Below the pieces are notes generated by a model. It was not told the DNA's origin and searched no databases. It was given only the letters and a program-made list of their open reading frames with translations. The position numbers were made by a program, and so were the translations under genes. 64,000 nt of DNA from Spirochaetota bacterium (GTDB lineage Bacteria; Spirochaetota; Spirochaetia; Treponematales; UBA12059): NCBI GenBank assembly GCA_018816345.1, contig JAHIWG010000012.1, forward strand, positions 18,539 through 82,538, in the 5' to 3' direction. Below are positions 1 to 64,000 of the stretch, one piece after another (position 1 is the stretch's first letter; each line of letters opens with the position of its first letter).

Positions 1-531
1 CACGTTGAGCACGAAGCCGTAGTGGAAGGGCGCCTCGATGAGGCCTTCCTTGACGAGGTAGTGGCTCGCGTAGACGTGCCCGAGGTCGAAGCATTCCAGC
101 GTCGCCCGCACCCCGCGGCGCTTGAACTCGGCGGCGAACTCGCGCATCGTCGGCAGCGTGTTGACGATATACTCGTCCCCGAAGTTGACCGTGCCGCAGT
201 CCAGCGACGCCATCTCCGGCTCGAGCTCCTTGACCGGGCGGAGGCGCTCCTCGGCCGTATCGCCCACAGCCCCGCCGGTCGTTATCTCGATGACGATGTC
301 GGTCTTCCTCCGTATCGCGTCGATCGCCTCCTTGAAGCGCGCGACGCTCTGCGTCGCGTTGCCCTGATCGTCCCTCACGTGCAGGTGGAGGATGGCGGCG
401 CCCGCCGCCCTGCACTCCTGGGCGGTCGCGGCGACCTGGTCCGGGGTGATGGGCAGCGCGGGATTCTGAGCTACCGTCGTCTCGGCGCCGGTGCACGCGC
501 AGGTGATTACTATCTTACCGTCAAGAGCCAT
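1..531 (-). CDS. kce: 3-keto-5-aminohexanoate cleavage enzyme (partial, C-terminus outside window)
   Basis: Lysine fermentation enzyme that condenses 3-keto-5-aminohexanoate with acetyl-CoA to give 3-aminobutyryl-CoA and acetoacetate. I translated the minus strand by hand; the ORF track misses it because the stop lies beyond base 1. The N-terminus MALDGKIVITCACTGAETT, then LHLHVRD and a DCGTVNFGD stretch, are typical of the BKACE (DUF849) family, whose zinc site uses the paired histidines of HLH. 177 residues are present. The start is supported by a GGAGGG site just upstream. It follows kdd on the same strand, so the two consecutive pathway enzymes sit together, though about 500 bases apart. 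The BKACE family has several substrates; the kdd neighbour makes Kce by far the most likely. Confidence 0.9.
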   Translation of the reverse strand, partial: MALDGKIVITCACTGAETTVAQNPALPITPDQVAATAQECRAAGAAILHLHVRDDQGNATQSVARFKEAIDAIRRKTDIVIEITTGGAVGDTAEERLRPVKELEPEMASLDCGTVNFGDEYIVNTLPTMREFAAEFKRRGVRATLECFDLGHVYASHYLVKEGLIEAPFHYGFVLNV

Positions 532-1032
532 ATGCCCTCCTTATTTCGATGGGGCGCGAACCGGGGATACGGCGGCAGGGCTGGCGACGGCGCGCGCATC
601 GGGACGGCCCGAACGCCGTTATAGTACGTGCATGCGCCCTCGTAAGCCCTGCCGCCCCCTCCGTAGACGCGTAGACCCGTAGACTAGAAACGAGAACCGA
701 AGGAATTACATAGAATCGGCTCGGATGGTCTCGTCCACCCTCCGGCCCCCGCGGGCCGTCTTCCGATACGTTCCAGCTCGCTCGAGCTCGTCCGAGGCGT
801 AGCCGCCTAGGCCGCTCTCGCTCGCCGCGCCGGGGACGGGGAGCCCCCGGGGCGAGAGACGGTTTCCCGCCTTCCCACGTTTTTTTTCGCCGACTCGATC
901 CTTACCAGCCGCGCTCGGCCGCGTACGAACCGGGAGACGGACTGCCCCCGCCGGTCTATCGCGCGCTCGCGCGGCCCGGCTCGCCGTCCTCCCATCGTCA
1001 GGCTGCTCTACGATTTCGCCCTCTCGGACGAT
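532..1032. other. long intergenic gap between kdd and kce, no gene seen
   Basis: Five hundred bases with no convincing ORF in either direction. It holds a run of eight T near 888, several short GC-rich palindromes, and three near-repeats of GTAGAC around 664-684. I see no tRNA, known riboswitch or clear terminator. It is unusually long for a gap inside an apparent operon and may carry a separate promoter or leader for kce on the minus strand. Confidence 0.4.
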
Positions 1033-2073
1033 CTACTTGACGTACTGATCCTCGAAGTACTTGCGGAGCTGGGCGTTCTCGCGGAGCTCCCACAGCGTTA
1101 TCTCGGCGTGGTCCTTGGTATAGCCGTTGCCGATTATCATGAGGACGTCCTTGCCGATGCCCTCGGCCCCGAGCGCGGCGCGGGTGAAGCTCGTCGCCAT
1201 GCTGAAGAAGTAGACGATGCCGTTGTCCCGGACCGGCAGGATGCTGGCCATCTCGCAGCCGGCGATGTTGACGCAGTTGATGACGATGTCCACTTCCTTG
1301 CCGCCGTTGGCCTTGAGGACCGCCTCGAGCACCTCGACCGGCTTGGTGGAATCGGCCATCACGATCTCGTGGCACAGCTTCATCTCGGTCAGGGGCTTCA
1401 CGTACTTCTCGTTGCGGATGTTGGCGATCACCCTGCCGGTGGGGCCGACGCGCTTCATGGCCTCATAGCAGCACATGAGCCCGGACTTGCCGCCGGCTCC
1501 GAGCACGAGCACGCTGTCGCCGGGCTTGACGAGCTTGGCGGTCTGCGCGGGGGCCCCGGCCACGTCCAGGGCGGCGAGCGCGAGGCCCTCGTCCATGTCG
1601 GCGGGAAGCTTGGCGTAGATGCCGGACTCGAAGAGTATGGCCTGGCCGTCTATCAGGACGCGATCCACCTCGGGCATGACCTTGATGATCTTGTTGATCT
1701 TGAGCGGGGTCAGGGACAGGGACACGAGGCTGGCGATCTTGTCGCCCACCTTGAGGTCGCGGCCCGCGAGCGCGGAGCCTATCCTGGCCACCTTGCCGAT
1801 GAGCATGCCGCCCGAGCCCGTCACGGGGTTCTGCTGCTTGCCGCGCTCCGCGACGATGGACATGATCTTCTTGCCGATCTTGTCGACGTCGTGCCCGGCC
1901 TCTTCCTCGATCTGCGTGAAGCTGGCCGAGTCGACGTTGAGCGCGATCACGTCGATCAGGATCTCGTTGTCGTAGACCTTCGACATGTCGTTGTCGATCC
2001 TCTGCGCGGTCTGCGGCATGGCGCCTACCGGGTCGATGACGCGGTGGGTGCCGTACTTGCTGCCTAGAGCCAT
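1033..2073 (-). CDS. kdd: L-erythro-3,5-diaminohexanoate dehydrogenase
   Basis: NAD(P)-dependent oxidative deaminase of lysine fermentation: 3,5-diaminohexanoate is converted to 3-keto-5-aminohexanoate plus ammonia, the substrate of the neighbouring Kce. 346 residues, the family's usual size. The N-terminus MALGSKYGTHRVIDPVGAMP is characteristic. A Rossmann motif VLGAGGKSG lies near residue 190, followed by repeated hydrophobic strands of the cofactor domain. The start ATG follows AAGGAGGTACC, a near-perfect ribosome binding site. Product flow and gene order (kdd then kce, same strand) agree. The aminomutase genes kamADE and kal are not in this window. Confidence 0.93.
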   Translation of the reverse strand: MALGSKYGTHRVIDPVGAMPQTAQRIDNDMSKVYDNEILIDVIALNVDSASFTQIEEEAGHDVDKIGKKIMSIVAERGKQQNPVTGSGGMLIGKVARIGSALAGRDLKVGDKIASLVSLSLTPLKINKIIKVMPEVDRVLIDGQAILFESGIYAKLPADMDEGLALAALDVAGAPAQTAKLVKPGDSVLVLGAGGKSGLMCCYEAMKRVGPTGRVIANIRNEKYVKPLTEMKLCHEIVMADSTKPVEVLEAVLKANGGKEVDIVINCVNIAGCEMASILPVRDNGIVYFFSMATSFTRAALGAEGIGKDVLMIIGNGYTKDHAEITLWELRENAQLRKYFEDQYVK

Positions 2074-2318
2074 GGTACCTCCTTGTGGTTTTTTTCCGGA
2101 GAGATGCGATTAGTATGACGCCGGAATAGGATGAGAAGCTACTACTTATAAACCCGGCCTTCGCGCGCCGTCAAGCGATGAAAAATTCAGAGAATAAACC
2201 GCCCGTTTCGATTTCTAAAGCGCCTTTTCTCGGCGCGTGATAAAATAAGCCCGGGTCGATCGGCGTCGAACAGGCGAAACAGAGCGGACGGTATCGATTC
2301 CAAGAAGGAGGCCAGCCC

Positions 2319-3467
2319 GTGAGGAAGCTCCTCGGAGCCGCCATGGCATCGCTCGTAGGCTCGTGCCTCCTGTCCGCCTCCTGCGCCGGCCGAGACGCCT
2401 CGGGAGTCGAGGCCGCCGTGGCAGCGCGCGCGGCCGCGATCTCGTCCGGCGACAAGGCCCTCTACATGAGCCTCCTCGTCCCCGACGACCCCGAATTCAC
2501 CCTGGAACAGTCCCGCTGGTTCGATTATAGGCTATCGGCGACGATAAGCGGCTTCGAGCTGCGCGTCGAGTCGCTCGAGAAGCTAGGCGAGGACGAGTAC
2601 GTCGCCGCGATCCGGCAATCCTACCGGATCGGCGAGCCCGGCGAACCAGGCGAGCCCCGCGAAGTAGCCTACACGGAGCGTTACCGCAGGGTAAACGGAG
2701 CATGGCTCGACGCCGACCTCTACCTGAAGGCCAAGGAATCGGACCATTTCGTACTCAAGTACCAGGCCTCCGTCGAGGACAAGAGCGCCGCCGCCATCCT
2801 CGAGCAGGCGGAGTCGGCCTGGTACTCCGTCCGCCGGGCCTACGGGGACGCGCCCGCCGGGAAGACCACCCTCAAGGCCTTCTCGGACCGCGAGCTGCTC
2901 AGGCAGAACAGCAAGATAACCATAGGCAGGCTGTTCTCCGGCTGGGCCGAGCCGGGCGAGTCAATAAAGATGTGGGTACGTCCCGACCCCAAGTACGCCT
3001 ACAAGCCGACCCTCGCCCACGAGCTCGTGCACAAGCTGACGCTATCCGTCGCGCCCAACCAATGCTCCTGGCTAGCGGAGGGCCTGGCCAATTACTACGG
3101 CAACTTCGCGGCCCAGGACTGGGACTACCTCAGCTCCGGCTACCATAAGCCCTCCGACTACGACAGGAGCGTCGCCTGGCTCGCCGGGATCGATTCCCAG
3201 CTCATAGCCGACGACGCCGAGTGGGCCCTCTACGGCGGCATGGCCGGCACCGTCGTCCGGTTCATGGCCGAGCGCTACGGCAAGGAGACGCCCCGGGCCG
3301 TCGTCAAGGCCCTCAGCGCCGGAGCCTCGCCCGTCCGCGGCGGCTACGTCTACGCGATCCACGACGCCGCGTGGCGCGAAGACCTGGCCGCCGCTATTCT
3401 CACGGTCCTCGGCATCGGCATGGACCGCTTCGACGCCGACTGGCGGGCCTGGATCGAGGAGCTATAG
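2319..3467 (+). CDS. putative lipoprotein metallopeptidase, peptidase MA-like
   Basis: 382 residues with a GTG start behind AAGGAGG. The N-terminus is a lipoprotein signal peptide ending in a lipobox LSASC, so export and lipid anchoring are expected. A gluzincin zinc site is visible: HELVH at about residue 234 and, roughly 20 residues later, WLAEGLANYYG, whose glutamate fits the third ligand of the peptidase MA / DUF2268 type. The N-terminal 120 residues resemble a small NTF2- or cystatin-like globular domain. No protease substrate can be inferred. The gene is transcribed divergently from kdd. A GCGCC/GGCGC hairpin near 2220-2240 lies in the upstream gap. Confidence 0.6.
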   Translation: MRKLLGAAMASLVGSCLLSASCAGRDASGVEAAVAARAAAISSGDKALYMSLLVPDDPEFTLEQSRWFDYRLSATISGFELRVESLEKLGEDEYVAAIRQSYRIGEPGEPGEPREVAYTERYRRVNGAWLDADLYLKAKESDHFVLKYQASVEDKSAAAILEQAESAWYSVRRAYGDAPAGKTTLKAFSDRELLRQNSKITIGRLFSGWAEPGESIKMWVRPDPKYAYKPTLAHELVHKLTLSVAPNQCSWLAEGLANYYGNFAAQDWDYLSSGYHKPSDYDRSVAWLAGIDSQLIADDAEWALYGGMAGTVVRFMAERYGKETPRAVVKALSAGASPVRGGYVYAIHDAAWREDLAAAILTVLGIGMDRFDADWRAWIEEL

Positions 3468-3472
3468 CGATC

Positions 3473-3501
3473 TTGATTATATAGTGTTTTCTATATATTC
3501 T
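3473..3501 (+). promoter_or_regulatory. sigma-70 promoter, predicted leaderless
   Basis: TTGATT, 17-base spacer, TATTCT, then six bases to the ATG at 3508. There is no Shine-Dalgarno site, so transcription is predicted to begin at or next to the start codon. The spacing matches several other genes in the window. Confidence 0.5.
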
Positions 3502-3507
3502 AGTGGG

Positions 3508-3993
3508 ATGACTACCAGGACGACGATTCAATCGGCGATCTCGATCGCCTTCGTGCTAGCCGTAGCCGTCGGGGGCTTCTATTACCCGCTCATAGGCTTC
3601 GCCGTGGCGTTGGTCATGGTCGTCGCCCTGGCGATGACGCTAGCAAGGCCTAAATCCTTCTGCGCCTACGCCTGTCCCAGGGGCAAGGCCCTCGGCCTAG
3701 CGCTTCGGCCCTTCAGCCGGGGCAAGCCCCTTCCACGCGGTTTCGCCTCGCCTACTTCTAAACGCGCGCTCTGCGGCTTCATGATGTTCTGCGTCATAGG
3801 CAATATAGCCCGCCTCGCCGAGGCGCCCCAGGCGCTCGGAACCTTCTTCTGGGGCCTCTGCGTCATCTCCCTGGCCGCCGGAGTCGTCATCGGCCTCATC
3901 TACCGCCCCCGCGCCTGGTGCGCCGTCTGCCCCATGGGGACCCTGCAGGAGACCGTAGGCGCGGTCGGCCTAGGCAAGCGGAAGGAGGCGTGA
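3508..3993 (+). CDS. 4Fe-4S-binding membrane protein, NapH-like
   Basis: The ORF track opens at 3484, but the ATG at 3508 sits exactly where the promoter predicts the transcript to begin, so I take 161 residues. About four hydrophobic segments are visible. Two cysteine clusters flank the central membrane pair: FCAYACPRGK near residue 50 and WCAVCPMGTLQ near residue 140, resembling the cytoplasmic ferredoxin-like motifs of NapH/NosR/CcoG-type membrane proteins. These shuttle electrons between quinol and periplasmic or flavin partners. The protein is shorter than NapH and no redox partner gene is adjacent, so the physiological role is unknown. Confidence 0.6.
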   Translation: MTTRTTIQSAISIAFVLAVAVGGFYYPLIGFAVALVMVVALAMTLARPKSFCAYACPRGKALGLALRPFSRGKPLPRGFASPTSKRALCGFMMFCVIGNIARLAEAPQALGTFFWGLCVISLAAGVVIGLIYRPRAWCAVCPMGTLQETVGAVGLGKRKEA

Positions 3994-4104
3994 GCGACGG
4001 GAGGAAGTCGCGCTCTGCGCCGAGGGGTCGCGCGCGCGAAAGCTTGCGCCGCTGGCGCGAATCACTGCGTACTTCGCCTCGCTTGCTCCGGGCTTATCCG
4101 CGAT

Positions 4105-4164
4105 AGAAAACAGGCTCCCTCCGAGGAAGGAGCCTGCATAGCCTCGCCGAGAAATGGCGAGGCT
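4105..4164 (-). terminator. double-hairpin terminator of the lipoprotein gene
   Basis: Read on the minus strand, AGCCTCGCC/GGCGAGGCT and then CAGGCTCC/GGAGCCTG form two consecutive stems followed by TTTTCT. They lie directly after the stop of the 4181-5194 gene. Confidence 0.65.
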
Positions 4165-4180
4165 AATCGTTCACGAGCGC

Positions 4181-5194
4181 TTACTCCGTGACAATACCCT
4201 TCGCGGTAGGTAACCCGTCTGCTGGGGTCTCGTTGCCGTAGGACTTGATGACGTAGGACGTCGTCGACGTACCCGCATTGTACGTCACGTCTATCTTGAT
4301 GATGCCTAGCATCTTCTCGTAGCTATCGAGCGCGATATTGAAGATACCCAAAAGGCCGTCGGTGGCGGTGGAAGAAGGCTGCATGACCGTGACCGTCGCA
4401 TAAGTGGAAGGTATCGGGGTTGTGCCGTACGAGTCGCCCGTCAGGGTAGCGCTATCGAACGCGTTGAGGAAGTAGCGCAACTGACCGTTGCCCGTGGTCC
4501 ACGGGTTGGACTTAATCCTGATGGTCTCTACGAGCGGAGTCGTAGCGGTATATGCCAAGTTCGTCGCGCCGTACACGTCGCGATCCTGGGTTATCGCCGA
4601 TCCCGAGTACCGAGTAGGTACGTCGTAGATTGTAGAGGCCCCATAATTATAGGCCGATGAGAATACGGCCGACTGGCCGGTACCCGTAGTATTCGCATCG
4701 AGGACGAGGATGCTGTCTACGTCGATGGCGGCGACGCTCTCGGGCCTCTGCCATTCGACGACGATGAGGATCTCGGAGGTATTAGCAGGCGTCTCGAAGG
4801 CCAGGATGGGCTCGGCCGAGGAGAGCAGGCCGGTTATCTCGATTTCCTTGGGTATGAAGGTCCAACCGGTCTTTTCTCCGGTGATCCGATACTTGCCCGC
4901 GGCGACGTTAGCTGCGGTCCAGCTACCGTCGCTACCGACGACCGCGCTAGAGTTCTTCGTGGCATCGTAGACGTTCGTAAGAGTAATGGTAGCGTTGGCC
5001 AGGGTCAGCGTGGTATCGGTTGACCCCTTCCAATACTCCGTACTAGATACAGGCTGGGCCACGTTTACAGCGGTACCGGTAACGCTAAAAAGCCCCGCTC
5101 CCAGCGCATCCAAGAACCATTGGCAACCGCTGAACCCGACGACCGTCAACGCGACTAGTAGCGTCAACGCTACATGGATAGATTTACGCCTCAC
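4181..5194 (-). CDS. lipoprotein of unknown function
   Basis: 337 residues with a GTG start behind AAGGAGG. Signal peptide with lipobox VGFSGC, Cys at about position 24. After it comes a stretch resembling a carboxypeptidase-regulatory or PEGA-like beta domain (TLTLANATITLTNVYD, then GSWTAANVAAGKYRITGEKTGW), so an exported beta-sandwich is likely. The rest is Thr/Ser/Ala-rich with no motif I recognise. Codon use is less GC-biased than in its neighbours, as is common for surface proteins. Flanked by its own promoter and a terminator, so probably monocistronic. Confidence 0.55.
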   Translation of the reverse strand: MRRKSIHVALTLLVALTVVGFSGCQWFLDALGAGLFSVTGTAVNVAQPVSSTEYWKGSTDTTLTLANATITLTNVYDATKNSSAVVGSDGSWTAANVAAGKYRITGEKTGWTFIPKEIEITGLLSSAEPILAFETPANTSEILIVVEWQRPESVAAIDVDSILVLDANTTGTGQSAVFSSAYNYGASTIYDVPTRYSGSAITQDRDVYGATNLAYTATTPLVETIRIKSNPWTTGNGQLRYFLNAFDSATLTGDSYGTTPIPSTYATVTVMQPSSTATDGLLGIFNIALDSYEKMLGIIKIDVTYNAGTSTTSYVIKSYGNETPADGLPTAKGIVTE

Positions 5195-5244
5195 TTGGTA
5201 TCCTCCTTAAGGATTACGAAAAACATAGGCAACACGACAATATA

Positions 5245-5272
5245 AGTATATAGGCTTTCTATCGATTTTCAA
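5245..5272 (-). promoter_or_regulatory. promoter of the 5194 lipoprotein gene
   Basis: On the minus strand TTGAAA, 16-base spacer, TATACT, in an AT-rich 255-base divergent region. The same region holds candidate plus-strand promoter elements (TTGACT about 5335, TAGACT, two TATAGT) for the PEGA gene. Confidence 0.55.
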
Positions 5273-5449
5273 GGCAGGCAGGAATCATCACTGAATAATC
5301 ATACGCTTTCAGCCCCTACCGGTTATTCGAATATTGACTTTGTATCTTTTAACGATAGACTTACTTATGTTTAAGAATGCCTATAGTATCATGGACGGGC
5401 GCTACGCTATAGTCCGCCGGTACTGGGCGGTAGAATACAAGGAGTTGAT

Positions 5450-6391
5450 ATGAAGAAATTTGCGATCCTCGCCCTAGCGGCGTTCCTCATCCTCCCCGGG
5501 GCCGTTTTCGCGCAGCGGACGGCTACCCAGCCCGCGGCCCCCACGAGCTTCCAGCTCACGATAGCGGTAAACCCGGGCAACGCGGCCATATTCGTCGACG
5601 GGACGCAGATCAAGGGCAACGTGGCAACCGTAACGGCGGGCAACCACACGGTCATGACCCAGGCCAAGGGCTACCTGGACTTCTCGACGACGGTCAGCGT
5701 GGCTGGGAACATGACGCTGCCTATCACGATGCAGCCGGCGACCTTCCAGCTCTCGGTCAACGCGGCCAACGTCAAGGGCGCCCAGGTGATGCTTAACGGC
5801 GCCATGGCGGGCGCGACGCCGTTCGCCGGTCAGATCGCCCCGGGCAGCTACACCGTCACGGTGCAGGCGCCGGGATTCCTGTCGTACAGCGAGAGCTTCA
5901 CCCTCGCCGGGCCCAAGGCGATTAACGTGACCCTCCAGCCGGCCACGTTCCAGCTTTCGGTAAACGCGACTAACGTCAAGGGCGCCCAGGTGCTCCTCAA
6001 CGGCGGCGCGGCCGGGACGGCCCCGTTCAACACGCAGCTATCGCCGGGTACGTACACCGTCACGGTCCAGGCGCCCGGCTTCGTGTCGTACAGCGAGAGC
6101 TTCATGCTGACCGGTCCCAAGAGCATCAGCGTGACGCTCCAGCCCGCGATGGGCACGGTCTCCATCAACCTTCCCGCGGCCAGCATCAATACCGACCTCA
6201 AGGGCGGCCACTGGAGCCAGATCCTGATCTTCGTCGACGGGGCGCCGCAGAAGGGCCAGACGGTCCAGGTGACGCCGGGTAGGCACCTGATCAAGATAAC
6301 CTCGGGCGGCCTCCAGATAGAAGGCTTCTACGACATCCAGGCGGGCCAGACTATCACCTTCGAGCCCTACCTCGGCATCAACGTCAAGTAA
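5450..6391 (+). CDS. exported PEGA-repeat protein
   Basis: 313 residues with a Sec signal peptide ending AVFAQ and an AAGGAG site before the ATG. The mature part is a row of about four PEGA-type beta-sandwich repeats of about 70 residues, each with a turn of the form G.YTVTVQAPGF.SYSESF and ending in a LQPA or MQPA strand. The second and third repeats (about 5740-5937 and 5938-6138) are nearly identical in DNA, which indicates a recent tandem duplication. PEGA domains occur on cell-envelope proteins and may bind peptidoglycan or partner proteins. No enzymatic motif. A strong terminator follows. Confidence 0.75.
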   Translation: MKKFAILALAAFLILPGAVFAQRTATQPAAPTSFQLTIAVNPGNAAIFVDGTQIKGNVATVTAGNHTVMTQAKGYLDFSTTVSVAGNMTLPITMQPATFQLSVNAANVKGAQVMLNGAMAGATPFAGQIAPGSYTVTVQAPGFLSYSESFTLAGPKAINVTLQPATFQLSVNATNVKGAQVLLNGGAAGTAPFNTQLSPGTYTVTVQAPGFVSYSESFMLTGPKSISVTLQPAMGTVSINLPAASINTDLKGGHWSQILIFVDGAPQKGQTVQVTPGRHLIKITSGGLQIEGFYDIQAGQTITFEPYLGINVK

Positions 6392-6450
6392 GGCTACGAT
6401 TTCGCCTCGCCTACCGTAGCGAGGCTGTCGTAGCTATCGATCCGTACGAC

Positions 6451-6480
6451 CGCCCGGGACCGAACCCGGGCGTTTTTTTT
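6451..6480 (+). terminator. rho-independent terminator after the PEGA gene
   Basis: CGCCCGGG, six-base loop, CCCGGGCG, followed by eight T. Confidence 0.9.
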
Positions 6481-6591
6481 GAGCCGGCGTAGCGTCCTAA
6501 GCGGCTCGGGCGGCCGCCCCGCTTGCCCAGCCTTACGGCCGGGTATAGTATGGCCGTCCGCGGAGCGCGCACGCGCGCGGGGAGGTACGCG

Positions 6592-7032
6592 ATGAGCAGG
6601 ATAGAAAAGGCGCTGGCGATTTCTATCGCCGTCGTCGCGGTGATAATCGTCGCGGGGACCGCCTACGCCGGGGTAACGGACTCGAGGGCGCGGAAGCTCG
6701 CCAGGGCCGCCGTCCCCGCCTCTATCGCCGAGGCCGGAGTCTACGACGGGCTAGGCAGGATCAGGGCCAAGACGAGCGACCGGGCGGTAGCCATCGTGGA
6801 CATAGCCTTCCCGTACGACGCCTCGGACAGGCAATTCCGGGAGGAGCTGGCCAGGAGGCGGACCGACTTACGCGTAGCCGCCGGCTCGTTCCTGTCATCG
6901 AGGCGAGCCGACGAGCTCGGCCCGGCTAACGAAGCGAGCGTCAAGGCCGCGCTCCGCGATACCCTCAACGCGCTCCTGGCCATCGGCAAGATCGAGGAGC
7001 TGTATTTCTCGGAATTCCGCGTAATAGAATAA
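6592..7032 (+). CDS. FliL-like single-pass membrane protein
   Basis: The ORF opens upstream, but MSRIEKALAIS at 6592 is preceded by GGGGAGGTACGCG and begins directly before a transmembrane helix (residues about 8-28), so I use it: 146 residues. The C-terminal half reads as a FliL domain: a short strand (VAIVDIAFPYD), a helix of charged repeats, SFLSSRRADEL, then an AL.D.LN..L..GKIEELYFSEF ending, as in flagellar FliL. A TATAGT box at 6544 may be its promoter. No other flagellar gene is near, so this may be a paralogue acting on a different complex. Confidence 0.6.
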   Translation: MSRIEKALAISIAVVAVIIVAGTAYAGVTDSRARKLARAAVPASIAEAGVYDGLGRIRAKTSDRAVAIVDIAFPYDASDRQFREELARRRTDLRVAAGSFLSSRRADELGPANEASVKAALRDTLNALLAIGKIEELYFSEFRVIE

Positions 7033-7043
7033 GCGTCGCGGGC

Positions 7044-7706
7044 CTACGCCTCGCCCCTCACCTCGAGCTCCATATCGGCCAGGAAAAGCCTCATACGCTC
7101 ATGGCGCCCCGCCGCGAGAGCGCGGCCGCTTTCCGTGTACAGGGCGTCCTTGAGCCCCGACAGCTTTATCTGCCATTCCCGCTGGATAGAATCGTTCTCG
7201 GTCGCGTTATTAGCCGGGTCGACGCCGGCCCACGACTCGGCCGTATAGTGCACTGACCGGCCGTGCTCTCCTAGCCAGAGGTAGGCCCGCGCCACGCCGA
7301 CGGCGCCGAGCGAGTCCAGCTTATCGGCGTCGTAGAGGCACTTGGCCTCGATGCTAGAAGGCGTTCGGCCCCTGCGGTGCCTATGGTTGAGGATGGCGTC
7401 GAGCACCGCGTCGATAACGGATCGCGGGAGCCCGCGGGCCTCGAGGAAAGGACCCGCGATCTCTACGGACAGCTCCTCGTGCCTGTCCGGCAGGGGGCCG
7501 AGCCTCGGCTCCAGTCCCCTGCCTATATCGTGGAGCAGGGCGGCGAGACTGACGACGAACGGGTCCGCGCCTTCTTCCAGGGCGAGCCGCTCGGCCGTCG
7601 CCAACACACGCTCGACATGGGAGAAATCGTGGCACGGTGCGGTATCGGCATGGCGCGCCATCGAGAATTCCCGCGTAGCGCGGAGAATCGCGGCGGTATC
7701 GATCAT
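7044..7706 (-). CDS. HD-domain phosphohydrolase
   Basis: 220 residues from MIDTAAILRAT. The track starts further upstream at 7754, but that would run through the palindromic promoter, and the ATG at 7706 lies six bases after the predicted -10 box. HD-superfamily metal ligands are visible: CHDFSH (His26, Asp27 region) and LLHDIGRG (His59-Asp60), then NHRHRRG and a conserved YDADKLDSLGAVGVAR. This pattern matches the YedJ/uncharacterised HD hydrolase group, which acts on nucleotides or phosphate esters. The exact substrate is unknown. Convergent with the FliL-like gene, divergent from the DUF6941 gene. Confidence 0.8.
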   Translation of the reverse strand: MIDTAAILRATREFSMARHADTAPCHDFSHVERVLATAERLALEEGADPFVVSLAALLHDIGRGLEPRLGPLPDRHEELSVEIAGPFLEARGLPRSVIDAVLDAILNHRHRRGRTPSSIEAKCLYDADKLDSLGAVGVARAYLWLGEHGRSVHYTAESWAGVDPANNATENDSIQREWQIKLSGLKDALYTESGRALAAGRHERMRLFLADMELEVRGEA

Positions 7707-7712
7707 GATGCG

Positions 7713-7752
7713 ACGATACCCGCTTGCGGCGCGCGCGGCAAGCGGGTATACC
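7713..7752. promoter_or_regulatory. overlapping divergent leaderless promoters inside a perfect palindrome
   Basis: ATACCCGCTTGC at 7716-7727 and its exact reverse complement at 7738-7749 flank a 10-base GC core. Plus strand: TTGCGG (7724-7729), 17 bases, TATACC (7747-7752), seven bases to ATG 7760. Minus strand: TTGCCG (7736-7741), 17 bases, TATCGT (7713-7718), six bases to ATG 7706. The two promoters overlap, so they may exclude one another or share a regulator. Confidence 0.7.
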
Positions 7753-7759
7753 ATCCTTT

Positions 7760-8161
7760 ATGCAGGTAGAGATTCTAGCGCTATGCGATTTCGCCCAGGA
7801 CGCGATGGGGAAGCTTAACGTCGTAGGAGCCTTCGACGCTATCACGGTCAGGGAATTCCCCTCGGTACACCCGCTCATGTGCGTGGCCGCCCGTATCAGG
7901 TTCCCCGTATATGAGCTTGGCGCCCATTCCGTCAGGCTAGAGATCGTCGACGCGGAAGGAGAGAGGCTCGCGCCCCCGCTGGACGGCTCCATGAGCGTGG
8001 ACGGCATAGGCGGGGACTCGGCGTGCGCGAATCTCGCGCTCACTATGCATAATCTTAGGGTCGAGCGCGAGGCCTCATGGAGACTCGCGCTTTCCATCGA
8101 CGGCCAAGAACGCGCCTCGGTACCGCTGTATATCAGGAAAGCCGCCTCTCATCGCTCCTAA
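7760..8161 (+). CDS. DUF6941 family protein
   Basis: 133 residues starting MQVEILALCDFAQDAMGKLN. The start is set by the promoter, whose -10 box ends seven bases upstream; no ribosome binding site is present. The pattern CD.A....GKLNVVGAFD......FP..HP....AARIRF is typical of the DUF6941 family, small bacterial proteins of unknown function predicted to form a beta-rich fold. No signal peptide or membrane segment. The gene is paired head-to-head with the HD hydrolase through a palindromic promoter, which hints at linked expression. Confidence 0.65.
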   Translation: MQVEILALCDFAQDAMGKLNVVGAFDAITVREFPSVHPLMCVAARIRFPVYELGAHSVRLEIVDAEGERLAPPLDGSMSVDGIGGDSACANLALTMHNLRVEREASWRLALSIDGQERASVPLYIRKAASHRS

Positions 8162-8515
8162 GGAACAGCAAGCAGGCTCGATGCCATTAAATCGTTTCTT
8201 TTTGATACACCATGATGTTTACTAATTACCCGGTATGTATTTCCATGTAACACCGCGACAATAACAATCAGTAAGCGCACCTATCTACATTTCTACTAGG
8301 GTAACTTCATCGTGAGCGCAAAACAAGAAACTACTCATCACATTTCATTATTATATATATACATATTTCTACTCGTGCCTAGGAATGCCATATTCATTGA
8401 AATTCGCCCCGCTATTGGCACGCTCCCTGCATATATATAAGTGGACGCGGCGAACGGCCGTAGGCCATAAGGCGCCGCGCCGAAAAGTTATACCACACCT
8501 TTATGGAGGTTTATC
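8162..8515. other. AT-rich upstream region of hsp20
   Basis: No ORF. Clearly AT-rich compared with its surroundings. Contains two copies of TTTCTACT (8290 and 8366), a long TA-alternating stretch around 8352, and a sigma-54-type promoter at 8416. The AT-rich segment upstream would suit an enhancer or bending region for an activator, but I cannot name a specific binding site. Confidence 0.4.
8416..8430 (+). promoter_or_regulatory. sigma-54-type promoter upstream of hsp20
   Basis: TGGCACG CTCC CTGC, with the invariant GG and GC exactly ten bases apart, matches the -24/-12 consensus. It lies about 85 bases before the hsp20 start, leaving a leader of about 75 bases. Confidence 0.65.
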
Positions 8516-8959
8516 ATGAAGAGCGTAATCACCTACAATCCCAGTTCCGTACTGTCCGCCCTCAACGACTGGGACAAGCTGGTCGGAAGCGTCTTCGACC
8601 GCGACTATCCCAGCAGCGCGGCCACGATGGGTTACCCCGTCGTGGACATCCGCGAGGAGAAGGAGCGCTACGTCCTCGAGGCCGAGCTGCCCGGCTTCGC
8701 CGAGAAGGACGTCGACATCAAAGTCAACGACAGGATACTGACCGTCTCGTCATCCAAGGACGAGGCCAAGAACGTCGGCGGCGAAGGCGTCTGGCTCATC
8801 AGGGAGCGCGGCGTCAGGACCTTCCGCCGCTCGTTCAGCATGCCTAGGGACGTAGACCTCGACGGCATCAAGGCGTCGTTCAAGGACGGCCTCCTAAGCG
8901 TCGTCCTTCCCAAGCGCCCCGAGGCCAGGGAGAAGACTGTCGCCATAACCCGCGGTTGA
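8516..8959 (+). CDS. small heat shock protein, Hsp20 / alpha-crystallin family
   Basis: ATP-independent holdase that binds unfolding proteins in the cytoplasm. 147 residues, normal length. The alpha-crystallin domain is recognisable: YPVVDIREEKERYVLEAELPGF, then DVDIKVNDRILTVSSS, RSFSMPRDVD, and the closing GLLSVVLPKRPE with the conserved G-L..V.LPK motif. The start follows ATGGAGGTTTATC. A sigma-54-type promoter lies upstream and a large hairpin terminator downstream, so it is a single-gene unit. The 3' end overlaps a phased CCGCGG repeat. Confidence 0.95.
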   Translation: MKSVITYNPSSVLSALNDWDKLVGSVFDRDYPSSAATMGYPVVDIREEKERYVLEAELPGFAEKDVDIKVNDRILTVSSSKDEAKNVGGEGVWLIRERGVRTFRRSFSMPRDVDLDGIKASFKDGLLSVVLPKRPEAREKTVAITRG

Positions 8960-9009
8960 TCCGCGGCTGGACCGCGGCGAATCCGCGGCGAATCCGCGGC
9001 TGAACCGCG
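8950..9009. repeat. CCGCGG array with exact 11-base period
   Basis: The self-complementary hexamer CCGCGG begins at 8950, 8961, 8972, 8983 and 8994, with a truncated copy at 9005. The five-base linkers vary (TTGAT, CTGGA, CGAAT, CGAAT, CTGAA). The array starts in the last hsp20 codons and runs into the intergenic space. Confidence 0.9.
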
Positions 9010-9052
9010 CCGCCGAGGGGCGAGAGGACTACGAGAAGCGTCTAACGGACGG

Positions 9053-9090
9053 AACCAGGCGTATCGCCGAGCGAGGCGATACTCCTGGTT
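9053..9090 (+). terminator. large hairpin terminator after hsp20
   Basis: AACCAGG.GTATCGCC pairs with GGCGATAC.CCTGGTT around a GAGCGAG loop, followed by TTTATTAATAAT. The stem is long, but the T tract is imperfect. Confidence 0.65.
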
Positions 9091-9157
9091 TATTAATAAT
9101 GCCGAACGGCTAGAGGTACTTATATATCAACAAACCACATTATGTAAAAATCAAAGC

Positions 9158-9186
9158 TTGCTTTCTTGCTTCACGGGGAATACAAT
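9158..9186 (+). promoter_or_regulatory. promoter of oppA
   Basis: TTGCTT, 17-base spacer, TACAAT, ending 30 bases before the oppA start codon. Confidence 0.65.
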
Positions 9187-9216
9187 GGCGGGACAAAGTT
9201 CCATTAAGGAGGAACC

Positions 9217-10800
9217 ATGAAACGTGTTCTCTCAGGCTTACTGCTGATCGTCCTGGCGGCGACCCTCGTCGTCTCCTGCGGCGGCAAGGCCGGTACCGCC
9301 AAGGGCGTCGAGTTCGTAATGGGCAACGGCGCCGAACCCCAGACGCTCGATCCCTCCAAGATCCAGGGCGTCCCCGAGCACCATATCTACATGGCGCTGT
9401 TCGAGGGCCTCGTCGGCTACGATCCCAAGACCTCTCTCGCCACGCCCGGCCTAGCCTCGAGCTGGACCATTTCCCCCGCTGGCGACCAGATCACCTTCAA
9501 GCTCCGCAAGGCCACCTGGTCCGACGGCACCAAGATCACCGCCCAGACCGTGGTAGACAGCTGGCTCCGCTCGCTCGATCCCGCCACCGCCTCCGAGTAC
9601 GCCTATATGATGGGCATGGTCGTTAAGGGCGCCGCGGACTACAACGGCGGCAATGGCGCCAAGGAAGCCGTAGCCATCCGCGCCCTCGACGAGACGACCT
9701 TCCAGGCCGACCTCCTGGGCCCGATGCCCTACGCGGTCGACATGATGGCCCACTACGCCTTCGCCGTGCTCCCGATGCACGTCATCAACGCGAAGGGCGA
9801 CGCCTGGATCAAGGCCGAGAACTTCGTCTGCAACGGCCCGTACAAGCTCCTCGAGTGGAAGCCCCAAGAGTCGCTCTCCGTCGTCAAGAACGACAAGTAC
9901 TGGGACGCCAAGAACGTATTCCTGTCCAAGATCACCTTCCTCCCGATCGACGACAACCTCACCGCCTATAATAAATTCAAGGCCGGCGAGATGGACTGGA
10001 GCTACGGCATCCCGCTCGACCTGATCGACGAGGTCAAGCTCCGCCCCGACTACCAGGTATCCCCGCAGGTAGCGACCTACTACTACATCTTCAACATGAC
10101 CCGCAAGCCGTTCACCGACATCCGCGTCCGCAGGGCGCTGACGATGGCGCTCGACAAGCAGGAGCTCGTCGACAAGGTAACCAAGGGCGGCCAGCTCGCC
10201 ACCACGTCGATGGTACCGGTCATGGCCGGCTACACTCCCGCCAAGGGACCGGATTTCAACGTCGAAGAGGCCCGCAAGCTCCTCGCCGAGGCCGGTTTCC
10301 CCGACGGCAAGGGCTTCCCCAAGACCCCGATCATCTATAACACCAGCTCCGGCCACAAGAAGATCGCCGAGTGGGTACAGGAGTCCTGGAAGAAGAACCT
10401 CGGCATCGACGTGACGCTCGTCAACCAGGAGTGGACGACCTTCCTCGACACCCGTTCCAACGCGCACGACTTCGACATCGCCCGCGCCGGCTGGGTAGGC
10501 GACTACCTCGACCCGAACACCTTCCTCGACATGTTCATCATCGGTTCCGGCAACAACGACGGACTGTACGCCAATCCTGAGTACGACGCCCTCGTGAAGA
10601 AGGCCGCCACGATGAAGGCCGGCCCCGAGCGCATGGCCGTGCTGCAGCAGGCCGAGTCGTTCCTGATCACCAAGGATCAGGCTGTCATTCCGTTCTATCA
10701 CTACGTGTCCCAGGACATGATCGATACCACGAAGTGGGACGGCTGGTATCCCAACCCGCTCGGCTCGCACGAGTGGAAGTACATTACCCTGAAGAAGTAA
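9217..10800 (+). CDS. oppA: oligopeptide ABC transporter substrate-binding lipoprotein
   Basis: Captures peptides at the outer face of the membrane and delivers them to the OppBCDF permease. 527 residues with an AAGGAGGAACC start site. Lipoprotein signal with lipobox LVVSC. SBP_bac_5 family hallmarks are present: NGAEPQTLDPSKIQGVPEHHIYMALFEGL at the mature N-terminus (quoted region abbreviated in the family as EP.TLDP), LR..ATWSDG..I.A, FVCNGPYKL, and VRRALTMALDK. Separated from oppB by a terminator and a 230-base gap with its own promoter, which fits the usual surplus of binding protein over permease. Confidence 0.95.
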   Translation: MKRVLSGLLLIVLAATLVVSCGGKAGTAKGVEFVMGNGAEPQTLDPSKIQGVPEHHIYMALFEGLVGYDPKTSLATPGLASSWTISPAGDQITFKLRKATWSDGTKITAQTVVDSWLRSLDPATASEYAYMMGMVVKGAADYNGGNGAKEAVAIRALDETTFQADLLGPMPYAVDMMAHYAFAVLPMHVINAKGDAWIKAENFVCNGPYKLLEWKPQESLSVVKNDKYWDAKNVFLSKITFLPIDDNLTAYNKFKAGEMDWSYGIPLDLIDEVKLRPDYQVSPQVATYYYIFNMTRKPFTDIRVRRALTMALDKQELVDKVTKGGQLATTSMVPVMAGYTPAKGPDFNVEEARKLLAEAGFPDGKGFPKTPIIYNTSSGHKKIAEWVQESWKKNLGIDVTLVNQEWTTFLDTRSNAHDFDIARAGWVGDYLDPNTFLDMFIIGSGNNDGLYANPEYDALVKKAATMKAGPERMAVLQQAESFLITKDQAVIPFYHYVSQDMIDTTKWDGWYPNPLGSHEWKYITLKK

Positions 10801-10815
10801 GTCGATAGGCTTATG

Positions 10816-10843
10816 GCCCGGCGCTTGAGCGCCGGGCTTTTTT
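10816..10843 (+). terminator. rho-independent terminator after oppA
   Basis: GCCCGGCGC, TTGA loop partly overlapping the stem base, GCGCCGGGC, then six T. Confidence 0.9.
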
Positions 10844-10862
10844 CGTATAAACGCACATTTAA

Positions 10863-10891
10863 TTTCAGATAACAAAACGACATTTCAGATA
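10863..10891 (+). repeat. tandem TTTCAGATA boxes upstream of oppB
   Basis: TTTCAGATA occurs at 10863-10871 and 10883-10891, exactly 20 bases apart, about two helical turns. They lie upstream of a TATACT box near 10941, so they could be activator or repressor half-sites for oppBCDF. Confidence 0.5.
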
Positions 10892-11037
10892 TTGGCGCTT
10901 TTTTGTAGTTTCCTCTGGCGCTATACCAAAAACCGGGTTTATACTACATAATCGCGCCGCGTTCTTCCAATCGGGTTAACGCGGCTCATAGGATCGCCGC
11001 TATAGGACGATCCGTACCCCTTATAAGCGAGGAAACG

Positions 11038-11967
11038 ATGTCTAGATTCATCGTCCGCAGATTATTGAGCGTCATACCTACGTTCTTCATAATCGTGACG
11101 CTCAGTTTCTTCTTGATCAGGCTAGCCCCGGGCGGGCCGTTCTCGAGGGAGAAGAAGATCCCCCCGGAGATCATGGCTAACATCATGGCCAAGTACCACA
11201 TGGACGAGCCCCTCCTGAACCAGTACTTCCGCTATATCGGCGACGTTCTGAAATTCGACCTCGGGCCCTCCTATCGTTACAAGGACCACTCGGTCAACGA
11301 CCTCCTCGGAGCCGCCTTCCCGGTATCCATCATGCTGGGAACCATGGCCCTAGGGGTCGCCCTGCTGCTAGGCACCCTGGTCGGCGTGACTTCGGCGCTC
11401 AACCAGAATAAATGGCAAGATTACGCGGCGATGTCCGTGGCGGTACTGGGCATCTCGGTCCCGCTATTCGTGATCGGGCCGGTGCTGATGCTGGTATTCG
11501 CGCTGCAGCTAAAGTGGCTGCCGACCTCAGGCTGGATAAACAGCCGGGCCGGCTGGAAAACGGTCATCATGCCTATCGCCACGCTGATGATGCCCTACTT
11601 CGCCTATATCGCCCGACTCTCCCGCGGCTCCATCATCGAGGTTCTCCGTTCCGATTACGTCAGGACGGCCAGGGCCAAGGGCCTCAAGGAACGGGTCGTG
11701 ATCGCCAAGCACGTGCTCAAGGGAGGCATGCTCCCCATAGTCACCTATCTGGGGCCGGCGTTCTCCGGCATAATCATCGGATCGCTCGCCGTCGAGCAGA
11801 TCTTCGTCATCCCCGGAATCGGAAAGATCTTCGTGCAATCGGCCCTGAATCGGGATTATACGGTCATCATGGGCGAGGTCATCGTATATTCCCTCATACT
11901 CATAGCAGCCAACTTCGTCGTGGACATACTATATGGCCTCCTCGACCCCCGTATCTCGTACAAATAA
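11038..11967 (+). CDS. oppB: oligopeptide ABC transporter permease OppB
   Basis: Inner-membrane permease subunit of the peptide importer. 309 residues with six expected membrane helices. The N-terminus FIVRRLLSVIPTFFIIVTLSF and LIRLAPGGPF are standard for DppB/OppB. The cytoplasmic EAA loop that docks the ATPase is visible as VLRSDYVRTARAKGL. The C-terminus has VEQIFVIPGIGKIFVQSALNRDY. A GAGG site precedes the ATG. First gene of oppBCDF, with its own upstream region after the oppA terminator. Confidence 0.95.
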   Translation: MSRFIVRRLLSVIPTFFIIVTLSFFLIRLAPGGPFSREKKIPPEIMANIMAKYHMDEPLLNQYFRYIGDVLKFDLGPSYRYKDHSVNDLLGAAFPVSIMLGTMALGVALLLGTLVGVTSALNQNKWQDYAAMSVAVLGISVPLFVIGPVLMLVFALQLKWLPTSGWINSRAGWKTVIMPIATLMMPYFAYIARLSRGSIIEVLRSDYVRTARAKGLKERVVIAKHVLKGGMLPIVTYLGPAFSGIIIGSLAVEQIFVIPGIGKIFVQSALNRDYTVIMGEVIVYSLILIAANFVVDILYGLLDPRISYK

Positions 11968-11980
11968 GGAGCCGAAGGAT

Positions 11981-13066
11981 ATGCCGTTACTCGATAAGAA
12001 GACCGACAAGGCAGTCAACGAGTTCAATCAGTACGTGAAGCCGGTATCCCTCTGGGCGGACGCCTGGAAGCGGCTGAGGCGCAATAAGATGGCCGTGCTG
12101 GGCATGTGGATCGTAGGCGCATACCTGGTAGTCACCTTCGGCGCGAGCGTATTGCCGTTCCATAGCTATACCGAGCAGCAGATGCTCCACGTCAACCTCC
12201 CGCCCTCGCTCAAGCCGGCGGGCGTAGTCGCGCTGGGCGAGCACGAGAAGAGGCGGGTCGACCTCAAGGAAGCGATCGAGAGGAGCGGGCGCAGCGATCT
12301 CAAGACCGACCTCGAGCGCGTAGACGCTGAGATCATCCAGCTCAAGGGCGACATGGACGTCAACCCCGTTCATAAGCGGGTCTACATCCTTGGCACGGAC
12401 TACCTGGGCCGGGATATGCTGGCGCGGACCATCTACGGCGGGCAGATATCGATCATGATAGGCCTCATAGGCACGCTGACGGCGGCCTTCATCGGCATCG
12501 TGCTCGGCTCGCTCGGCGGCTACCTGGGCGGCTGGGTCGATAACCTCATAGGCCGCTTCGTCGACCTGATGTACAGCCTCCCGTACATGCTCATCGTCAT
12601 CATCATCATGTCGATGCTACCGACCGGCTCCAACAGCATCTTCGTCCTCTATCTAGCGATAGCGATGATATCGTGGCTGACCATCTCTCGAGTCGTACGG
12701 GGACAGATCATCAGCCTCAAGAATTCAGAGTTCGTCGAGGCCGCCAAGTCCATGGGCGCTAGCTCTAACCGCATCATCTTCAGGCACCTGCTGCCCAACT
12801 CGCTAGGCATCATCATCATCTACTCCACCCTGCAGTTCCCCAGCTTCATCATGAACGAGAGCTTCCTCTCGTTCCTGGGCCTCGGCGTCTCGGCGCCGCA
12901 GGCCTCGTGGGGAACGCTGGTGAGCGAGGGCGTGCAAGGCATGCAGCTATACCCGTGGCGCCTGCTCGTGCCGGCCGTCGCCATGACGGTGTTCCTCTTC
13001 GCCATGAACTTCCTCGGGGACGGATTACGCGACGCTCTGGATCCTCAGAGCAAGAATAGAAGCTAA
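11981..13066 (+). CDS. oppC: oligopeptide ABC transporter permease OppC
   Basis: Second permease subunit, 361 residues from MPLLDKKTDK, whose ATG follows AAGGAGCCGAAGGAT; the track's earlier start overlaps oppB. Membrane helix after W..LRRNKMAVLGM; the large loop includes YILGTDYLGRDMLARTIYGG, the usual OppC signature, and the EAA loop reads EFVEAAKSMGASSNRIIFRHLLPN. The periplasmic segment between helices 1 and 2 (about residues 60-135) is longer than usual and charged, with a coiled-coil-like run near EKRRVDLKEAIERSGRSDL. It sits 13 bases after oppB. Confidence 0.95.
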   Translation: MPLLDKKTDKAVNEFNQYVKPVSLWADAWKRLRRNKMAVLGMWIVGAYLVVTFGASVLPFHSYTEQQMLHVNLPPSLKPAGVVALGEHEKRRVDLKEAIERSGRSDLKTDLERVDAEIIQLKGDMDVNPVHKRVYILGTDYLGRDMLARTIYGGQISIMIGLIGTLTAAFIGIVLGSLGGYLGGWVDNLIGRFVDLMYSLPYMLIVIIIMSMLPTGSNSIFVLYLAIAMISWLTISRVVRGQIISLKNSEFVEAAKSMGASSNRIIFRHLLPNSLGIIIIYSTLQFPSFIMNESFLSFLGLGVSAPQASWGTLVSEGVQGMQLYPWRLLVPAVAMTVFLFAMNFLGDGLRDALDPQSKNRS

Positions 13067-13078
13067 GGAGACCATCGA

Positions 13079-14062
13079 ATGACCGATGACGTCATACTCC
13101 AGGTCAAGGACCTGAAGGCATACTTCAAGCTCGACGAGGGGCTCCTTAAAGCCGTCGACGGCGTGAGCTTCGACCTGCGCAAGGGCGAGACCCTCGGCAT
13201 CGTGGGCGAATCCGGCTCCGGCAAGAGCGTGACCAACCTGGCGATCATGAAGCTGATACCTACCCCCCCGGGACGTATAGCCGGCGGCGAGGTGCTGTTC
13301 ATAGGCAAGGACATCTTCAAGATGTCCGACGAGGAGGTCAGGAAGATACGCGGCAACAAGATATCGATGATCTTCCAGGATCCGATGACCTGCCTCAACC
13401 CCTTCCTGCGCATCAGCACGCAGATGATCGAGACGATCGTCCTGCACCAGGGCCTCGACAAGAAGGCCGCCAAGGCCAAGGCCATCGAGATGCTCAAGCT
13501 CGCAGGCATACCGGCCCCCGAGAAGCGCATAGACCAGTACCCTCACCAGTTCTCGGGCGGGATGCGCCAGCGCGTCATGATAGCCATGGCGCTCTCCTGC
13601 GAGCCGGAGATACTCATCGCCGACGAGCCGACGACGGCCCTCGACGTGACGATCCAGGCCCAGATACTCGAGCTCATCAAGGAGCTGTCCGCGCGCCTCG
13701 GCACCGCAGTTATCCTCATCACCCACTCGCTGGGCGTCGTGGCCGGCATGTGCGACGCGATATGCGTAATGTACGCAGGCCGCATCGTCGAGCGCGGCAC
13801 GGCCGACGAGATCTTCGCCGATCCCAAGCATCCGTACACCCAGGGCCTGATCAAGAGCGTGCCGCGACTGGACAAGGTAAGCAGCCAGAGGCTCTACTCC
13901 ATCCCCGGCCAGCCGCCCAACGTCATCAACCTTCCCGATTGCTGCCCGTTCTTCCCGCGCTGCGAGCGCGCCATGGACGTATGCAAGACTAAGTATCCTA
14001 AGATCGCCGAGATTGGCGCCAAGCGCAGCGTCGCCTGCTGGCTCTACGGGGAGGGAAAGTAA
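13079..14062 (+). CDS. oppD: oligopeptide ABC transporter ATP-binding protein OppD
   Basis: ATPase subunit, 327 residues, start behind AAGGAGACC. Walker A GESGSGKS near residue 44, Q-loop IFQDPMTCLNP, signature FSGGMRQR, Walker B ILIADEPTTALD, and H-loop ITHSLGVV. The C-terminal oligopeptide-transporter extension carries a cysteine cluster, CCPFFPRCERAMDVC and ACWL, typical of OppD/DppD. The stop codon abuts the oppF start. Confidence 0.96.
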   Translation: MTDDVILQVKDLKAYFKLDEGLLKAVDGVSFDLRKGETLGIVGESGSGKSVTNLAIMKLIPTPPGRIAGGEVLFIGKDIFKMSDEEVRKIRGNKISMIFQDPMTCLNPFLRISTQMIETIVLHQGLDKKAAKAKAIEMLKLAGIPAPEKRIDQYPHQFSGGMRQRVMIAMALSCEPEILIADEPTTALDVTIQAQILELIKELSARLGTAVILITHSLGVVAGMCDAICVMYAGRIVERGTADEIFADPKHPYTQGLIKSVPRLDKVSSQRLYSIPGQPPNVINLPDCCPFFPRCERAMDVCKTKYPKIAEIGAKRSVACWLYGEGK

Positions 14063-15076
<1,014 letters not shown>

Positions 15077-15098
15077 ACGCCGGGATACCGGGAATAAA

Positions 15099-15128
15099 GC
15101 CCGCCCCGCGTTACGGGGCGGGCTTTTT
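15099..15128 (+). terminator. rho-independent terminator of oppBCDF
   Basis: GCCCGCCCCG, CGTTA loop, CGGGGCGGGC, five T. Confidence 0.92.
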
Positions 15129-15180
15129 ATACTATACGGCCGGGCGGCTCGGGCCGCCCGATGACGCGGAGGCCTAGACC

Positions 15181-16806
15181 ATGGACGCGCGGCGTGACGA
15201 CCTGTCTATCGAGTCGCTCGGGACCCTCTCGGAGGAGATGAGGGGGCTATACCGCGACTTGTCCGATCATCTCTGGTCGCTGACCCTGGAGTCTGGCCTG
15301 ACCGCCGACTTCTTCCAGGAGACCCTTAACGCGAATTCCGTTAACCGCGAGGCGACGCGATCGGTAGACGGCGAGCTCGACTCGCTAAAGGCGGGCGCCG
15401 CGTCGGTCCTCGCCTCCGCCGCCAACGCGAGCGAGAAGCTGTCCGCCGCCGCCGACTCCTCGCGAGCCTCCCTGGCGGCGATAGAGGCCGGCGGCGCCGC
15501 GCTCGGTATGATGGACCGGCGCCTGGACGATTTCATGGCCATCTTCAGGCGCGTGGCCGAGGCCATGGAGCGTATAGACGGCACACTCCGCTCCATAGAC
15601 GAGATATCGGAGCTGACCAACCTGCTATCGCTCAACGCCGCCATCGAGGCGGCTAGGGCGGGAGCCCACGGCAAGGGTTTCAAGGTCGTGGCCAACGAGG
15701 TCAAGGCGCTCGCGGGCAAGAGCAAGGACCTGACCGAGTCGGCGTCGCGCATCCTGGGGACGCTACGCTCGGATATGGGCGACGCGGCGGCGGGCCTCAA
15801 GGCCATAGAGCAGGGCAAGCTAGAGCTTGCCCTGCGCATGGAAGCCTCGCGCGCGGAACAGGACAGGAGCGCCGGATCGATGTCGGGCGCCGCCGACGAC
15901 ATGAAGGACATACGCGCCTCGCTCCAAGGCCAGACGGCCAACTCCGAGCGCATAGCCTCGTCGATGGCCAGGCTCGCCGAGGCCGTCGACCTGCTCTCGG
16001 ACAGCTCCGGGCTTATACAAGGCAACCTGCAGAGGCAGAGGGCCTCGTCGGACGAGGTCCTGCGCTCCGCCGGCCGGCTCAAGTCGTCGCTCAGCGAGCT
16101 GAGCCGGCGGGTCGACGCGACGAAGTCGGAGGGCGAGTGCCGGGAGGCCGTCGCCATAGGGCACGACGTAACGTATCCGCCATGGGTCCATATTAGGGAC
16201 GGCCATTCGGCCGGCATATCGATAGAGCTGGCGCAGCGCTTCGTCGAGGGACGCGGGATGACGCCGGAATTCAGGCCCGGCCAGTTCGCGGCCGCGCTGG
16301 ACAAGCTATACTCGGGCGCTATACGCATCGTAGCCAACGTCGGCTGGCCGAACGCCTATTTCACCGGCAAGCCGGTCATTCCCACGACGCCGTTCGCCTC
16401 GTTCCGGCCGGCGATCTTCGCGTTCGACTCGAACCGGGGCTCGTTCAGGGGCATGCCGGACCTCGCCGGGAAGCGGGTGGCCGCCCAGAAAGGCTCGTAC
16501 GTCCTGGACTGCCTGGCCGGAGCGGGCTGCGAGCCCGTCGTCGCCGACAACGACGTGGAGGCCTTCGCGGCGGTCATCTGGCGCAGGGCCGACTGCGCCA
16601 TCACCGAGCGGCTCGTAGGCTCGTTCCTCTCCAGGAACTACTTCTCCGGGAAACTGGCGCAGTGCTTCGAGACCGGGCACGAGACGAGCGTGGTTTTCCT
16701 GCTACGCGAGGACGACGTCGCGCTCAGGGACGCCATGGACGAGTGGATCCGGAGCCCCGAGACCGCCGAATTCACGCGGCGGCTCGTGGCCCGGACCCGG
16801 GAATAG
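15181..16806 (+). CDS. soluble chemoreceptor with C-terminal solute-binding domain
   Basis: 541 residues, start behind GGAGGCCTAGACC. Residues about 1-315 are a coiled-coil methyl-accepting chemotaxis signalling domain: the hairpin tip is clear at [20 protein letters not shown], followed by [18 protein letters not shown], the CheA/CheW contact. Residues about 320-541 read as an SBP_bac_3 periplasmic-binding fold ([21 protein letters not shown] and later [17 protein letters not shown]). There is no signal peptide or membrane helix, so both parts should be cytoplasmic. The order, signalling first and sensor last, is the reverse of ordinary receptors. It probably senses an intracellular amino acid or related ligand. 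Confidence 0.85.
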
Positions 16807-16813
16807 CCGGGCC

Positions 16814-18151
16814 CTACCTGACTATCTTCCTAGCCTCGACGTAGAAGCGCTTCTCCGGCGCCTCGCCCATCGAGAACGTCTTGCGCGGCATCGCGCCGTC
16901 GCGGATAACGGTGCCGAAGAAGCTCGCCTTGTCGATGGGCGGCAGGTACAGCCCGAAGTTGCCCGGCTTCCTCGCGAGCGCCTCGAGGCTCTCGGTGCCG
17001 TGGATGTAGTCGATCGAGGTCCCGGGATGCGCCTTGAGGTGCGCGTCGAGGGGCTCCTGGATAGTGCCCGCGGCCAGGTTGGCCTTCGGCCTTACGAAGC
17101 GCGCTAGGCCCGATCCGGAGGCCGAAACGTACGCGAAGCGATGCTCCCCTGGCGCGGCCTCGTCGGTCCTCCGCACCGCCTGTTTCCAGTCCATCTTCTC
17201 GAAGGCCGCCCCGGCCGCGGAGAGGTCGGAGAGCAGGGCCTTCTCGTCGGCCTTGAATAGGACGCGGTGTATAGGATGGAAGGGCAAGCCCTCGTCGTAG
17301 ATATTGACCAGCTCGACGAGCGCGTAGCGGGCGGGGTGGTCCATGAGGCCCGGGAGCCCCGAGTTGGCCTTCTTCGTCTCTTCCCATATCGCCTTGGCGG
17401 TCGCCAGGGAGTGGTTGCCGTCGCCGACCGCGAACAGGAGCACGTCGGGCGAGCCGTACTTGGCCTCGTAGGCCTTCCGGTCGGCTATGGCCTCGAGGGC
17501 CGAGGCTACGGCGGCGAGGTCCGCCTCGCTCGCCACGTGGGCGCCGCGTACCCTTCCGGAATCCTTCATGAGGCTAAAATCGTACAGCCTGGGCAACGCG
17601 TCGATCTTGGCGTACAGGGGCTCTATGACGCTACGCGCCGGGTCGTCGATCAGGAGCATGATATGGGGCAGCTCGAGGGGCGCGCCGCGGCGTATGTCCA
17701 TCCGGGGAGGCAGCCGCTCGACGATGGTGCCCTCCGTGGGCCGGATCTTGCTGGTGACGCCCTTGCCGTACTGGTAGGCCTCGAGGTCGACCGACATCAT
17801 CAAGCCCTTGCGGGGCTGCTTCTCGAAGGGGGTCGTCCGCTCGACGAGGACGAAGCCGGGAGCGCGCTTGGATACGACGCCCGCCTCCAGGTACGAGCTC
17901 ATGGCGGCCCGGATGCGCTCGACGCGCAGGGCCTTGTCGTCGTCCTCGAGGTAGCACTCGGGGAAGACCAGGTTGAGGGTGCTCGGCTCGGCGCCGACGA
18001 TCCTGGACACGTCCTCCCAGTACTCGCGCTCGCTGGAATACTGGTCGCATGCGACTACCGCCCACTTCTGATAGTCGGCGCCCTCCGCGGGAAGGTACAC
18101 CTCGGGCACGGCGACGCCTAGCGCCGCGAGCCTGCTCGTTACATCGCTCAT
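16814..18151 (-). CDS. DUF1015 family protein
   Basis: 445 residues from MSDVTSRLAALGV, whose ATG follows AAAGGAGTCGAAG; the track's longer form adds 18 residues upstream of that site. DUF1015 features seen: YQKWAVVACDQYSSEREYWE near the N-terminus, RKGLMMSVDLEAYQYGKG, a LLFAVGDGNHSLATAKAIWE core with a conserved DGNHS, and FHPIHRVLF. The DGNHS-type motif suggests an enzyme, but the family has no established biochemical activity. It converges with the chemoreceptor gene (7-base gap), and its upstream region is divergent from the 18333 gene. Confidence 0.8.
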   Translation of the reverse strand: MSDVTSRLAALGVAVPEVYLPAEGADYQKWAVVACDQYSSEREYWEDVSRIVGAEPSTLNLVFPECYLEDDDKALRVERIRAAMSSYLEAGVVSKRAPGFVLVERTTPFEKQPRKGLMMSVDLEAYQYGKGVTSKIRPTEGTIVERLPPRMDIRRGAPLELPHIMLLIDDPARSVIEPLYAKIDALPRLYDFSLMKDSGRVRGAHVASEADLAAVASALEAIADRKAYEAKYGSPDVLLFAVGDGNHSLATAKAIWEETKKANSGLPGLMDHPARYALVELVNIYDEGLPFHPIHRVLFKADEKALLSDLSAAGAAFEKMDWKQAVRRTDEAAPGEHRFAYVSASGSGLARFVRPKANLAAGTIQEPLDAHLKAHPGTSIDYIHGTESLEALARKPGNFGLYLPPIDKASFFGTVIRDGAMPRKTFSMGEAPEKRFYVEARKIVR

Positions 18152-18249
18152 CTTCGACTCCTTTTGAACCGCTAACGGACCGCCCCGACCGGGCGGGACC
18201 TTCACGGAAGGCCGATAGTATGCGACGATTACTTGAAATGGTCAAATCT

Positions 18250-18280
18250 CCCAGGCGGCCCGGCGTCCCAGGCGGCCCGG
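18250..18280. repeat. short direct repeat CCCAGGCGGCCCGG
   Basis: Two exact 14-base copies at 18250-18263 and 18267-18280 (17-base period) in the divergent region between the DUF1015 gene and the next plus-strand gene. Function unknown; slippage is possible. Confidence 0.6.
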
Positions 18281-18332
18281 ACGCTTGCGCTAGCCGCGGC
18301 CGCCGAGCTAGTATCCGAGCGCGAGGTACGGG

Positions 18333-19298
18333 ATGAAAATCGCTGCGAAGAATACGTTGAGGAAGGCCGCGATAATCGTGATAGGCCTGTCCATGATCTC
18401 GGCCATAGTGATCCTTACGTCCGCGCCCGTGCAGAGCCGGTTCGTCGAGGCCAGGCACGGCGGCGCGTTGGTGTTCATGGACAAGTACGTGCCGCGCCCC
18501 CTCCGCGCCGAATTCTCCCGTGACCTCGGCGAGGCTACCGAGGGCTTCCTCCTCGAGGCCGGCCTGCTGGAGGCGATCCCGCCCGAGGGCCCCGTAGCGT
18601 TCTTCGCGGGCGATAGGCATTACGGCGTCATAAGCGCCGACGATCCCCTGATACGGAAGCGCCTCGCGGGGCGGCCGTCGTCGGACTTCGTGCTCTTCCG
18701 CTCCATAGGCATGAATTTCTACGCCAACGAGCTAGTTACCCGCTCGGTAGCCGCCCAGGACGGCTCGTACGTCTTCGTGAACGTCGACGAGGATTGGCGG
18801 GCCTCTGCATTGCACGCCTACGCGCACGCTATCGCGGCGGCGAACGCCCCGGCCGCCGTCAAGGCGTCCTTCAAGCCGGACCAGGGCTTCGATCCGGACC
18901 TTCGCTTCGCCTTCAGGTTCGCGGACGAGACCCTTGCCCTGCTCGCGAGCGATCTCTTCGAGCTATCGCTGGGGCTCGGCGGCGCAGACGGGGCCTGGGA
19001 CGCCTTTCCGGAGGCTTCCGCTCGGCGCTACGCCGGGGCCGATTCCGACGTCATGGAGAGGCAGGCGGAGATCATCATGGCGACCTACGACCTGCCGCAG
19101 AAGTCGGCCGTATTCTACGCCGCGTGCAACTCGTTCGCCTCGTGGATACTGCGCGAGCGCGGCGCCGACTCCCTGCGCGCCGTAGCTCGGTCATTCTTCT
19201 CAGGAGCGTACTCTACCCTGGACGAGGCATTCTCTCCCATCGGGGGCTTCTACGCGTCCGTGGAGGCCTGGAAAGGAGACGCGTCCATCCCCCTGTAG
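18333..19298 (+). CDS. membrane-anchored protein of unknown function
   Basis: 321 residues; a GAGG lies ten bases before the ATG. One N-terminal transmembrane or uncleaved signal helix (residues about 10-30), then a globular exported domain. A central stretch HAYAHAIAAANAP near residue 165 sits where a zinc peptidase would have HExxH, but the glutamate is absent. The pattern of the C-terminal half (FAYACNSFASWILRERGADSLRAV-like, quoted loosely) resembles the MA-like peptidase at 2319. It may therefore be an inactive relative; that is inference. It leads into the EamA gene with an 18-base gap. Confidence 0.45.
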   Translation: MKIAAKNTLRKAAIIVIGLSMISAIVILTSAPVQSRFVEARHGGALVFMDKYVPRPLRAEFSRDLGEATEGFLLEAGLLEAIPPEGPVAFFAGDRHYGVISADDPLIRKRLAGRPSSDFVLFRSIGMNFYANELVTRSVAAQDGSYVFVNVDEDWRASALHAYAHAIAAANAPAAVKASFKPDQGFDPDLRFAFRFADETLALLASDLFELSLGLGGADGAWDAFPEASARRYAGADSDVMERQAEIIMATYDLPQKSAVFYAACNSFASWILRERGADSLRAVARSFFSGAYSTLDEAFSPIGGFYASVEAWKGDASIPL

Positions 19299-19316
19299 GA
19301 TGGCGCGGAACGTCGT

Positions 19317-20240
19317 ATGGCTATTACCAAGCGCCTGGCTATAGGATTGGCGACGGCGACCGCCGTCATATGGGGGCTATCGTTCCTGAGCATCAAGACG
19401 GCCGTCGCGGCCATACCGCCCGTCAGCCTCGGGCTGGCGCGGTTCATAGTCGCGAGCGCCGTGCTCCTCGCGGTATTCGCCGTCATGCGAAGGCGCCCGA
19501 CCCTGGCGCTCAAGGACCTGCCGCGGATGGCCGGGGCCGGGCTGGTCGGGGTCACGCTCTATTTCCTCGGGGAGAATAACGGCGTCCTGCTATTATCCGC
19601 GTCTGAGGCCTCCATCATCGTGGGCACCATACCGGTCCTGACGATGATCGCGGATCGAGTCCTCGTAAGGACGAGGCTGACGGCGGCTCAATACGCCGGG
19701 GCGGGCCTATCGGCCGTCGGCGTCTCGCTCATAGTGGTCGAGTCGCTGAGGCTGAGCCCGGCGCCCCTGGGATACCTGTACATGGGGCTCGCGGCCGTCG
19801 CGTGGGTCGCCTACGCCTTCATGACCAGGCCGTTGCTCGCCAAGTACGATAGCCTGGAGGTAACCCTATGGCAGAGCCTCTTCGGGGCCGTAGGGTTCGT
19901 GCCTTTCGCTCTCTTCGAGCGCGTGGAATGGGCCCTCGTGACGCCGGTAGTCGTCGTCAACGTGCTATACCTGGGCGTATTCTGCTCGGCTATCGGCTAC
20001 CTCTTCTATATCGCCAGCCTGAACGCTCTCGGCGCGGGCGTTTCGAGCGTCTTCATTAACCTGATCCCGGTCGTCTCGGTGGCCGCGTCCTTCGTTATAC
20101 TCGGGGAGAGGCTCAGCCCCGTCCAGCTCGCGGGCGGCGCGGTCGCCGTCGGGGGCGTGTACATGGCGAGCTTCGCCGGGGGCGAGGGCCGGGGAGGCGC
20201 GGGGAGGCGGAACGGGAAGCGCCCAGCGGACGGCGCCTAG
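19317..20240 (+). CDS. EamA / DMT superfamily transporter
   Basis: 307 residues, ten predicted membrane helices in two EamA repeats. First repeat: AIGLATATAVIWGLSFLSIK and LARFIVASAVLL; second: GYLYMGLAAVAWVAYAFMTRPLL and the closing LIPVVSVAASFVILGERLS..Q..GG, which is the family signature. Such proteins usually export amino acids, metabolites or drugs. The C-terminus is a basic Gly/Arg-rich tail. No Shine-Dalgarno site is evident, and the gene probably depends on the upstream gene for translation. The 3' end overlaps the convergent 20237 gene by four bases. Confidence 0.88.
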   Translation: MAITKRLAIGLATATAVIWGLSFLSIKTAVAAIPPVSLGLARFIVASAVLLAVFAVMRRRPTLALKDLPRMAGAGLVGVTLYFLGENNGVLLLSASEASIIVGTIPVLTMIADRVLVRTRLTAAQYAGAGLSAVGVSLIVVESLRLSPAPLGYLYMGLAAVAWVAYAFMTRPLLAKYDSLEVTLWQSLFGAVGFVPFALFERVEWALVTPVVVVNVLYLGVFCSAIGYLFYIASLNALGAGVSSVFINLIPVVSVAASFVILGERLSPVQLAGGAVAVGGVYMASFAGGEGRGGAGRRNGKRPADGA

Positions 20241-21904
20241 TAGCCGTCGGACAGGGTCTTATTGATGTCCCTCTGGTACAGCTCCTGGTAGACGAAGCTC
20301 CTATCGCGGAGCTTCTCCTTGATGGGCTGGGAGAACGGCATGAGACGCCAGAAGATGCCCCGGATATCCTTATCCAGCTTCTGTATGCCTTCGCTCTCCT
20401 TCGTAAGCCAGGTGATGTAGTCCTGGATGAAGAATTCCTTGACGTCGCCCTTGAGCTTCTGCTTGACGAACCACTGGTAGTACTGCCCGGTCAGGCCCTC
20501 CTCCATCCAGTAGTACGAGGCCTTCTCCTTGGCGGCCTGCCAGCGCATATCGGCGACGGCGACGGCCACGGCGACCTTTAGGTTCTTCGGGTACATGGGC
20601 ACCGCTATCCTCGACCGGCTCGTATGCCTGTTATACCGATCGAAGGGCTCCCAGCAGACTCCCTGGTCGCCGTAGCTCGGGAGCAGTATGACGAACGGCT
20701 CGATACGGTTGAGGGAGCTCTTATACGGCCGGCAATAGGCCTGGCAATCTATGCTCTCCAACCAGGTCAGCGCGTCGATGACGTTCTCCCGCGTGCCCAT
20801 CTCCCGTAGGTTCAGGTGGAAGTATTCCTTCGTGACGAGGGGGAAATGGTTGCCTTGCCTGCCGACGCACATCTTGAGCATCTGCCTGGCGGTCTCGAAT
20901 TCCTGGTTCAGGGCCTGGAGATTCGCCTTGGTATCCTCCCCAAGCGACCCGACCTTCTCCTTGATCGTCTGGACGTCCTTAGTCGCGTCCTCGAACGAGT
21001 CGACGCTGGAGACGAGCTCCTTGTCGGCCGCCAGGAGGCGGCGCATTATATCGGACAGCTCGGCGATGGTCTTCTTCTGCCCTTCGGTATAGGGCGCGGG
21101 GATCTGGAAGAAGCCGGGCAGGCCGCCGTGCTCGCAGACGATGTCGATCCTATCCCGGAGCATGCTCTCCAGGGACTTGCGCTCCTCGGCCTTGGCCTTG
21201 AGGAAGGCTTCAGCGGTATCGCGCTTGCCCATGGCCTTTTGGAGCAGGTTATTGAAACGGGCGCGCTCGTCCCCGCGCGCCGCGTTAACCTCGTCGGTGC
21301 TGCTCGGGTTGATCTGCCCTAGCGCGGCGGCGCGAAGCCACTCGTCGAGGTAATACACGGGCTCGGAGCTGACCTTCTTGTAGATGACCTTAGCGAACAG
21401 GGCCCTCTGTTCCGGCGTTATCATCGTGGGGAGCGAAAGCCCGAACCGGACCATGAGCTGCTTTGGGAGGATCGGAGCGGTAGCGACGACACGGGGGGCC
21501 ATGTGCGCGACCATGTTCCAATACGCCGTGATCACCTGCTGCCTATACATGCCCCTATCCTTGGGGTCGGTTGCCTGCAGGTACTTCTTGAGGAGCTCGT
21601 GGAAACGCTGGGACGACTCGCCCTCGCCGGCCAGGGCCTTCTGGTAGTACTGGGGATCGTCGAAGAAGGTATTCGGGGGATCCGACTCGAAGCTCGCGAC
21701 GGGATCGTAGGCCTTCTTCGCGAGGTCCACGTCGAACTCGCCCTTCGTCTCGAGTTCACCCGAGACGCTCATGCCCCCGAAGAGGGCCTCGAAGCTCGGT
21801 CCGCCCGACGGCGCGGCGGACTTCGAACGGCCAGGCTGCATCGAATACTCTTCGACGCTTCCGCCAAGGAGCGCGGCGATCTCGGGATCGATCTCTTCGG
21901 GCAT
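20237..21904 (-). CDS. large conserved protein of unknown function, spirochaete-like
   Basis: 555 residues, soluble, no signal peptide. The first 80 residues are low complexity (MPEEIDPEIAALLGG then Ser/Gly-rich). The rest is mainly helical, with a coiled-coil segment around residues 285-345 (LRRLLAADKELVSSVDSFEDATKD region) and a well-ordered C-terminal part containing PFVILLPSYGDQGVCWEPFD and ITWLTKES. I know similar proteins of this length from treponemes but no assigned function. The upstream site AGGACGG is weak. It follows the GAF gene on the same strand after 154 bases. Confidence 0.5.
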   Translation of the reverse strand: MPEEIDPEIAALLGGSVEEYSMQPGRSKSAAPSGGPSFEALFGGMSVSGELETKGEFDVDLAKKAYDPVASFESDPPNTFFDDPQYYQKALAGEGESSQRFHELLKKYLQATDPKDRGMYRQQVITAYWNMVAHMAPRVVATAPILPKQLMVRFGLSLPTMITPEQRALFAKVIYKKVSSEPVYYLDEWLRAAALGQINPSSTDEVNAARGDERARFNNLLQKAMGKRDTAEAFLKAKAEERKSLESMLRDRIDIVCEHGGLPGFFQIPAPYTEGQKKTIAELSDIMRRLLAADKELVSSVDSFEDATKDVQTIKEKVGSLGEDTKANLQALNQEFETARQMLKMCVGRQGNHFPLVTKEYFHLNLREMGTRENVIDALTWLESIDCQAYCRPYKSSLNRIEPFVILLPSYGDQGVCWEPFDRYNRHTSRSRIAVPMYPKNLKVAVAVAVADMRWQAAKEKASYYWMEEGLTGQYYQWFVKQKLKGDVKEFFIQDYITWLTKESEGIQKLDKDIRGIFWRLMPFSQPIKEKLRDRSFVYQELYQRDINKTLSDGY

Positions 21905-22058
21905 TCGGCACCGTCCTACGTTTTAATCTTGCGACCGGGTCCGCTCGGGCTCGGGGCCACGCGGGTCGGCCGGAACCGATCCGGGTCTCGTATCCAGTGT
22001 ACCTTATAGCGGACCGCGAGACAAGTTTCCCCGAGGGCGATTCTTTCGGGGGCGGTTC

Positions 22059-23048
22059 CTAAGGCGCGATCCCGGCGGGCCTGTTCAGCCGGCTGAACAG
22101 CTCCGTCTGCCCTATAGTCGCCGCAATATACGGGCATATCCCGTTGAGGGCGTACTCGTCCTCCTTGGTGATGGCCGAGGCCGGGTCGTAGCTCTGGATG
22201 ACGACGACGCCGATGATGCGGTCGCGGCAAAAGAGAGGCGCCCCGAGCCAATGGCTGGGCATCTGCCCGATGGGGATGAAGCCGGGCGGCAGAGACGTGC
22301 GTCCTTCCTCGAAGATGTACGACGACCGGGCCGAGTTGTAGATGTGGCCGCTCAAGCCCACGCTCAGGGGCCAGGGCATCGAGTCGTAGTCGTCCTTCTG
22401 ATCGCGCCAGTAGACGGGCCGGAAGACGCCCGCCTTCTCGTCCACGCGGGCTATGATGATGTTGTCGCGCGCCGCGGGGATAACGAGGCTCATGATCTCG
22501 TGCAGCTTGGGGTACAGCTCGTCCATATCGATGGTCTCGTCGACGAGCGCGGCGATGCGCTGGATGGCTATCTCCCGATCGAGGAGCGCCAGCTGGATGG
22601 CCAGGGAGAGGGCCGAGGCTACAAACCTGACGAACGCGTAATCGTCCGCCGAATACAGGGTCCCCGCCTCGTACGTCTGCACCACGAGCGCCCCGAGCAC
22701 TACCCCGTCCCGGTTCGTGAAGGGAATGCCTATCCAATCCTCGGGGATGGTCCCGATAGCCTTGACGCCCTCCCCCGGGGAGCCATCGGCGCTGAGCCAA
22801 TGGCTATCCCGTTTATCGAGGATAAACGCGGTCCATCCTCGCCTCGGCTCGATGGTCAGGGTGCTCTGCGGATTCTGCTCGTCGACGTAATAGGGGAATC
22901 GCAATCCAGCCTGCTCGACGACGCATACGAACATGTTGCGGGCGGGCATCCTGGACGCGAGCATCTCGTGGCAGGCCGCGTACACCAGCGGCAGCGATAG
23001 CCTGGAATCGAGGAGGCTTAATACTCGCTGATAGTCGTCCTCCGCCAA
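22059..23048 (-). CDS. tandem GAF-domain protein
   Basis: 329 residues, two GAF domains and nothing else recognisable. The first (about 20-155) shows DWIGIPFTNRDGVVLGALVVQTYE and FVRFVASALSLAIQ; the second (about 175-320) shows HWLGAPLFCRDRIIGVVVIQSYD and the closing INGICPYIAATIGQ-like helix. GAF domains bind cyclic nucleotides, haem or other small ligands; here no output domain is attached, so it must act on a partner protein. The start follows GGAGGTTTAG. The 20237 gene downstream on the same strand is the obvious candidate partner. Confidence 0.82.
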   Translation of the reverse strand: MAEDDYQRVLSLLDSRLSLPLVYAACHEMLASRMPARNMFVCVVEQAGLRFPYYVDEQNPQSTLTIEPRRGWTAFILDKRDSHWLSADGSPGEGVKAIGTIPEDWIGIPFTNRDGVVLGALVVQTYEAGTLYSADDYAFVRFVASALSLAIQLALLDREIAIQRIAALVDETIDMDELYPKLHEIMSLVIPAARDNIIIARVDEKAGVFRPVYWRDQKDDYDSMPWPLSVGLSGHIYNSARSSYIFEEGRTSLPPGFIPIGQMPSHWLGAPLFCRDRIIGVVVIQSYDPASAITKEDEYALNGICPYIAATIGQTELFSRLNRPAGIAP

Positions 23049-23072
23049 TCTAAACCTCCGCGCGCTTCCCCT

Positions 23073-23100
23073 AGCATAACGTACCGGGCGGATTATTCAA
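23073..23100 (-). promoter_or_regulatory. promoter of the GAF gene
   Basis: On the minus strand TTGAAT, 16-base spacer, TATGCT, then a 24-base leader with GGAGG before the ATG at 23048. This is a conventional leadered promoter, useful as a contrast to the leaderless ones. Confidence 0.6.
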
Positions 23101-23283
23101 ATAAAAAAGGGTCGCCATGAGGCGACCCTTCTGTTCGCTAAGTGGAGGTGAGGGGAATTGCCCTCCGATCGAAAACCTCCTATTTTCGATCGGAGGGCCG
23201 CGGCCGATAGCTGGCGGCGCCCTCCATGGCGCCTCTTCCTCGCTACCGCTCGGCGCTCTCGGCCGTTCAATTCCCCTCGCCTC
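23101..23283 (-). repeat. structured element with a copy of the tRNA-Ala 3' end
   Basis: Positions 23137-23160 repeat exactly the 24 bases at 23326-23349, which are the 3' end of tRNA-Ala plus the first bases downstream, and again a hairpin with an A/T tract follows (23103-23130, GGGTCGCC/GGCGACCC). Between the copies lies a strongly folded segment: CCCTCCGATCGAAAA (23161-23175) pairs perfectly with 23183-23197, GGCGCC pairs at 23216 and 23229, and GAGGTGAGGGGAATTG (23145-23160) pairs with CAATTCCCCTCGCCTC (23268-23283) with one mismatch. No ORF of note. Confidence 0.75.
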
Positions 23284-23292
23284 GGCGGGAAT

Positions 23293-23325
23293 AAAAAAAG
23301 GTTACCAGTAGGTAACCTTTTTAAT
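23293..23325 (-). terminator. terminator of tRNA-Ala
   Basis: On the minus strand AAAGGTTACC, TACT loop, GGTAACCTTTTTTT, seven bases after the tRNA 3' end. Confidence 0.85.
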
Positions 23326-23331
23326 GCTAAG

Positions 23332-23404
<73 letters not shown>

Positions 23405-23416
23405 GAAGCGAGTGGC

Positions 23417-23445
23417 ATTCTAACGAGCGCGAGCGGGCGTGTCAA
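23417..23445 (-). promoter_or_regulatory. promoter of tRNA-Ala
   Basis: TTGACA, 17-base spacer, TAGAAT on the minus strand, 12 bases before the tRNA 5' end. Confidence 0.8.
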
Positions 23446-23471
23446 TATCGCCTCGGGAAAAAATTCCGCGC

Positions 23472-23501
23472 TTGCGCTTAGAGGCACGAAAGACGCATAC
23501 T
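23472..23501 (+). promoter_or_regulatory. promoter, predicted leaderless
   Basis: TTGCGC, 18-base spacer, CATACT, then six bases to the ATG at 23508. No Shine-Dalgarno site. Confidence 0.5.
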
Positions 23502-23507
23502 AGGCCT

Positions 23508-24668
23508 ATGGAAACGACCATGAGAATCTCGGCGTCATGCGCCGTAGGCATAGAGAAGGTACTCGCCGGAGAGCTGGAAAGGCTCGGCATCGCGCCGGGA
23601 ACGCGTTCGGCGGGCCGCGTGAGCTTCGAGACCGATAAAGCGGGGCTCGCGAGGGCCCTCGTCGGCCTGCGTACCGCCGACAGGCTCTTCCTCGTCGCCG
23701 GGACCTTCCCGGCCAAGGACTTCGACCAGCTATTCGACGGCTTTAACGCCATCCCCTGGGAACGCTGGGTAGGGCCCCGGGACAGGCTCGTCATCGAGAA
23801 GGCGAAGTCTATCCGATCCGCGCTATCGGCGCAGAATTCAATCCAATCGGTGGGGCAGAAGGCCGCGTACGACAGGCTCTGCGCCGAGTACGGCGTCAAT
23901 CGAATGCCCGAGACGGGGGAGACGGTGATGACCCGCGTCCGCGTCGAGGGCGATATAGCCGCCGTCGAGCTGGACCTCTGCGGGGAAGCGCTCTCGAGAC
24001 GCGGCTACCGCAAGCGCCCGACCGAGGCGCCGCTCAAGGAGAGCGTGGCGGCGGCGGTACTGTTCCTCTCGGGCTGGCGCCGCTCCTTCGCCCTCTACGA
24101 CCCGTTCTGCGGCTCGGGCACGATACCCATCGAAGCGGCCCTCTACGCGTTCGATATAGCCCCGGGACTGGGACGGGGCTTCTCGTGGGAGCGGATGCCG
24201 GACGGAGGCGCCAAGGAGGTGGCCGCGGCCAAGGAGCGCGCCCGCGCCGCCGTGGACCCGACCCGCGACGTCATGATAGCCGGATCCGACGCCGACCAGG
24301 CCGCCCTCGACGCGGCCCTGGCCAACGCCGGGCTGGCGGGCGTCGGCGACAGGATACGGTTCTTCAGGGCGAGGGCCGAGGAGGCGGCTCCGTTCGAGGA
24401 GCGCGGCTTCATAGTCACGGACCCGCCGTACGGGAAGCGCCTAGGGACTCCCGCCGAGGCCGACGCGCTGTACGCATCGCTCGGCGCGTTCTCCGGGCGC
24501 TTCGCCAGGTGGGAGCTATGCTTCGTCGTGGACAGGGAGGAATTCGGCGGTTTCGCCGGGGAGCGCGCCGTGCCGAAGGCGGCGGGAGCGTGGAAGCGGA
24601 CCAAGATAGTCGACGGGGCGGAGACGCGCTGGCTACACCGCTCTATCGCCGGCGGCGCCTCGAGATGA
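23508..24668 (+). CDS. RlmL/YpsC-type rRNA N2-guanine methyltransferase
   Basis: 386 residues from METTMRISASCAVG. The ATG at 23508 is chosen because it lies directly after the promoter and before a good THUMP-type N-terminus; a second ATG follows at 23520. Residues about 45-160 form the THUMP RNA-binding domain. The class I methyltransferase domain shows motif I YDPFCGSGTIPIEAA near residue 205 and the catalytic TDPPYGKRLG near residue 305, the DPPY form of N2-guanine enzymes. It should methylate 23S rRNA (or tRNA) using SAM; the exact guanine cannot be told. The 3' end overlaps the convergent VTT gene by 26 bases. Confidence 0.9.
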   Translation: METTMRISASCAVGIEKVLAGELERLGIAPGTRSAGRVSFETDKAGLARALVGLRTADRLFLVAGTFPAKDFDQLFDGFNAIPWERWVGPRDRLVIEKAKSIRSALSAQNSIQSVGQKAAYDRLCAEYGVNRMPETGETVMTRVRVEGDIAAVELDLCGEALSRRGYRKRPTEAPLKESVAAAVLFLSGWRRSFALYDPFCGSGTIPIEAALYAFDIAPGLGRGFSWERMPDGGAKEVAAAKERARAAVDPTRDVMIAGSDADQAALDAALANAGLAGVGDRIRFFRARAEEAAPFEERGFIVTDPPYGKRLGTPAEADALYASLGAFSGRFARWELCFVVDREEFGGFAGERAVPKAAGAWKRTKIVDGAETRWLHRSIAGGASR

Positions 24669-25350
24669 CGCGCTCGACGAAGCCGTGGAGCCGCTCGCGG
24701 AAGACGAGCCCGAGGAATAGCAGCACCGCGGATATCGATACGACGACAATCGCCGCCGCGTAATCCTGCTCGAACACCGCGGAGCCCATGTACGAGGTGC
24801 CGACGATGCCTGGCAGGCGGCCGATGGTCGAGACGGCTATAAAGGCGCCGAACGACAGCCGGCTCGCGCCCGCCGCATAGGTGAGCGCGTCCTTAGGTAT
24901 GCCCGGTATGGCGAAAAGCAGCAGGAAACCGGCGGCGGCCCGGCCTCCCTTCGTCGACGCGTCGATGCGCTCTATCGTATCGGCTCCTAGGACCGCCACC
25001 GCGAAGGGGCGCCCTAGCGCCCGCCCCACCCCGAAGTTGAAGAGCGAGCCTAGCAATATCCCGACGACGGACCAGAGCGTCCCCCCGAGCAGGCCGAAGG
25101 CGAAGCCGCCCGCGACCTGGACGACCTCCCCGGGAATGACGAAGACGATTACCTGCAGGGCCTGTAGGCCGACGAAGGCCGCCGGGCCGAGCGCCCCCCG
25201 CTCCGCGACCCAGCCGCGGATAGACTCGGCCGACCTGAACAGGCCGAACAGCTCCGCGCGGAAGGAGAAGGCGAGGCCGCCCAGCAAGGCTAAGGAGAGC
25301 GGGAACCCTATCAGGGACAGCATCCGCTTATGACGATCGCTTAGTCGCAT
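24643..25350 (-). CDS. VTT-domain (TVP38/TMEM64, DedA-like) membrane protein
   Basis: 235 residues from MRLSDRHKRM; the track begins 11 codons earlier, inside the promoter. Five to six hydrophobic segments. The VTT core is clear: FVIPGEVVQVAGGFAFGLLGGTLWSVVG, then GSLFNFGVGRALGRPF with the conserved G..LG and a later FAIPGIPKDALTYAAG. Members transport or scramble lipids and undecaprenyl phosphate. The very basic C-terminus (ERVISRRRRR) should face the cytoplasm. Transcribed from a leaderless-type promoter, divergent from the CRP-like gene. Confidence 0.85.
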   Translation of the reverse strand: MRLSDRHKRMLSLIGFPLSLALLGGLAFSFRAELFGLFRSAESIRGWVAERGALGPAAFVGLQALQVIVFVIPGEVVQVAGGFAFGLLGGTLWSVVGILLGSLFNFGVGRALGRPFAVAVLGADTIERIDASTKGGRAAAGFLLLFAIPGIPKDALTYAAGASRLSFGAFIAVSTIGRLPGIVGTSYMGSAVFEQDYAAAIVVVSISAVLLFLGLVFRERLHGFVERVISRRRRR

Positions 25351-25356
25351 ACGCAG

Positions 25357-25385
25357 ACTATACGGCGGAATCGACGGGGCCACAA
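25357..25385 (-). promoter_or_regulatory. promoter of the VTT gene, predicted leaderless
   Basis: On the minus strand TTGTGG, 17-base spacer, TATAGT, then six bases to the ATG at 25350. Confidence 0.6.
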
Positions 25386-25421
25386 GCCGCAGGCCGCCCG
25401 CCGCCCGCCGCGGGGTACCAC

Positions 25422-25450
25422 TTGCCCTCGCCCCCGGCAGGTTCTATGCT
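25422..25450 (+). promoter_or_regulatory. promoter of the CRP-like gene, predicted near-leaderless
   Basis: TTGCCC, 17-base spacer, TATGCT, nine bases to the ATG at 25460. The leader can be only about three bases long. Confidence 0.55.
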
Positions 25451-25459
25451 TACGTCACT

Positions 25460-26098
25460 ATGGCCAATGAAAACGTTATCCAATTCGAGTCGGGCGACAC
25501 GGTATTCAAGGAAGGCGAGCTAGGGGACCGCATGTACATCCTGCTAGCGGGCGCCGTCGAGCTGAAGAAGAAGGTAGACAGGGGAGAGACGGTGCTCAAG
25601 ACCGTCGACGCCCCCAACGAGTTCTTCGGGGAGATGGCGCTTATAGACGATAGGCCCAGGTCGGCGAGCGCCGTGGCCGTCAAGAGGACGAACGTGCTGG
25701 CCGTGGACGGTCCTACCTTCGAGACGATGATACTGACCAACGGGAAATTCGCCCTCAAGATAATCAAGGTGCTCTCGGAGCGGATCAGGCGATCGAACGA
25801 CCAGGTCTCGGATCTCATCGAGACGATGCCGCGCGAGCGCGTCGCGCGCAGCATGGTGGATTTCGCCGTGCGCAACGGGGAGAGGATTCACGACGGCAGC
25901 GTCAAGGTCAACCTCGAGGCGATGAAGGCCTGGATCAACGGGCACATAGGCACGCCGGCGGACGAGATAGAGTCGACGGTATACAGGTTCCTTAAGATGG
26001 AGAGCATCGCGTGGGCGGCGACGAGCGCCAAGACGAAGGAATGCGTCGTCCTGCCCCCGGCCTTCATAGAAGCGAATGACAGACGGACCAAGCCCTAG
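25460..26098 (+). CDS. CRP/FNR-like cyclic nucleotide-binding protein
   Basis: 212 residues. Residues about 5-115 form a cyclic nucleotide-binding beta-barrel: FESGDTVFKEGELGDRMYILLAGAVEL and the phosphate-binding segment FFGEMALIDDRPRSASA, in which the R of RPRSA fits the cyclic nucleotide ligand. The C-terminal 90 residues look like a winged helix (VKVNLEAMKAWINGHIGTPADEIESTVYRFL, shortened here) with TPADEIESTVYRFL as the likely recognition helix. It may therefore bind DNA in response to cAMP or a related nucleotide. Its end overlaps the TetR start by 23 bases, so the two regulators are co-transcribed. Confidence 0.8.
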   Translation: MANENVIQFESGDTVFKEGELGDRMYILLAGAVELKKKVDRGETVLKTVDAPNEFFGEMALIDDRPRSASAVAVKRTNVLAVDGPTFETMILTNGKFALKIIKVLSERIRRSNDQVSDLIETMPRERVARSMVDFAVRNGERIHDGSVKVNLEAMKAWINGHIGTPADEIESTVYRFLKMESIAWAATSAKTKECVVLPPAFIEANDRRTKP

Positions 26099-26720
26099 CC
26101 GGGCGCGGCCGACGGGCCGGGACGAGGTCGTCAAGGCGCTCGTCGAGGCAGCCGCGGACCTCTTCTCGGAGGCCGGCGTCGACGGGGTCTCGGTCAGGCA
26201 GATAGCGGATCGCGCAGGAGTCAACCACGGTCTCGTGCACCGGCATTTCGGGTCCAAGGACGAGCTCGCGAGGCGCGTCGGCGAGTTCCTGGACGCCGAG
26301 ATTCGGGACGCCGTCGGGGAGCCGGCCGATTTCATGGAGGCGATCGACCGGGCCTCGGTCGCGGCAAGGCGGGATCCGCGGCTTTGGCGCTTCATCGCCC
26401 GCCTCCTCGTCGACGGCAAGGGGGGCGTCATGCCCGAGGGCCACGGCAGCTACCTGCGAGCCCTAGCGTCGCTCGCGGAGCGAGACCAGGCGCGGGGGAA
26501 GATATCGGGCTCCGCCGACCCGCGCGAGGTAGTGTTCGCTATCGCTGCGCTCGGGCTAGGCATCGAGATGTTCGGAGACTACCTCTCCGGCGCCATCGGC
26601 ATGGGCGTTCCCGACAAGGCGGCCCTCGAGGACCGCTTCCGAGACATCGCGCTACGGGCCCTCGGCCCGGGTCCGGCGAGCCGGCCGCAGGGCGAGCCGC
26701 GCTCGGATGGCGATGAATAA
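26076..26720 (+). CDS. TetR/AcrR family repressor
   Basis: 214 residues. The N-terminal DNA-binding region reads ALVEAAADLFSEAGVDGVSVRQIADRAGVNHGLVHRHFGSKDEL (shortened), the standard TetR helix-turn-helix. The C-terminal ligand domain is helical and unassigned, ending in a disordered Gly/Pro/Arg tail. A palindrome GTAGTCG CT CGACTAC lies inside the promoter only 12 bases after its stop codon, making the two epimerase genes downstream the probable targets. The start overlaps the preceding CRP-like gene. Confidence 0.88.
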   Translation: MTDGPSPSRARPTGRDEVVKALVEAAADLFSEAGVDGVSVRQIADRAGVNHGLVHRHFGSKDELARRVGEFLDAEIRDAVGEPADFMEAIDRASVAARRDPRLWRFIARLLVDGKGGVMPEGHGSYLRALASLAERDQARGKISGSADPREVVFAIAALGLGIEMFGDYLSGAIGMGVPDKAALEDRFRDIALRALGPGPASRPQGEPRSDGDE

Positions 26721-26722
26721 AA

Positions 26723-26751
26723 TTGACAAAGCGTAGTCGCTCGACTACACT
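26723..26751 (+). promoter_or_regulatory. strong promoter with embedded TetR-type operator
   Basis: TTGACA (26723-26728), 17 bases, TACACT (26746-26751). The spacer carries the inverted repeat GTAGTCG CT CGACTAC (26732-26747), overlapping the -10 box. A bound dimer would block RNA polymerase. Confidence 0.75.
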
Positions 26752-26800
26752 ACCTCCAAGCCTCCCTCCGATGCGGTCGGAGGCCGGCACGGAGGCGCGC

Positions 26801-27805
26801 ATGAACGTATTCATGGTCGGGGGCACCGGGTTCCTCGGGTACTACACGGTTAGGGAGCTCATCGCGCGGGGGCACGCGGTATCGACGATAGCCTTGCCCC
26901 CCATGCCCGCCGAGGGTCTACTGCCCCCTCAGGTGCGCTGCAGGCTGGGGAACGTCTTCGAGCTATCCGACGACGAGATCCTCGCGATGCTCGCGGGACA
27001 GGACGGCTTCATGTACGCCGCCGGCCTGGACGACAGGGTCATCGTCGACAGGCCCGCCTACCCGAAATTCCGGGAAGCCAACGTAGATCAGTGCATGCGC
27101 CTCGTGGGCCTGGCCAGGCGCGCCGGCGTCAAGAAGGTCGTCGTCTACGGCTCGTACTTCACCTACTGCGACAGGATGTGGCCCGAGCTGGACCTGACGG
27201 GACGGCATTGCTATATACGTAGCCGCGACGAGCAGCGAACGGCCGCGCTCGCCGCCTCGGGCGACGGCATGGAGGTCGTCGTCCTCGAGCTACCGTACAT
27301 ATTCGGCACCATGCCAGGCAGGAAGCCCCTCTGGACCTTCCTGGTCGATATTCTCCGAGGCATGGGCGGGACGGTTTACTACCCGCAGAAATCCGGAGGC
27401 ACCGCGATGGTCACCGTCTCCCAGGTGGCCAAGGCGGCCGCGGGAGCGCTCGAGCGCGGCGAGGGAGGGAAGTCCTACCCGATAGGCGGCGTCAACATGC
27501 CGTGGTCGGAGTTCATACCGCTCCTCCTCGAGGGCATAGGGGAAGGAGCCGGGGTCGTCCACCTGCCGAAGCTCCTCTACAAGCTAGGCAACCTCAAGAT
27601 GGTCCTTGACCATAAGAAGCACGGCAAGGAGGGGGGCCTCGATCTCATAGCGCTCGCCGAGATCATGTACCGGGAGGCGTACATAGATCCCGAGCCGTCC
27701 ATGCTGGCCCTCGGCTACGGGCACGACGACGTGAAGGCCGCGATCCGGGAGACCGTGGCCGAATGCCTCGCGGACGGGCCGGCGGCGAGCGACGAACGGG
27801 AATAG
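26801..27805 (+). CDS. NAD-dependent epimerase/dehydratase
   Basis: 334 residues from MNVFMVGGTGFLG, whose ATG follows GGAGGCGCGC; the track's longer start runs through the promoter. Extended short-chain dehydrogenase: Rossmann GGTGFLG at the N-terminus, YAAGLDD in place of the usual AA strand, and a segment VVYGSYFTYCDRM in the catalytic-serine position. The YxxxK position is uncertain (GRHCYIRSRDEQRTA has Y but R where K is expected), so activity may be atypical or lost. First gene of a TetR-controlled pair with the next epimerase, 34 bases downstream. Confidence 0.78.
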   Translation: MNVFMVGGTGFLGYYTVRELIARGHAVSTIALPPMPAEGLLPPQVRCRLGNVFELSDDEILAMLAGQDGFMYAAGLDDRVIVDRPAYPKFREANVDQCMRLVGLARRAGVKKVVVYGSYFTYCDRMWPELDLTGRHCYIRSRDEQRTAALAASGDGMEVVVLELPYIFGTMPGRKPLWTFLVDILRGMGGTVYYPQKSGGTAMVTVSQVAKAAAGALERGEGGKSYPIGGVNMPWSEFIPLLLEGIGEGAGVVHLPKLLYKLGNLKMVLDHKKHGKEGGLDLIALAEIMYREAYIDPEPSMLALGYGHDDVKAAIRETVAECLADGPAASDERE

Positions 27806-27839
27806 AGGCGAGGCCTGATGATCCGCAAAAGGAGACATG

Positions 27840-29423
27840 ATGGCGAAAGCCGGTAAGATACGCGTAGCGTTGTTTGGCGGCTCGGGAACCATGGGCTTCG
27901 AGGCGTTCAAGGCCCTATGGGCCCGCCGCGACGAGTTCGATATAGTCCTCCTCCTTCGCCCGTCGGAGAAGAATAGGCGGCTCATGGCTCCATTCGCCAG
28001 GGAGGCGAGGCTCCCCGCGCTATCGGGTCCCGGGCGGGCCGACGGCGAGGGGCTTTCCATCCAATGGGGGGACGCGGGAGCCTTCGGCGACGTCAAGGCG
28101 ACGATACGCGGCGTCGACGCGGTGCTCGACGCGATGGCCTTCATATCGCCTCAGGCCGATTACCACCCGGAGCAGGCCCGCGTAGTCAACACCGAGGGCG
28201 TCCGCAATATCGTGAGGGCCATCGAGGAGGAGCCGGAAGGGCGCGAGCGTATACGCTTCGCCTACACGGGCACGGTGGCGGAGACGGGCGACCGCATGCC
28301 CCCGATCCACTGGGGCCGAGTCGGGGACCCCTTGAAGCCGTCGATCTACGACTTCTACGCCGCTACCAAGATAGCCGGCGAGCGCGCGGTGCTCGAGTCG
28401 GGCATACGGCACTGGGTGAGCCTGCGCATGACCTATATCATGCCGGTCGACTACGCCGACTACATGAGCCTCATGGACCCTATAATGTTCCATATGCCGC
28501 TCGCGTCGTGCATGGAGAACGTATCGAGCCGCGACGCGGGCTTCGGGCTCGTCAACTGCCTCGACGTGCCGCCTGAATCCGATTTCTGGCGCCGGGCCTA
28601 CAATATGGGCGGAGGGCCGGGCATGCGCATCACGGCCTACGACTACCAGAACAAGGCGCTCGCCTGCAACGGCATTTCGGGCATCAAGGCGGTAGCCGAG
28701 CGCAAGTGGTTCGCGCTCGGCAATTTCCACATGCAGTACTTCGAGGATTCGCCGGAGCTGGAGCGGTACCTGCATTTCTGGCGCGACGACTACGACAGCT
28801 GGGAGCGCGCGCTCTTCAAGGATACGCCCCTGGCCATGCGCGCCGTAGCGTTCCTGGCCAAGCGGCTCCCAGGCTTCCGAGCCAGGGTCGAGGCCGAGAC
28901 GCGCAAGCGGCTCGGGGCTATGGCCGAGCGGCATAAGAACGGCACCGCGTACTGGGCCGCCCACGGCAACGAGAAACGCATAGAGGCGTTCTACGGGAGC
29001 CGGGCTGCGTACGATGCAATCCCGGGCTGGGACGCTCCCCTCCCCGAGATGAAATCGGGCGACGGCCCCGTGGAGAAGAGGCTCTCTCACGGCTACGACG
29101 AGTCTAAAGCTAGGCTCGACATAAGCGACCTACGCGGCGCGGCGGCGTTCCGAGGCGGGTCGTGCCTATCAGGATCATGGACGGGCGACCTGTACGAGGC
29201 GGTCGAATGGGAGTGCGCCTTCGGCCACAGGTTCTCGATGAAGCCGTATACCGCGCTCAAGGCGGGGCATTGGTGCCCCGAGTGCGAGGGGCCTCCGTGG
29301 CGCTACCACGAGATCGCCGCTCGGAACCCTTTTTTCGCTCAGGTGTGGACGCCCCTGCACGCGGCGACCGAGGACCGCGTCTACGAGGAGGCGGACATAG
29401 CCGACATAGCCGGCGCCGACTAG
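27840..29423 (+). CDS. NAD-dependent epimerase with C-terminal zinc-finger-like module
   Basis: I prefer the second of two consecutive ATGs because it is better spaced from GGAG. 527 residues, far longer than a usual SDR epimerase (about 320). Residues 5-330: Rossmann VALFGGSGTMG, catalytic candidates YTGTVAETGDRM and YDFYAATKIAGE, giving a proper YxxxK (YAATK). Residues about 330-440 are an extra helical region. The last 80 residues contain WECAFGHRFSM and, 18 residues on, HWCPEC: a C..H..C.EC arrangement like a treble-clef zinc finger. The combination is unfamiliar to me. Probably co-transcribed with the previous gene under TetR control; substrate unknown. Confidence 0.72.
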   Translation: MAKAGKIRVALFGGSGTMGFEAFKALWARRDEFDIVLLLRPSEKNRRLMAPFAREARLPALSGPGRADGEGLSIQWGDAGAFGDVKATIRGVDAVLDAMAFISPQADYHPEQARVVNTEGVRNIVRAIEEEPEGRERIRFAYTGTVAETGDRMPPIHWGRVGDPLKPSIYDFYAATKIAGERAVLESGIRHWVSLRMTYIMPVDYADYMSLMDPIMFHMPLASCMENVSSRDAGFGLVNCLDVPPESDFWRRAYNMGGGPGMRITAYDYQNKALACNGISGIKAVAERKWFALGNFHMQYFEDSPELERYLHFWRDDYDSWERALFKDTPLAMRAVAFLAKRLPGFRARVEAETRKRLGAMAERHKNGTAYWAAHGNEKRIEAFYGSRAAYDAIPGWDAPLPEMKSGDGPVEKRLSHGYDESKARLDISDLRGAAAFRGGSCLSGSWTGDLYEAVEWECAFGHRFSMKPYTALKAGHWCPECEGPPWRYHEIAARNPFFAQVWTPLHAATEDRVYEEADIADIAGAD

Positions 29424-29481
29424 GCCGGGGGCGAGGCCCGGTGGCCCGGGCCCGTCCTTTTCAGCCGGCGCCTATCTGCTA

Positions 29482-29487
29482 TATACT
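29482..29487 (+). promoter_or_regulatory. -10 box of ubiDAX, near-leaderless
   Basis: TATACT ends nine bases before the ubiD ATG, with no Shine-Dalgarno site between. The -35 candidate (TTTCAG, 29459) is weak. Confidence 0.4.
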
Positions 29488-29496
29488 CTTTTCGAT

Positions 29497-30957
29497 ATGG
29501 CGTACAAGGACTTGCAGGACTTCATGGCCGCCCTCGAGAAGAAGGGCGAACTAAGGCGGATATCGGTCGAGGTCGATCCCGAGCTCGAGATCACGGAGAT
29601 AGCCGATCGCGTCATGCGCTCGCCCGGCGGCGGCCCCGCCCTCCTGTTCGAGAAGGTGAAGGGCTCTGCCTACCCGCTGCTCATCAACGCGATGGGTAGC
29701 GAGGCGCGCATGGCGCTGGCCTTCGGGGCGGCCAGCCTCGACGAGAAGGCGGCGGAGATCGAGGGCCTCATAGCCTGGGCGTGGAAGCAGCTCCGCGGCT
29801 TCAACCTGCTCACGGCCGTCCCCGAGGCGCTGCCCAAGCTACCCGTCGCGCTCAGCCTCTTCCCGAGGCGGATAGCCCGGCCCAAGTGCCAGGAGGTCAA
29901 GGACGACTCGGCCGGCTTCGACAGCCTGCCGGTACTCAAGTGCTGGCCCCTGGACGGCGGACGGTTCCTAACCCTGCCGCTCGTATGCACGCGCGACCCC
30001 GAGACCGGCGCGCAGAACGTAGGCATGTACCGCATGCAGGTCTACGACGACAGGACCGCGGGCATGCACTGGCACCTCCACAAGGACGGCGCGCATTTCT
30101 TCCAGAAGTATAAGGAGCTCGGGCGGCGCATGCCCGTCGCGGTCGCCCTCGGCTGCGACCCGGCGGTTACCTACGCGTCGACCGCTCCCCTGCCCGAGGG
30201 CGTCTGGGAGATGCTGTTCGCCGGCTTCCTGCGAGGCAAGCCCGCGGACATAGCCAAGGCCACCATGAGCGACCTGGACGTGCCGGCCGACGCGGAATTC
30301 GTGCTCGAGGGCTACGTCGACCCGACGGAGACCAGGACCGAGGGGCCCTTCGGCGACCATACGGGCTTCTACTCGCTCGAGGACGAGTATCCCGTCTTCC
30401 ACCTGGAACGCATAACCAGGCGCAGGAAGCCCGTCTACCCGGCCACGATAGTCGGCATCCCTCCCAAGGAAGACTGCTGGATGGCCAAGGCTACCGAGCG
30501 GCTGTTCCTGCCGCTCCTCAAGCAGATGTGCCCCGAGATCGTGGACCTATCCATGCCGCTCGAGGGCGTATTCCACAACTGCGTCATCGTGTCTATAAAG
30601 AAGCGCTTCCCCGGGCAGGCCCGCAAGGTGATGAACTTCATGTGGGGCATGGGCCAGATGATGTACACGAAGCTGATCGTCGTGGTCGACGACGACGTGA
30701 GGCCGTCCGACGTCTCGACGGTAGCGTGGCGGGCCTTCAACAACATCGACGCCAAGCGCGACCTCGTCTTCTCGGACGGCCCGCTTGACGCCCTCGACCA
30801 CTCTTCTCCCCTGCCGCGCTACGGCACGAGGCTCGGCATCGACGCGACGCGCAAGGGCCCCGAGGAAGGGCATACGAGGCCGTGGCCCGCCCCGCTCGCG
30901 ATGGACGAGCGCGTCAAGAGCCTAGTCGACGGGCGATGGGACCAGTATGGCCTCTGA
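29497..30957 (+). CDS. ubiD: UbiD family prenylated-FMN-dependent decarboxylase
   Basis: Decarboxylates an aromatic acid on the route to a respiratory quinone. 486 residues, normal for UbiD. N-terminus YKDLQDFMAALEKKGELRRI, then ALLFEKVKGS, and the hallmark active-site stretch DPTETRTEGPFGDHTGFYS carrying the catalytic Glu and Arg. NCVIVSIKKRFPGQARKV and VDDDVRPSDV are also family-typical. The cofactor is made by UbiX, encoded two genes downstream. The clustering with a UbiA prenyltransferase suggests menaquinone by the futalosine route or a ubiquinone-type pathway; I cannot choose between them without the upstream genes. Confidence 0.93.
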   Translation: MAYKDLQDFMAALEKKGELRRISVEVDPELEITEIADRVMRSPGGGPALLFEKVKGSAYPLLINAMGSEARMALAFGAASLDEKAAEIEGLIAWAWKQLRGFNLLTAVPEALPKLPVALSLFPRRIARPKCQEVKDDSAGFDSLPVLKCWPLDGGRFLTLPLVCTRDPETGAQNVGMYRMQVYDDRTAGMHWHLHKDGAHFFQKYKELGRRMPVAVALGCDPAVTYASTAPLPEGVWEMLFAGFLRGKPADIAKATMSDLDVPADAEFVLEGYVDPTETRTEGPFGDHTGFYSLEDEYPVFHLERITRRRKPVYPATIVGIPPKEDCWMAKATERLFLPLLKQMCPEIVDLSMPLEGVFHNCVIVSIKKRFPGQARKVMNFMWGMGQMMYTKLIVVVDDDVRPSDVSTVAWRAFNNIDAKRDLVFSDGPLDALDHSSPLPRYGTRLGIDATRKGPEEGHTRPWPAPLAMDERVKSLVDGRWDQYGL

Positions 30958-31906
30958 GGCCGGCGCTCCCGGGGCCGGCGCCACTCGGGCCGGCGATTCG
31001 AAGCCCGGAGCGAAGCCGAGCGCGCGGTTAGGCCAGGGGGTGAGCCGGAGGCTCGGCCGGCGGCTCGGCATGATAGGCGACGCGGTGATAGTCAGGCATA
31101 CGCTGTTCTCCCTGCCGTTCGCGCTGGTCGCCATACTGCTGGAGACCGGGGGGCGCCTCCAGCCGCGGCCGCTGCTCCTCATCGTGCTCGCGGCGGCCTC
31201 GGCCCGCAACGCCGCCAACGCGCTCAACCGCGTCGTCGACGCCGAGATAGACGCCAGGAACCCGAGGACCGCAGGGAGGCACCTGCCTACCGGCAGGCTG
31301 TCCAAGCGCGAGCTATTGGCATTCGCGGGCGTCATGATAGCCCTGCTGGTCGCGTCCGCGTTCATGCTCAACTGGCTATGCGTGGCCCTCCTGCCGGTCG
31401 CCGCGGTCCTGGTCGGCGGCTACTCGTATACGAAGCACTTCACGTGGCTCTGCCACTACTGGCTCGGCGTCGCCTGCGCCGCCGCCCCGATGGGCGCCTT
31501 CGTCGCGCTCGCCGGCCGCTTCGAATTCAGGTATTTCGTCCTGGCGGGCGCCGTCGCGCTATGGGTCGCGGGCTTCGATATACTCTACGCGCTCCAGGAT
31601 ATAGACTTCGACAGGCGGGAAGGCGTCAGGTCGATCCCGGCGCGGTTCGGGGCCCCCGGAGCGCGGGCCGTATCGGCGCTATCCCACGCGGGCACCGTGG
31701 CGGGCCTGGCCGCCCTGCCGCTGTTCTGGGACCTATCATGGGCCTACGGGGCCGGCGTCGCTATAGCGGCCGCGCTACTGATCGCCGAGCACGTCGTCGT
31801 ACGGGGCGGCACCGAGCGCCACGTACGCATCGCCAGCTATTCTATCAACGAGGTGCTGCCGCTCGTCATGCTCGCGGCGACGGCCCTCGACGTCTATCTT
31901 CTGTAA
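30947..31906 (+). CDS. ubiA: UbiA family prenyltransferase (MqnP/UbiA)
   Basis: Attaches a polyprenyl tail to an aromatic acid in the membrane. 319 residues, overlapping ubiD by 11 bases. The first 40 residues are a disordered Gly/Ala/Arg extension; a shorter start near [14 protein letters not shown] is possible. About eight helices follow. Both Mg-diphosphate motifs are present: [18 protein letters not shown] (NxxxD..D) and [16 protein letters not shown] (DxxxD). The sequence resembles the MqnP type ([22 protein letters not shown]), which favours the futalosine menaquinone pathway. Confidence 0.93.
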
Positions 31907-31916
31907 AGGAGACGGC

Positions 31917-32492
31917 ATGGGACGGTACCTAGTATGCGTCACGGGCGCGAGCGGCTCCGCCTACGGCAGGCGGACGCTCGAGGCGCTCATCGACGCCGGC
32001 CACGAGGTCCACGCCGTCTTCTCGGCCTGGGGCGAGCGGGTCTTCGAGACGGAGACCGGGCTCGCGGCGGACGCGTGGCTCTCGGGCCTCGGCCTTACGC
32101 CGGAACGGCGCTATGCCTCGGGCGACATGGCGGCGCCGCCCTCGTCGGGCTCGTGGCGCCTCGACGGCACCGTCATCGTCCCCTGCTCGATGAGTACCGT
32201 CGGAGCCGTAGCCTCCGGAGCGACGACCAACCTGATCCACCGCGCCGCGGCGGTCGCGCTCAAGGAAGGCCGGCGCCTCGTCGTCGTGCCCCGCGAGACG
32301 CCGTGGTCGCTCGTCGACCTGCGCAACATGACGAGCCTCGCGGAGGCCGGGGCCGCCATCCTTCCCGCGTGCCCGGGCTTCTACCACGCGCCTACGAGCA
32401 TCGAGGAGCTCGTCGACTTCGTCGCCGGGAAGATACTCGACAGGCTCGGGGTAGAGCACGAGCTGTACGCCAGGTGGGCGGGCGGCAGTTAG
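31917..32492 (+). CDS. ubiX: flavin prenyltransferase UbiX
   Basis: Adds a dimethylallyl group to FMN to make the cofactor of UbiD. 191 residues, start behind AAAGGAGACGGC. Motifs: [10 protein letters not shown] at the N-terminus (phosphate loop), [30 protein letters not shown] with the catalytic PRE, and [17 protein letters not shown]. Third gene of the ubiD-ubiA-ubiX set, so the decarboxylase, its cofactor supply and the prenyltransferase are made together. Confidence 0.96.
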
Positions 32493-32717
32493 CGCGGAAG
32501 GCGCCTCGGTATCGTTTCTATAAGAGGCAATCTATAAATTATACACTGCTATTTTAGTATGGTATTATACATTAGCGCGTAGTATAATCTGAATATCGGG
32601 AAGCGGGCTTCGCCCGGGCCGTCTCGAAAAAAATGAATCAATATTACTCGCTCGATTAAAAACCTATTCGATGAGGCTTCTATTTCCCGTCTCGGCGGCA
32701 AACGGAGGAGGTACGTC
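32493..32717. other. AT-rich gap and promoter region before the surface-protein operon
   Basis: 225 bases without a gene. AT-rich from 32517 to 32600 with several -10-like boxes (TATACA, TAGTAT, TATAAT at 32582); no strong -35 box stands out. A small GGGAAGCGGGCTTCGCCCGG hairpin-like stretch lies near 32600, but it has no T tract. Confidence 0.4.
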
Positions 32718-34814
32718 ATGCGCAGGTTGATCGCGCTATCCATCGCCGCGCTCGCGCTCTCCCAAGCGAGCTTCGGCCAGAACGCGGAGAACTTCTCCAT
32801 CCACGTACGACCCGGCGCTGAAATACCCCTAGGACCGAAGAGCGCCCTCTTCGACGAGACCGCCATCTATACCGTGGGCGGATCGGCGAGCGTCGTCGGG
32901 CAATATATCTTCCCCGAGCTGCCGTTCCTCTACGCGGAAGGCCTCGTCGACGCCGGCCTGCACCCTACCCAGGCCCAGGACTCCCTGGCCATAGCCTCCG
33001 CGGGCATGGGCATCGGAGTGGACCTCCGGGTCGCCGATAGGATGAGCCTCCAACTCGGGGCGGTAGGCGGCGCGAGCCTCGGCTTCTTCGGCGCCGCCGA
33101 GCCGGCCGGGAACCCTTACCTCGGAGGCAGCGTCTCGGCCAACTGGGACCTGAGCCCGGGCTTCGCCCTTTCGGCGGGAGGCACGTACCGGTACCACGTG
33201 GGCTGGGACGAGTCGGCGAGCGCCTTCGCCGACCTGTACCAGGGGATGAGCGTCTGGGCCGGCGCGATACTCCGTTTCAAGCCCGACTCGGGCAGGCAGA
33301 AGCTGAGGATCACCGACGTGAAGACCCAGCCGCTCTTCCCGGTATTCTTCGGATACTACGAGCATAACCCGTTCGGGAGCCTGGTCCTCCACAACCTCGA
33401 GAACAGCGCGATAACCAACGTCGACGTATCGTTCTACGTAGGCGAGTACATGGAACAGCCGATGCTGACCGCCAGCTACCCCTCCCTGGCCAGGAAGCAG
33501 AGCGTCGAGGTACCCATCAAGGCCCTATTCACGAGCAGGCTGATGAACCTGACGGAGAGCGCCAAGGTAGCGACGGAGATAAGGATCGCCTACACCTACC
33601 TTGGCGAGCGCTTCTCTTATACCCACCCTCTGACGGTCACGGTGCTGGATAGGAACAGCATGACCTGGGACGACGACCGCAAGGCCGCGTCCTTCGTGAC
33701 TCCGCGAGACCCGACGGTGCTGATATTCTCCAAGAATACCGCGGGCCTGGTCCGGGACCAGGGGAACAATCCCCTCAACCTTAACTTCCGCATAGCGATG
33801 GGCATCTTCGAGGCGCTCAGGCTATACGGCATGAACTACGTGATCGATCCACAGTCCTCCTTCATAGAGGCCTCGCAGGACGAGCTTTTCCTCGACTATC
33901 TCCAGTTCCCCTCGCAGACCCTCATCTATCGGGCCGGCGATTGCGACGACCTCTCCATACTCTTCTCCGCCCTCCTCGAGTCCGTGGGCATCGAGACCGC
34001 GTTCATCACGGTCCCCGGCCATATATTCATGGCCTTCTCCCTGGGCATCACCGAGGCGGAAGCCAGGAAATCGTTCACCAGCGCGAGCGACTTCATATAC
34101 AAGGACGACAAGGCCTGGATCCCGATAGAGGTGACGATAGTCCAGGAAGGCTTCCTGAAGGCGTACAAGACCGCGACGAAGCAATGGAAGGAGGCCGTAA
34201 GCAAGGACGTAGCCGGCTTCTTCCCCATACATAGCGCGTGGCAGACCTACCAGCCCGTAGGGTTCTCCGGGGGGAGCCTCTCCCTGCTCTTCCCGTCCGC
34301 GGACTCGGTCATACAGAGCTACAAGACCAACCTGGACGCCTTCGTGGCCCAGGAGATACAGACGAAGGTGGAGAGCTTCGAGTCGACGATAAGGCGAGGG
34401 GGCGACAGGGCCTCAATCAGGAACAGCTTCGGGATACTCTACGCCAAGTACGGGCTCTTCAAGGAAGCCGAGGCCCAGTTCAAGTCGGCCCTCAAGCTGG
34501 ATAAGAAGGCGTACAACGCGATGATCAACCTCGCCAACCTCTTCTTCCTGCAGGAGCGGATGGATGACGCTCTGGAGTGGTACCGCGCCGCCTACGAGAT
34601 TGTGCCGAATAACGAGCTCGTCCTCGCAGGCCTCGCCAGGGCGGAATTCGAGAACGAGGACTATAAGGCCTCCCAGGACCATTACGCCAAGCTGAGCGCG
34701 CTCAATCCCAGGATCGCCAAGGAATACGCGTACCTGGGCTCGACGTCGACCTCGATCGTCCGGGCCTCGGTCGCCAGGGATAAGGGCGAGACGTTCTGGG
34801 ACGAGGAGGAATAG
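32718..34814 (+). CDS. envelope protein: barrel-like N-terminus, transglutaminase-like core, TPR tail
   Basis: 698 residues, signal peptide ending QASFGQ, start behind GGAGGAGG. Residues about 25-200 alternate short amphipathic strands with Gly turns (GMGIGVDLRVADRMSLQLGAVGG), suggesting a small outer-membrane-type barrel. Residues about 210-310 look like an immunoglobulin-type domain. Residues about 400-480 contain YRAGDCDDLSILFSALLESVG with the Cys, and GHIFMAFSLG with a His about 30 residues later: a transglutaminase-like papain fold. The last 130 residues are TPR repeats (ANLFFLQERMDDALEWYRAAYEIVP). Followed by the giant Ig-like gene after four bases, so the two are one unit. Confidence 0.65.
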   Translation: MRRLIALSIAALALSQASFGQNAENFSIHVRPGAEIPLGPKSALFDETAIYTVGGSASVVGQYIFPELPFLYAEGLVDAGLHPTQAQDSLAIASAGMGIGVDLRVADRMSLQLGAVGGASLGFFGAAEPAGNPYLGGSVSANWDLSPGFALSAGGTYRYHVGWDESASAFADLYQGMSVWAGAILRFKPDSGRQKLRITDVKTQPLFPVFFGYYEHNPFGSLVLHNLENSAITNVDVSFYVGEYMEQPMLTASYPSLARKQSVEVPIKALFTSRLMNLTESAKVATEIRIAYTYLGERFSYTHPLTVTVLDRNSMTWDDDRKAASFVTPRDPTVLIFSKNTAGLVRDQGNNPLNLNFRIAMGIFEALRLYGMNYVIDPQSSFIEASQDELFLDYLQFPSQTLIYRAGDCDDLSILFSALLESVGIETAFITVPGHIFMAFSLGITEAEARKSFTSASDFIYKDDKAWIPIEVTIVQEGFLKAYKTATKQWKEAVSKDVAGFFPIHSAWQTYQPVGFSGGSLSLLFPSADSVIQSYKTNLDAFVAQEIQTKVESFESTIRRGGDRASIRNSFGILYAKYGLFKEAEAQFKSALKLDKKAYNAMINLANLFFLQERMDDALEWYRAAYEIVPNNELVLAGLARAEFENEDYKASQDHYAKLSALNPRIAKEYAYLGSTSTSIVRASVARDKGETFWDEEE

Positions 34815-34818
34815 CATC

Positions 34819-37800
34819 ATGGAAGCGACCGTCGCCGCCCGCGCCACGCGGCTCACCCGTTTCTCCGTCGTCGCGCTGCTCTCGGCGCTCTCGGCGTTCG
34901 GATGCAAGAGCCCGCTCCTGAGCTTAGTGATCGAGGAAGTGGCGACCGCGGTGACGCATCCGGTCATATCGGCGACATACCCTACAGCGTCGGCCTCCGA
35001 GATACCGGTGAACGCGGAAATTTCGATAACGTTCTCGAAGAACATCGATCCCGCCACCGTGAATAGCGGGACGCTGACGATAGTGGACTCTCAAGGAGCG
35101 GCCGTCGCGGGCAGGTACTCGGTCCAGGACGCCACGGTCACCTTCACGGCCACCGGGGGATTCGCGTACGGGCGGACGTATACCGCTACCGTGACCTCCA
35201 TGATTCTGGATACCGACGGAAAATCGATCTCGGAGGAGTACTCCTGGACCTTCACGACGAGCCTGACCGCCGACGTCACGGCGCCTACCTTGACTTCGCT
35301 AACGTTCTCGGCGGCTGGCGTCATCCTCGTCGACGGCGCCAAATGGACCGGGTCGCTAACGGTATCGGTCGCTATCGACGGCGGAGACGACAGGTCCTTG
35401 GCCCAGGTGGCGCTATCGGAGAGCGCCTCGATGGCGGGAGCCGCGTGGGAGACCTATAACGCCTCCGACCCGACGTATGAATTCACGTTCGCAGGCTCAG
35501 GCGGCTTAAAGCGCCTGTACGGGCAGGTCAAGGACGGGGCCGGCAACGTCAGCGGCGTAAAGCAATCCGAGGATATATACGTCGATATCGCCGCGCCCAG
35601 GGTCACGAACTTCTTGATCAACGCCGGAGCCAGCGCCACTAAATCCGATTCCGTATCCTTGGACGTGTTCGCCACGGACGACGCCCCCTCTGGGGGACTA
35701 TCGAATTTCCGGTACCGACTGGAGGGCGGCGAGTGGGGGGCGTGGGAGCCCCTGACGATCGAGAGCGACGTCCACAAGGGCAGCGCCGCGAACGTGCCCC
35801 TGGGCGTCGCCTTGAACGAGACGGCCGTCATCGAGGTCCAGGCGATGGACGCGGTCGGCCACGTATCGGCGGTCGGCGCCGGCTCCATCCTGTACGAGCG
35901 GGATCCGCCCGTGATCCTGGACGTCAACTGGGACGACGCCCCGCTCTACCCGTATAACGGCAGCGTCCTCAGGATAGCGTTCAACGAGGAGATGAGCCCG
36001 GCCAGCTTCTCTACCGCCAGGTTCACCCTGACGAACGTGGCGACCTCGGCCCCGATCAGCGGCATGGTAAGCCTTACCTCGGTAGGCTCGGGCCATAACA
36101 ACGCCGCCGAGCTTTGGGGCCTGCAATTGGCGCCCCTTACCCTCTATCGGGTTACCCTAGCCGACTCGGTCCAGGACGTCGCCGGCAACGCCATAGGCAT
36201 CGCCACGACCTGGACGCTCAGGACGGGAGACGCGCTCGATACCAGCGCGCCGTCGGGAGCCGTAACGCTCACGGACCGCGGGGGAGCCGCCACGGTGGTC
36301 ACCCTCCCCTCCGAGATAATAGCGACCAATAGCGCGACGATCGAGCTCGACCTGAGCGCCGTCTCGGACGACTACAATAGCCCGGCGTACTATAAGATTT
36401 GGGGCGACAACGACGGGGCCCACACAACTACCGAGGTATCGTTCGTGGAAAGCGCCGCGTGGGTGCCGTGGAGCGACCTCGTCACCTGGCACCTACCGAA
36501 CGTTTCCGGCACCAAATACGTGTTATGCAAATTCATGGACTCGGCCAGGAACGAGTCCTCGACCCCGTATCAGCTGAAGATAATCCTCGACGCGGGCGTG
36601 GCCCCGACAGTAACGAGCGTCGCCGTCAACGGAGGCGCCGCCTACACTAACGCCACCAGCATGGTCGTCCGCGTGGCCGTTTCGGCGGAGGACCTCCATA
36701 GCGGCGTCGAGGATATCAATATCTCGCAGACGGGCTCCTTCGACGACGAGGCGTGGCGGGCCTGGACGCCTAACGATATGGAATGGACGTTACCCGACTC
36801 CGACGGCCCGCATACGTTCTACGTAAAGGCGCGGGATTACCTCGGGAACGAGTCGGCTGTGAATTCCAGCGCTTCCATAATCCTCGATAGGCTCAGCCCG
36901 GCTATAGGCCTCGCCGCGGGAACGAGCGCCATCGAATTCAAGACCGGGTCCCAGATACTAGAAGGCCCGGCCCCGTCCGATCGGTACCGCGTCGTCGAGG
37001 ACTTCGGCATAGCCTCTTACGCCTGGGAGACCGTATCCGGCCCCGGGACGGTTTCCTTCAACGCCTCCGACCCGTACAGCGCCAGCGAACCGCTGGCAGC
37101 GGCTACGAGCGAGGGCGAGTACATCATCAAGGTCACGGCCGTGGACTCCGCGGGCAATAGCGGCTCGGCTACTATACCCTTCATATGGGATACGACCCCC
37201 CCGGCGGACACGCTTAGCGTGACGACTAGCCAGTATAACGCCAACGGGCAGCCGGAATGGTCGTGGCCCCCGGTAGCGGGCGCGGATTTCTATAGGTATA
37301 CCTTCGCCGCCGATCCCGACTGGGACGACCTCGGCAGCTTCGCGTACTATGAAAGCGAGCTAACCTCCTTCGCTCCCTCGACCGCCCTCGCCGACGGCCA
37401 GCACACGCTCCGGGTGACGTCTTGGGACGACGCGGGCAACAGGGCCGCATCGGCCTCGGCCTCCACGACGACCGTGGACACGGTGAAGCCGTCGATCGCG
37501 GGCGGAGGACAGGTATTCCTCACCAATACCGCGACCGCCTTCGCGATTCCCGGTTCCGTCTCGGTAACCGAGACGGGGAGCGGCCTGAACGCCGCGGCCA
37601 CGCTCTGGACACAAATTTCCGGCTCCGGGACGCTGACGTTCAGCGATACGAAGGCTATAAACCCGAGCATCACGTCCACCGTAGCGGCCGGTTCCGGCTC
37701 GGTCTTCGTCATACGCCTCTCGGTGACGGATAACGCGGGCAACGCCAACTCCGCGGATTTCACCATTAACTGGGACAGGGAGCCGCCTCGAGAGCCCGTC

Positions 37801-40377
37801 GTCACCGGCGTAGGCACGCTAGAGCCATCGGGGAACTACCACACGCCGGACTTGACTCCGACCTGGTTCTGGCAGAGCGGAGGCAACGGGGCGGGCGTCT
37901 TCAAGTACAAGTACGATTCCTCGGCCTGGTCGTCCGAGACGGCGGCGACCAGCTACACCCCTCCGACAGTAACCGTCTACGGAAGCAACGAATCCTTGCA
38001 CACCCACTATTTACAGGTCCAGGAGCGCGACCTGGCGGGCAACTGGTCATCGATAACCACGAAGGGCATCTGGGTCGACAACCTGTTCGTCTCGGCTCCG
38101 AGCGTCGCAGCCAACCGCCCCGCGACGACGACGGCGACCTCCATAACCTGGACTTGGAGCTCGGGAGCGGGCGTCACGGGCAATCTGTACCGCTACAAGG
38201 TTAATGGAGTCTACAAGAATCCCTCGGGGAGCGCGGGCGACCTGGGCGAGACGTATACCTTCAACTCGGGCCAGGCGGCGGGGACCGCCACTACCTATAC
38301 CTTCAGCGTCGAGGAATACAACGGGGCGTGGCTTAACAAATTCGGGGTCAGCTCGATTACGGTAGACCTCCAGGGGCCTACGCCCCCGACGGTAAGCGTC
38401 GCGCCCATCACGAACGACACCACCCCGACATGGGGCTGGGCCACCAACGGCGCTAGCGACGGGACGGGCATCTTCCGCTACCAGCTCGACGGCACGGCCG
38501 GGGCTTGGAGCGCCAATACCACCCAGACAGCGTATACCCCGGCCTCGGCCCTCAGCGAAGCGTCCCATACGCTCTACGTATGCGAGCAGGATCCCCTGGG
38601 CAACTGGTCTAATCCGCAGGGCGCGGCCACGACCATAGACGTCACCCCGCCGGTCCTCAACTCCGTCCTCATCAACAGCGACGCCAAGTACACCAACACC
38701 CGGGCCGGGCTCGTCCTGACCATCAGCGCCGTCGGCGAGAGCGGGCTCCAGATGAGCATCCTGGATTACGATCCTATCGCCGCGTGGGAGGCCTTCGAGG
38801 CCTTCAGCTCCAGCAAGACGGTAACGGTCCCCGCGGGGGACGGCCCTAAGAACGTATACGTCAGGCTCAAGGACTCGGCCGGCAACATATCGTCGTACAA
38901 GTACGATACCATCATACTCGACACGGCCGCGCCGACGGCCGGGGCCATATCGATCAACGGCGGGGAGACCTACACTCCGTCGTTCGACGGTTACTTCGAC
39001 GCGAGCGCCGCCGACTCGTACGCCTCGGCCTCGGAGATATACGTGCAGCACGCCTACCACGACGGCTCTACCTGGTTCACCTCGAGCTGGGACCCGATAG
39101 GCACGGCGATACCGTTCGACTCGATGTACACGAACGGCACGGGCTACAAGTACGTCTACGCGCGGTTCAAGGACCTCGCGGGCAACCTTACCTCCGCCGC
39201 CGCCGACCCGAGCGGGGGAGGCTGGATCTACGATTCGATATACATGCAGGTCCCGACCATGGGCTACGTCGACAAGGGCGTCTCGGGCGCGGGTACGTTG
39301 AACGTGTACTATTACGAGGTCACCGACCCTGCCGGAGACTACGTCAACAGGTACTATATCTACAGCACCGCCGACCCTGACTTCGTGCCGACCACGAGCA
39401 CGACCGGCATGACCTATCACGGCTACGCGGACCAGACGGCCTCGTCGTTCAAGAACGTATACGTCACGCCCGGCGAGCTGCGGTATTTCTGGGTACGCGC
39501 GTATAACGCCGACTCAGGCGGATACGGATACTTCTCGCCGGGGGGGACGAGCGACGAGGACCTGATCAAGCGCGTCGGCTTCTCGTCCAACGTGACGGTA
39601 GTGTACGACGACGCGGAACCGAAGGACGTCCTGATCGCCGGGTACATAAAGGCGCTCCTCGAGGACAGCTACTGGAGCGGCGGCATACTCTCCCAGGCGA
39701 ACATGGCGGGCACGATGCCCAGCTACTCGGTGACGCTCCTGCCCGAGAGGCTCGTGAGCAACGCCAGCTACGGCTCCTTCTACAAGATCTACGGCGACCC
39801 TATAATCGTCACGCCCGGGGCCACGTTCTCGAGGACGCTCTCGACCTACGACGTACGGGCCAGGAACATCGCCTCCGGAGGCAACGGCCTCATCGCGATG
39901 GGCGCCAACGGCATCACCATCCTGGACAGGATCGAGGATAACTGGTCGGCCTGGGGCCTGACGGGCACCGCGCCGACGCAGATCGGCGGCGGCGAGAGCG
40001 CCGGGCTGGCGGCCAGCATGTCCGCGAAGACCCGCGCGGCATCGGTATCGGAAAGCATCTGGCACTCCCCGATGCAGAACACCTACCTGACCGCTAACTT
40101 CTACTCGAGCTCGATCAACCTGAGCAACATCTTCAACTCCACCACCGGGAACGTATCGAGGAACGGCGTCTACCTGGGCGCGAACCCCGTCGTGAGCGAC
40201 GGCGTGGTATACGCGGCGGAGGAAAGCAACGGCAACTACTACCCCGTCGTCAGGCAAGGGCGATTCCTCCAGTTCGGCTACGAGGACGTGCCCGGCAGGG
40301 GGTTCGCCTCGGCCACCACGTATCAGTACGGCCAGGTCTTCTTCATAAACCTGGTAGCTAGGATGGACGACTTCTAG
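34819..40377 (+). CDS. giant Ig-like repeat surface lipoprotein
   Basis: 1852 residues, start behind AGGAGG inside the previous gene's end. Lipobox-like LSAFGC near residue 29. Residues about 45-145 are an SbsA-type Ig domain (YPTASASEIPVNAEISITFSKNIDP). Then about eleven repeats of 80-110 residues, each closing with D.AGN.S (KDGAGNVSG, VDSAGNSGS, TDNAGNANS, RDLAGNWSS, KDSAGNISS, KDLAGNLTS), typical of bacterial cadherin-like or Ig-like stalks. The last 280 residues differ: a globular domain with VLIAGYIKALLEDSYW and GGNGLIAMGANGI, reminiscent of a class I amidotransferase-like fold. Likely a long stalk holding a terminal domain away from the cell. Adhesion is a guess. Confidence 0.75.
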   Translation: MEATVAARATRLTRFSVVALLSALSAFGCKSPLLSLVIEEVATAVTHPVISATYPTASASEIPVNAEISITFSKNIDPATVNSGTLTIVDSQGAAVAGRYSVQDATVTFTATGGFAYGRTYTATVTSMILDTDGKSISEEYSWTFTTSLTADVTAPTLTSLTFSAAGVILVDGAKWTGSLTVSVAIDGGDDRSLAQVALSESASMAGAAWETYNASDPTYEFTFAGSGGLKRLYGQVKDGAGNVSGVKQSEDIYVDIAAPRVTNFLINAGASATKSDSVSLDVFATDDAPSGGLSNFRYRLEGGEWGAWEPLTIESDVHKGSAANVPLGVALNETAVIEVQAMDAVGHVSAVGAGSILYERDPPVILDVNWDDAPLYPYNGSVLRIAFNEEMSPASFSTARFTLTNVATSAPISGMVSLTSVGSGHNNAAELWGLQLAPLTLYRVTLADSVQDVAGNAIGIATTWTLRTGDALDTSAPSGAVTLTDRGGAATVVTLPSEIIATNSATIELDLSAVSDDYNSPAYYKIWGDNDGAHTTTEVSFVESAAWVPWSDLVTWHLPNVSGTKYVLCKFMDSARNESSTPYQLKIILDAGVAPTVTSVAVNGGAAYTNATSMVVRVAVSAEDLHSGVEDINISQTGSFDDEAWRAWTPNDMEWTLPDSDGPHTFYVKARDYLGNESAVNSSASIILDRLSPAIGLAAGTSAIEFKTGSQILEGPAPSDRYRVVEDFGIASYAWETVSGPGTVSFNASDPYSASEPLAAATSEGEYIIKVTAVDSAGNSGSATIPFIWDTTPPADTLSVTTSQYNANGQPEWSWPPVAGADFYRYTFAADPDWDDLGSFAYYESELTSFAPSTALADGQHTLRVTSWDDAGNRAASASASTTTVDTVKPSIAGGGQVFLTNTATAFAIPGSVSVTETGSGLNAAATLWTQISGSGTLTFSDTKAINPSITSTVAAGSGSVFVIRLSVTDNAGNANSADFTINWDREPPREPVVTGVGTLEPSGNYHTPDLTPTWFWQSGGNGAGVFKYKYDSSAWSSETAATSYTPPTVTVYGSNESLHTHYLQVQERDLAGNWSSITTKGIWVDNLFVSAPSVAANRPATTTATSITWTWSSGAGVTGNLYRYKVNGVYKNPSGSAGDLGETYTFNSGQAAGTATTYTFSVEEYNGAWLNKFGVSSITVDLQGPTPPTVSVAPITNDTTPTWGWATNGASDGTGIFRYQLDGTAGAWSANTTQTAYTPASALSEASHTLYVCEQDPLGNWSNPQGAATTIDVTPPVLNSVLINSDAKYTNTRAGLVLTISAVGESGLQMSILDYDPIAAWEAFEAFSSSKTVTVPAGDGPKNVYVRLKDSAGNISSYKYDTIILDTAAPTAGAISINGGETYTPSFDGYFDASAADSYASASEIYVQHAYHDGSTWFTSSWDPIGTAIPFDSMYTNGTGYKYVYARFKDLAGNLTSAAADPSGGGWIYDSIYMQVPTMGYVDKGVSGAGTLNVYYYEVTDPAGDYVNRYYIYSTADPDFVPTTSTTGMTYHGYADQTASSFKNVYVTPGELRYFWVRAYNADSGGYGYFSPGGTSDEDLIKRVGFSSNVTVVYDDAEPKDVLIAGYIKALLEDSYWSGGILSQANMAGTMPSYSVTLLPERLVSNASYGSFYKIYGDPIIVTPGATFSRTLSTYDVRARNIASGGNGLIAMGANGITILDRIEDNWSAWGLTGTAPTQIGGGESAGLAASMSAKTRAASVSESIWHSPMQNTYLTANFYSSSINLSNIFNSTTGNVSRNGVYLGANPVVSDGVVYAAEESNGNYYPVVRQGRFLQFGYEDVPGRGFASATTYQYGQVFFINLVARMDDF

Positions 40378-40509
40378 CCTCTTCTGGCAAGGCGGGCGGG
40401 TGCCCCCGGCCCCGCTCGCCTTGTCAGATTCCCTTCGCGTCGTTAAGATCACCCGTATCGGCAACTCGCGATAATCGGTACGCGAGGACTTCATCCCCAG
40501 GAGTAATCA

Positions 40510-41484
40510 ATGCATTCCGCTAATAAGACAGGCAGGTCGAACCTCAGGATCCCCGTAGTCGCGACCGCGCTCGCGGCGGCCCTCGCGCTCGCCGCTACGG
40601 GCCCGCTGGCGGCCGCGCCGGCGAAGCGAGCCGAGCCGATCAGGCTGGGCATCATGCCGGACGCCGACTCCCTACCGTTCATGGTGGCCGAGGCGGAAGG
40701 GCTCTTCGCGGCGAACGGCGTGTCCGTCGAGCTGGTCACCTTCGCTAACGCGCAGGAACGCGACGCGGCGATCCAGGCCGGCAGGCTGGACGGCGCCATA
40801 TCCGACCTGCTCGCGGCCGCCTTCCTCGCGGCCGGCGGGTTCGACATGCGCGTGACGAGCGCCACGGACGGACGCTACGGCATCGCCGCGGCCCCCGGCT
40901 CCGGCATCGCCGACGCGGCGGGGCTGGCCGGCAAGAGGATCGGCCTTTCCACCAACACGATCATCCAGTACTCGGTGGACGCCATAACCGGCGCGGCCGG
41001 GCTCCCGGCCTCAGGCTACTCCTCGGTCGCCATCCCCAAGATGCCAGTCAGGATGGAGATGCTGCTGGCCGGCCAGGTAGACGCCGCCGGGCTCCCGGAG
41101 CCCTTCCTGACTACCGCCGTCCAGCGCGGCGCGACCCTCGTGGGCACGACCGAGCAGTTCCATATCGACGCCGCTGTCATCGTGTTCTCCAAGGCCGTCC
41201 TCGATTCCAGGCTCGACGAGGTCAAGCGGCTTTACGCGGCCTACGCCACGGCCGCCAAGAGAATCAACACGTCGCCCGACTCGTACCGCGGCTTCCTCGT
41301 CGAGAAGGCCCGGTTCCCGGCCGAGGTCAAGGACGCGTACCGCTTCGTTACGTACCGCGCGCCCACCCTGCCCGCCGTCGCGCACGTGCAGGCCGCGATA
41401 TCGTGGCTCAAGGCCCGCGGTCTACTGAGCAAGGATCTGGTCCCCGCCGACCTCCTCGATGGAAGGGCCGTCGCCGCGTGGTAG
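40510..41484 (+). CDS. ABC transporter substrate-binding protein, NMT1/SsuA-like
   Basis: 324 residues, Sec signal peptide ending LAAAPAKR, start behind CAGGAG. The NMT1/THI5-like fold is recognised by IRLGIMPDADSLPFMVAEAEGLF, NGVSVELVTFANAQERDAAIQAG, ISDLLAAAFLAAGGF and VDAAGLPEPFLTTA. This family binds thiamine precursors, sulphonates, nitrate or related small molecules. I see no thiamine riboswitch upstream, which argues mildly against a thiamine precursor. The ATPase gene begins inside its last codons. Confidence 0.85.
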   Translation: MHSANKTGRSNLRIPVVATALAAALALAATGPLAAAPAKRAEPIRLGIMPDADSLPFMVAEAEGLFAANGVSVELVTFANAQERDAAIQAGRLDGAISDLLAAAFLAAGGFDMRVTSATDGRYGIAAAPGSGIADAAGLAGKRIGLSTNTIIQYSVDAITGAAGLPASGYSSVAIPKMPVRMEMLLAGQVDAAGLPEPFLTTAVQRGATLVGTTEQFHIDAAVIVFSKAVLDSRLDEVKRLYAAYATAAKRINTSPDSYRGFLVEKARFPAEVKDAYRFVTYRAPTLPAVAHVQAAISWLKARGLLSKDLVPADLLDGRAVAAW

Positions 41485-42320
41485 AGCTCCGGGAGCTCGC
41501 GATCGACTACCCCGCGGGCTCCGCGAACGCGCGGGGCCGCGTCCCGGCCGTCGCCGGCGCCAGCGCCTTATTCCCGGCGGGAGGCGTCTCGGCCATAGTC
41601 GGCCCGTCCGGCTGCGGCAAGACGAGCGTCGCGCACGCCATAGCGGGGCTCCTCGCGCCTAGTTCCGGGCAGGTGCTCGTAGACGGCGAGCCGGTCCGCG
41701 GGGTCCGCGGCAGGACCGCGGTCATCTTCCAGGATTTCGGGCTCCTCCCATGGCGCACGGTCGAGGGCAACGCGGCGCTTCCGCTCGAGGTCGCCGGCGT
41801 CGGGCGCTCCGCGAGGCGCGAGAGGGTACGCCCAGTGCTCGAGGAGCTAGGGCTCTCGGGCTTCGGACGCTTCTACCCGAGCAGCCTCTCGGGCGGCATG
41901 AAGCAGCGCGTAGCCATAGCGCGGGCCCTCGTCTCCGAGCCCGACATCCTCGTGATGGACGAGCCGTTCTCCAGCCTCGACGCGCTCACGCGCGAGGCCG
42001 CCCAGGAGTTCCTCCTGGAAGTCAGGCGCAAGAGGCCCCTCTCGATCATCGTCATTACCCATTCTATAGAAGAGGCCGTATACCTGGCCCAATCCGTCTT
42101 CGTCATGTCGGGCAAGAACCCGGGGACGATAAGCGGACGCTTCGACATCCCCGAGAACGAGGCCGCCTCTCGCTTCGCGGCGCGCCCGGATCCCGATGAG
42201 CGGGCGGACTCAGAAGGGCGGGCGGACTTCCGCTCCGCCCCCCGCTACCTCGAGCTGTGCGCCGCGATCCGGACGGCGCTCCGCGGCTCGGGCCGGACCG
42301 ACGACGGGGCCGTGGCGTGA
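41478..42320 (+). CDS. ABC transporter ATP-binding protein (nitrate/sulphonate type)
   Basis: 280 residues. I choose the GTG at 41478, overlapping the previous stop, instead of the track's 41403 start, because the domain begins VVELRELAIDYPAG and a GGAAGGG lies 11 bases upstream. Walker A GPSGCGKTS, Q-loop IFQDFGLLPWRTV, signature LSGGMKQRVAIARAL, Walker B ILVMDEPFSSLDA, H-loop VITHSIEEAV. The IFQ..GLLPW segment is typical of the SsuB/TauB/NrtD group. The C-terminal 50 residues are a charged extension. The permease starts at the overlapping GTGA. Confidence 0.9.
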   Translation: MVELRELAIDYPAGSANARGRVPAVAGASALFPAGGVSAIVGPSGCGKTSVAHAIAGLLAPSSGQVLVDGEPVRGVRGRTAVIFQDFGLLPWRTVEGNAALPLEVAGVGRSARRERVRPVLEELGLSGFGRFYPSSLSGGMKQRVAIARALVSEPDILVMDEPFSSLDALTREAAQEFLLEVRRKRPLSIIVITHSIEEAVYLAQSVFVMSGKNPGTISGRFDIPENEAASRFAARPDPDERADSEGRADFRSAPRYLELCAAIRTALRGSGRTDDGAVA

Positions 42321-43087
42321 CCCCCTCCAGGCGGCCGGGAAGGTCCTCGGCGGCAGGCATAGCGATAGCCGCTACCTTCCTATTCGGGGCATGGGCGGTC
42401 GCCGCCGCCGCCGTCGGCAAGCCCTTCCTCCCGAGCCCGGCGAAGGCCGCGGCTGCGTTCGCCAGGCTCGCGGCCGACGGCGCGCTCGGCGTGCACGCCG
42501 GGGCCAGCCTCTCCAGGGTGGCCTGGGCGCTCGTAGCCAGCTTCGTCCCGGCGGCCGCGCTCGGCCTCGCGGCCGGGCGCTCCGCTCGCGTCGACGCCGT
42601 CGTCTCCCCCCTCGTCTATATCCTGCACCCGCTACCCAAGGCGGCTTTCCTGCCTATAATACTCCTGGCCTTCGGGCTCGGCGAGGCGTCGAAGATATTC
42701 CTCGTCGGCGTCATAATATTCAGCCAGGTACTCGTCTCGGCGAGGGACTCCGCGAGGCGGATCCCGAGGCAGCTCATCGACTCGGTCCGCTCGCTCGGGG
42801 CCTCCCGCCTCTCCCTGGCCGTCCTCGTCGTAGTCCCGGCGTCCCTGCCCGACCTCCTTACGTCGCTCCGCGTCAGCCTCGGCACCGCGGTCGCCGTGCT
42901 GTTCCTCGCCGAGACGTTCGCGACGGAGACGGGCTTAGGCTACCTCATAGTCGATTCCTGGGCGCGCGTAGCCTATCCGGAGATGTACGCCGCCATCATC
43001 GCGATGAGCCTCCTGGGGCTCGGCCTCTTCGCGGCCGTCGACGCGGCCGAGCGGCTCCTATGCCCGTGGCGCTCGTACAGGACGTAG
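42317..43087 (+). CDS. ABC transporter permease (nitrate/sulphonate type)
   Basis: 256 residues from the GTG at 42317, which overlaps the ATPase stop as GTGA. The track's start at 42257 would overlap the ATPase by 60 bases. Six membrane helices. The docking loop reads DSVRSLGASRLSLAVLVVVPASLPDLLTSLRVSLG (shortened), with the EAA-like VRSLGAS; family-typical PLPKAAFLPIILLAFGLGEASKI precedes it and ETGLGYLIVDSW follows. It completes a three-gene importer with the binding protein and ATPase. Confidence 0.9.
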   Translation: MTPSRRPGRSSAAGIAIAATFLFGAWAVAAAAVGKPFLPSPAKAAAAFARLAADGALGVHAGASLSRVAWALVASFVPAAALGLAAGRSARVDAVVSPLVYILHPLPKAAFLPIILLAFGLGEASKIFLVGVIIFSQVLVSARDSARRIPRQLIDSVRSLGASRLSLAVLVVVPASLPDLLTSLRVSLGTAVAVLFLAETFATETGLGYLIVDSWARVAYPEMYAAIIAMSLLGLGLFAAVDAAERLLCPWRSYRT

Positions 43088-43125
43088 GGCGAAGTCTCCG
43101 CCACTATGGAACCATGATAGGGCGG

Positions 43126-43140
43126 ACCCGCTACGCGGGT
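43126..43140. terminator. hairpin ACCCGC-TAC-GCGGGT between convergent genes
   Basis: Perfect six-base stem with a TAC loop, immediately before the sensor kinase stop and after the permease. A second copy with a swapped closing base pair lies at 46432. It lacks a T tract on both strands, so it may be a processed end or repeat element, not a classical terminator. Confidence 0.4.
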
Positions 43141-43141
43141 A

Positions 43142-45079
43142 TCAGGCCAGGGGGAAGCGCGCCTCGACGAGCGTTCCGGGGGCCGCGGCCGATAGGTCGA
43201 TCGTGCCGTTCAACTGCAGGACGAGGGCCCTGACAATCGTCAGGCCCAGCTTCCCCTCGACGCCCCCGGGCAGCCCGGCGCCGTAGTCCCTGACTCGTAG
43301 CGCGGCCTGGCTCCCGTCGCGGACGAAGGAGACGTCTATCCTGCCGCCTTTATCCTCGCCGTACCCGTGCTGCATGGCGTTCGTCACGATCTCGCGATAG
43401 AGGAGCCCGAGCGACACCGCCGAGTCGAGCGATAGGGGTATGTCCTCGCACTCGATCACGATGTCGAAGCGGGCGCCGACGCTCGCGGCCTCGGTCGACT
43501 GCGACGAGAGCACGTTCAGGTACTCCCTGACGTCGACCCTGAGCGACTCGGGCCGCTCGGCGGTTATCAAGTACGCCGCCGCAAGGGCGGACGTCCTCGA
43601 CTGTATCTTCGCGAGGGCCAGCCGGACCTCCTCGGTAGCCTCGCCCTTCTGAAGCTCTATGAGGCTCTCCAGGAACTGGAAGTTATTCTTGACGCGGTGG
43701 TGCAGCTCGCGGAGGAGTATCTCCCTGTCGTCGAGGGCGTCGTGGAGCCTCTTGTCGTTGCGCTTACGCTCGCTTATATCGCGGATGAAGGCCTGGTACA
43801 GGACGCGCTCCCCGAGCCGTATCGGGGATACGCTTATCTCGGCGTCGAACGAGGAGCCGTCGCCCCGGGAATGCGTCCACTCGAATATCATCGAGCGGCC
43901 CGAGGAGACTTCCTTTAGGATACTCAATACCGCGTCAGCGCTCGCGCGGCCGTCCGGCTGGGAAACCGGGGAGAAATCTATGGGGCTACTCCCCAGGATC
44001 TCGGCGGCGGACCTTCCGTATAGCCGCTCCGCGCCCCGGTTGCACTCCACGACCTTGAACGATCGGTCGACGATCAGGATGCCGTCGTTGGCGGCGTCGA
44101 ACAGCTTACGGAACCTAAGCTCGGACTCCTCCAGCTCGCGCTCCCGGACGGCGACGCGCTCCGACAGGCGCTTCTCCTCCTCCGCGAGGACCAGCCGCTT
44201 GCCCCGCTCCAGGTACACGCGGCTAGCGGCGAACAGCGCCGCCGCGAGGAGCAGCACGCCCGCGGAGAAGACGAGCGTCCTCGGCGTCTCGACCGCATTG
44301 AGGTCGGCCATGAGCGAGGAGCGCGACTCGTCAGCGATTATGGTGAACTCGCCGCTGCCTAGCCTGAACGAGCGAGAGGTCATCAGGCTCCCCTCGTCGA
44401 GAGCGAAGAGCGTCGGCTTACGGTCGTCGGAGGCCCAGAGAATCCTACCGGCGCCGAACATCAGGAACGAGCGGCGGCCCTCGCCCGTGGCTAGCGGCGA
44501 CAGGTACTTATCTATCGCCTTTCCTAGGCCGACCGCGGTACCCAGGACTCCCTTGAGGGCCCCCTCGACGTATACGGGGTAGAAGAACATGAAGTAAGGC
44601 TCGGGATCGGCCGAAGGCCCGTGCAGCACTACCGGGGCCTCGCCCGAGCCGAAGCCCTGCCAAAGCTCGGAGGAGGCCTGGGTCAGCGCGGCGACGACGC
44701 TCCCGGTACCTTGTCGCGCCTCGACGAATCGAGGCATCCCGGGACCGCGGAAATAAGCGTAGGCTATTGACTCCCTGTAGGACTCGCTCTCGAACTCGAG
44801 GAGCGAGACCATGGACGCGTCGTCGCGGATGCCGCGCTCGTACTCGTTGAAGGAATATGACGATAGGATGCGGTTCTCCTCGAGCAGGCGGGAGAAGCTC
44901 TCCTCCATAGCGTTGCGAGCCAGATCGACCTGTAGCGCCCTATTGCGCTCCGCGAGGGCCAGGTGCGTCCTAGTGGACGCCCGATCGGCCACGTACCACG
45001 AGGCGGCGACCGCGGACGTCACGATGACGGCGGCGAATAAATACGCTAGCCTTAGCCACCGCTCGCGCTCGAATTTCAT
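43142..45079 (-). CDS. membrane sensor histidine kinase, PAS + HisKA_2
   Basis: 645 residues. Transmembrane helix at about 10-30, an extracellular Cache-like sensor (about 35-265), a second helix (about 268-290), a coiled linker, a PAS domain with RKLFDAANDGILIVDR and YQAFIRDISERKR, then the HisKA_2 phosphoacceptor ELHHRVKNNFQFLESLIELQ, and an HATPase with N-box REIVTNAMQHGY and G-boxes RDYGAGLPGG and GKLGLTIVRAL. This HWE/HisKA_2 class often signals to atypical regulators. No receiver is adjacent; the divergent LuxR-type gene at 45710 lacks one too. Leaderless-type promoter. Confidence 0.92.
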   Translation of the reverse strand: MKFERERWLRLAYLFAAVIVTSAVAASWYVADRASTRTHLALAERNRALQVDLARNAMEESFSRLLEENRILSSYSFNEYERGIRDDASMVSLLEFESESYRESIAYAYFRGPGMPRFVEARQGTGSVVAALTQASSELWQGFGSGEAPVVLHGPSADPEPYFMFFYPVYVEGALKGVLGTAVGLGKAIDKYLSPLATGEGRRSFLMFGAGRILWASDDRKPTLFALDEGSLMTSRSFRLGSGEFTIIADESRSSLMADLNAVETPRTLVFSAGVLLLAAALFAASRVYLERGKRLVLAEEEKRLSERVAVRERELEESELRFRKLFDAANDGILIVDRSFKVVECNRGAERLYGRSAAEILGSSPIDFSPVSQPDGRASADAVLSILKEVSSGRSMIFEWTHSRGDGSSFDAEISVSPIRLGERVLYQAFIRDISERKRNDKRLHDALDDREILLRELHHRVKNNFQFLESLIELQKGEATEEVRLALAKIQSRTSALAAAYLITAERPESLRVDVREYLNVLSSQSTEAASVGARFDIVIECEDIPLSLDSAVSLGLLYREIVTNAMQHGYGEDKGGRIDVSFVRDGSQAALRVRDYGAGLPGGVEGKLGLTIVRALVLQLNGTIDLSAAAPGTLVEARFPLA

Positions 45080-45085
45080 ACTATT

Positions 45086-45114
45086 ATAATAGGCTACTGA
45101 GTATTGAGGTTCAA
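45086..45114 (-). promoter_or_regulatory. promoter of the sensor kinase, predicted leaderless
   Basis: On the minus strand TTGAAC, 17-base spacer, TATTAT, then six bases to the ATG at 45079. No Shine-Dalgarno site. Confidence 0.65.
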
Positions 45115-45174
45115 GACTGACACGTCGAAAACAGAATTCATCTTGACGATCGCTCCAAAATCTCTAATAATCTA

Positions 45175-45708
45175 ATGATGACGACTCAACTAATCGATTC
45201 CCTCTGGGAACGCCTCGCGGGGGTTTCTATAGAGGCCCTCAGGATGAGCGACGCCGAGGCGGCGCGCTTCCGCTCCAACCGCGTGGCCAAGCTCGTGGGG
45301 CTCCTACCCTTCCTGGCAGGCTGCGACGACGCCGAGCGCACGGCCCTGGCCCACCTGGCCGTCTTCGCTATAGCAGGCCGAGGCGAGGCCCGCCGCGTAT
45401 TCGACCATTCGCCGGCCGACGACGCCGAGCCCCTCGCCAGGCTACGTACTATAGCCGACTTCAAGGGCGGCCAGCGCGCCGTCATAGACAGGGGCATGGC
45501 CATGCTCGGCCTGTGCATGGTCTCGGGCTACCGCCGCGACGCCGAGCCTGACAGGATCCTAGGCGCGTATAATCCGGTGAATGCCGATACCGGCAAGGCA
45601 GCGGGGGCCGAGAGCGCCTTCAGGAAGACAATAGCCGGGACCCAGCCGACCGAGGTAGACGCTATCTTGTCCGTAGACGAAGCTGCAACAGGATTCTGGC
45701 AGGGATAA
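45175..45708 (+). CDS. small soluble protein of unknown function
   Basis: 177 residues; two consecutive ATGs (45175 and 45178). A TTGACG (45143) and TAATAA (45165) pair predicts transcription at about the second ATG, so this may be another leaderless gene. The sequence is helical, with no signal peptide, membrane segment or motif I recognise; MLGLCMVSGYRRDAEPDRILGAYNPVNADT is the most distinctive stretch (shortened). It ends one base before the LuxR-type gene and is divergent from the sensor kinase, so it may belong to that signalling unit. Confidence 0.55.
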   Translation: MMTTQLIDSLWERLAGVSIEALRMSDAEAARFRSNRVAKLVGLLPFLAGCDDAERTALAHLAVFAIAGRGEARRVFDHSPADDAEPLARLRTIADFKGGQRAVIDRGMAMLGLCMVSGYRRDAEPDRILGAYNPVNADTGKAAGAESAFRKTIAGTQPTEVDAILSVDEAATGFWQG

Positions 45709-45709
45709 C

Positions 45710-46423
45710 ATGCCTAAAAGTCTTCGCGCTTCAGGCTTCTTATTCGCCTCGATATTCTTGCTCGGATTTCTAGTCAATCTAGTTTTCATCGGCATGCGCG
45801 ACGGGATACTCCGAGGATTACTGCATCCGTATCAGATAATCCTAATCGCCGCGACGGGCCTATTCCTGCTCAGCGGATTCTTCGAGCGCCTTCGATGGAT
45901 ACAGCCGCTGATGTTCATAGTGCTGAGCCCCGTCAGTATCATTTCCGACGCGCAGAGCATCTACGGCCTCGGCTTCTTCGTCATGGGCGTCATCCTGCTC
46001 GAGCGGGCCGGCTTCTTCGTCAAGCGACGATCCATTAAGTTTTTCATAGTCCTTTCCTACCTGCTCGTGATAGAGATAGTCGCCGTCGTCGTCTCCAAGC
46101 GGCCCATAGCCGACGCCGTGTCGCCGACCTTCTTCATAGCCGCCTTCGGGCTCTTCCTATGGTTCCTCTACAACGATAAGCTCGTCACCATGCTCAAGGA
46201 GCCGAGGCCGAGCGTATCGCTTGTCGACAAGGGCCTGTCGGCGGCGGAGCGATCCTTCGTCCTGCTGACGCTGGCCGGGAAGTCCCACAAGGAGATAGCC
46301 GTCGAATTCGACCTGAAGGAGTCGACGGTCCGGAACACGCTAGCCCGCGCCTACAAGAAGCTGGGCGTCGAGGACCGCGTCGGGCTCGCGATCATAGGGG
46401 AGCGCTACGAGATACTGGGCTGA
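45710..46423 (+). CDS. membrane-embedded LuxR-type transcription regulator
   Basis: 237 residues. About six transmembrane segments fill residues 8-165, then a short linker and a C-terminal LuxR/GerE helix-turn-helix: LSAAERSFVLLTLAGKSHKEIAVEFDLKESTVRNTLARAYKKLGV (shortened). The recognition helix ESTVRNTLARAYKKLG is typical. There is no receiver domain, so control must come through the membrane part. Such one-component regulators act on DNA while anchored. Adjacent to the small 45175 ORF and, across the divergent region, to a sensor kinase. Confidence 0.82.
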   Translation: MPKSLRASGFLFASIFLLGFLVNLVFIGMRDGILRGLLHPYQIILIAATGLFLLSGFFERLRWIQPLMFIVLSPVSIISDAQSIYGLGFFVMGVILLERAGFFVKRRSIKFFIVLSYLLVIEIVAVVVSKRPIADAVSPTFFIAAFGLFLWFLYNDKLVTMLKEPRPSVSLVDKGLSAAERSFVLLTLAGKSHKEIAVEFDLKESTVRNTLARAYKKLGVEDRVGLAIIGERYEILG

Positions 46424-46431
46424 GCCATAAG

Positions 46432-46446
46432 GCCCGCTACGCGGGC
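46432..46446. terminator. hairpin GCCCGC-TAC-GCGGGC between convergent genes
   Basis: Same hairpin as at 43126 with the outer pair changed from A-T to G-C, keeping the stem intact. It lies after the LuxR-type gene and before the end of the convergent radical SAM gene. Confidence 0.4.
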
Positions 46447-46514
46447 TGCCCGAGCGGCGGACGGCCCGAATAGCGGCGGGAACGGCGCAGAGCAGCGTCA
46501 GTGCCCCGTCCTGG

Positions 46515-47486
46515 CTAGCCTAGGTCAAAGCCCCGCCGGCAGAGGTAATCGCAGAAGAAGCAGGCGTCCCCCGTCTTGCCCGGGAATTTGACCCCGGAGG
46601 CCTCGAGGCGCTTCCTTGTCTCCCCTAGCCCCGTCTCGTAGCAGGCCCTGATAAGGGGGCGCTCGGCGGCGTTCCGCATGAGCGCGTCGTACGAGTCGCG
46701 CGCGGTACCTACGATCAGCTCGGGGTTCTCGTTGGCGAAGCCGCAGCAGACGGCTACGGAGCCGTCGGGATGGACGTAGAGGACGTTGCCGGGGCCGGCG
46801 CAGTAGTCGTCCGCGAACCAGCGGGAGGCGTCCCAGGCGCCCTCCCCGGCCGAGCGCGAGAGGGGCGAGCGGACGACGGGCACGAGCAGGCCCGAGCCGT
46901 CGTCCGGATCGGACTCGGAGCGCGCCAGGTAAGCGGCGTCGACGACGCGGGCCGGCTCCCCGTCCGACGACTCGACGCGGCCTCCGAGCGCCTTCGCGAC
47001 CTCGTCAAGGCCGGCTAGGAAGGCCCCGTCGTCGGGCGAACGCACGGAGAGTATCTCGGCGGCGTCCTTGCGGCCCCAGGCCTCGAAGACGGCCCGGAGG
47101 AAGGCCGCGACGCGCTCGGGCCGCTGCCCGTGGTACGCGTCGTAGCTCAGGCCCACGATGCCGTCGAAGCCGGCCTCGCAGACGGCCGCGAGCGACGAGC
47201 GGAGCCCTTCCTCGTCCTTCCACCAGTCGCCGTTCGTCATCAGGCGGTCGAAGAACAGGCCGCGCTCCACGGCGGCGCGCGACACCTCGACGAGGAAGTC
47301 GGGCCTCAGGAACGGCTCGCCGCCGGAGAACCCTATCCTCTCCACGCCGCTCTCGGCGCAGGCGTCGAGGAAGGCGACAGCGTCGGCGGACGACAGCTCG
47401 GCGGGGCCGCGGGCGACGCGGCAATGGGGGCAGCGGAGATTGCAGCGGCCCGTGGGCGCGAAGATGATCTCTTCCGGTTGGAACAT
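46515..47486 (-). CDS. radical SAM protein with C-terminal auxiliary cysteines
   Basis: 323 residues. The N-terminal CNLRCPHC is the CxxxCxxC site for the SAM-cleaving 4Fe-4S cluster, followed by the GFSGGEPFLRPDF SAM-binding motif and LMTNGDWW. The C-terminal third has CAGPGNVLYVHPDGSVAVCCGFANE and CFFCDYLC, a SPASM-like set of cysteines for an auxiliary cluster. SPASM-type enzymes modify peptides or enzymes. No precursor peptide is evident nearby, so the substrate is unknown. It starts from a leaderless-type promoter. Confidence 0.85.
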   Translation of the reverse strand: MFQPEEIIFAPTGRCNLRCPHCRVARGPAELSSADAVAFLDACAESGVERIGFSGGEPFLRPDFLVEVSRAAVERGLFFDRLMTNGDWWKDEEGLRSSLAAVCEAGFDGIVGLSYDAYHGQRPERVAAFLRAVFEAWGRKDAAEILSVRSPDDGAFLAGLDEVAKALGGRVESSDGEPARVVDAAYLARSESDPDDGSGLLVPVVRSPLSRSAGEGAWDASRWFADDYCAGPGNVLYVHPDGSVAVCCGFANENPELIVGTARDSYDALMRNAAERPLIRACYETGLGETRKRLEASGVKFPGKTGDACFFCDYLCRRGFDLG

Positions 47487-47492
47487 GGCTAT

Positions 47493-47521
47493 AGCGTAGC
47501 CCTAAGCGAGCCGAGGCTCAA
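47493..47521 (-). promoter_or_regulatory. promoter of the radical SAM gene, predicted leaderless
   Basis: On the minus strand TTGAGC, 17-base spacer, TACGCT, then six bases to the ATG at 47486. Confidence 0.55.
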
Positions 47522-47635
47522 GTAGCTCGGGGAAGTGCCCGTCGGGAATTATCCGTTTGAACGATTCTTTCATTTGCGCGCCGGGCCCCGGACGAAGTAC
47601 TACTCTATGCGTGGTACATAGACAGGAGCCTTGAG

Positions 47636-48643
47636 ATGGAACGATTAAGGACCATAATCGAAGATACAGCCGCCGGGACAGGATTCTCGGGAGTCGTCTC
47701 GGTCTCGAGCCGCTCGGGACCGGCGTTCCGCGCGGCTTACGGCTACCGCGACCGCGCCAACGGAGCGGTGAACGGGACCGATACGCGCCTCGCCATAGCC
47801 TCGGGCACGAAGCTATTCACCGCCCTCGGGATCGGGAGGCTCGTACAGGGAGGACGGCTTTCGGTATCGACCGAGGTCGGCGAGCTCGCGCCTGATTTCT
47901 CCGCCTGGATAGACCCCAGGGCGACTATAGGCCAGCTCCTGACGCATTCGTCGGGCTGCTACGACTACCTCGACGAAGAGGCGATGGAAGACTACGACAA
48001 CTTCAGGCTGGAGATCCCGTGGTACGACCTAGCCACGCCTTCCGATTATCTGCCGCTCTTCCAGGGCCGCCCATCCAAGTTCGCCCCCGGGGAGCGCTAC
48101 TCCTACTCCAACGGCGGCTACGTCGCACTCGGCATCCTTATAGAGCGCGTCTCGGGCTCGCCGTACCGCGACTTCATCGCCGCGGAAGTGCTCGCCCCCG
48201 CCGGCATGGCGGGCTCGGGCTTCTTCGCCTTCGACGAGCTTCCCGCCGACGTCGCCTCGGGCTACCTGGGCGACGGCCTCGCGACCAACGTCTATAAGGT
48301 GCCCGTACGGGGCGGCGGCGACGGAGGCATGTATACCACGGCGGCGGACCTGGACGCGCTCTGGCGCTCGCTGTTCTCGGGCCGTATCCTGGCGGAAGGG
48401 CTCCTCGAGGACTGGCTCGCCCCCAAGATCGATATTAGCGAGCGTAGCTCCTACGCCTACGGCCTCTACCTGCGGAAGAAGGACGGCTCGTACTTTATAG
48501 TCGGCGGCGACCACGGCGTCGGCTTCGACTCCCGGTACCTCCCCGACCGCGACCTCGTCGTCTCCATCCTATCCAACGAGAGCGACGGCGAGGAGGCGAT
48601 GCGGGACGCGATACTGGGCGCCTTGGACGACGGAGCGCTCTAG
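47636..48643 (+). CDS. beta-lactamase-fold serine hydrolase (class C / DD-peptidase type)
   Basis: 335 residues without a signal peptide, start behind AGGAGCC. The SxxK nucleophile motif is ASGTKLF (Ser56, Lys59), the second motif YSYSNGGY (Tyr-Ser-Asn), and the third region GGDHGVGFDSR near the C-terminus takes the place of the KTG-like box (HxG). The hydrolase group includes esterases, D-aminopeptidases and penicillin-binding relatives, so resistance should not be assumed, especially as no export signal is present. A short gap with a GTGG-rich stretch lies upstream. Confidence 0.85.
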   Translation: MERLRTIIEDTAAGTGFSGVVSVSSRSGPAFRAAYGYRDRANGAVNGTDTRLAIASGTKLFTALGIGRLVQGGRLSVSTEVGELAPDFSAWIDPRATIGQLLTHSSGCYDYLDEEAMEDYDNFRLEIPWYDLATPSDYLPLFQGRPSKFAPGERYSYSNGGYVALGILIERVSGSPYRDFIAAEVLAPAGMAGSGFFAFDELPADVASGYLGDGLATNVYKVPVRGGGDGGMYTTAADLDALWRSLFSGRILAEGLLEDWLAPKIDISERSSYAYGLYLRKKDGSYFIVGGDHGVGFDSRYLPDRDLVVSILSNESDGEEAMRDAILGALDDGAL

Positions 48644-49133
48644 GCGCGGCTTTCGGTCGCCCGCGCGGGCGAGAACGACCGGGCCGGCGAGAGCCTCGGC
48701 CCGGCGACTATTGGCCGGCAACCGGGAAGATAGATATCGTGAAGGCGCCATAGCGTAATATGGCCGACGCTATACGGTTTTATATCATGCCGTTTAATGC
48801 CGATCGTTGAGATTATCTGAAAATCGGCTGCGAAAAATGCGTTTTTCGATTAAATAACGACATATTATCTCTTTTAGCACTAAACATCCCCTGCTAGTTG
48901 TTGTATACTATCTCTCGAGAGAGTCTATCTAGACATCGATGTAACGCCCTTTCCTGAGGACGGACGCGATAGGCCTTCGACGGACGCGACAGCGCCAGGC
49001 GAAGGACTAACCGCGGTTTTCCTCGGACGACGTAAAGATTTACGCCCGGTGGTCCTGAACTCCCCAATCGCCTATCCTGGATGGGCGTACTATTTTAGCT
49101 CGGAGGAAGAACCTCCGAGAAGAGGAAATTACC
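48644..49133 (+). promoter_or_regulatory. long upstream region of the RRM gene
   Basis: 490 bases, no gene. AT-rich between 48770 and 48935. A promoter TAAACA (48881), 17 bases, TATACT (48904) is followed at the predicted start by the palindrome CTCTCGAGAG (48912). This would give a leader of about 218 bases. The leader includes a direct repeat GACGGACGCGA (about 48959 and 48979), an inverted repeat CGTAAA GA TTTACG near 49031, and a hairpin CTCGGAGG/CCTCCGAG (49099-49119) directly before the ribosome binding site. A second -10 box, TACTAT (49089), could start a short transcript at the hairpin. Confidence 0.5.
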
Positions 49134-49406
49134 ATGGGCAAGAAAATCTACGTCGGAAACCTTAGCTACAACACCTATGAGAACGCGCTCCGCGATCTCT
49201 TCGCCGCCTACGGCCAGGTCGACTCCGTCAAGATCATCACCGATCGCGACTCCGGCCAGTCCAAGGGCTTCTGCTTCGTAGAGATGGGTTCCGATGCCGA
49301 GGCGCAGGCCGCTATCCAGGGCATCAACGGCCGCGAGGTCGACGGTCGCCAGCTCAAGGTCAACGAGGCCATGGACAAGCCCCGCCGCGACAACAATCGC
49401 TACTAG
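49134..49406 (+). CDS. small RNA-recognition-motif (RRM) protein
   Basis: 90 residues, a single RRM fold. RNP2 is KIYVGNLSY at the N-terminus and RNP1 is SKGFCFVEM near residue 45, both with the aromatic residues that stack on RNA bases. The tail DKPRRDNNRY is basic. Such proteins are common in spirochaetes and cyanobacteria and often respond to cold. GAGAAGAGG precedes the ATG. The long structured leader suggests post-transcriptional control; a terminator follows. Confidence 0.95.
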   Translation: MGKKIYVGNLSYNTYENALRDLFAAYGQVDSVKIITDRDSGQSKGFCFVEMGSDAEAQAAIQGINGREVDGRQLKVNEAMDKPRRDNNRY

Positions 49407-49431
49407 TCCCCGGCCGTAAGGCCAGAGAGAA

Positions 49432-49458
49432 GCCCGGCTGAGAAGCCGGGCTTTTTTT
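49432..49458 (+). terminator. rho-independent terminator of the RRM gene
   Basis: GCCCGGCT, GAGA loop, AGCCGGGC, then seven T. Confidence 0.93.
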
Positions 49459-49494
49459 CGCTTCCCGTAAAACGGCCGGCGCGGGGCCGTCCCG

Positions 49495-50496
49495 TCAACG
49501 CTTCCAGGCGGCTCCAGCGAAGAGGGCGCTGACGGCCGCGTCGTAGGCCTGGAAGCTCGTGGCCTTCTCTATCGCCTTGAGGGCGTCCGGCCGCTTAGTC
49601 GAGTCCGAGCGCGCCCCGAACGAGCGCCCTAGATACCCCCATAGTTCCTTCATCTTATCGAGGACGTGCCGCTGGCCGCTCAGGATTTCCCGATATCCGA
49701 AATACACGTCATCGTGAAAGGCCCCGATGGAGGCGATAGGATCGCTAGGCGGCCCGAGTCCCTTGATTCCTGAAGGCAGGAACGGATCGGAGATGGCGCC
49801 CCGGCCCAGCATCCACTCGCCGACTGACGGGAAGCGAAGCCTCAGGGCGTCGAAGTCTGCGACGCGGTTGATGTCGCCGTTATAGGATACGGGGTGCCTC
49901 GACGCCCGCGCCGCCTCCTCGAATCCGTCGAGGTCGGTTTCGCCGCCGTACATCTGGACCCCGACGCGAGGATGCACGATTATCCTCGAGATCGGGAAGT
50001 CGTTGAGCGCCTGTATGACGGGCATGATCTCGCGCCTATCGTCGAGGCCTAGCCTGAGCTTGACCGATAGCGGCAACGCGCTATGCGCGCAGGCGAGCTC
50101 CAGGAAGCTCCTTATCAGATCGGGGAACGGCAGGAGGCCCGAGCCCCTGCGCTTCGCCGTTACCATAGGATAGGGGCAGCCGAGGTTCCAGTTCACTTCA
50201 GAGTAGCCTAGGTCGGCCAGGACGGCGGCGGTCGAGACGAAACCGGGAGCGTCGTTGCTCAATACCTGAGGGATCACCGGGATACGCCTATTATATTCCG
50301 GTAGCAGGTCCTTATAGTGAGCGTCGCCCTTGCGCGAGCCGTCGACCGATAGTATGAACGGGGCCATAGCCCTATCGAAGCCGGGGAAGGCCTTGACGAA
50401 CGCGTTCCTGAACACGCGGCCGGTAACGCCATGGAGCGGCGCCATGCAGAGGATAAGGGACAGGATACGCCTCGCTTTCAGATCGCCGTATTGCAT
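49495..50496 (-). CDS. tRNA-dihydrouridine synthase
   Basis: FMN enzyme that reduces uridine in tRNA D-loops. 333 residues. Dus hallmarks: MAPLHGVTGRVFR near the N-terminus (FMN binding), WNLGCPYPMVTAKRRGSGLL with the catalytic Cys of NxGCP, VKLRLGLDD, IIVHPRVGVQMYGG, SYNGDINRVADFD and MLGRGAISDPFL. The arrangement is nearest the DusC group. It lies downstream of two tRNA genes on the same strand but behind their terminator. No strong ribosome binding site; a GAGG sits four bases before the ATG. Confidence 0.9.
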   Translation of the reverse strand: MQYGDLKARRILSLILCMAPLHGVTGRVFRNAFVKAFPGFDRAMAPFILSVDGSRKGDAHYKDLLPEYNRRIPVIPQVLSNDAPGFVSTAAVLADLGYSEVNWNLGCPYPMVTAKRRGSGLLPFPDLIRSFLELACAHSALPLSVKLRLGLDDRREIMPVIQALNDFPISRIIVHPRVGVQMYGGETDLDGFEEAARASRHPVSYNGDINRVADFDALRLRFPSVGEWMLGRGAISDPFLPSGIKGLGPPSDPIASIGAFHDDVYFGYREILSGQRHVLDKMKELWGYLGRSFGARSDSTKRPDALKAIEKATSFQAYDAAVSALFAGAAWKR

Positions 50497-50553
50497 CGGC
50501 CTCGCTAGGCGCTCGCGACGGCGGCTCGGTTCGACTTCCCTTGGGGCTTTAGT

Positions 50554-50592
50554 AAAAAAAGCAGACCCGGCCGATGGCCGGGTCTGCTTTTT
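50554..50592 (-). terminator. terminator of the tRNA-Gln/tRNA-Glu unit
   Basis: GCAGACCCGGCC, GAT loop, GGCCGGGTCTGC, with T runs on both strands, directly after the tRNA-Glu 3' end. Confidence 0.93.
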
Positions 50593-50664
50593 TAGCCCCT
50601 AGGGGAGTCGAACCCCTCTTTAAAGATTGAGAATCTTTTGTCCTAACCGATAGACGAAGGGGCC
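50593..50664 (-). tRNA. tRNA-Glu (anticodon CTC)
   Basis: 72-base cloverleaf. Acceptor GGCCCCT with AGGGGCT (first pair is G-U), D arm GTCTATCGGTTAGGAC, anticodon stem AAAGA/TCTTT with loop TTCTCAA, anticodon CTC, T arm GGGG TTCGACT CCCC. Discriminator A, no encoded CCA. Confidence 0.93.
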
Positions 50665-50706
50665 GTATCGGAACGGTTTCCTGGGCGTTAACCCGAAGAA
50701 CCATAG

Positions 50707-50777
50707 TTCCCCAGGGAGGATTTGAACCCCCACAGGCAGATCCAGAGTCTGCTGTGCTACCATTACACAACCGGGGA
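50707..50777 (-). tRNA. tRNA-Gln (anticodon CTG)
   Basis: 71-base cloverleaf. Acceptor TCCCCGG pairs with CTGGGGA, D arm GTGTAATGGTAGCAC, anticodon stem GCAGA/TCTGC with loop CTCTGGA, anticodon CTG, T arm GGGGTTCAAATCCTCC. Discriminator A, no encoded CCA. Co-transcribed with tRNA-Glu, 42 bases downstream. Confidence 0.94.
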
Positions 50778-50795
50778 ATGCGCTGGGCAGGAGGC

Positions 50796-50825
50796 AATAT
50801 ATCGGAAACTTTATCGTAGAGTCAA
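50796..50825 (-). promoter_or_regulatory. promoter of the tRNA-Gln/tRNA-Glu unit
   Basis: On the minus strand TTGACT, 18-base spacer, TATATT, ending 18 bases before tRNA-Gln. Confidence 0.75.
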
Positions 50826-50832
50826 GAGGATA

Positions 50833-51735
50833 TCAGCGCTCTATAGCCGCGAACGCCGCGTCGATAAGCGGATCGCGGAAAAGTTTCGCGTACTTGCGAG
50901 CCGTAAGGCCCAGTTTGTCGGCGATCTCGGTATCCGCCCCGCTCGCGAGCAGCTTGACGACCATAACGGAATCGCCGCGCCCGACGGCGAGCACGAGCGC
51001 GGTCTGGCCGTCCTTGCTCTGGAGATTGGGATTCGCGCCCCGATCAAGCAGGAAATCGACGAGCGCCTCGTCGCCTTGCTGGGCCGCGTCCATCAACGCC
51101 GAGTAACCGCGGTCGTCGCTCTGCACGTCGATGGCTGCTCCCCTATCGAGCAGCAGCTCGACGATGCCGCGATGCCTGGATCGAGCGGCGAGGCAGAGCA
51201 TCGGAACGCCCGTTTTCTCCCTAATATCGGGCAGGAACCCCGACGAGAGGAACAGGTCTACGGCCTTCGTATCGCCCTCGCGGACGCACTGCGCGAATGA
51301 TTCGGCGTGCCACGATATTCCAAGCTCGAGAAGCGCGGCCTTGGCCATCCGTCGTTCCTCCTTGGCCGTCCACTCTACCTCCTCCGCCAGGTAGTACGCG
51401 CAGGTCGCGTCCAGGTCGGCGAACCTCCTGATGTCGGCGATCCAGGGAGCTACGGTCATCTCCTCGTTTAGCAGGAAGAGCGCGAGCGGGGACGGCTGAC
51501 CCCGGGCGAGGCCGATTACATAGGCGAGCCAAGCCGCTTCGGAATCGGCCTGGTCGACGACGCACAGCAGATGGGACGCGCCGGCCAGCAAGGCGTCGAA
51601 CCTCGATCGCGGTTCTCGCCTCCACGACTCGCTGATCTTCAGCCCGAGCGTATCGCATCCGTCCGATTCCAGGCGGACCATTATGCTCCTGGCGATAGAG
51701 GCGTTCATAGGAGATGCCAAAACGGCGATTTTCAA
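50833..51735 (-). CDS. ankyrin-repeat protein with TIR-like N-terminal domain
   Basis: 300 residues, no signal peptide. Residues about 1-115 look like a flavodoxin-type alpha/beta fold of the TIR or STIR kind: KIAVLASPMNASIARSIMVRLESDG, then a strand HLLCVVDQADSEAAWLAYVIGLARG that resembles the SxxW/Y element of TIR domains. Residues about 145-300 carry four ankyrin repeats (GYSALMDAAQQGDEALVDFLLDRGANPNLQSKDGQTAL, shortened). Ankyrin domains bind proteins. TIR domains often have NADase activity in defence or signalling; I cannot locate a certain catalytic glutamate. It ends just before the tRNA promoter. Confidence 0.65.
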   Translation of the reverse strand: MKIAVLASPMNASIARSIMVRLESDGCDTLGLKISESWRREPRSRFDALLAGASHLLCVVDQADSEAAWLAYVIGLARGQPSPLALFLLNEEMTVAPWIADIRRFADLDATCAYYLAEEVEWTAKEERRMAKAALLELGISWHAESFAQCVREGDTKAVDLFLSSGFLPDIREKTGVPMLCLAARSRHRGIVELLLDRGAAIDVQSDDRGYSALMDAAQQGDEALVDFLLDRGANPNLQSKDGQTALVLAVGRGDSVMVVKLLASGADTEIADKLGLTARKYAKLFRDPLIDAAFAAIER

Positions 51736-51868
51736 CGCTACCCCTGGGACGGCGGAATACAGGCCATAAGCCGGAGCTTAGCTCGAGCCGTTCCCTTCGA
51801 GAATCGGCATAGATGCGATATCGATTAATATCAAATACTATTAATTACTCACTATTCTGATAGTATGC

Positions 51869-51897
51869 TTGACACGAGTAGAGATAATGGATATTAT
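51869..51897 (+). promoter_or_regulatory. consensus sigma-70 promoter without a following gene
   Basis: TTGACA, 17-base spacer, TATTAT, the closest match to consensus in the window. No plausible ORF begins downstream before the terminator at 51975. Confidence 0.75.
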
Positions 51898-51903
51898 GCG
51901 GAT

Positions 51904-52019
51904 AAATCAAGCGAACATGGTCGTCTTCTTGACAATGCACTCATATCGAGCACCCGGCGACTAGTAAGTACGATAGGGCTTCCGGGGTTTTACCTCCTTA
52001 TCCGGAAGCTCTTTTTTTT
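51904..52019 (+). ncRNA. candidate small RNA of about 115 bases
   Basis: Bounded by the consensus promoter at 51869-51897 and a rho-independent terminator: GGGCTTCCGG (51976-51985), loop GGTTTTACCTCCTTAT flanked by CCGGAAGCTC (52002-52011), then eight T (52012-52019). The loop exposes CCTCC, complementary to Shine-Dalgarno GGAGG, the usual seed type of repressing sRNAs. The track's 63-codon ORF across it has no ribosome site and unlikely composition. Confidence 0.6.
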
Positions 52020-52028
52020 ATTCCCGCC

Positions 52029-52057
52029 TTGTCCGTCTCGTCCCTCGACGATATAGT
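52029..52057 (+). promoter_or_regulatory. promoter of azlCD, predicted leaderless
   Basis: TTGTCC, 17-base spacer, TATAGT, then six bases to a GTG start at 52064. No Shine-Dalgarno site. Confidence 0.6.
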
Positions 52058-52063
52058 ATCTGC

Positions 52064-52798
52064 GTGAAAGAACACGACGACAAGAAAAATGCCGCCCGTA
52101 CCGTCTCCGCCGCGTTCAAGGTCGGAATACCCGTACTGCTAGGATACTCCAGCATCGGCTTCGCGTTCGGGCTCGTCCTCGTCGGATCGGGCCTACCGTG
52201 GTGGCTATCACCGGTCATGGCTATAGTCGTTTATGCCGGCGCCGCCCAGTTCATGGGGGCGGGCCTCCTGGCGGCGGGAGCCGGAGTCATGGAGATAGCG
52301 ATCCTCACCCTGCTCATGAACGCCCGCCACATGGTGTACGGCATCTCGGTGCTCGATAAGTACGCCGCGGCGAAACGCTCGAAGCCGTACCTGGTATTCA
52401 GCCTGACCGACGAGACTTACGGCCTGGTGACGACGATCGCGCCGCCGGCCGGAGTCGACCCCGTCGGCTTCTACTTCGCCCTCAGCGCGATGAACCAGCT
52501 CTGGTGGGTACTCGGCTGCGCCGCCGGGGCGATCTTCGGAAGGGCGCTGCCGTTCGATACTGCCGGGTTGGATTTCGCTATGACGTCGCTATTCGTCGTG
52601 CTCCTCGTGGAACAGACTAAGACCGTGCGGCGCGCCGAGCCGTACCTGGCGGCCGCGGTCGCCGCGGCGGTAGCGTACTTCGCCGTTCCCCCGGGCAACT
52701 TCATCCTAGCCGCCACCGCGCTGACGTGCGGACTGCTCCTCGTCGCGCGGGGGCGCCTGGAGCGCGGGGAGAACCGCGAGGGGAGCGCTAGGCGATGA
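52064..52798 (+). CDS. azlC: AzlC family branched-chain amino acid exporter, large subunit
   Basis: 244 residues, GTG start defined by the promoter. Six or seven helices. AzlC features: GIPVLLGYSSIGFAFGLVLV, YAGAAQFMGAGLLAAG, LLMNARHMVYGIS with the family motif NARH..YG, and FSLTDETYGL. With AzlD it exports branched-chain amino acids and their analogues. Its 3' end overlaps azlD as ATGA. Confidence 0.94.
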   Translation: MKEHDDKKNAARTVSAAFKVGIPVLLGYSSIGFAFGLVLVGSGLPWWLSPVMAIVVYAGAAQFMGAGLLAAGAGVMEIAILTLLMNARHMVYGISVLDKYAAAKRSKPYLVFSLTDETYGLVTTIAPPAGVDPVGFYFALSAMNQLWWVLGCAAGAIFGRALPFDTAGLDFAMTSLFVVLLVEQTKTVRRAEPYLAAAVAAAVAYFAVPPGNFILAATALTCGLLLVARGRLERGENREGSARR

Positions 52799-53112
52799 AC
52801 AGGATACTGGCGACCGTGGCGGCAATGGCCATCGTGACTATAGCGACGAGGGCCGCGCCGTTCCTCTTCTTCTCCAAGCGGAAGCCCCCCGCCTCCCTCG
52901 ATTTCCTCCAGGCCTACCTGCCGCCCGCCTTGATGACCATACTCGTGCTTTCCGCCTTCAGGAATGTATCCTGGGCCGCTTCGCCGCACGGCGCGCCAGC
53001 CCTGGCGGGCGCCGTCGCGACCGCCGTACTCCACCTATGGAGGCGCAACGTCCTCCTATCTATCGCGGGCGGCACGGCGATATATATGGCGCTCATTCGC
53101 TTGATCGCCTAG
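52795..53112 (+). CDS. azlD: AzlD family small subunit of the branched-chain amino acid exporter
   Basis: 105 residues, four helices, standard AzlD size. Typical segments TIATRAAPFLFFSKRKPP, LPPALMTILVL and a C-terminal GGTAIYMALIRLI. The start overlaps the azlC stop (ATGA), ensuring paired production of the two subunits. Confidence 0.93.
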   Translation: MNRILATVAAMAIVTIATRAAPFLFFSKRKPPASLDFLQAYLPPALMTILVLSAFRNVSWAASPHGAPALAGAVATAVLHLWRRNVLLSIAGGTAIYMALIRLIA

Positions 53113-53230
53113 CTCGGCGTCGCCTTGCCAGGCGTCGCCAAGACCTGCGTCGCGCATCGGGCCGGGGCCGGGCCGCGCTCGAAGGCCCTAGATCGCGGCC
53201 CTGAATACGTCATTTTCATAGGCCTGAATA

Positions 53231-53259
53231 TTAAATATAGCAAAGCGTTTTAGTATACT
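53231..53259 (+). promoter_or_regulatory. candidate promoter of cysK
   Basis: TTAAAT, 17-base spacer, TATACT, ending 56 bases before the cysK ATG. The rest of the 53113-53315 gap is GC-rich and featureless. Confidence 0.5.
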
Positions 53260-53315
53260 AATACGATGCGAGAGCGAAGGCCCGACGTGACCGATCGCGA
53301 GCGCGAGGAGGAAGC

Positions 53316-54254
53316 ATGAAGTACGCGAAGGCGATAACGGACCTGGTAGGCGACACCCCGCTCGTCATGGTCAAGTCGGAGGGAGCCGCGGCCGGGGCGG
53401 CGGTGCTCGTCAAGCTGGAGTCCTTCAACCCCTTCTCCAGCGTCAAGGACCGCATAGGGCTCGCCATGATAGAGGCGGCCGAGGCGTCCGGCGCGTTGAA
53501 GCCGGGCTCCGTGCTGGTAGAGCCTACCTCCGGCAACACGGGCGTCGCGCTCGCCGCGGTGGCCGCGTCGAAGGGATACCGAATAATCCTTACGATGCCC
53601 GAGACCATGAGCGTCGAGCGGCGCAAGCTCCTCTCGGCCTACGGCGCGGAGCTCGTCCTGACGGAGGGCGCCAAGGGCATGAAAGGCGCTATCGCCAAGG
53701 CCCAGGAGATAGCCGCCTCGACTCCCGGCGCGTTCATGCCCATGCAATTCGATAACCCGGCCAATCCCGCTATCCACGAGCGCACCACCGCCGCGGAAAT
53801 ATGGCGCGACACCGACGGGACGGTCGACGTCGTCGTGGCGGGCGTCGGCACGGGAGGTACCATCACCGGTATATCAAGGGCGCTCAAGGCCCGCAAGCCG
53901 TCGTTCAAGGCGATAGCCGTCGAGCCCGCTGATTCGCCGGTGCTTTCCGGAGGGAACCCGGGGCCGCATAAGATACAGGGCATCGGCGCGGGCTTCGTCC
54001 CCGGCGTCTACGAAGGCGCCGTCGTAGACGAGGTGATTCGGGTCGGGCACGAGGACGCGGGGAAGTCCGCGCGCAGGCTCGCCAAGGAAGAAGGCATACT
54101 CGTGGGCATCTCGTCCGGCGCCGCGCTGTGGGCCGCCCTCGAGGTAGCCAAGCGGCCGGAGAGCGCGGGCAAGACGATCGTCGCCCTGCTCCCGGACTCC
54201 GGAGAGCGCTACCTGTCGACCTGGCTGTTCGAAGACCCCTCCGTAACGAAATAA
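53316..54254 (+). CDS. cysK: cysteine synthase (O-acetylserine sulphhydrylase)
   Basis: PLP enzyme that makes cysteine from O-acetylserine and sulphide. 312 residues, start behind GAGGAGG. PLP lysine at Lys44 in FSSVKDRIG, asparagine loop TSGNTGVAL (71-79) that binds the substrate carboxylate, phosphate-binding [10 protein letters not shown], and [13 protein letters not shown], all as in CysK. No regulatory domain is attached, which argues against cystathionine beta-synthase. A repeat element separates it from luxS. Confidence 0.94.
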
Positions 54255-54278
54255 TGATAGAGAATTCCTAGGCCTTTT

Positions 54279-54420
54279 TATCACGGAGACAAGGAGATTA
54301 AGAAAGACGCGCGATGACCGGAACCGTGGAGCGGAGTAGAAAGAGACCATAACGGTATCTCTTCGTCCTATATTCCGGTCGTTCCACTCTTTTTCTCCGC
54401 GCCTTCGCGCCTCCGTGGTA
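54279..54420. repeat. inverted-repeat intergenic element between cysK and luxS
   Basis: TATCACGGAG at the left end and CTCCGTGGTA at the right end are inverted with one mismatch. Inside, GCGGAG.AGAAAGAG and CTCTTTTTCTCCGC also pair imperfectly. The right end contains CTCCGCGCCTTCGCGCCTCCGTGG, of the ACGGAGGC.CGGAG type often seen as dispersed intergenic repeats (segment longer than 20 split: CTCCGCGCC, TTCGCGCC, TCCGTGG). No ORF is inside. Confidence 0.5.
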
Positions 54421-54453
54421 TTATTTTCCTATGCGTATGTTAGGGGGAGCCCC

Positions 54454-54918
54454 ATGGAACTGCGGAAGATAGCGAGTTTCCAGGTCGATCATACCAGGCT
54501 CGAACGGGGTATGTACGTCTCGAGGATAGACGGCGACGTGACGACCTACGATATCAGGATGAAGAAGCCAAACGCCGAGCCGGTGCTCTCGAACGCGGCC
54601 ATCCACAGCATCGAGCACCTCGTGGCCACCTTCCTGCGCAGTTCCGAGCTGGCGGGCGGGGTCCTGTACTTCGGGCCCATGGGCTGCCGCACGGGATTCT
54701 ACCTGCTCGTCCGAGGCGTCTCGGGCGCCGACTCCATTAGGCTCGTCAGGGAGGCCTTCGAGTTCCTGGCCTCCTACGACGGGCCGCTTCCCGGGGCCTC
54801 GGAGGCGGAATGCGGCAACTGGCGCGACCACGACCTGGCCGAGGCCCGCTCGGAGGCCGCCTCGTACGCGCCCATCCTAGCCGGCTATACCGAGGCCATG
54901 CTGTCCTACGATCGATAG
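54454..54918 (+). CDS. luxS: S-ribosylhomocysteine lyase
   Basis: Cleaves S-ribosylhomocysteine to homocysteine and the autoinducer-2 precursor, recycling methylation waste. 154 residues from MELRKIASF, ATG behind AGGGGGAG; the track's upstream start lacks a ribosome site. Metal ligands His51 and His55 in HSIEH with catalytic Glu54, catalytic Cys78 in GPMGCRTGFYL, third metal ligand Cys120 in AECGNWRDHDL. Position after cysK fits a sulphur amino-acid theme. The protein is at the short end of the family's length. Confidence 0.97.
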   Translation: MELRKIASFQVDHTRLERGMYVSRIDGDVTTYDIRMKKPNAEPVLSNAAIHSIEHLVATFLRSSELAGGVLYFGPMGCRTGFYLLVRGVSGADSIRLVREAFEFLASYDGPLPGASEAECGNWRDHDLAEARSEAASYAPILAGYTEAMLSYDR

Positions 54919-54930
54919 GCGGCGCTGACG

Positions 54931-55698
54931 ATGCGTACGGAGACGAGGTACCAGCGCCAGCTCGCGTTCTCCGGCATAGGACCCGCGGGCCAGGAGCGGC
55001 TCGCCCGCGCGAGGGCGACAGTCATAGGAGTCGGGGCCTTGGGAACCGCGATCGCCAACTCCCTGGCCCGAGCCGGCTTCGGCTTCATTCGCCTCGTGGA
55101 CCCCGATCGGGTCGAAGAGAGCAACCTGCAGCGCCAGATGCTCTTCGACGAGGACGACGCGGCGGCGGGCGTTCTCAAGGCGGAGGCCGCCGCGGCGCGG
55201 CTACAGCGCGTCAACTCCGGCGTCTCGATAGAGCCGATCGCGGCGCGCGCCGACGCCTCGAACATTGACGCCCTGGTCGGCGACGTCGACGTTACGCTCG
55301 ACGGCACGGACAATTTCGAGGCGCGGTACCTCGTCAACGACGCCTGCGCGCGCCTAGGAAGACCGTGGGTCTACGGCGGCGTCCTCGCCGACTCCGGCGT
55401 TTCCATGAACATAGTGCCCGGCGGCCCCTGCCTACGCTGCCTGATTCCCGAGCCGCCGCCCGCCGGCTCGTTCGCCACCCCGGAGACCGCGGGCGTCCTC
55501 AACCAGATCACCGCGATCATCGGCTCGATCGAGGCCGTCGAGGCTATGAAGATCGTCCTCGGCAGCCCCGACGTCCGCCGGTCGCTCCTGTCGATAAGCC
55601 TCTGGGACGCCCAGTTCAATGCGATAGACGTCCAGCGGAACCCCGAGTGCCCGACTTGCGGGCGCCTCGAGCATCCCTTTATTTTATTCCCGACATGA
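54931..55698 (+). CDS. ThiF/MoeB/HesA family adenylyltransferase
   Basis: 255 residues. It activates the C-terminus of a ubiquitin-like sulphur carrier protein with ATP. ATP site VIGVGALGTAIANSLARAG, RLVDPDRVEESNLQRQ with the conserved Asp and Arg, DGTDNFEARYLVND, and two zinc CxxC pairs, CLRC and CPTC. There is no rhodanese domain. The partner (ThiS- or MoaD-like) is not in the window, so thiamine, molybdopterin and other sulphur pathways all remain possible. It sits 12 bases after luxS. Confidence 0.9.
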   Translation: MRTETRYQRQLAFSGIGPAGQERLARARATVIGVGALGTAIANSLARAGFGFIRLVDPDRVEESNLQRQMLFDEDDAAAGVLKAEAAAARLQRVNSGVSIEPIAARADASNIDALVGDVDVTLDGTDNFEARYLVNDACARLGRPWVYGGVLADSGVSMNIVPGGPCLRCLIPEPPPAGSFATPETAGVLNQITAIIGSIEAVEAMKIVLGSPDVRRSLLSISLWDAQFNAIDVQRNPECPTCGRLEHPFILFPT

Positions 55699-55746
55699 GG
55701 TTACACTCTTGCTAGCATCGAGCGATAATAGGAACGAACGGAAACC

Positions 55747-58554
55747 ATGGGAAAAGCTCTCGTAATAGTGGAGTCTCCGGCCAAGGCCAAGACGATAAAC
55801 AAGTATCTCGGCAAGGATTTCATAGTGAAGTCCAGCATCGGCCACATCCGGGACCTGCCCGCAGGCGGCGCCGACGCCTCGGATAAGGCCTCCGGCGCCA
55901 AGGCCCGGGGAGAGCGGGCGGCGCTCGCGAGGGCCGCGACCAAGCAGATGTCCGCCGCCGAGAAGGAAGCCTATAAGCGCGAGAAGGCCCGGGAAACCCT
56001 CATTTCCCGCATGGGCGTCGATCCGGAGCGCGGCTGGAAGGCTCGCTACGAGATCCTCCCCGGGAAGGAGAAGGTCGCGGAGGAGCTGCGCAGGCTCGCG
56101 CGGGCGGCCGACGTCGTCTACCTCGCGACGGACTTGGACCGGGAGGGAGAAGCCATCGCGTGGCACCTCTCCGAGGTCATAGGAGGCGACGAGTCGAAAT
56201 TCAGGCGGGTCGTCTTCAACGAGATAACGCAGAAAGCCATTACGGCCGCCTTCGCCCGGCCCGGATCCGTGGACATGGACAGGGTCAACGCCCAGCAGGC
56301 GAGGAGATTCCTCGACAGGGTCGTCGGCTTCATGATATCGCCTCTCCTTTGGAAGCGCATCGCGCGGGGGCTCTCGGCCGGGCGCGTCCAATCCGTGGCC
56401 GTCCGGCTCGTCGTGGAGCGCGAGCGTGAGATCCACGCGTTCGTGGCCGACGAGTACTGGGAGATCCACGCCGACGCGACGACGCCGAAGGGAAGCCCCC
56501 TCGCGCTCGAGGTCAAGAAGCGCGGCGAGGAGAATTTCCGGCCCGCCAGCGAGGCGGAAGCGTCGAAGGCGGTCGAGGAACTCGGTAGGGCCGAGTACAA
56601 GGTAGCCCAGCGCGAGGATAAGCCGACTAAGAGCAATCCGCCGGCTCCATTCATCACGTCGACGCTCCAGCAGGCGGCGAGCACGCGATTAGGATTCGGC
56701 GTGAAGAAGACCATGGCCATGGCGCAGCGGCTCTACGAGGCCGGCTATATCACCTACATGAGGACCGATTCCACGCACCTCTCCGAGGACGCCGTCGCGG
56801 CGGCCCGCGCCTTCATCGAGGACAGCTACGGCCGCGAGTACCTGCCCGAGGCTCCCGCGGTCTACGCCAGCAAGGAAGGCGCCCAGGAGGCCCACGAGGC
56901 TATCAGGCCAACGGGAGTCTCCGTCGCGGCCGGCGCGCTCGTCGGCATGGAGCGCGACGCGGAGCGGCTCTACGCGCTCATATGGCAGCAGTTCGTCGCC
57001 TGCCAGATGCAGGCGGCGCGCTACACGAGCACCCGCATCGACGTGAAGGCCGGAGACTATAGCCTGCGGGCGCTCGGCCGGGTGCTCGTGTTCGACGGCT
57101 ATACCCGGGTACTGCCGCCTCAGGGCAAGGACGGCGCCGACGACGGCCTCCTGCCGGACGTCAAGGTCGGCGACGCGCTCGGGCTCGAGCGGCTCCGCCC
57201 GAGCCGCCACTTCACGAGCCCCCCAGCGCGGTTCACCGAGGCCAGCCTCGTCAAGGAGCTGGAGAAGCGCGGCATAGGCCGGCCCTCGACCTACGCCGCC
57301 ATAATCTCCACCATCCAGGAACGCGGCTACGTCCGCCTCGAGAAGCGCAGGCTCTTCGCCGAGAAGATGGGCGGCATAGTCACCGACAGGCTCATGGAGA
57401 ATTTCGGAGACCTGATGGACTACGGCTTCACGGCCAGCATCGAGGAGTCCCTCGACGAGGTCGCCGAGGCGAAGCGGCGCTGGACCGAGGTGCTAGACGA
57501 TTTCTACGGCGACTTCCGGCGCAAGCTGGAGCGGGCGGATTCGGACTCGGGCGGCATGAGGCCTAACGCGCCCGTCGAGATAGCGCTTCCCTGCCCCAGC
57601 TGCGCCAGGCCCATGCAGATACGAACCGCGTCGACGGGCGTCTTCCTGGGCTGCTCCGGCTACGCGCTGCCTCCAAAGGAACGCTGCACCAAGACCATGA
57701 ACCTCGTCTCGAGCGACGAGATCGCGGAGGACGACGACGAGGCCGCCGCCATGCAGCACCGCGCCAGGCGGCGATGCCCGGTATGCGGCACCGCGATGGA
57801 TTCCTATCTCATAGACTCGGGACGCAAGCTGCACGTCTGCGGCGATAATCCCGACTGCCCCGGCTACGAGATAGAGGAAGGCGAGTACAAGCTCAAGGGC
57901 TACGAGGGCCCGACGCTGGAATGCGATAAGTGCGGGAGCCCGATGCAGCTCAAGACGGGCCGCTTCGGCAAGTATTTCGGGTGCACCAACGCCGACTGCA
58001 AGAATACGCGCAAGCTCCTGCGCAACGGCCAGGCGGCCCCTCCCAAGAGCGATCCCGTGCCTATGCCCGAGCTGGCGTGCGAGAAGGTGGATGATCACTT
58101 CCTCCTGCGCGACGGGGCGGCGGGGCTCTTCCTGGCGGCCAGCAAGTTCCCTAAGAACCGCGAGACGCGGGCGCCCCTCGTCCTCGAGCTTATGCCGCAT
58201 CGGGAGGAGATAGCCGCCAAGTACCGCTTCCTCCTCGACGCGCCGGCCCGAGACCCCGAGGGGAGGCCGGCGATTATACGCTATAGCCGCAAGTCGGCCG
58301 AGCACTACGTCCAATCGGAGATAGACGGCAAGCCGTCGGGCTGGCGGGCTACATACGAGGGGGGGCTATGGAAGGAAGAGAACGCGGCCAATGACCCTGC
58401 GGGGCCCGCGGCTAAGGCCGGGGCGGGCTCTAAGGCTAAGGCCGCGGCGGGCTCTAAGGCTAAGGCCGGGGCGGGCTCTACGGCTAAGGCCGCGGCGGGC
58501 TCCAAGTCGAAAGCGAAGGCGAAGCCGAAAACGAAGGCGAAGCCTAAGGAATAG
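55747..58554 (+). CDS. topA: DNA topoisomerase I
   Basis: Relaxes negative supercoils by cutting one strand. 935 residues. TOPRIM domain with [17 protein letters not shown] and the DxDREGE motif [15 protein letters not shown], a Lys/Arg-rich insertion in the TOPRIM domain (about residues 45-90), catalytic Tyr337 in [10 protein letters not shown], and zinc ribbons C..C...C (CPSC..., CPVC...CPGY, CDKC...[10 protein letters not shown]) at the C-terminus. After these comes an Ala/Lys/Gly tail of about 50 residues. The tail is encoded by a 24-base tandem repeat and resembles linker-histone tails; it should bind DNA non-specifically. Confidence 0.97.
58411..58506 (+). repeat. four tandem 24-base repeats in the topA tail
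   Basis: Copies at 58411, 58435, 58459 and 58483. Each begins GCTAAGGCCG and continues GGGCGGGCTCTAAG or close to it, and encodes the octapeptides [32 protein letters not shown]. Alternate copies are more alike, suggesting duplication of a 48-base unit. Confidence 0.92.
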
Positions 58555-58577
58555 CAGGGAGACGGCCGGTCGTCGAA

Positions 58578-58607
58578 TTGACCGTCGAGGGGAAATTCCC
58601 GTATACT
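58578..58607 (+). promoter_or_regulatory. promoter of the nickel transport / lar operon
   Basis: TTGACC, 18-base spacer, TATACT. The spacer contains GGGAA A TTCCC, an inverted repeat that would suit a repressor. The leader to cbiM is about 85 bases and holds GGCCGG/CCGGCC and GGAG/CTCC inverted pairs; no known nickel or cobalamin riboswitch consensus is recognised. Confidence 0.65.
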
Positions 58608-58698
58608 CGGCCGTCGGCCAAGAGGCCGGCTCCCCACCGGAACGAATCCGGCCATACCCTGGAGACGAACTCCTCGAACACACTATTTAGGGGTTCCT

Positions 58699-59793
58699 AT
58701 GCACATGGCAGACGCTCTCATATCCCCGGCCGTGGGCGGCGCGGCATGGGTCGCGACCGTCGGCATCGCGGCGTATTCGTTGCGCAGGTCGAAGGCCGAT
58801 ATAGACGACAAGAAAATACCGCTCATGGGCGTGATGGCGGCCTTCGTCTTCGCGGCCCAGATGATCAACTTCTCCATCCCTGGAACAGGCTCTAGCGGCC
58901 ACCTCGGAGGAGGGCTCCTCCTGGCCGCTATCCTCGGGCCCTACGCCGGATTCATAGCCATGGGCTCGGTACTTGCCGTCCAGGCGCTTTTCTTCGCCGA
59001 CGGAGGGCTCCTCGCCTACGGATGCAACGTCTTCAACCTCGGCTTCTTTACCTGCTTCATAGCGTACCCTCTCGTCTACAGGAAGATAGCCGGCGACGGC
59101 GCGTCGAAGGCTAGGAATTTCGCCGCGGCCATGCTCGCCGCCGCGCTCGGGCTCCAGGCCGGCGCGTTCGGCGTCGTGCTCGAGACGCTCCTGTCCGGCA
59201 AGACGGAACTGCCGTTCGGCGCCTTCGTCGCGCTTATGCAGCCGATACACCTGGCGATAGGCCTCGTGGAGGGCCTCGTGACCGCCGCCGTGATAGCCTA
59301 CGTCAGGAAGGTCTCCCCCGCCCTGCTCCACGGCTACGGAGAGCCTATCCCCGCGGGTCGGGCGAATGGCGGGCGCAAGGTCGTGCTCGGCCTCGCCGTA
59401 GCGGCCGCGGCGATTGGGATATTCATGTCCTGGTTCGCCTCCGCTAATCCCGACGGCCTCGAGTGGGCCATGGAGCGGACCTCCGGCGGAGCCGAGCTCG
59501 AGGCCGAGGGCCGGGCCCACGAGGCGGCGGCCGGGATACAGTCGGCGACCGCCTTCCTTCCCGATTACGGGTTCAGGCCTTCGTCCGCCGAGGGCGCGAC
59601 GGCGGTAACGGGCGATGACGCTACGGCGGCGCAGGACGAGACCGAGGGAACGGCCGAGGCCTGGCCCTCCGTCAACGCCGGCACGAGCCTCTCGGGCGTC
59701 GTAGGCGGCGCCATGGCCCTCGGCCTCTCCGCCCTAGCCGGCCTCGCGGTATTCGCCGCTCGGCGCAAGGGCGAACGGTCCCGGAGCGCCTAA
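58699..59793 (+). CDS. cbiM: nickel/cobalt ECF transporter substrate component with PDGLE tail (CbiM/NikM-N)
   Basis: 364 residues. N-terminus MHMADALIS, where the Met-His start is used to coordinate the metal. The CbiM core carries GHLGGGLLLAAILGPYAGF and CNVFNLGFFTCF. Residues about 215-364 are an extension with a membrane helix and NPDGLEWA, the PDGLE motif of the CbiN/NikN partner, then an acidic Ala/Glu-rich segment and a last helix. So the small component is fused here, explaining the absence of cbiN. The following lar genes argue for nickel, not cobalt, as the cargo. ATG behind AGGGG. Confidence 0.93.
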   Translation: MHMADALISPAVGGAAWVATVGIAAYSLRRSKADIDDKKIPLMGVMAAFVFAAQMINFSIPGTGSSGHLGGGLLLAAILGPYAGFIAMGSVLAVQALFFADGGLLAYGCNVFNLGFFTCFIAYPLVYRKIAGDGASKARNFAAAMLAAALGLQAGAFGVVLETLLSGKTELPFGAFVALMQPIHLAIGLVEGLVTAAVIAYVRKVSPALLHGYGEPIPAGRANGGRKVVLGLAVAAAAIGIFMSWFASANPDGLEWAMERTSGGAELEAEGRAHEAAAGIQSATAFLPDYGFRPSSAEGATAVTGDDATAAQDETEGTAEAWPSVNAGTSLSGVVGGAMALGLSALAGLAVFAARRKGERSRSA

Positions 59794-59796
59794 CTA

Positions 59797-60618
59797 ATGA
59801 GGGACCCGTCGCGCGCGCTGGCCGCGTTCTATTCTATCGACGCGCTGGCGCGGCGGCATAGCCCCGTCCACGACCGGCATCCCGTAGCCCTCTGCGCGAC
59901 CACGGCCGCGTTCGTGGTGACGGCGGCGTCGTTCGGCCGCCGCGACGTATCGGCCCTCCTGCCGCTCTTCCTCTACCCTTTCGTGACGCTCGCGCTGTCA
60001 GGCCTCCGCCCGGCGGAGCTGCTAGGGCGGGTGGTCGCGGCCTCGCCCGCGATACTCGCCATCGCGGCCCTGAGCCCCATCTTCGAGCGGGCGCCCGTCC
60101 GGGTCGGCCCCTGGATCCTCGCGTCGGGCTGGCTCTCGTGCGCGTCGATAGCCCTCAAGCTGGCGCTTACCGTATCCGCCGCCTTCCTCCTCGTCGCGAC
60201 CGCGGGCATGGGCGGCGTGGCGCGGGGCCTGCGCGCGGCTCGCCTGCCGAAGCTCGTCGTGCTCGTCTTCCAGATGACGTACCGGTACGTCGCCCTGTTG
60301 CTATCCGAGGTCTCCGGCATGGCTCGAGCCCACGAGCTTCGCGCCGGGCCGCGCAAGGGCGTAGGCAAGACGCTCTGGGGGCCGATGCTCGGCGGCCTAT
60401 TGCTCCGATCCTACGACCGAGCCGGGCGCGTCCACGACGCCATGGCCATGCGCGGCTTCGACGGCGAGTACAGGTCCGGCCGGGACGGGCCGTTCGGCGG
60501 GCTCGACGCGGCCTATTGCACCGCATGGTCGGCCTTCTTCGCGGCCGCGCGCTTCCTCGACATAAGCGGCGCCCTCGGACGAGCCGCCGGGTTCATCGCC
60601 AGGGGGGCCGCGTCATGA
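59797..60618 (+). CDS. cbiQ: nickel/cobalt ECF transporter transmembrane component
   Basis: 273 residues. T-component that couples the ATPase to the substrate protein. Five or six helices, with the typical RHSPVHDRHPVALCATTAAFVV start and the coupling motif ARAHELRAGPRKG near residue 175 (Ala-Arg-Gly-like loop), then SYDRAGRVHDAMAMRGFDGEY, which is diagnostic for CbiQ. It starts four bases after cbiM and overlaps cbiO by four (ATGA). Confidence 0.92.
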   Translation: MRDPSRALAAFYSIDALARRHSPVHDRHPVALCATTAAFVVTAASFGRRDVSALLPLFLYPFVTLALSGLRPAELLGRVVAASPAILAIAALSPIFERAPVRVGPWILASGWLSCASIALKLALTVSAAFLLVATAGMGGVARGLRAARLPKLVVLVFQMTYRYVALLLSEVSGMARAHELRAGPRKGVGKTLWGPMLGGLLLRSYDRAGRVHDAMAMRGFDGEYRSGRDGPFGGLDAAYCTAWSAFFAAARFLDISGALGRAAGFIARGAAS

Positions 60619-61436
60619 CGGCCTACGGATTAGAGCTCGACTCGATAGTATTCGCCTACCCCGACGGAGAGCGTAAGACGACGGCTAGCCCGTCCGGAGA
60701 TCGCCTGGCCGGAGGCGGCGCCGATACCCAGAGCCCGCCCGTCCTCGACGGCGCGAGCCTGGGCGTGGCGCCAGGCGCGAAGGTAGGCATCCTGGGAGCG
60801 AACGGATCGGGCAAGTCAACGCTCCTGGGCATAATAGCCGGCCTCCACGAGCCCCGCGCCGGGACGGTACGCGTAGGCGATATCCTCGTCGCCAAGAAGA
60901 CGCTCAAGGCGGCCCGGCTAAGGCTGGGCTTCGTCTTCCAGGATCCCGACGACCAGCTCTTCACGGGCAGCGTCTACGACGACGTGGCGTTCGGCCCGAG
61001 GAACGCCGGGCTCTCCGACGCCGAGGTGAGGGAGCGCGTCGAATCGGCCCTCGCTACCGTCGGCATCCCCGAGCTCGCGGAAAGGCCTCCTTTCAGGCTG
61101 TCGGGCGGAGAGAAGCGCATGGCGGCCATCGCTACCGTCCTCTCGATGGATCCCGGCATACTGGTCCTGGACGAGCCGAGCGCGGCCCTCGATCCCAAGG
61201 CCAGGAGGCGCCTCATACGGCTGCTATCGGGACTGCCTCAGACAGTCGTCATAGCGACCCACGACCTCGACCTCGCGCTCGACGTCTGCGGCCGGGCCGC
61301 CATCCTGCACGCCGGCCGGGTAGAGGCCTATGGAGACTCGCGGGCCGTACTGGGCGACGCGGCCCTCCTCGAACGATGCGGGCTGGAGCCGCCGCTCTCG
61401 TCGGGCTCGTGCGCGATCTGCGGCCGACGCCCCTAG
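60615..61436 (+). CDS. cbiO: nickel/cobalt ECF transporter ATP-binding protein
   Basis: 273 residues from MTAYGLELDSIVFAYPDGE. The track's start at 60138 is a read-through inside cbiQ; the ATG at 60615 overlaps the cbiQ stop. Walker A GANGSGKST, Q-loop VFQDPDDQLFTGSVYDDVAFGP (shortened), signature LSGGEKRMAAIATVL, Walker B ILVLDEPSAALDP, H-loop IATHDLDLALDVC. An insert of about 20 residues after FAYPDGERK is unusual. A C-terminal GSCAICGRRP may hold a metal. Confidence 0.95.
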   Translation: MTAYGLELDSIVFAYPDGERKTTASPSGDRLAGGGADTQSPPVLDGASLGVAPGAKVGILGANGSGKSTLLGIIAGLHEPRAGTVRVGDILVAKKTLKAARLRLGFVFQDPDDQLFTGSVYDDVAFGPRNAGLSDAEVRERVESALATVGIPELAERPPFRLSGGEKRMAAIATVLSMDPGILVLDEPSAALDPKARRRLIRLLSGLPQTVVIATHDLDLALDVCGRAAILHAGRVEAYGDSRAVLGDAALLERCGLEPPLSSGSCAICGRRP

Positions 61437-61493
61437 ACTGAGGCGAACCCGTGCTATACTGGACAGGCCGAGGAGCCACCATGAGGATGCCAT

Positions 61494-62315
61494 ATGAACC
61501 TGCTCGATAAGGAAGCGGCGCTCGTCTCTACGCTTCGAGGATACGGCTCGGTAGCCGTCGCGCTCTCGGGCGGAGTCGACTCGAGCTACCTCTGCGCCGT
61601 CGCGGGCGCGGCCCTGGGAGACAGCGCCATAGCGATTACCATAGCCTCGCCGTTGATGCCCAGGAACGAGGGCGACGACGCCTGCCGCGCGGCGGGTCTC
61701 GCGGGCGTCCGCCATATCGTCCTGGCCGAGCAGGGCATACCCGACGCCGTGGCCGCCAATCCCCCCGACCGATGCTATCACTGCAAGAAGCTCGAGATGG
61801 GGGCTATCGCCGCCGCCGCCGCCGAGCGCGGCGTCCTCGTCGTCGCGGAGGGCTCGAACCTCGACGACCTGTCCGACTACCGTCCCGGCAGGAGGGCGAC
61901 CGCCGAGCTCGGCGTCCGCTCGCCGCTCGCAGACTCGGGCCTAACGAAAGCCGAGATACGCGAGCTTTCCCGGATCCGCGGCCTGCCGACCTGGGACAAG
62001 CCGGCCTTCGCCTGCCTCGCGTCGCGCATCCCCTACGGAGAGCGCCTCGAGCCGGCCAAGCTGGCGCGCGTCGAGGCGGCCGAGGCCTACCTCCGCGAGC
62101 GAGGCTTCCGCCAGTTCCGCGTCCGAAGCCACGGGGACACCGCCCGTATAGAGTTGGCGCCCGAGGAACGCGGGAAGCTGTTCGACGAGGGAGCCCTCGA
62201 CGAGACGTCCAAGAGGCTCAAGGAGCTCGGCTTCGCCTACGTCTGCATGGAGCTGGAAGGCTACCGCATGGGAAGCCTCAATAGGGTCCTGGATCCCGAA
62301 AGGATTATGAAATGA
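61494..62315 (+). CDS. larE: pyridinium-3,5-bisthiocarboxylate mononucleotide synthase LarE
   Basis: Inserts sulphur into the nickel-pincer nucleotide precursor, activating its carboxylates with ATP. 273 residues, GAGGA spaced before the ATG. ATP loop SGGVDSS (about 25-31), PDRCYHCKKLEMG (Cys94, Cys97), and WDKPAFACLASRIPYG (Cys174). Having three cysteines, it fits the subgroup that uses a 4Fe-4S cluster as sulphur carrier; the single-Cys type sacrifices its own cysteine. A TATACT box in the gap after cbiO may give an internal promoter. Confidence 0.95.
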   Translation: MNLLDKEAALVSTLRGYGSVAVALSGGVDSSYLCAVAGAALGDSAIAITIASPLMPRNEGDDACRAAGLAGVRHIVLAEQGIPDAVAANPPDRCYHCKKLEMGAIAAAAAERGVLVVAEGSNLDDLSDYRPGRRATAELGVRSPLADSGLTKAEIRELSRIRGLPTWDKPAFACLASRIPYGERLEPAKLARVEAAEAYLRERGFRQFRVRSHGDTARIELAPEERGKLFDEGALDETSKRLKELGFAYVCMELEGYRMGSLNRVLDPERIMK

Positions 62316-63652
62316 AGGAAAGCGTCCTCTACTACGACTGCTTCTCGGGCATCTCCGGCGACATGAACCTCGCCGCCCTCATAGGCCTCGGCGTCCCCGA
62401 GGATCACCTCCGCGCCGAGCTCGGCAAGCTCGGGCTCGACGGCTGGGCGCTGCGCGTTACCCGCGACTCGAAGCACGGCATCTTCGGCCTGCGCGTCGAC
62501 ATAGACCTCGACGGCGAGCGCGGGCACGAGCATCACCACGAAAAAGAGCATCATCACGATCATGATCACGACCACATGCACGATCATGATCACGGACATG
62601 AGCACGATCATGATCACGGACATGAGCACGAACTCCCTACTCAGGAAGGACACGGGCACCGCAGGCTCCGCGACGTCAAGGCCCTCATCGAGGCCAGCGC
62701 GCTGGGGCAGCGCGTCAAGGCGACGGCCGTATCGATATTCGGGGTGCTGGCCGAGGCCGAGGGCGCGGTCCACGGCATGCCCGCGTCGGAGGTCAGTTTC
62801 CACGAGGTCGGGGCCGTCGATTCCATCGTCGACATAGTCGGCGCGGCCATATGCCTCGAGTACCTCAAGCCCGACGTCGTGATGGCCTCCACGGTAGAGC
62901 TAGGCGGAGGCTTCGTCCGATGCCAGCACGGCCTCATCCCGGTGCCGGCGCCGGCCGTCGTCGAGGCGCTCAAGGGCGTGCCCGCCAAGAGCGGCGCGGC
63001 GCCCTTCGAGACGACGACCCCGACGGGCGCGGCCGTGCTCGCGACGACCGTAGACGAGTTCTCGGACGACAAGCGCTTCTCGGTCGTCAGGACCGCCTAC
63101 GGCGTGGGCCACCGCGACATGGACATACCCAACCTCCTGCGCGTCTTCTGGGCCGAGCGCGACGCCCCGCCCAAGACGGTCAAGAAGGCGAGCTACGACC
63201 TGAGGCGCGCGTCCCTCCCCGAGACCCGCGGCGTCGTGGTCGAGTGCAACATCGACGACATGAACCCCGAGCTGCACGGCCACGTGATGGACGCGCTCTT
63301 CGAGGCGGGGGCCGACGACGTATGGATAACGCCTATAGTGATGAAGAAGTCCAGGTCGGCCATAACCCTCTCCGCCCTCTGCTCCGAGGCGGCCGAGGGG
63401 GCCGTGTCATCGGCGATGCTAGCCGAGACGACGAGCTTCGGCCTGCGCCGTTACGAGGCCAGGAAGACGGCCCTCGAGCGCTCCGTCGCCACGGTCGCCA
63501 CGAGCCTCGGCAACGTACGCGTTAAGTCGGCCGTTTCGGGCGACAGGGTCGTCAGGACCAAGCCCGAGTACGAGGACGTGAAGGCCCTCGCGGCCGCCAA
63601 CGGCCTGGCGCTCGTGGACGCGTACGACATAGTGCGAAAGGAACTGGGCTAG
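62312..63652 (+). CDS. larC: nickel chelatase LarC
   Basis: Inserts nickel into the thio-carboxylate nucleotide. 446 residues in a single frame, ATGA overlap with larE. LarC1 region: YYDCFSGISGDMNLAALIGLG at the start, then a His/Asp-rich stretch of about 45 residues (HDHDHDHMHDHDHGHEHDHDHGH type) that should store nickel; later FHEVGAVDSIVDIVGAA and TPTGAAVLAT; the LarC2 region carries DDMNPELHGHVMDALFEAGADDVWITPI and KKSRSAITLSALC. In Lactiplantibacillus plantarum the two parts need a frameshift; here they are continuous. Confidence 0.95.
   Translation: MKESVLYYDCFSGISGDMNLAALIGLGVPEDHLRAELGKLGLDGWALRVTRDSKHGIFGLRVDIDLDGERGHEHHHEKEHHHDHDHDHMHDHDHGHEHDHDHGHEHELPTQEGHGHRRLRDVKALIEASALGQRVKATAVSIFGVLAEAEGAVHGMPASEVSFHEVGAVDSIVDIVGAAICLEYLKPDVVMASTVELGGGFVRCQHGLIPVPAPAVVEALKGVPAKSGAAPFETTTPTGAAVLATTVDEFSDDKRFSVVRTAYGVGHRDMDIPNLLRVFWAERDAPPKTVKKASYDLRRASLPETRGVVVECNIDDMNPELHGHVMDALFEAGADDVWITPIVMKKSRSAITLSALCSEAAEGAVSSAMLAETTSFGLRRYEARKTALERSVATVATSLGNVRVKSAVSGDRVVRTKPEYEDVKALAAANGLALVDAYDIVRKELG
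62554..62635 (+). repeat. short tandem repeats encoding the LarC histidine tract
   Basis: CATGATCACGAC-type units recur; GATCATGATCACGGACATGAGCAC occurs twice in tandem (24 bases each, here named by its halves GATCATGATCAC and GGACATGAGCAC). The run encodes alternating His and Asp/Glu and is prone to length change. Confidence 0.85.
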
Positions 63653-63655
63653 GCC

Positions 63656-64000
63656 ATGGACGAGCGCATGCTCTCGGAGATACTGGAAGGCTATAAGGAC
63701 GGCTCCCTCGACCTCGGCTCCGCGCTCGCGAGGCTCGAGGACTATCCGGAGGCCGATCTCGGCTTCGCGCGGCTCGACACCCAGCGCGCCTTCCGCGTCG
63801 GCTTCCCCGAGGTGGTCTACTGCGCGGGCAAGAGCGACGGCCACCTGCGCGCCATCCTGGAGCGGCTCCTCTCGCTCGGGGGGCCCCTGCTAGCGACCAG
63901 GGCCGGCCGGGAGCAGTTCGAGTCGGTCCGGGACCTGTCGCCCGAGCTGTCCTACGATCCCGGCTCGAGGACGATCACCGCGCGCCGCCCCGCGCCCCCC
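63656..64000 (+). CDS. larB: pyridinium-3,5-biscarboxylate mononucleotide synthase LarB (partial, N-terminus only)
   Basis: First enzyme of the cofactor route: carboxylates and hydrolyses nicotinate adenine dinucleotide. The track lacks it because it runs off the window; I translated 115 residues from ATG 63656 (a second ATG lies four codons on). ARLEDYPEADLGFARLDTQRAFRVGFPEVVYCAGKS (shortened) matches the LarB N-terminal segment with the conserved GFPEVV.C.GK. It follows larC by three bases. The catalytic AIR-carboxylase-like domain lies outside. Confidence 0.93.
   Translation, partial: MDERMLSEILEGYKDGSLDLGSALARLEDYPEADLGFARLDTQRAFRVGFPEVVYCAGKSDGHLRAILERLLSLGGPLLATRAGREQFESVRDLSPELSYDPGSRTITARRPAPP

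What the first reader, a model, noticed from the sequence alone, without database searches (positions are those of the whole stretch)
51869..52019. Orphan consensus promoter and terminator: a candidate sRNA with a CCUCC loop
The best sigma-70 promoter in the window (TTGACA-17-TATTAT) is followed only by about 70 bases and then a terminator whose loop displays CCUCC. Such loops in known sRNAs pair with ribosome binding sites. In a genome where a class of genes is leaderless, an anti-Shine-Dalgarno sRNA would selectively spare the leaderless genes.
Basis: partly seen in the sequence, partly recalled or inferred. Interest (0 to 1): 0.6.

Follow-up and report, generated by a model that had tools for sequence, protein, structure and literature searches.

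The report
Spirochaete sRNA with anti-Shine-Dalgarno terminator loop
This short stretch most likely encodes a real small regulatory RNA whose end hairpin displays the same letters as the ribosome's own mRNA-docking sequence, and hairpins of this kind turn out to be conserved across the spirochaete phylum, although no RNA has yet been detected experimentally.

Summary
In detail: TTGACA-17-TATTAT (51869-51897), about 77 bases, then an 11-bp terminator hairpin (51975-52012) with 16-nt loop GGUUUUACCUCCUUAU and eight U's. It is an orphan unit, a predicted RNA of about 115 nt. It is not chance. Promoter, spacer and hairpin are kept in four other species of the genus, and the same promoter is coupled to the same kind of hairpin in other families of the order. 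Across the order the terminator stem covaries (10 of 11 pairs with double changes) while the loop CCUCCUU stays fixed. An all-bacteria motif scan returned mainly spirochaetes. Rfam and the paper library gave no matching family. The loop equals the 16S rRNA 3' end (ACCUCCUU). Best reading: a trans-acting anti-Shine-Dalgarno sRNA that blocks mRNA ribosome-binding sites. It works like rhizobial alpha-r14/NfeR1 and Listeria LhrC but is not a homologue. The own genome carries a second, different member directly upstream of a rex-like gene. Expression and targets are untested. The leaderless-sparing idea is compatible (leaderless-type starts are enriched; neighbouring azlC looks leaderless) but unproven.

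The parts
51869..51897 (+). sigma-70-type promoter TTGACA-17-TATTAT; the spacer (TAGAGATAATGGA) is itself conserved
   Evidence: promoter pattern TTGACN5TRGAGN3TTNGATAT recovers the orthologous RNA in families f1, f2, f4, f5
51904..52019 (+). predicted sRNA (type A), about 115 nt; start inferred about 7 nt after the -10 box
   Evidence: inferred from promoter and terminator; fold z -3.44; conserved in G003, G005, G006, G007
51906..51974 (+). 5' stem-loop of the sRNA, partly supported by covariation (4 pairs changed on both sides among 5 species; several pairs broken in G005)
51975..52012 (+). terminator hairpin: 11-bp stem 51975-51985 / 52002-52012 with 16-nt loop
   Evidence: stem covaries across the order
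51993..51999 (+). CCUCCUU in the loop, identical to the 16S rRNA 3' end (anti-Shine-Dalgarno)
   Evidence: in all 43 aligned homologous hairpins; 16S 3' end GGCTGGATCACCTCCTTT in relatives
52012..52019 (+). U-tract of the intrinsic terminator
52052..52066 (+). context, not part of the sRNA: separate -10 box (TATAGT 52052-52057) six bases before the azlC GTG start (52064), so azlC has its own promoter and looks leaderless
   Evidence: -10 and start region conserved in G003, G005, G007

Best explanation
The locus encodes a free-standing, trans-acting small RNA of about 115 nt. It is transcribed from a dedicated sigma-70 promoter and ended by an intrinsic terminator whose loop carries the 16S anti-Shine-Dalgarno sequence. 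Mechanism (inferred): the exposed loop UUUUACCUCCUU pairs with AAGGAGG-type ribosome-binding sites of mRNAs and blocks translation start, with the variable 5' stem-loop giving target choice or stability. It is one of several unlinked sRNA genes in these genomes that share the anti-SD terminator loop but have different promoters and 5' parts, so each could answer a different signal. Shown here: the anatomy, conservation, covariation, promoter-hairpin coupling and phylum distribution. Inferred: transcription, SD pairing, repression, targets.
For: Intergenic conservation in four other species of the genus (E 6.5e-21 to 4.5e-11). CM R1 hits 176 of 294 genomes of the order, and all 30 best hits carry CCTCC in the loop. 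On 43 aligned hairpins the stem pairs in 98.2% of cells with double changes in 10 of 11 pairs (0/500 shuffles; slid controls collapse) while CCTCCTT is fixed. A control model with scrambled loop reaches at most 42.6 bits against 71.7, hits 60 genomes, and most of its best hits are the same hairpins. The promoter pattern alone finds further genomes (G056, G080, G068, G041, G014, G019, G021, G051), each with the anti-SD hairpin downstream. An all-bacteria scan of 84,980 species genomes for the loop in a stem returned mostly Spirochaetota among the 80 listed loci; nearly all of those have a longer stem and T-tract, nearly all others do not. In the own genome only this hairpin and one upstream of a rex-like gene have the loop; four weaker hits are ordinary terminators. 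The loop equals the 16S 3' end. Several relatives carry two CCTCC elements per RNA.
Against: No transcript data. No conserved target was identified: in the window several AAGGAGG/GGAGG leaders pair well with the loop (-12 to -17 kcal/mol) but 1% of random sites reach -13.8. In this RNA two loop C's may pair with the extra G's in the minimum-energy fold, partly hiding the anti-SD. Loop invariance is partly built in, because the models carry the loop and the 43 loci aligned were chosen for CCTCC.
Confidence: 0.77

Rival explanations
1. The hairpin is a cis-acting leader or attenuator of the downstream gene (azlC, branched-chain amino acid exporter), perhaps with a 15-codon leader peptide (MVVFLTMHSYRAPGD).
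For: It lies 45 bases upstream of azlC in the same direction in four of five species; a short ORF exists in the window, G006 and G007.
Against: azlC has its own conserved -10 six bases before its start. G003 and G005 lack the ORF's ATG but keep azlC. In G006 the next gene is a cysK-like gene. In f4 genomes the RNA is divergent from dnaE and faces a convergent gene. No Phe_leader-type match above noise (15.8 bits against 55).
Confidence: 0.07
2. The CCUCC terminator loop is a binding site for a spirochaete RNA-binding protein or sRNA chaperone, not an SD-pairing seed.
For: One loop shared by unrelated sRNAs and by some terminators behind genes or tRNAs (L063/L070, L151) would also fit a common protein mark; terminator hairpins are typical chaperone sites (general knowledge).
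Against: The conserved letters are exactly the anti-SD, in f5 up to 11 nt identical to the 16S end (UCACCUCCUUU). Extra CCUCC motifs occur elsewhere in some of the RNAs in different structural settings.
Confidence: 0.12
3. An ordinary terminator of no special function with a C-rich loop by chance.
For: Intrinsic terminators exist in the genome (43 strong ones in 1.14 Mb of G007).
Against: Loops over 10 nt are rare, and the only CCTCC loop found in that 1.14 Mb is the rex-linked family member. Conservation with covarying stems and fixed loop over a phylum.
Confidence: 0.04

Closest known systems
alpha-r14 sRNAs / NfeR1 of rhizobia (PMC10746234)
   Same: Ultraconserved anti-SD motif in unpaired regions of hairpins whose stems vary; represses translation by pairing with the translation initiation region.
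   Different: Motif there is CCUCCUCCC in three hairpins; here ACCUCCUU matching the 16S 3' end, in the terminator loop; different phylum, no sequence homology seen.
Listeria LhrC multicopy sRNAs (PMC4132741)
   Same: CU-rich motifs including one in the terminator loop bind the SD region of an mRNA; several copies per genome.
   Different: UCCC motif; the copies are related to each other along their length, here the several RNAs share only the terminator loop.
Pneumococcal csRNAs (PMC4387999)
   Same: 87-151 nt, 5' stem-loop plus terminator, SD-complementary, multi-gene.
   Different: The SD-complementary part is a single-stranded linker; regulated by CiaR; described in streptococci.
RoxS/RsaE (PMC5419742)
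   Same: C-rich seed sRNA controlled by Rex; compare the rex-linked second type found here.
   Different: The window RNA is not rex-linked, has another structure, and there is no Rfam match.

Membership tests
Any known Rfam sRNA family | Covariance-model match at gathering score | tested here: not met
   No match in the window beyond tRNAs or in 18 homologous loci; best sub-threshold match 15.8 bits against 55
Functional class: anti-SD trans-acting sRNA | Free-standing transcription unit with own promoter and terminator | tested here: met
   By sequence only; not a leader in families with a convergent or divergent neighbour
Functional class: anti-SD trans-acting sRNA | Conserved SD-complementary sequence in a loop or single strand while the stem varies | tested here: met
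Functional class: anti-SD trans-acting sRNA | Demonstrated base-pairing with target ribosome-binding sites | not testable with these tools
   Only duplex energies computed, no conserved target
alpha-r14 / NfeR1 | Three hairpins each with CCUCCUCCC | tested here: not met
   The window RNA has one anti-SD loop, ACCUCCUU
Rex-controlled C-rich sRNA (RoxS-like) | Rex control of the promoter | not tested
   Only the second type (L073, L067, L069, L071) sits directly upstream of a rex-like gene; operator not tested; does not apply to the window RNA

The most novel reading that the evidence does not exclude
Spirochaetota possess an ancient, phylum-wide post-transcriptional system: several unlinked sRNAs per genome, each under its own promoter, share a standard terminator hairpin whose loop is a copy of the 16S rRNA tail. 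It acts as a common silencing module on SD-led mRNAs while leaderless or weak-SD mRNAs escape.
Probability: 0.4. Interest if true: 0.8.

Novelty: new member of a known kind. Interest (0 to 1): 0.6.

Why it matters
Few sRNAs are annotated in spirochaetes: a 2022 survey (PMC9029176) lists 6 distinct sRNAs for the phylum against 345 in Proteobacteria. A family recognisable by one loop across the phylum, including gut and termite treponemes, gives a direct handle on RNA regulation there. It also tests how a near-generic anti-SD seed achieves target choice in genomes that mix SD-led and leaderless genes.

Tried and rejected
Rfam at gathering and permissive thresholds: nothing. Cis-leader or attenuator of azlC: rejected by synteny changes, by azlC's own promoter and by loss of the short ORF's start in two species. 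Chance terminator: rejected by covariation, the scrambled-loop control and the terminator-loop survey. The first scrambled alignments (A6, A7) were badly gapped by MAFFT and not used. 16S 3' end in the own genome and its genus: not found, probably because these draft genomes lack that stretch, so f5 relatives were used. Target search in the window by duplex energy: not specific. Literature for Treponema plus small RNA plus anti-SD: no paper; the spirochaete sRNA papers found concern mainly Borrelia and Leptospira.

Full report
OBSERVATION. The promoter TTGACA-17-TATTAT lies at 51869-51897 and the terminator at 51975-52019. An 11-bp stem (51975-51985 / 52002-52012) closes a 16-nt loop, GGUUUUACCUCCUUAU, followed by eight U's. 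Hairpin: -19.3 kcal/mol, z -3.6; whole RNA: -35.1, z -3.4. The promoter scores 11 of 12, tied with one at 23445 (-) beside a tRNA gene. The promoter stretch is AT-rich (38% GC) in a 64% GC window. The unit sits between an ankyrin-repeat gene on the minus strand and azlC. azlC has a separate TATAGT ending six bases before its GTG, conserved in three species of the genus, so it need not be driven through the terminator and looks leaderless.

CONSERVATION IN THE GENUS. A search of 59 genomes with 281 bases found the element in G003, G005, G006 and G007 (69-75% identity; E down to 6.5e-21), covering promoter, 5' part and hairpin. A consensus 5' stem-loop has four pairs changed on both sides among five species, with some pairs broken, so it is only partly supported. 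The loop reads TTTTACCTCCTT, TTTACCTCCTT, TTTCACCTCCTT or TTTTCTCCTCCTT.

THE ORDER. A covariance model of the hairpin (R1) hit 176 of 294 genomes of the order at E <= 0.01. The weaker hits include ordinary terminators, but all 30 best hits carry CCTCC in the loop. On 43 hairpins, chosen for carrying CCTCC, the stem forms standard pairs in 98.2% of cells; 10 of 11 pairs show changes on both sides (0 of 500 shuffles reach this, sliding the partner destroys it), while CCTCCTT is fixed. A control model with the same stem and scrambled loop reached 42.6 bits at most, against 71.7, hit 60 genomes, and most of its best hits were the same CCTCC hairpins. Caveat: R1 itself rewards the loop, so loop invariance is partly ascertained. 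The control, the terminator-loop survey (43 strong terminators in 1.14 Mb of G007, only one CCTCC loop, a family member) and the promoter search below are the independent checks.

PROMOTER AND HAIRPIN ARE COUPLED. The pattern TTGACN5TRGAGN3TTNGATAT (no hairpin information) has at most one hit in most genomes. In G056, G080, G068, G041, G014, G019, G021 and G051, as well as in the genus, it lies upstream of an anti-SD hairpin, usually by 100-150 bases. A few hits (G090, G070, G097, G018, G003:C180, G029 repeats) are unrelated. Neighbours: divergent from dnaE in f4 and two f1 genera, beside an AMP-binding enzyme gene in f2 (and apparently f5), cysK in G006, azlC in the rest of the window's genus. 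So the unit is free-standing, not a leader.

MORE THAN ONE SUCH RNA PER GENOME. The own genome has a second hairpin at G000:C136:73882 (L073): its own promoter (TTGCAT...TATATT), a short 5' hairpin, loop TTTACCTCCTTTTT, directly upstream of a rex-like gene (Pfam Put_DNA-bind_N plus CoA_binding); the same arrangement occurs in G007, G016 and (by sequence resemblance of the gene) G023. Four further weak hits in G000 are plain terminators. Other types start with TGTAACCT. In f6 and G549 two anti-SD hairpins stand in tandem.

THE PHYLUM. R1 and R3 find the hairpin in many families of the class and a few deeper ones. Matching contig lengths and sequences (G006:C110 = JAIFMD010000187.1; Gracilinema and Breznakiella records) place the window's order with the treponemes. 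No hit was seen in the 1.1-Mb genome G032.

MECHANISM. ACCUCCUU is the 16S rRNA 3' end (GGCTGGATCACCTCCTTT in f5 relatives). A loop that copies the ribosome's SD-recognising tail, conserved while its stem drifts, is the signature of SD-targeting sRNAs: alpha-r14/NfeR1 (PMC10746234) and LhrC, whose terminator loop binds the SD region (PMC4132741); csRNAs are a looser parallel (PMC4387999). I infer that this RNA represses SD-led mRNAs. Selectivity is unresolved: the loop pairs well with several window leaders, but not far beyond background.

LEADERLESS IDEA. In 642 long ORFs of the genus, a start with a 6-nt SD occurs in 15% (control 1%) and a -10-like box just upstream in 9.5% (control 1.8%).

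VERDICT. A real, conserved sRNA gene by sequence evidence; a new family of a known functional kind, with a phylum-wide spread that appears unreported in the sources available. Expression and targets need experiments.

Noticed in passing
G000:C136:73882-73925 (L073 1501-1544; L313): Second anti-SD terminator sRNA of the same genome, with its own TTGCAT...TATATT promoter, directly upstream of a rex-like gene; same arrangement in L067, L069, L071.
   Followed up: partly
window 51875-51891 and one search hits: The promoter spacer (TRGAGNNNTTNGATAT) is conserved across families, mostly one hit per genome, suggesting a dedicated regulator site overlapping the promoter.
   Followed up: partly
L152, L155, L156 (family f6) and L157: Two anti-SD hairpins in tandem in one predicted RNA.
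   Followed up: no
L063 and L070 (G005, G003): Anti-SD terminator loop directly behind the same protein-coding ORF in two species, a possible 3' UTR-derived sRNA; L151 shows one behind tRNA genes.
   Followed up: no
L047, L055, L153, L159-L162: A Treponema-type RNA starting TGTAACCT (or TGTAACTT) with terminator AAGACTGCCG-TTTTCCTCCTTT-CGGCAGTCTT, another family member.
   Followed up: no
window 52052-52066: azlC looks leaderless: conserved TATAGT six bases before its GTG; such -10 boxes are enriched upstream of starts in the genus.
   Followed up: partly
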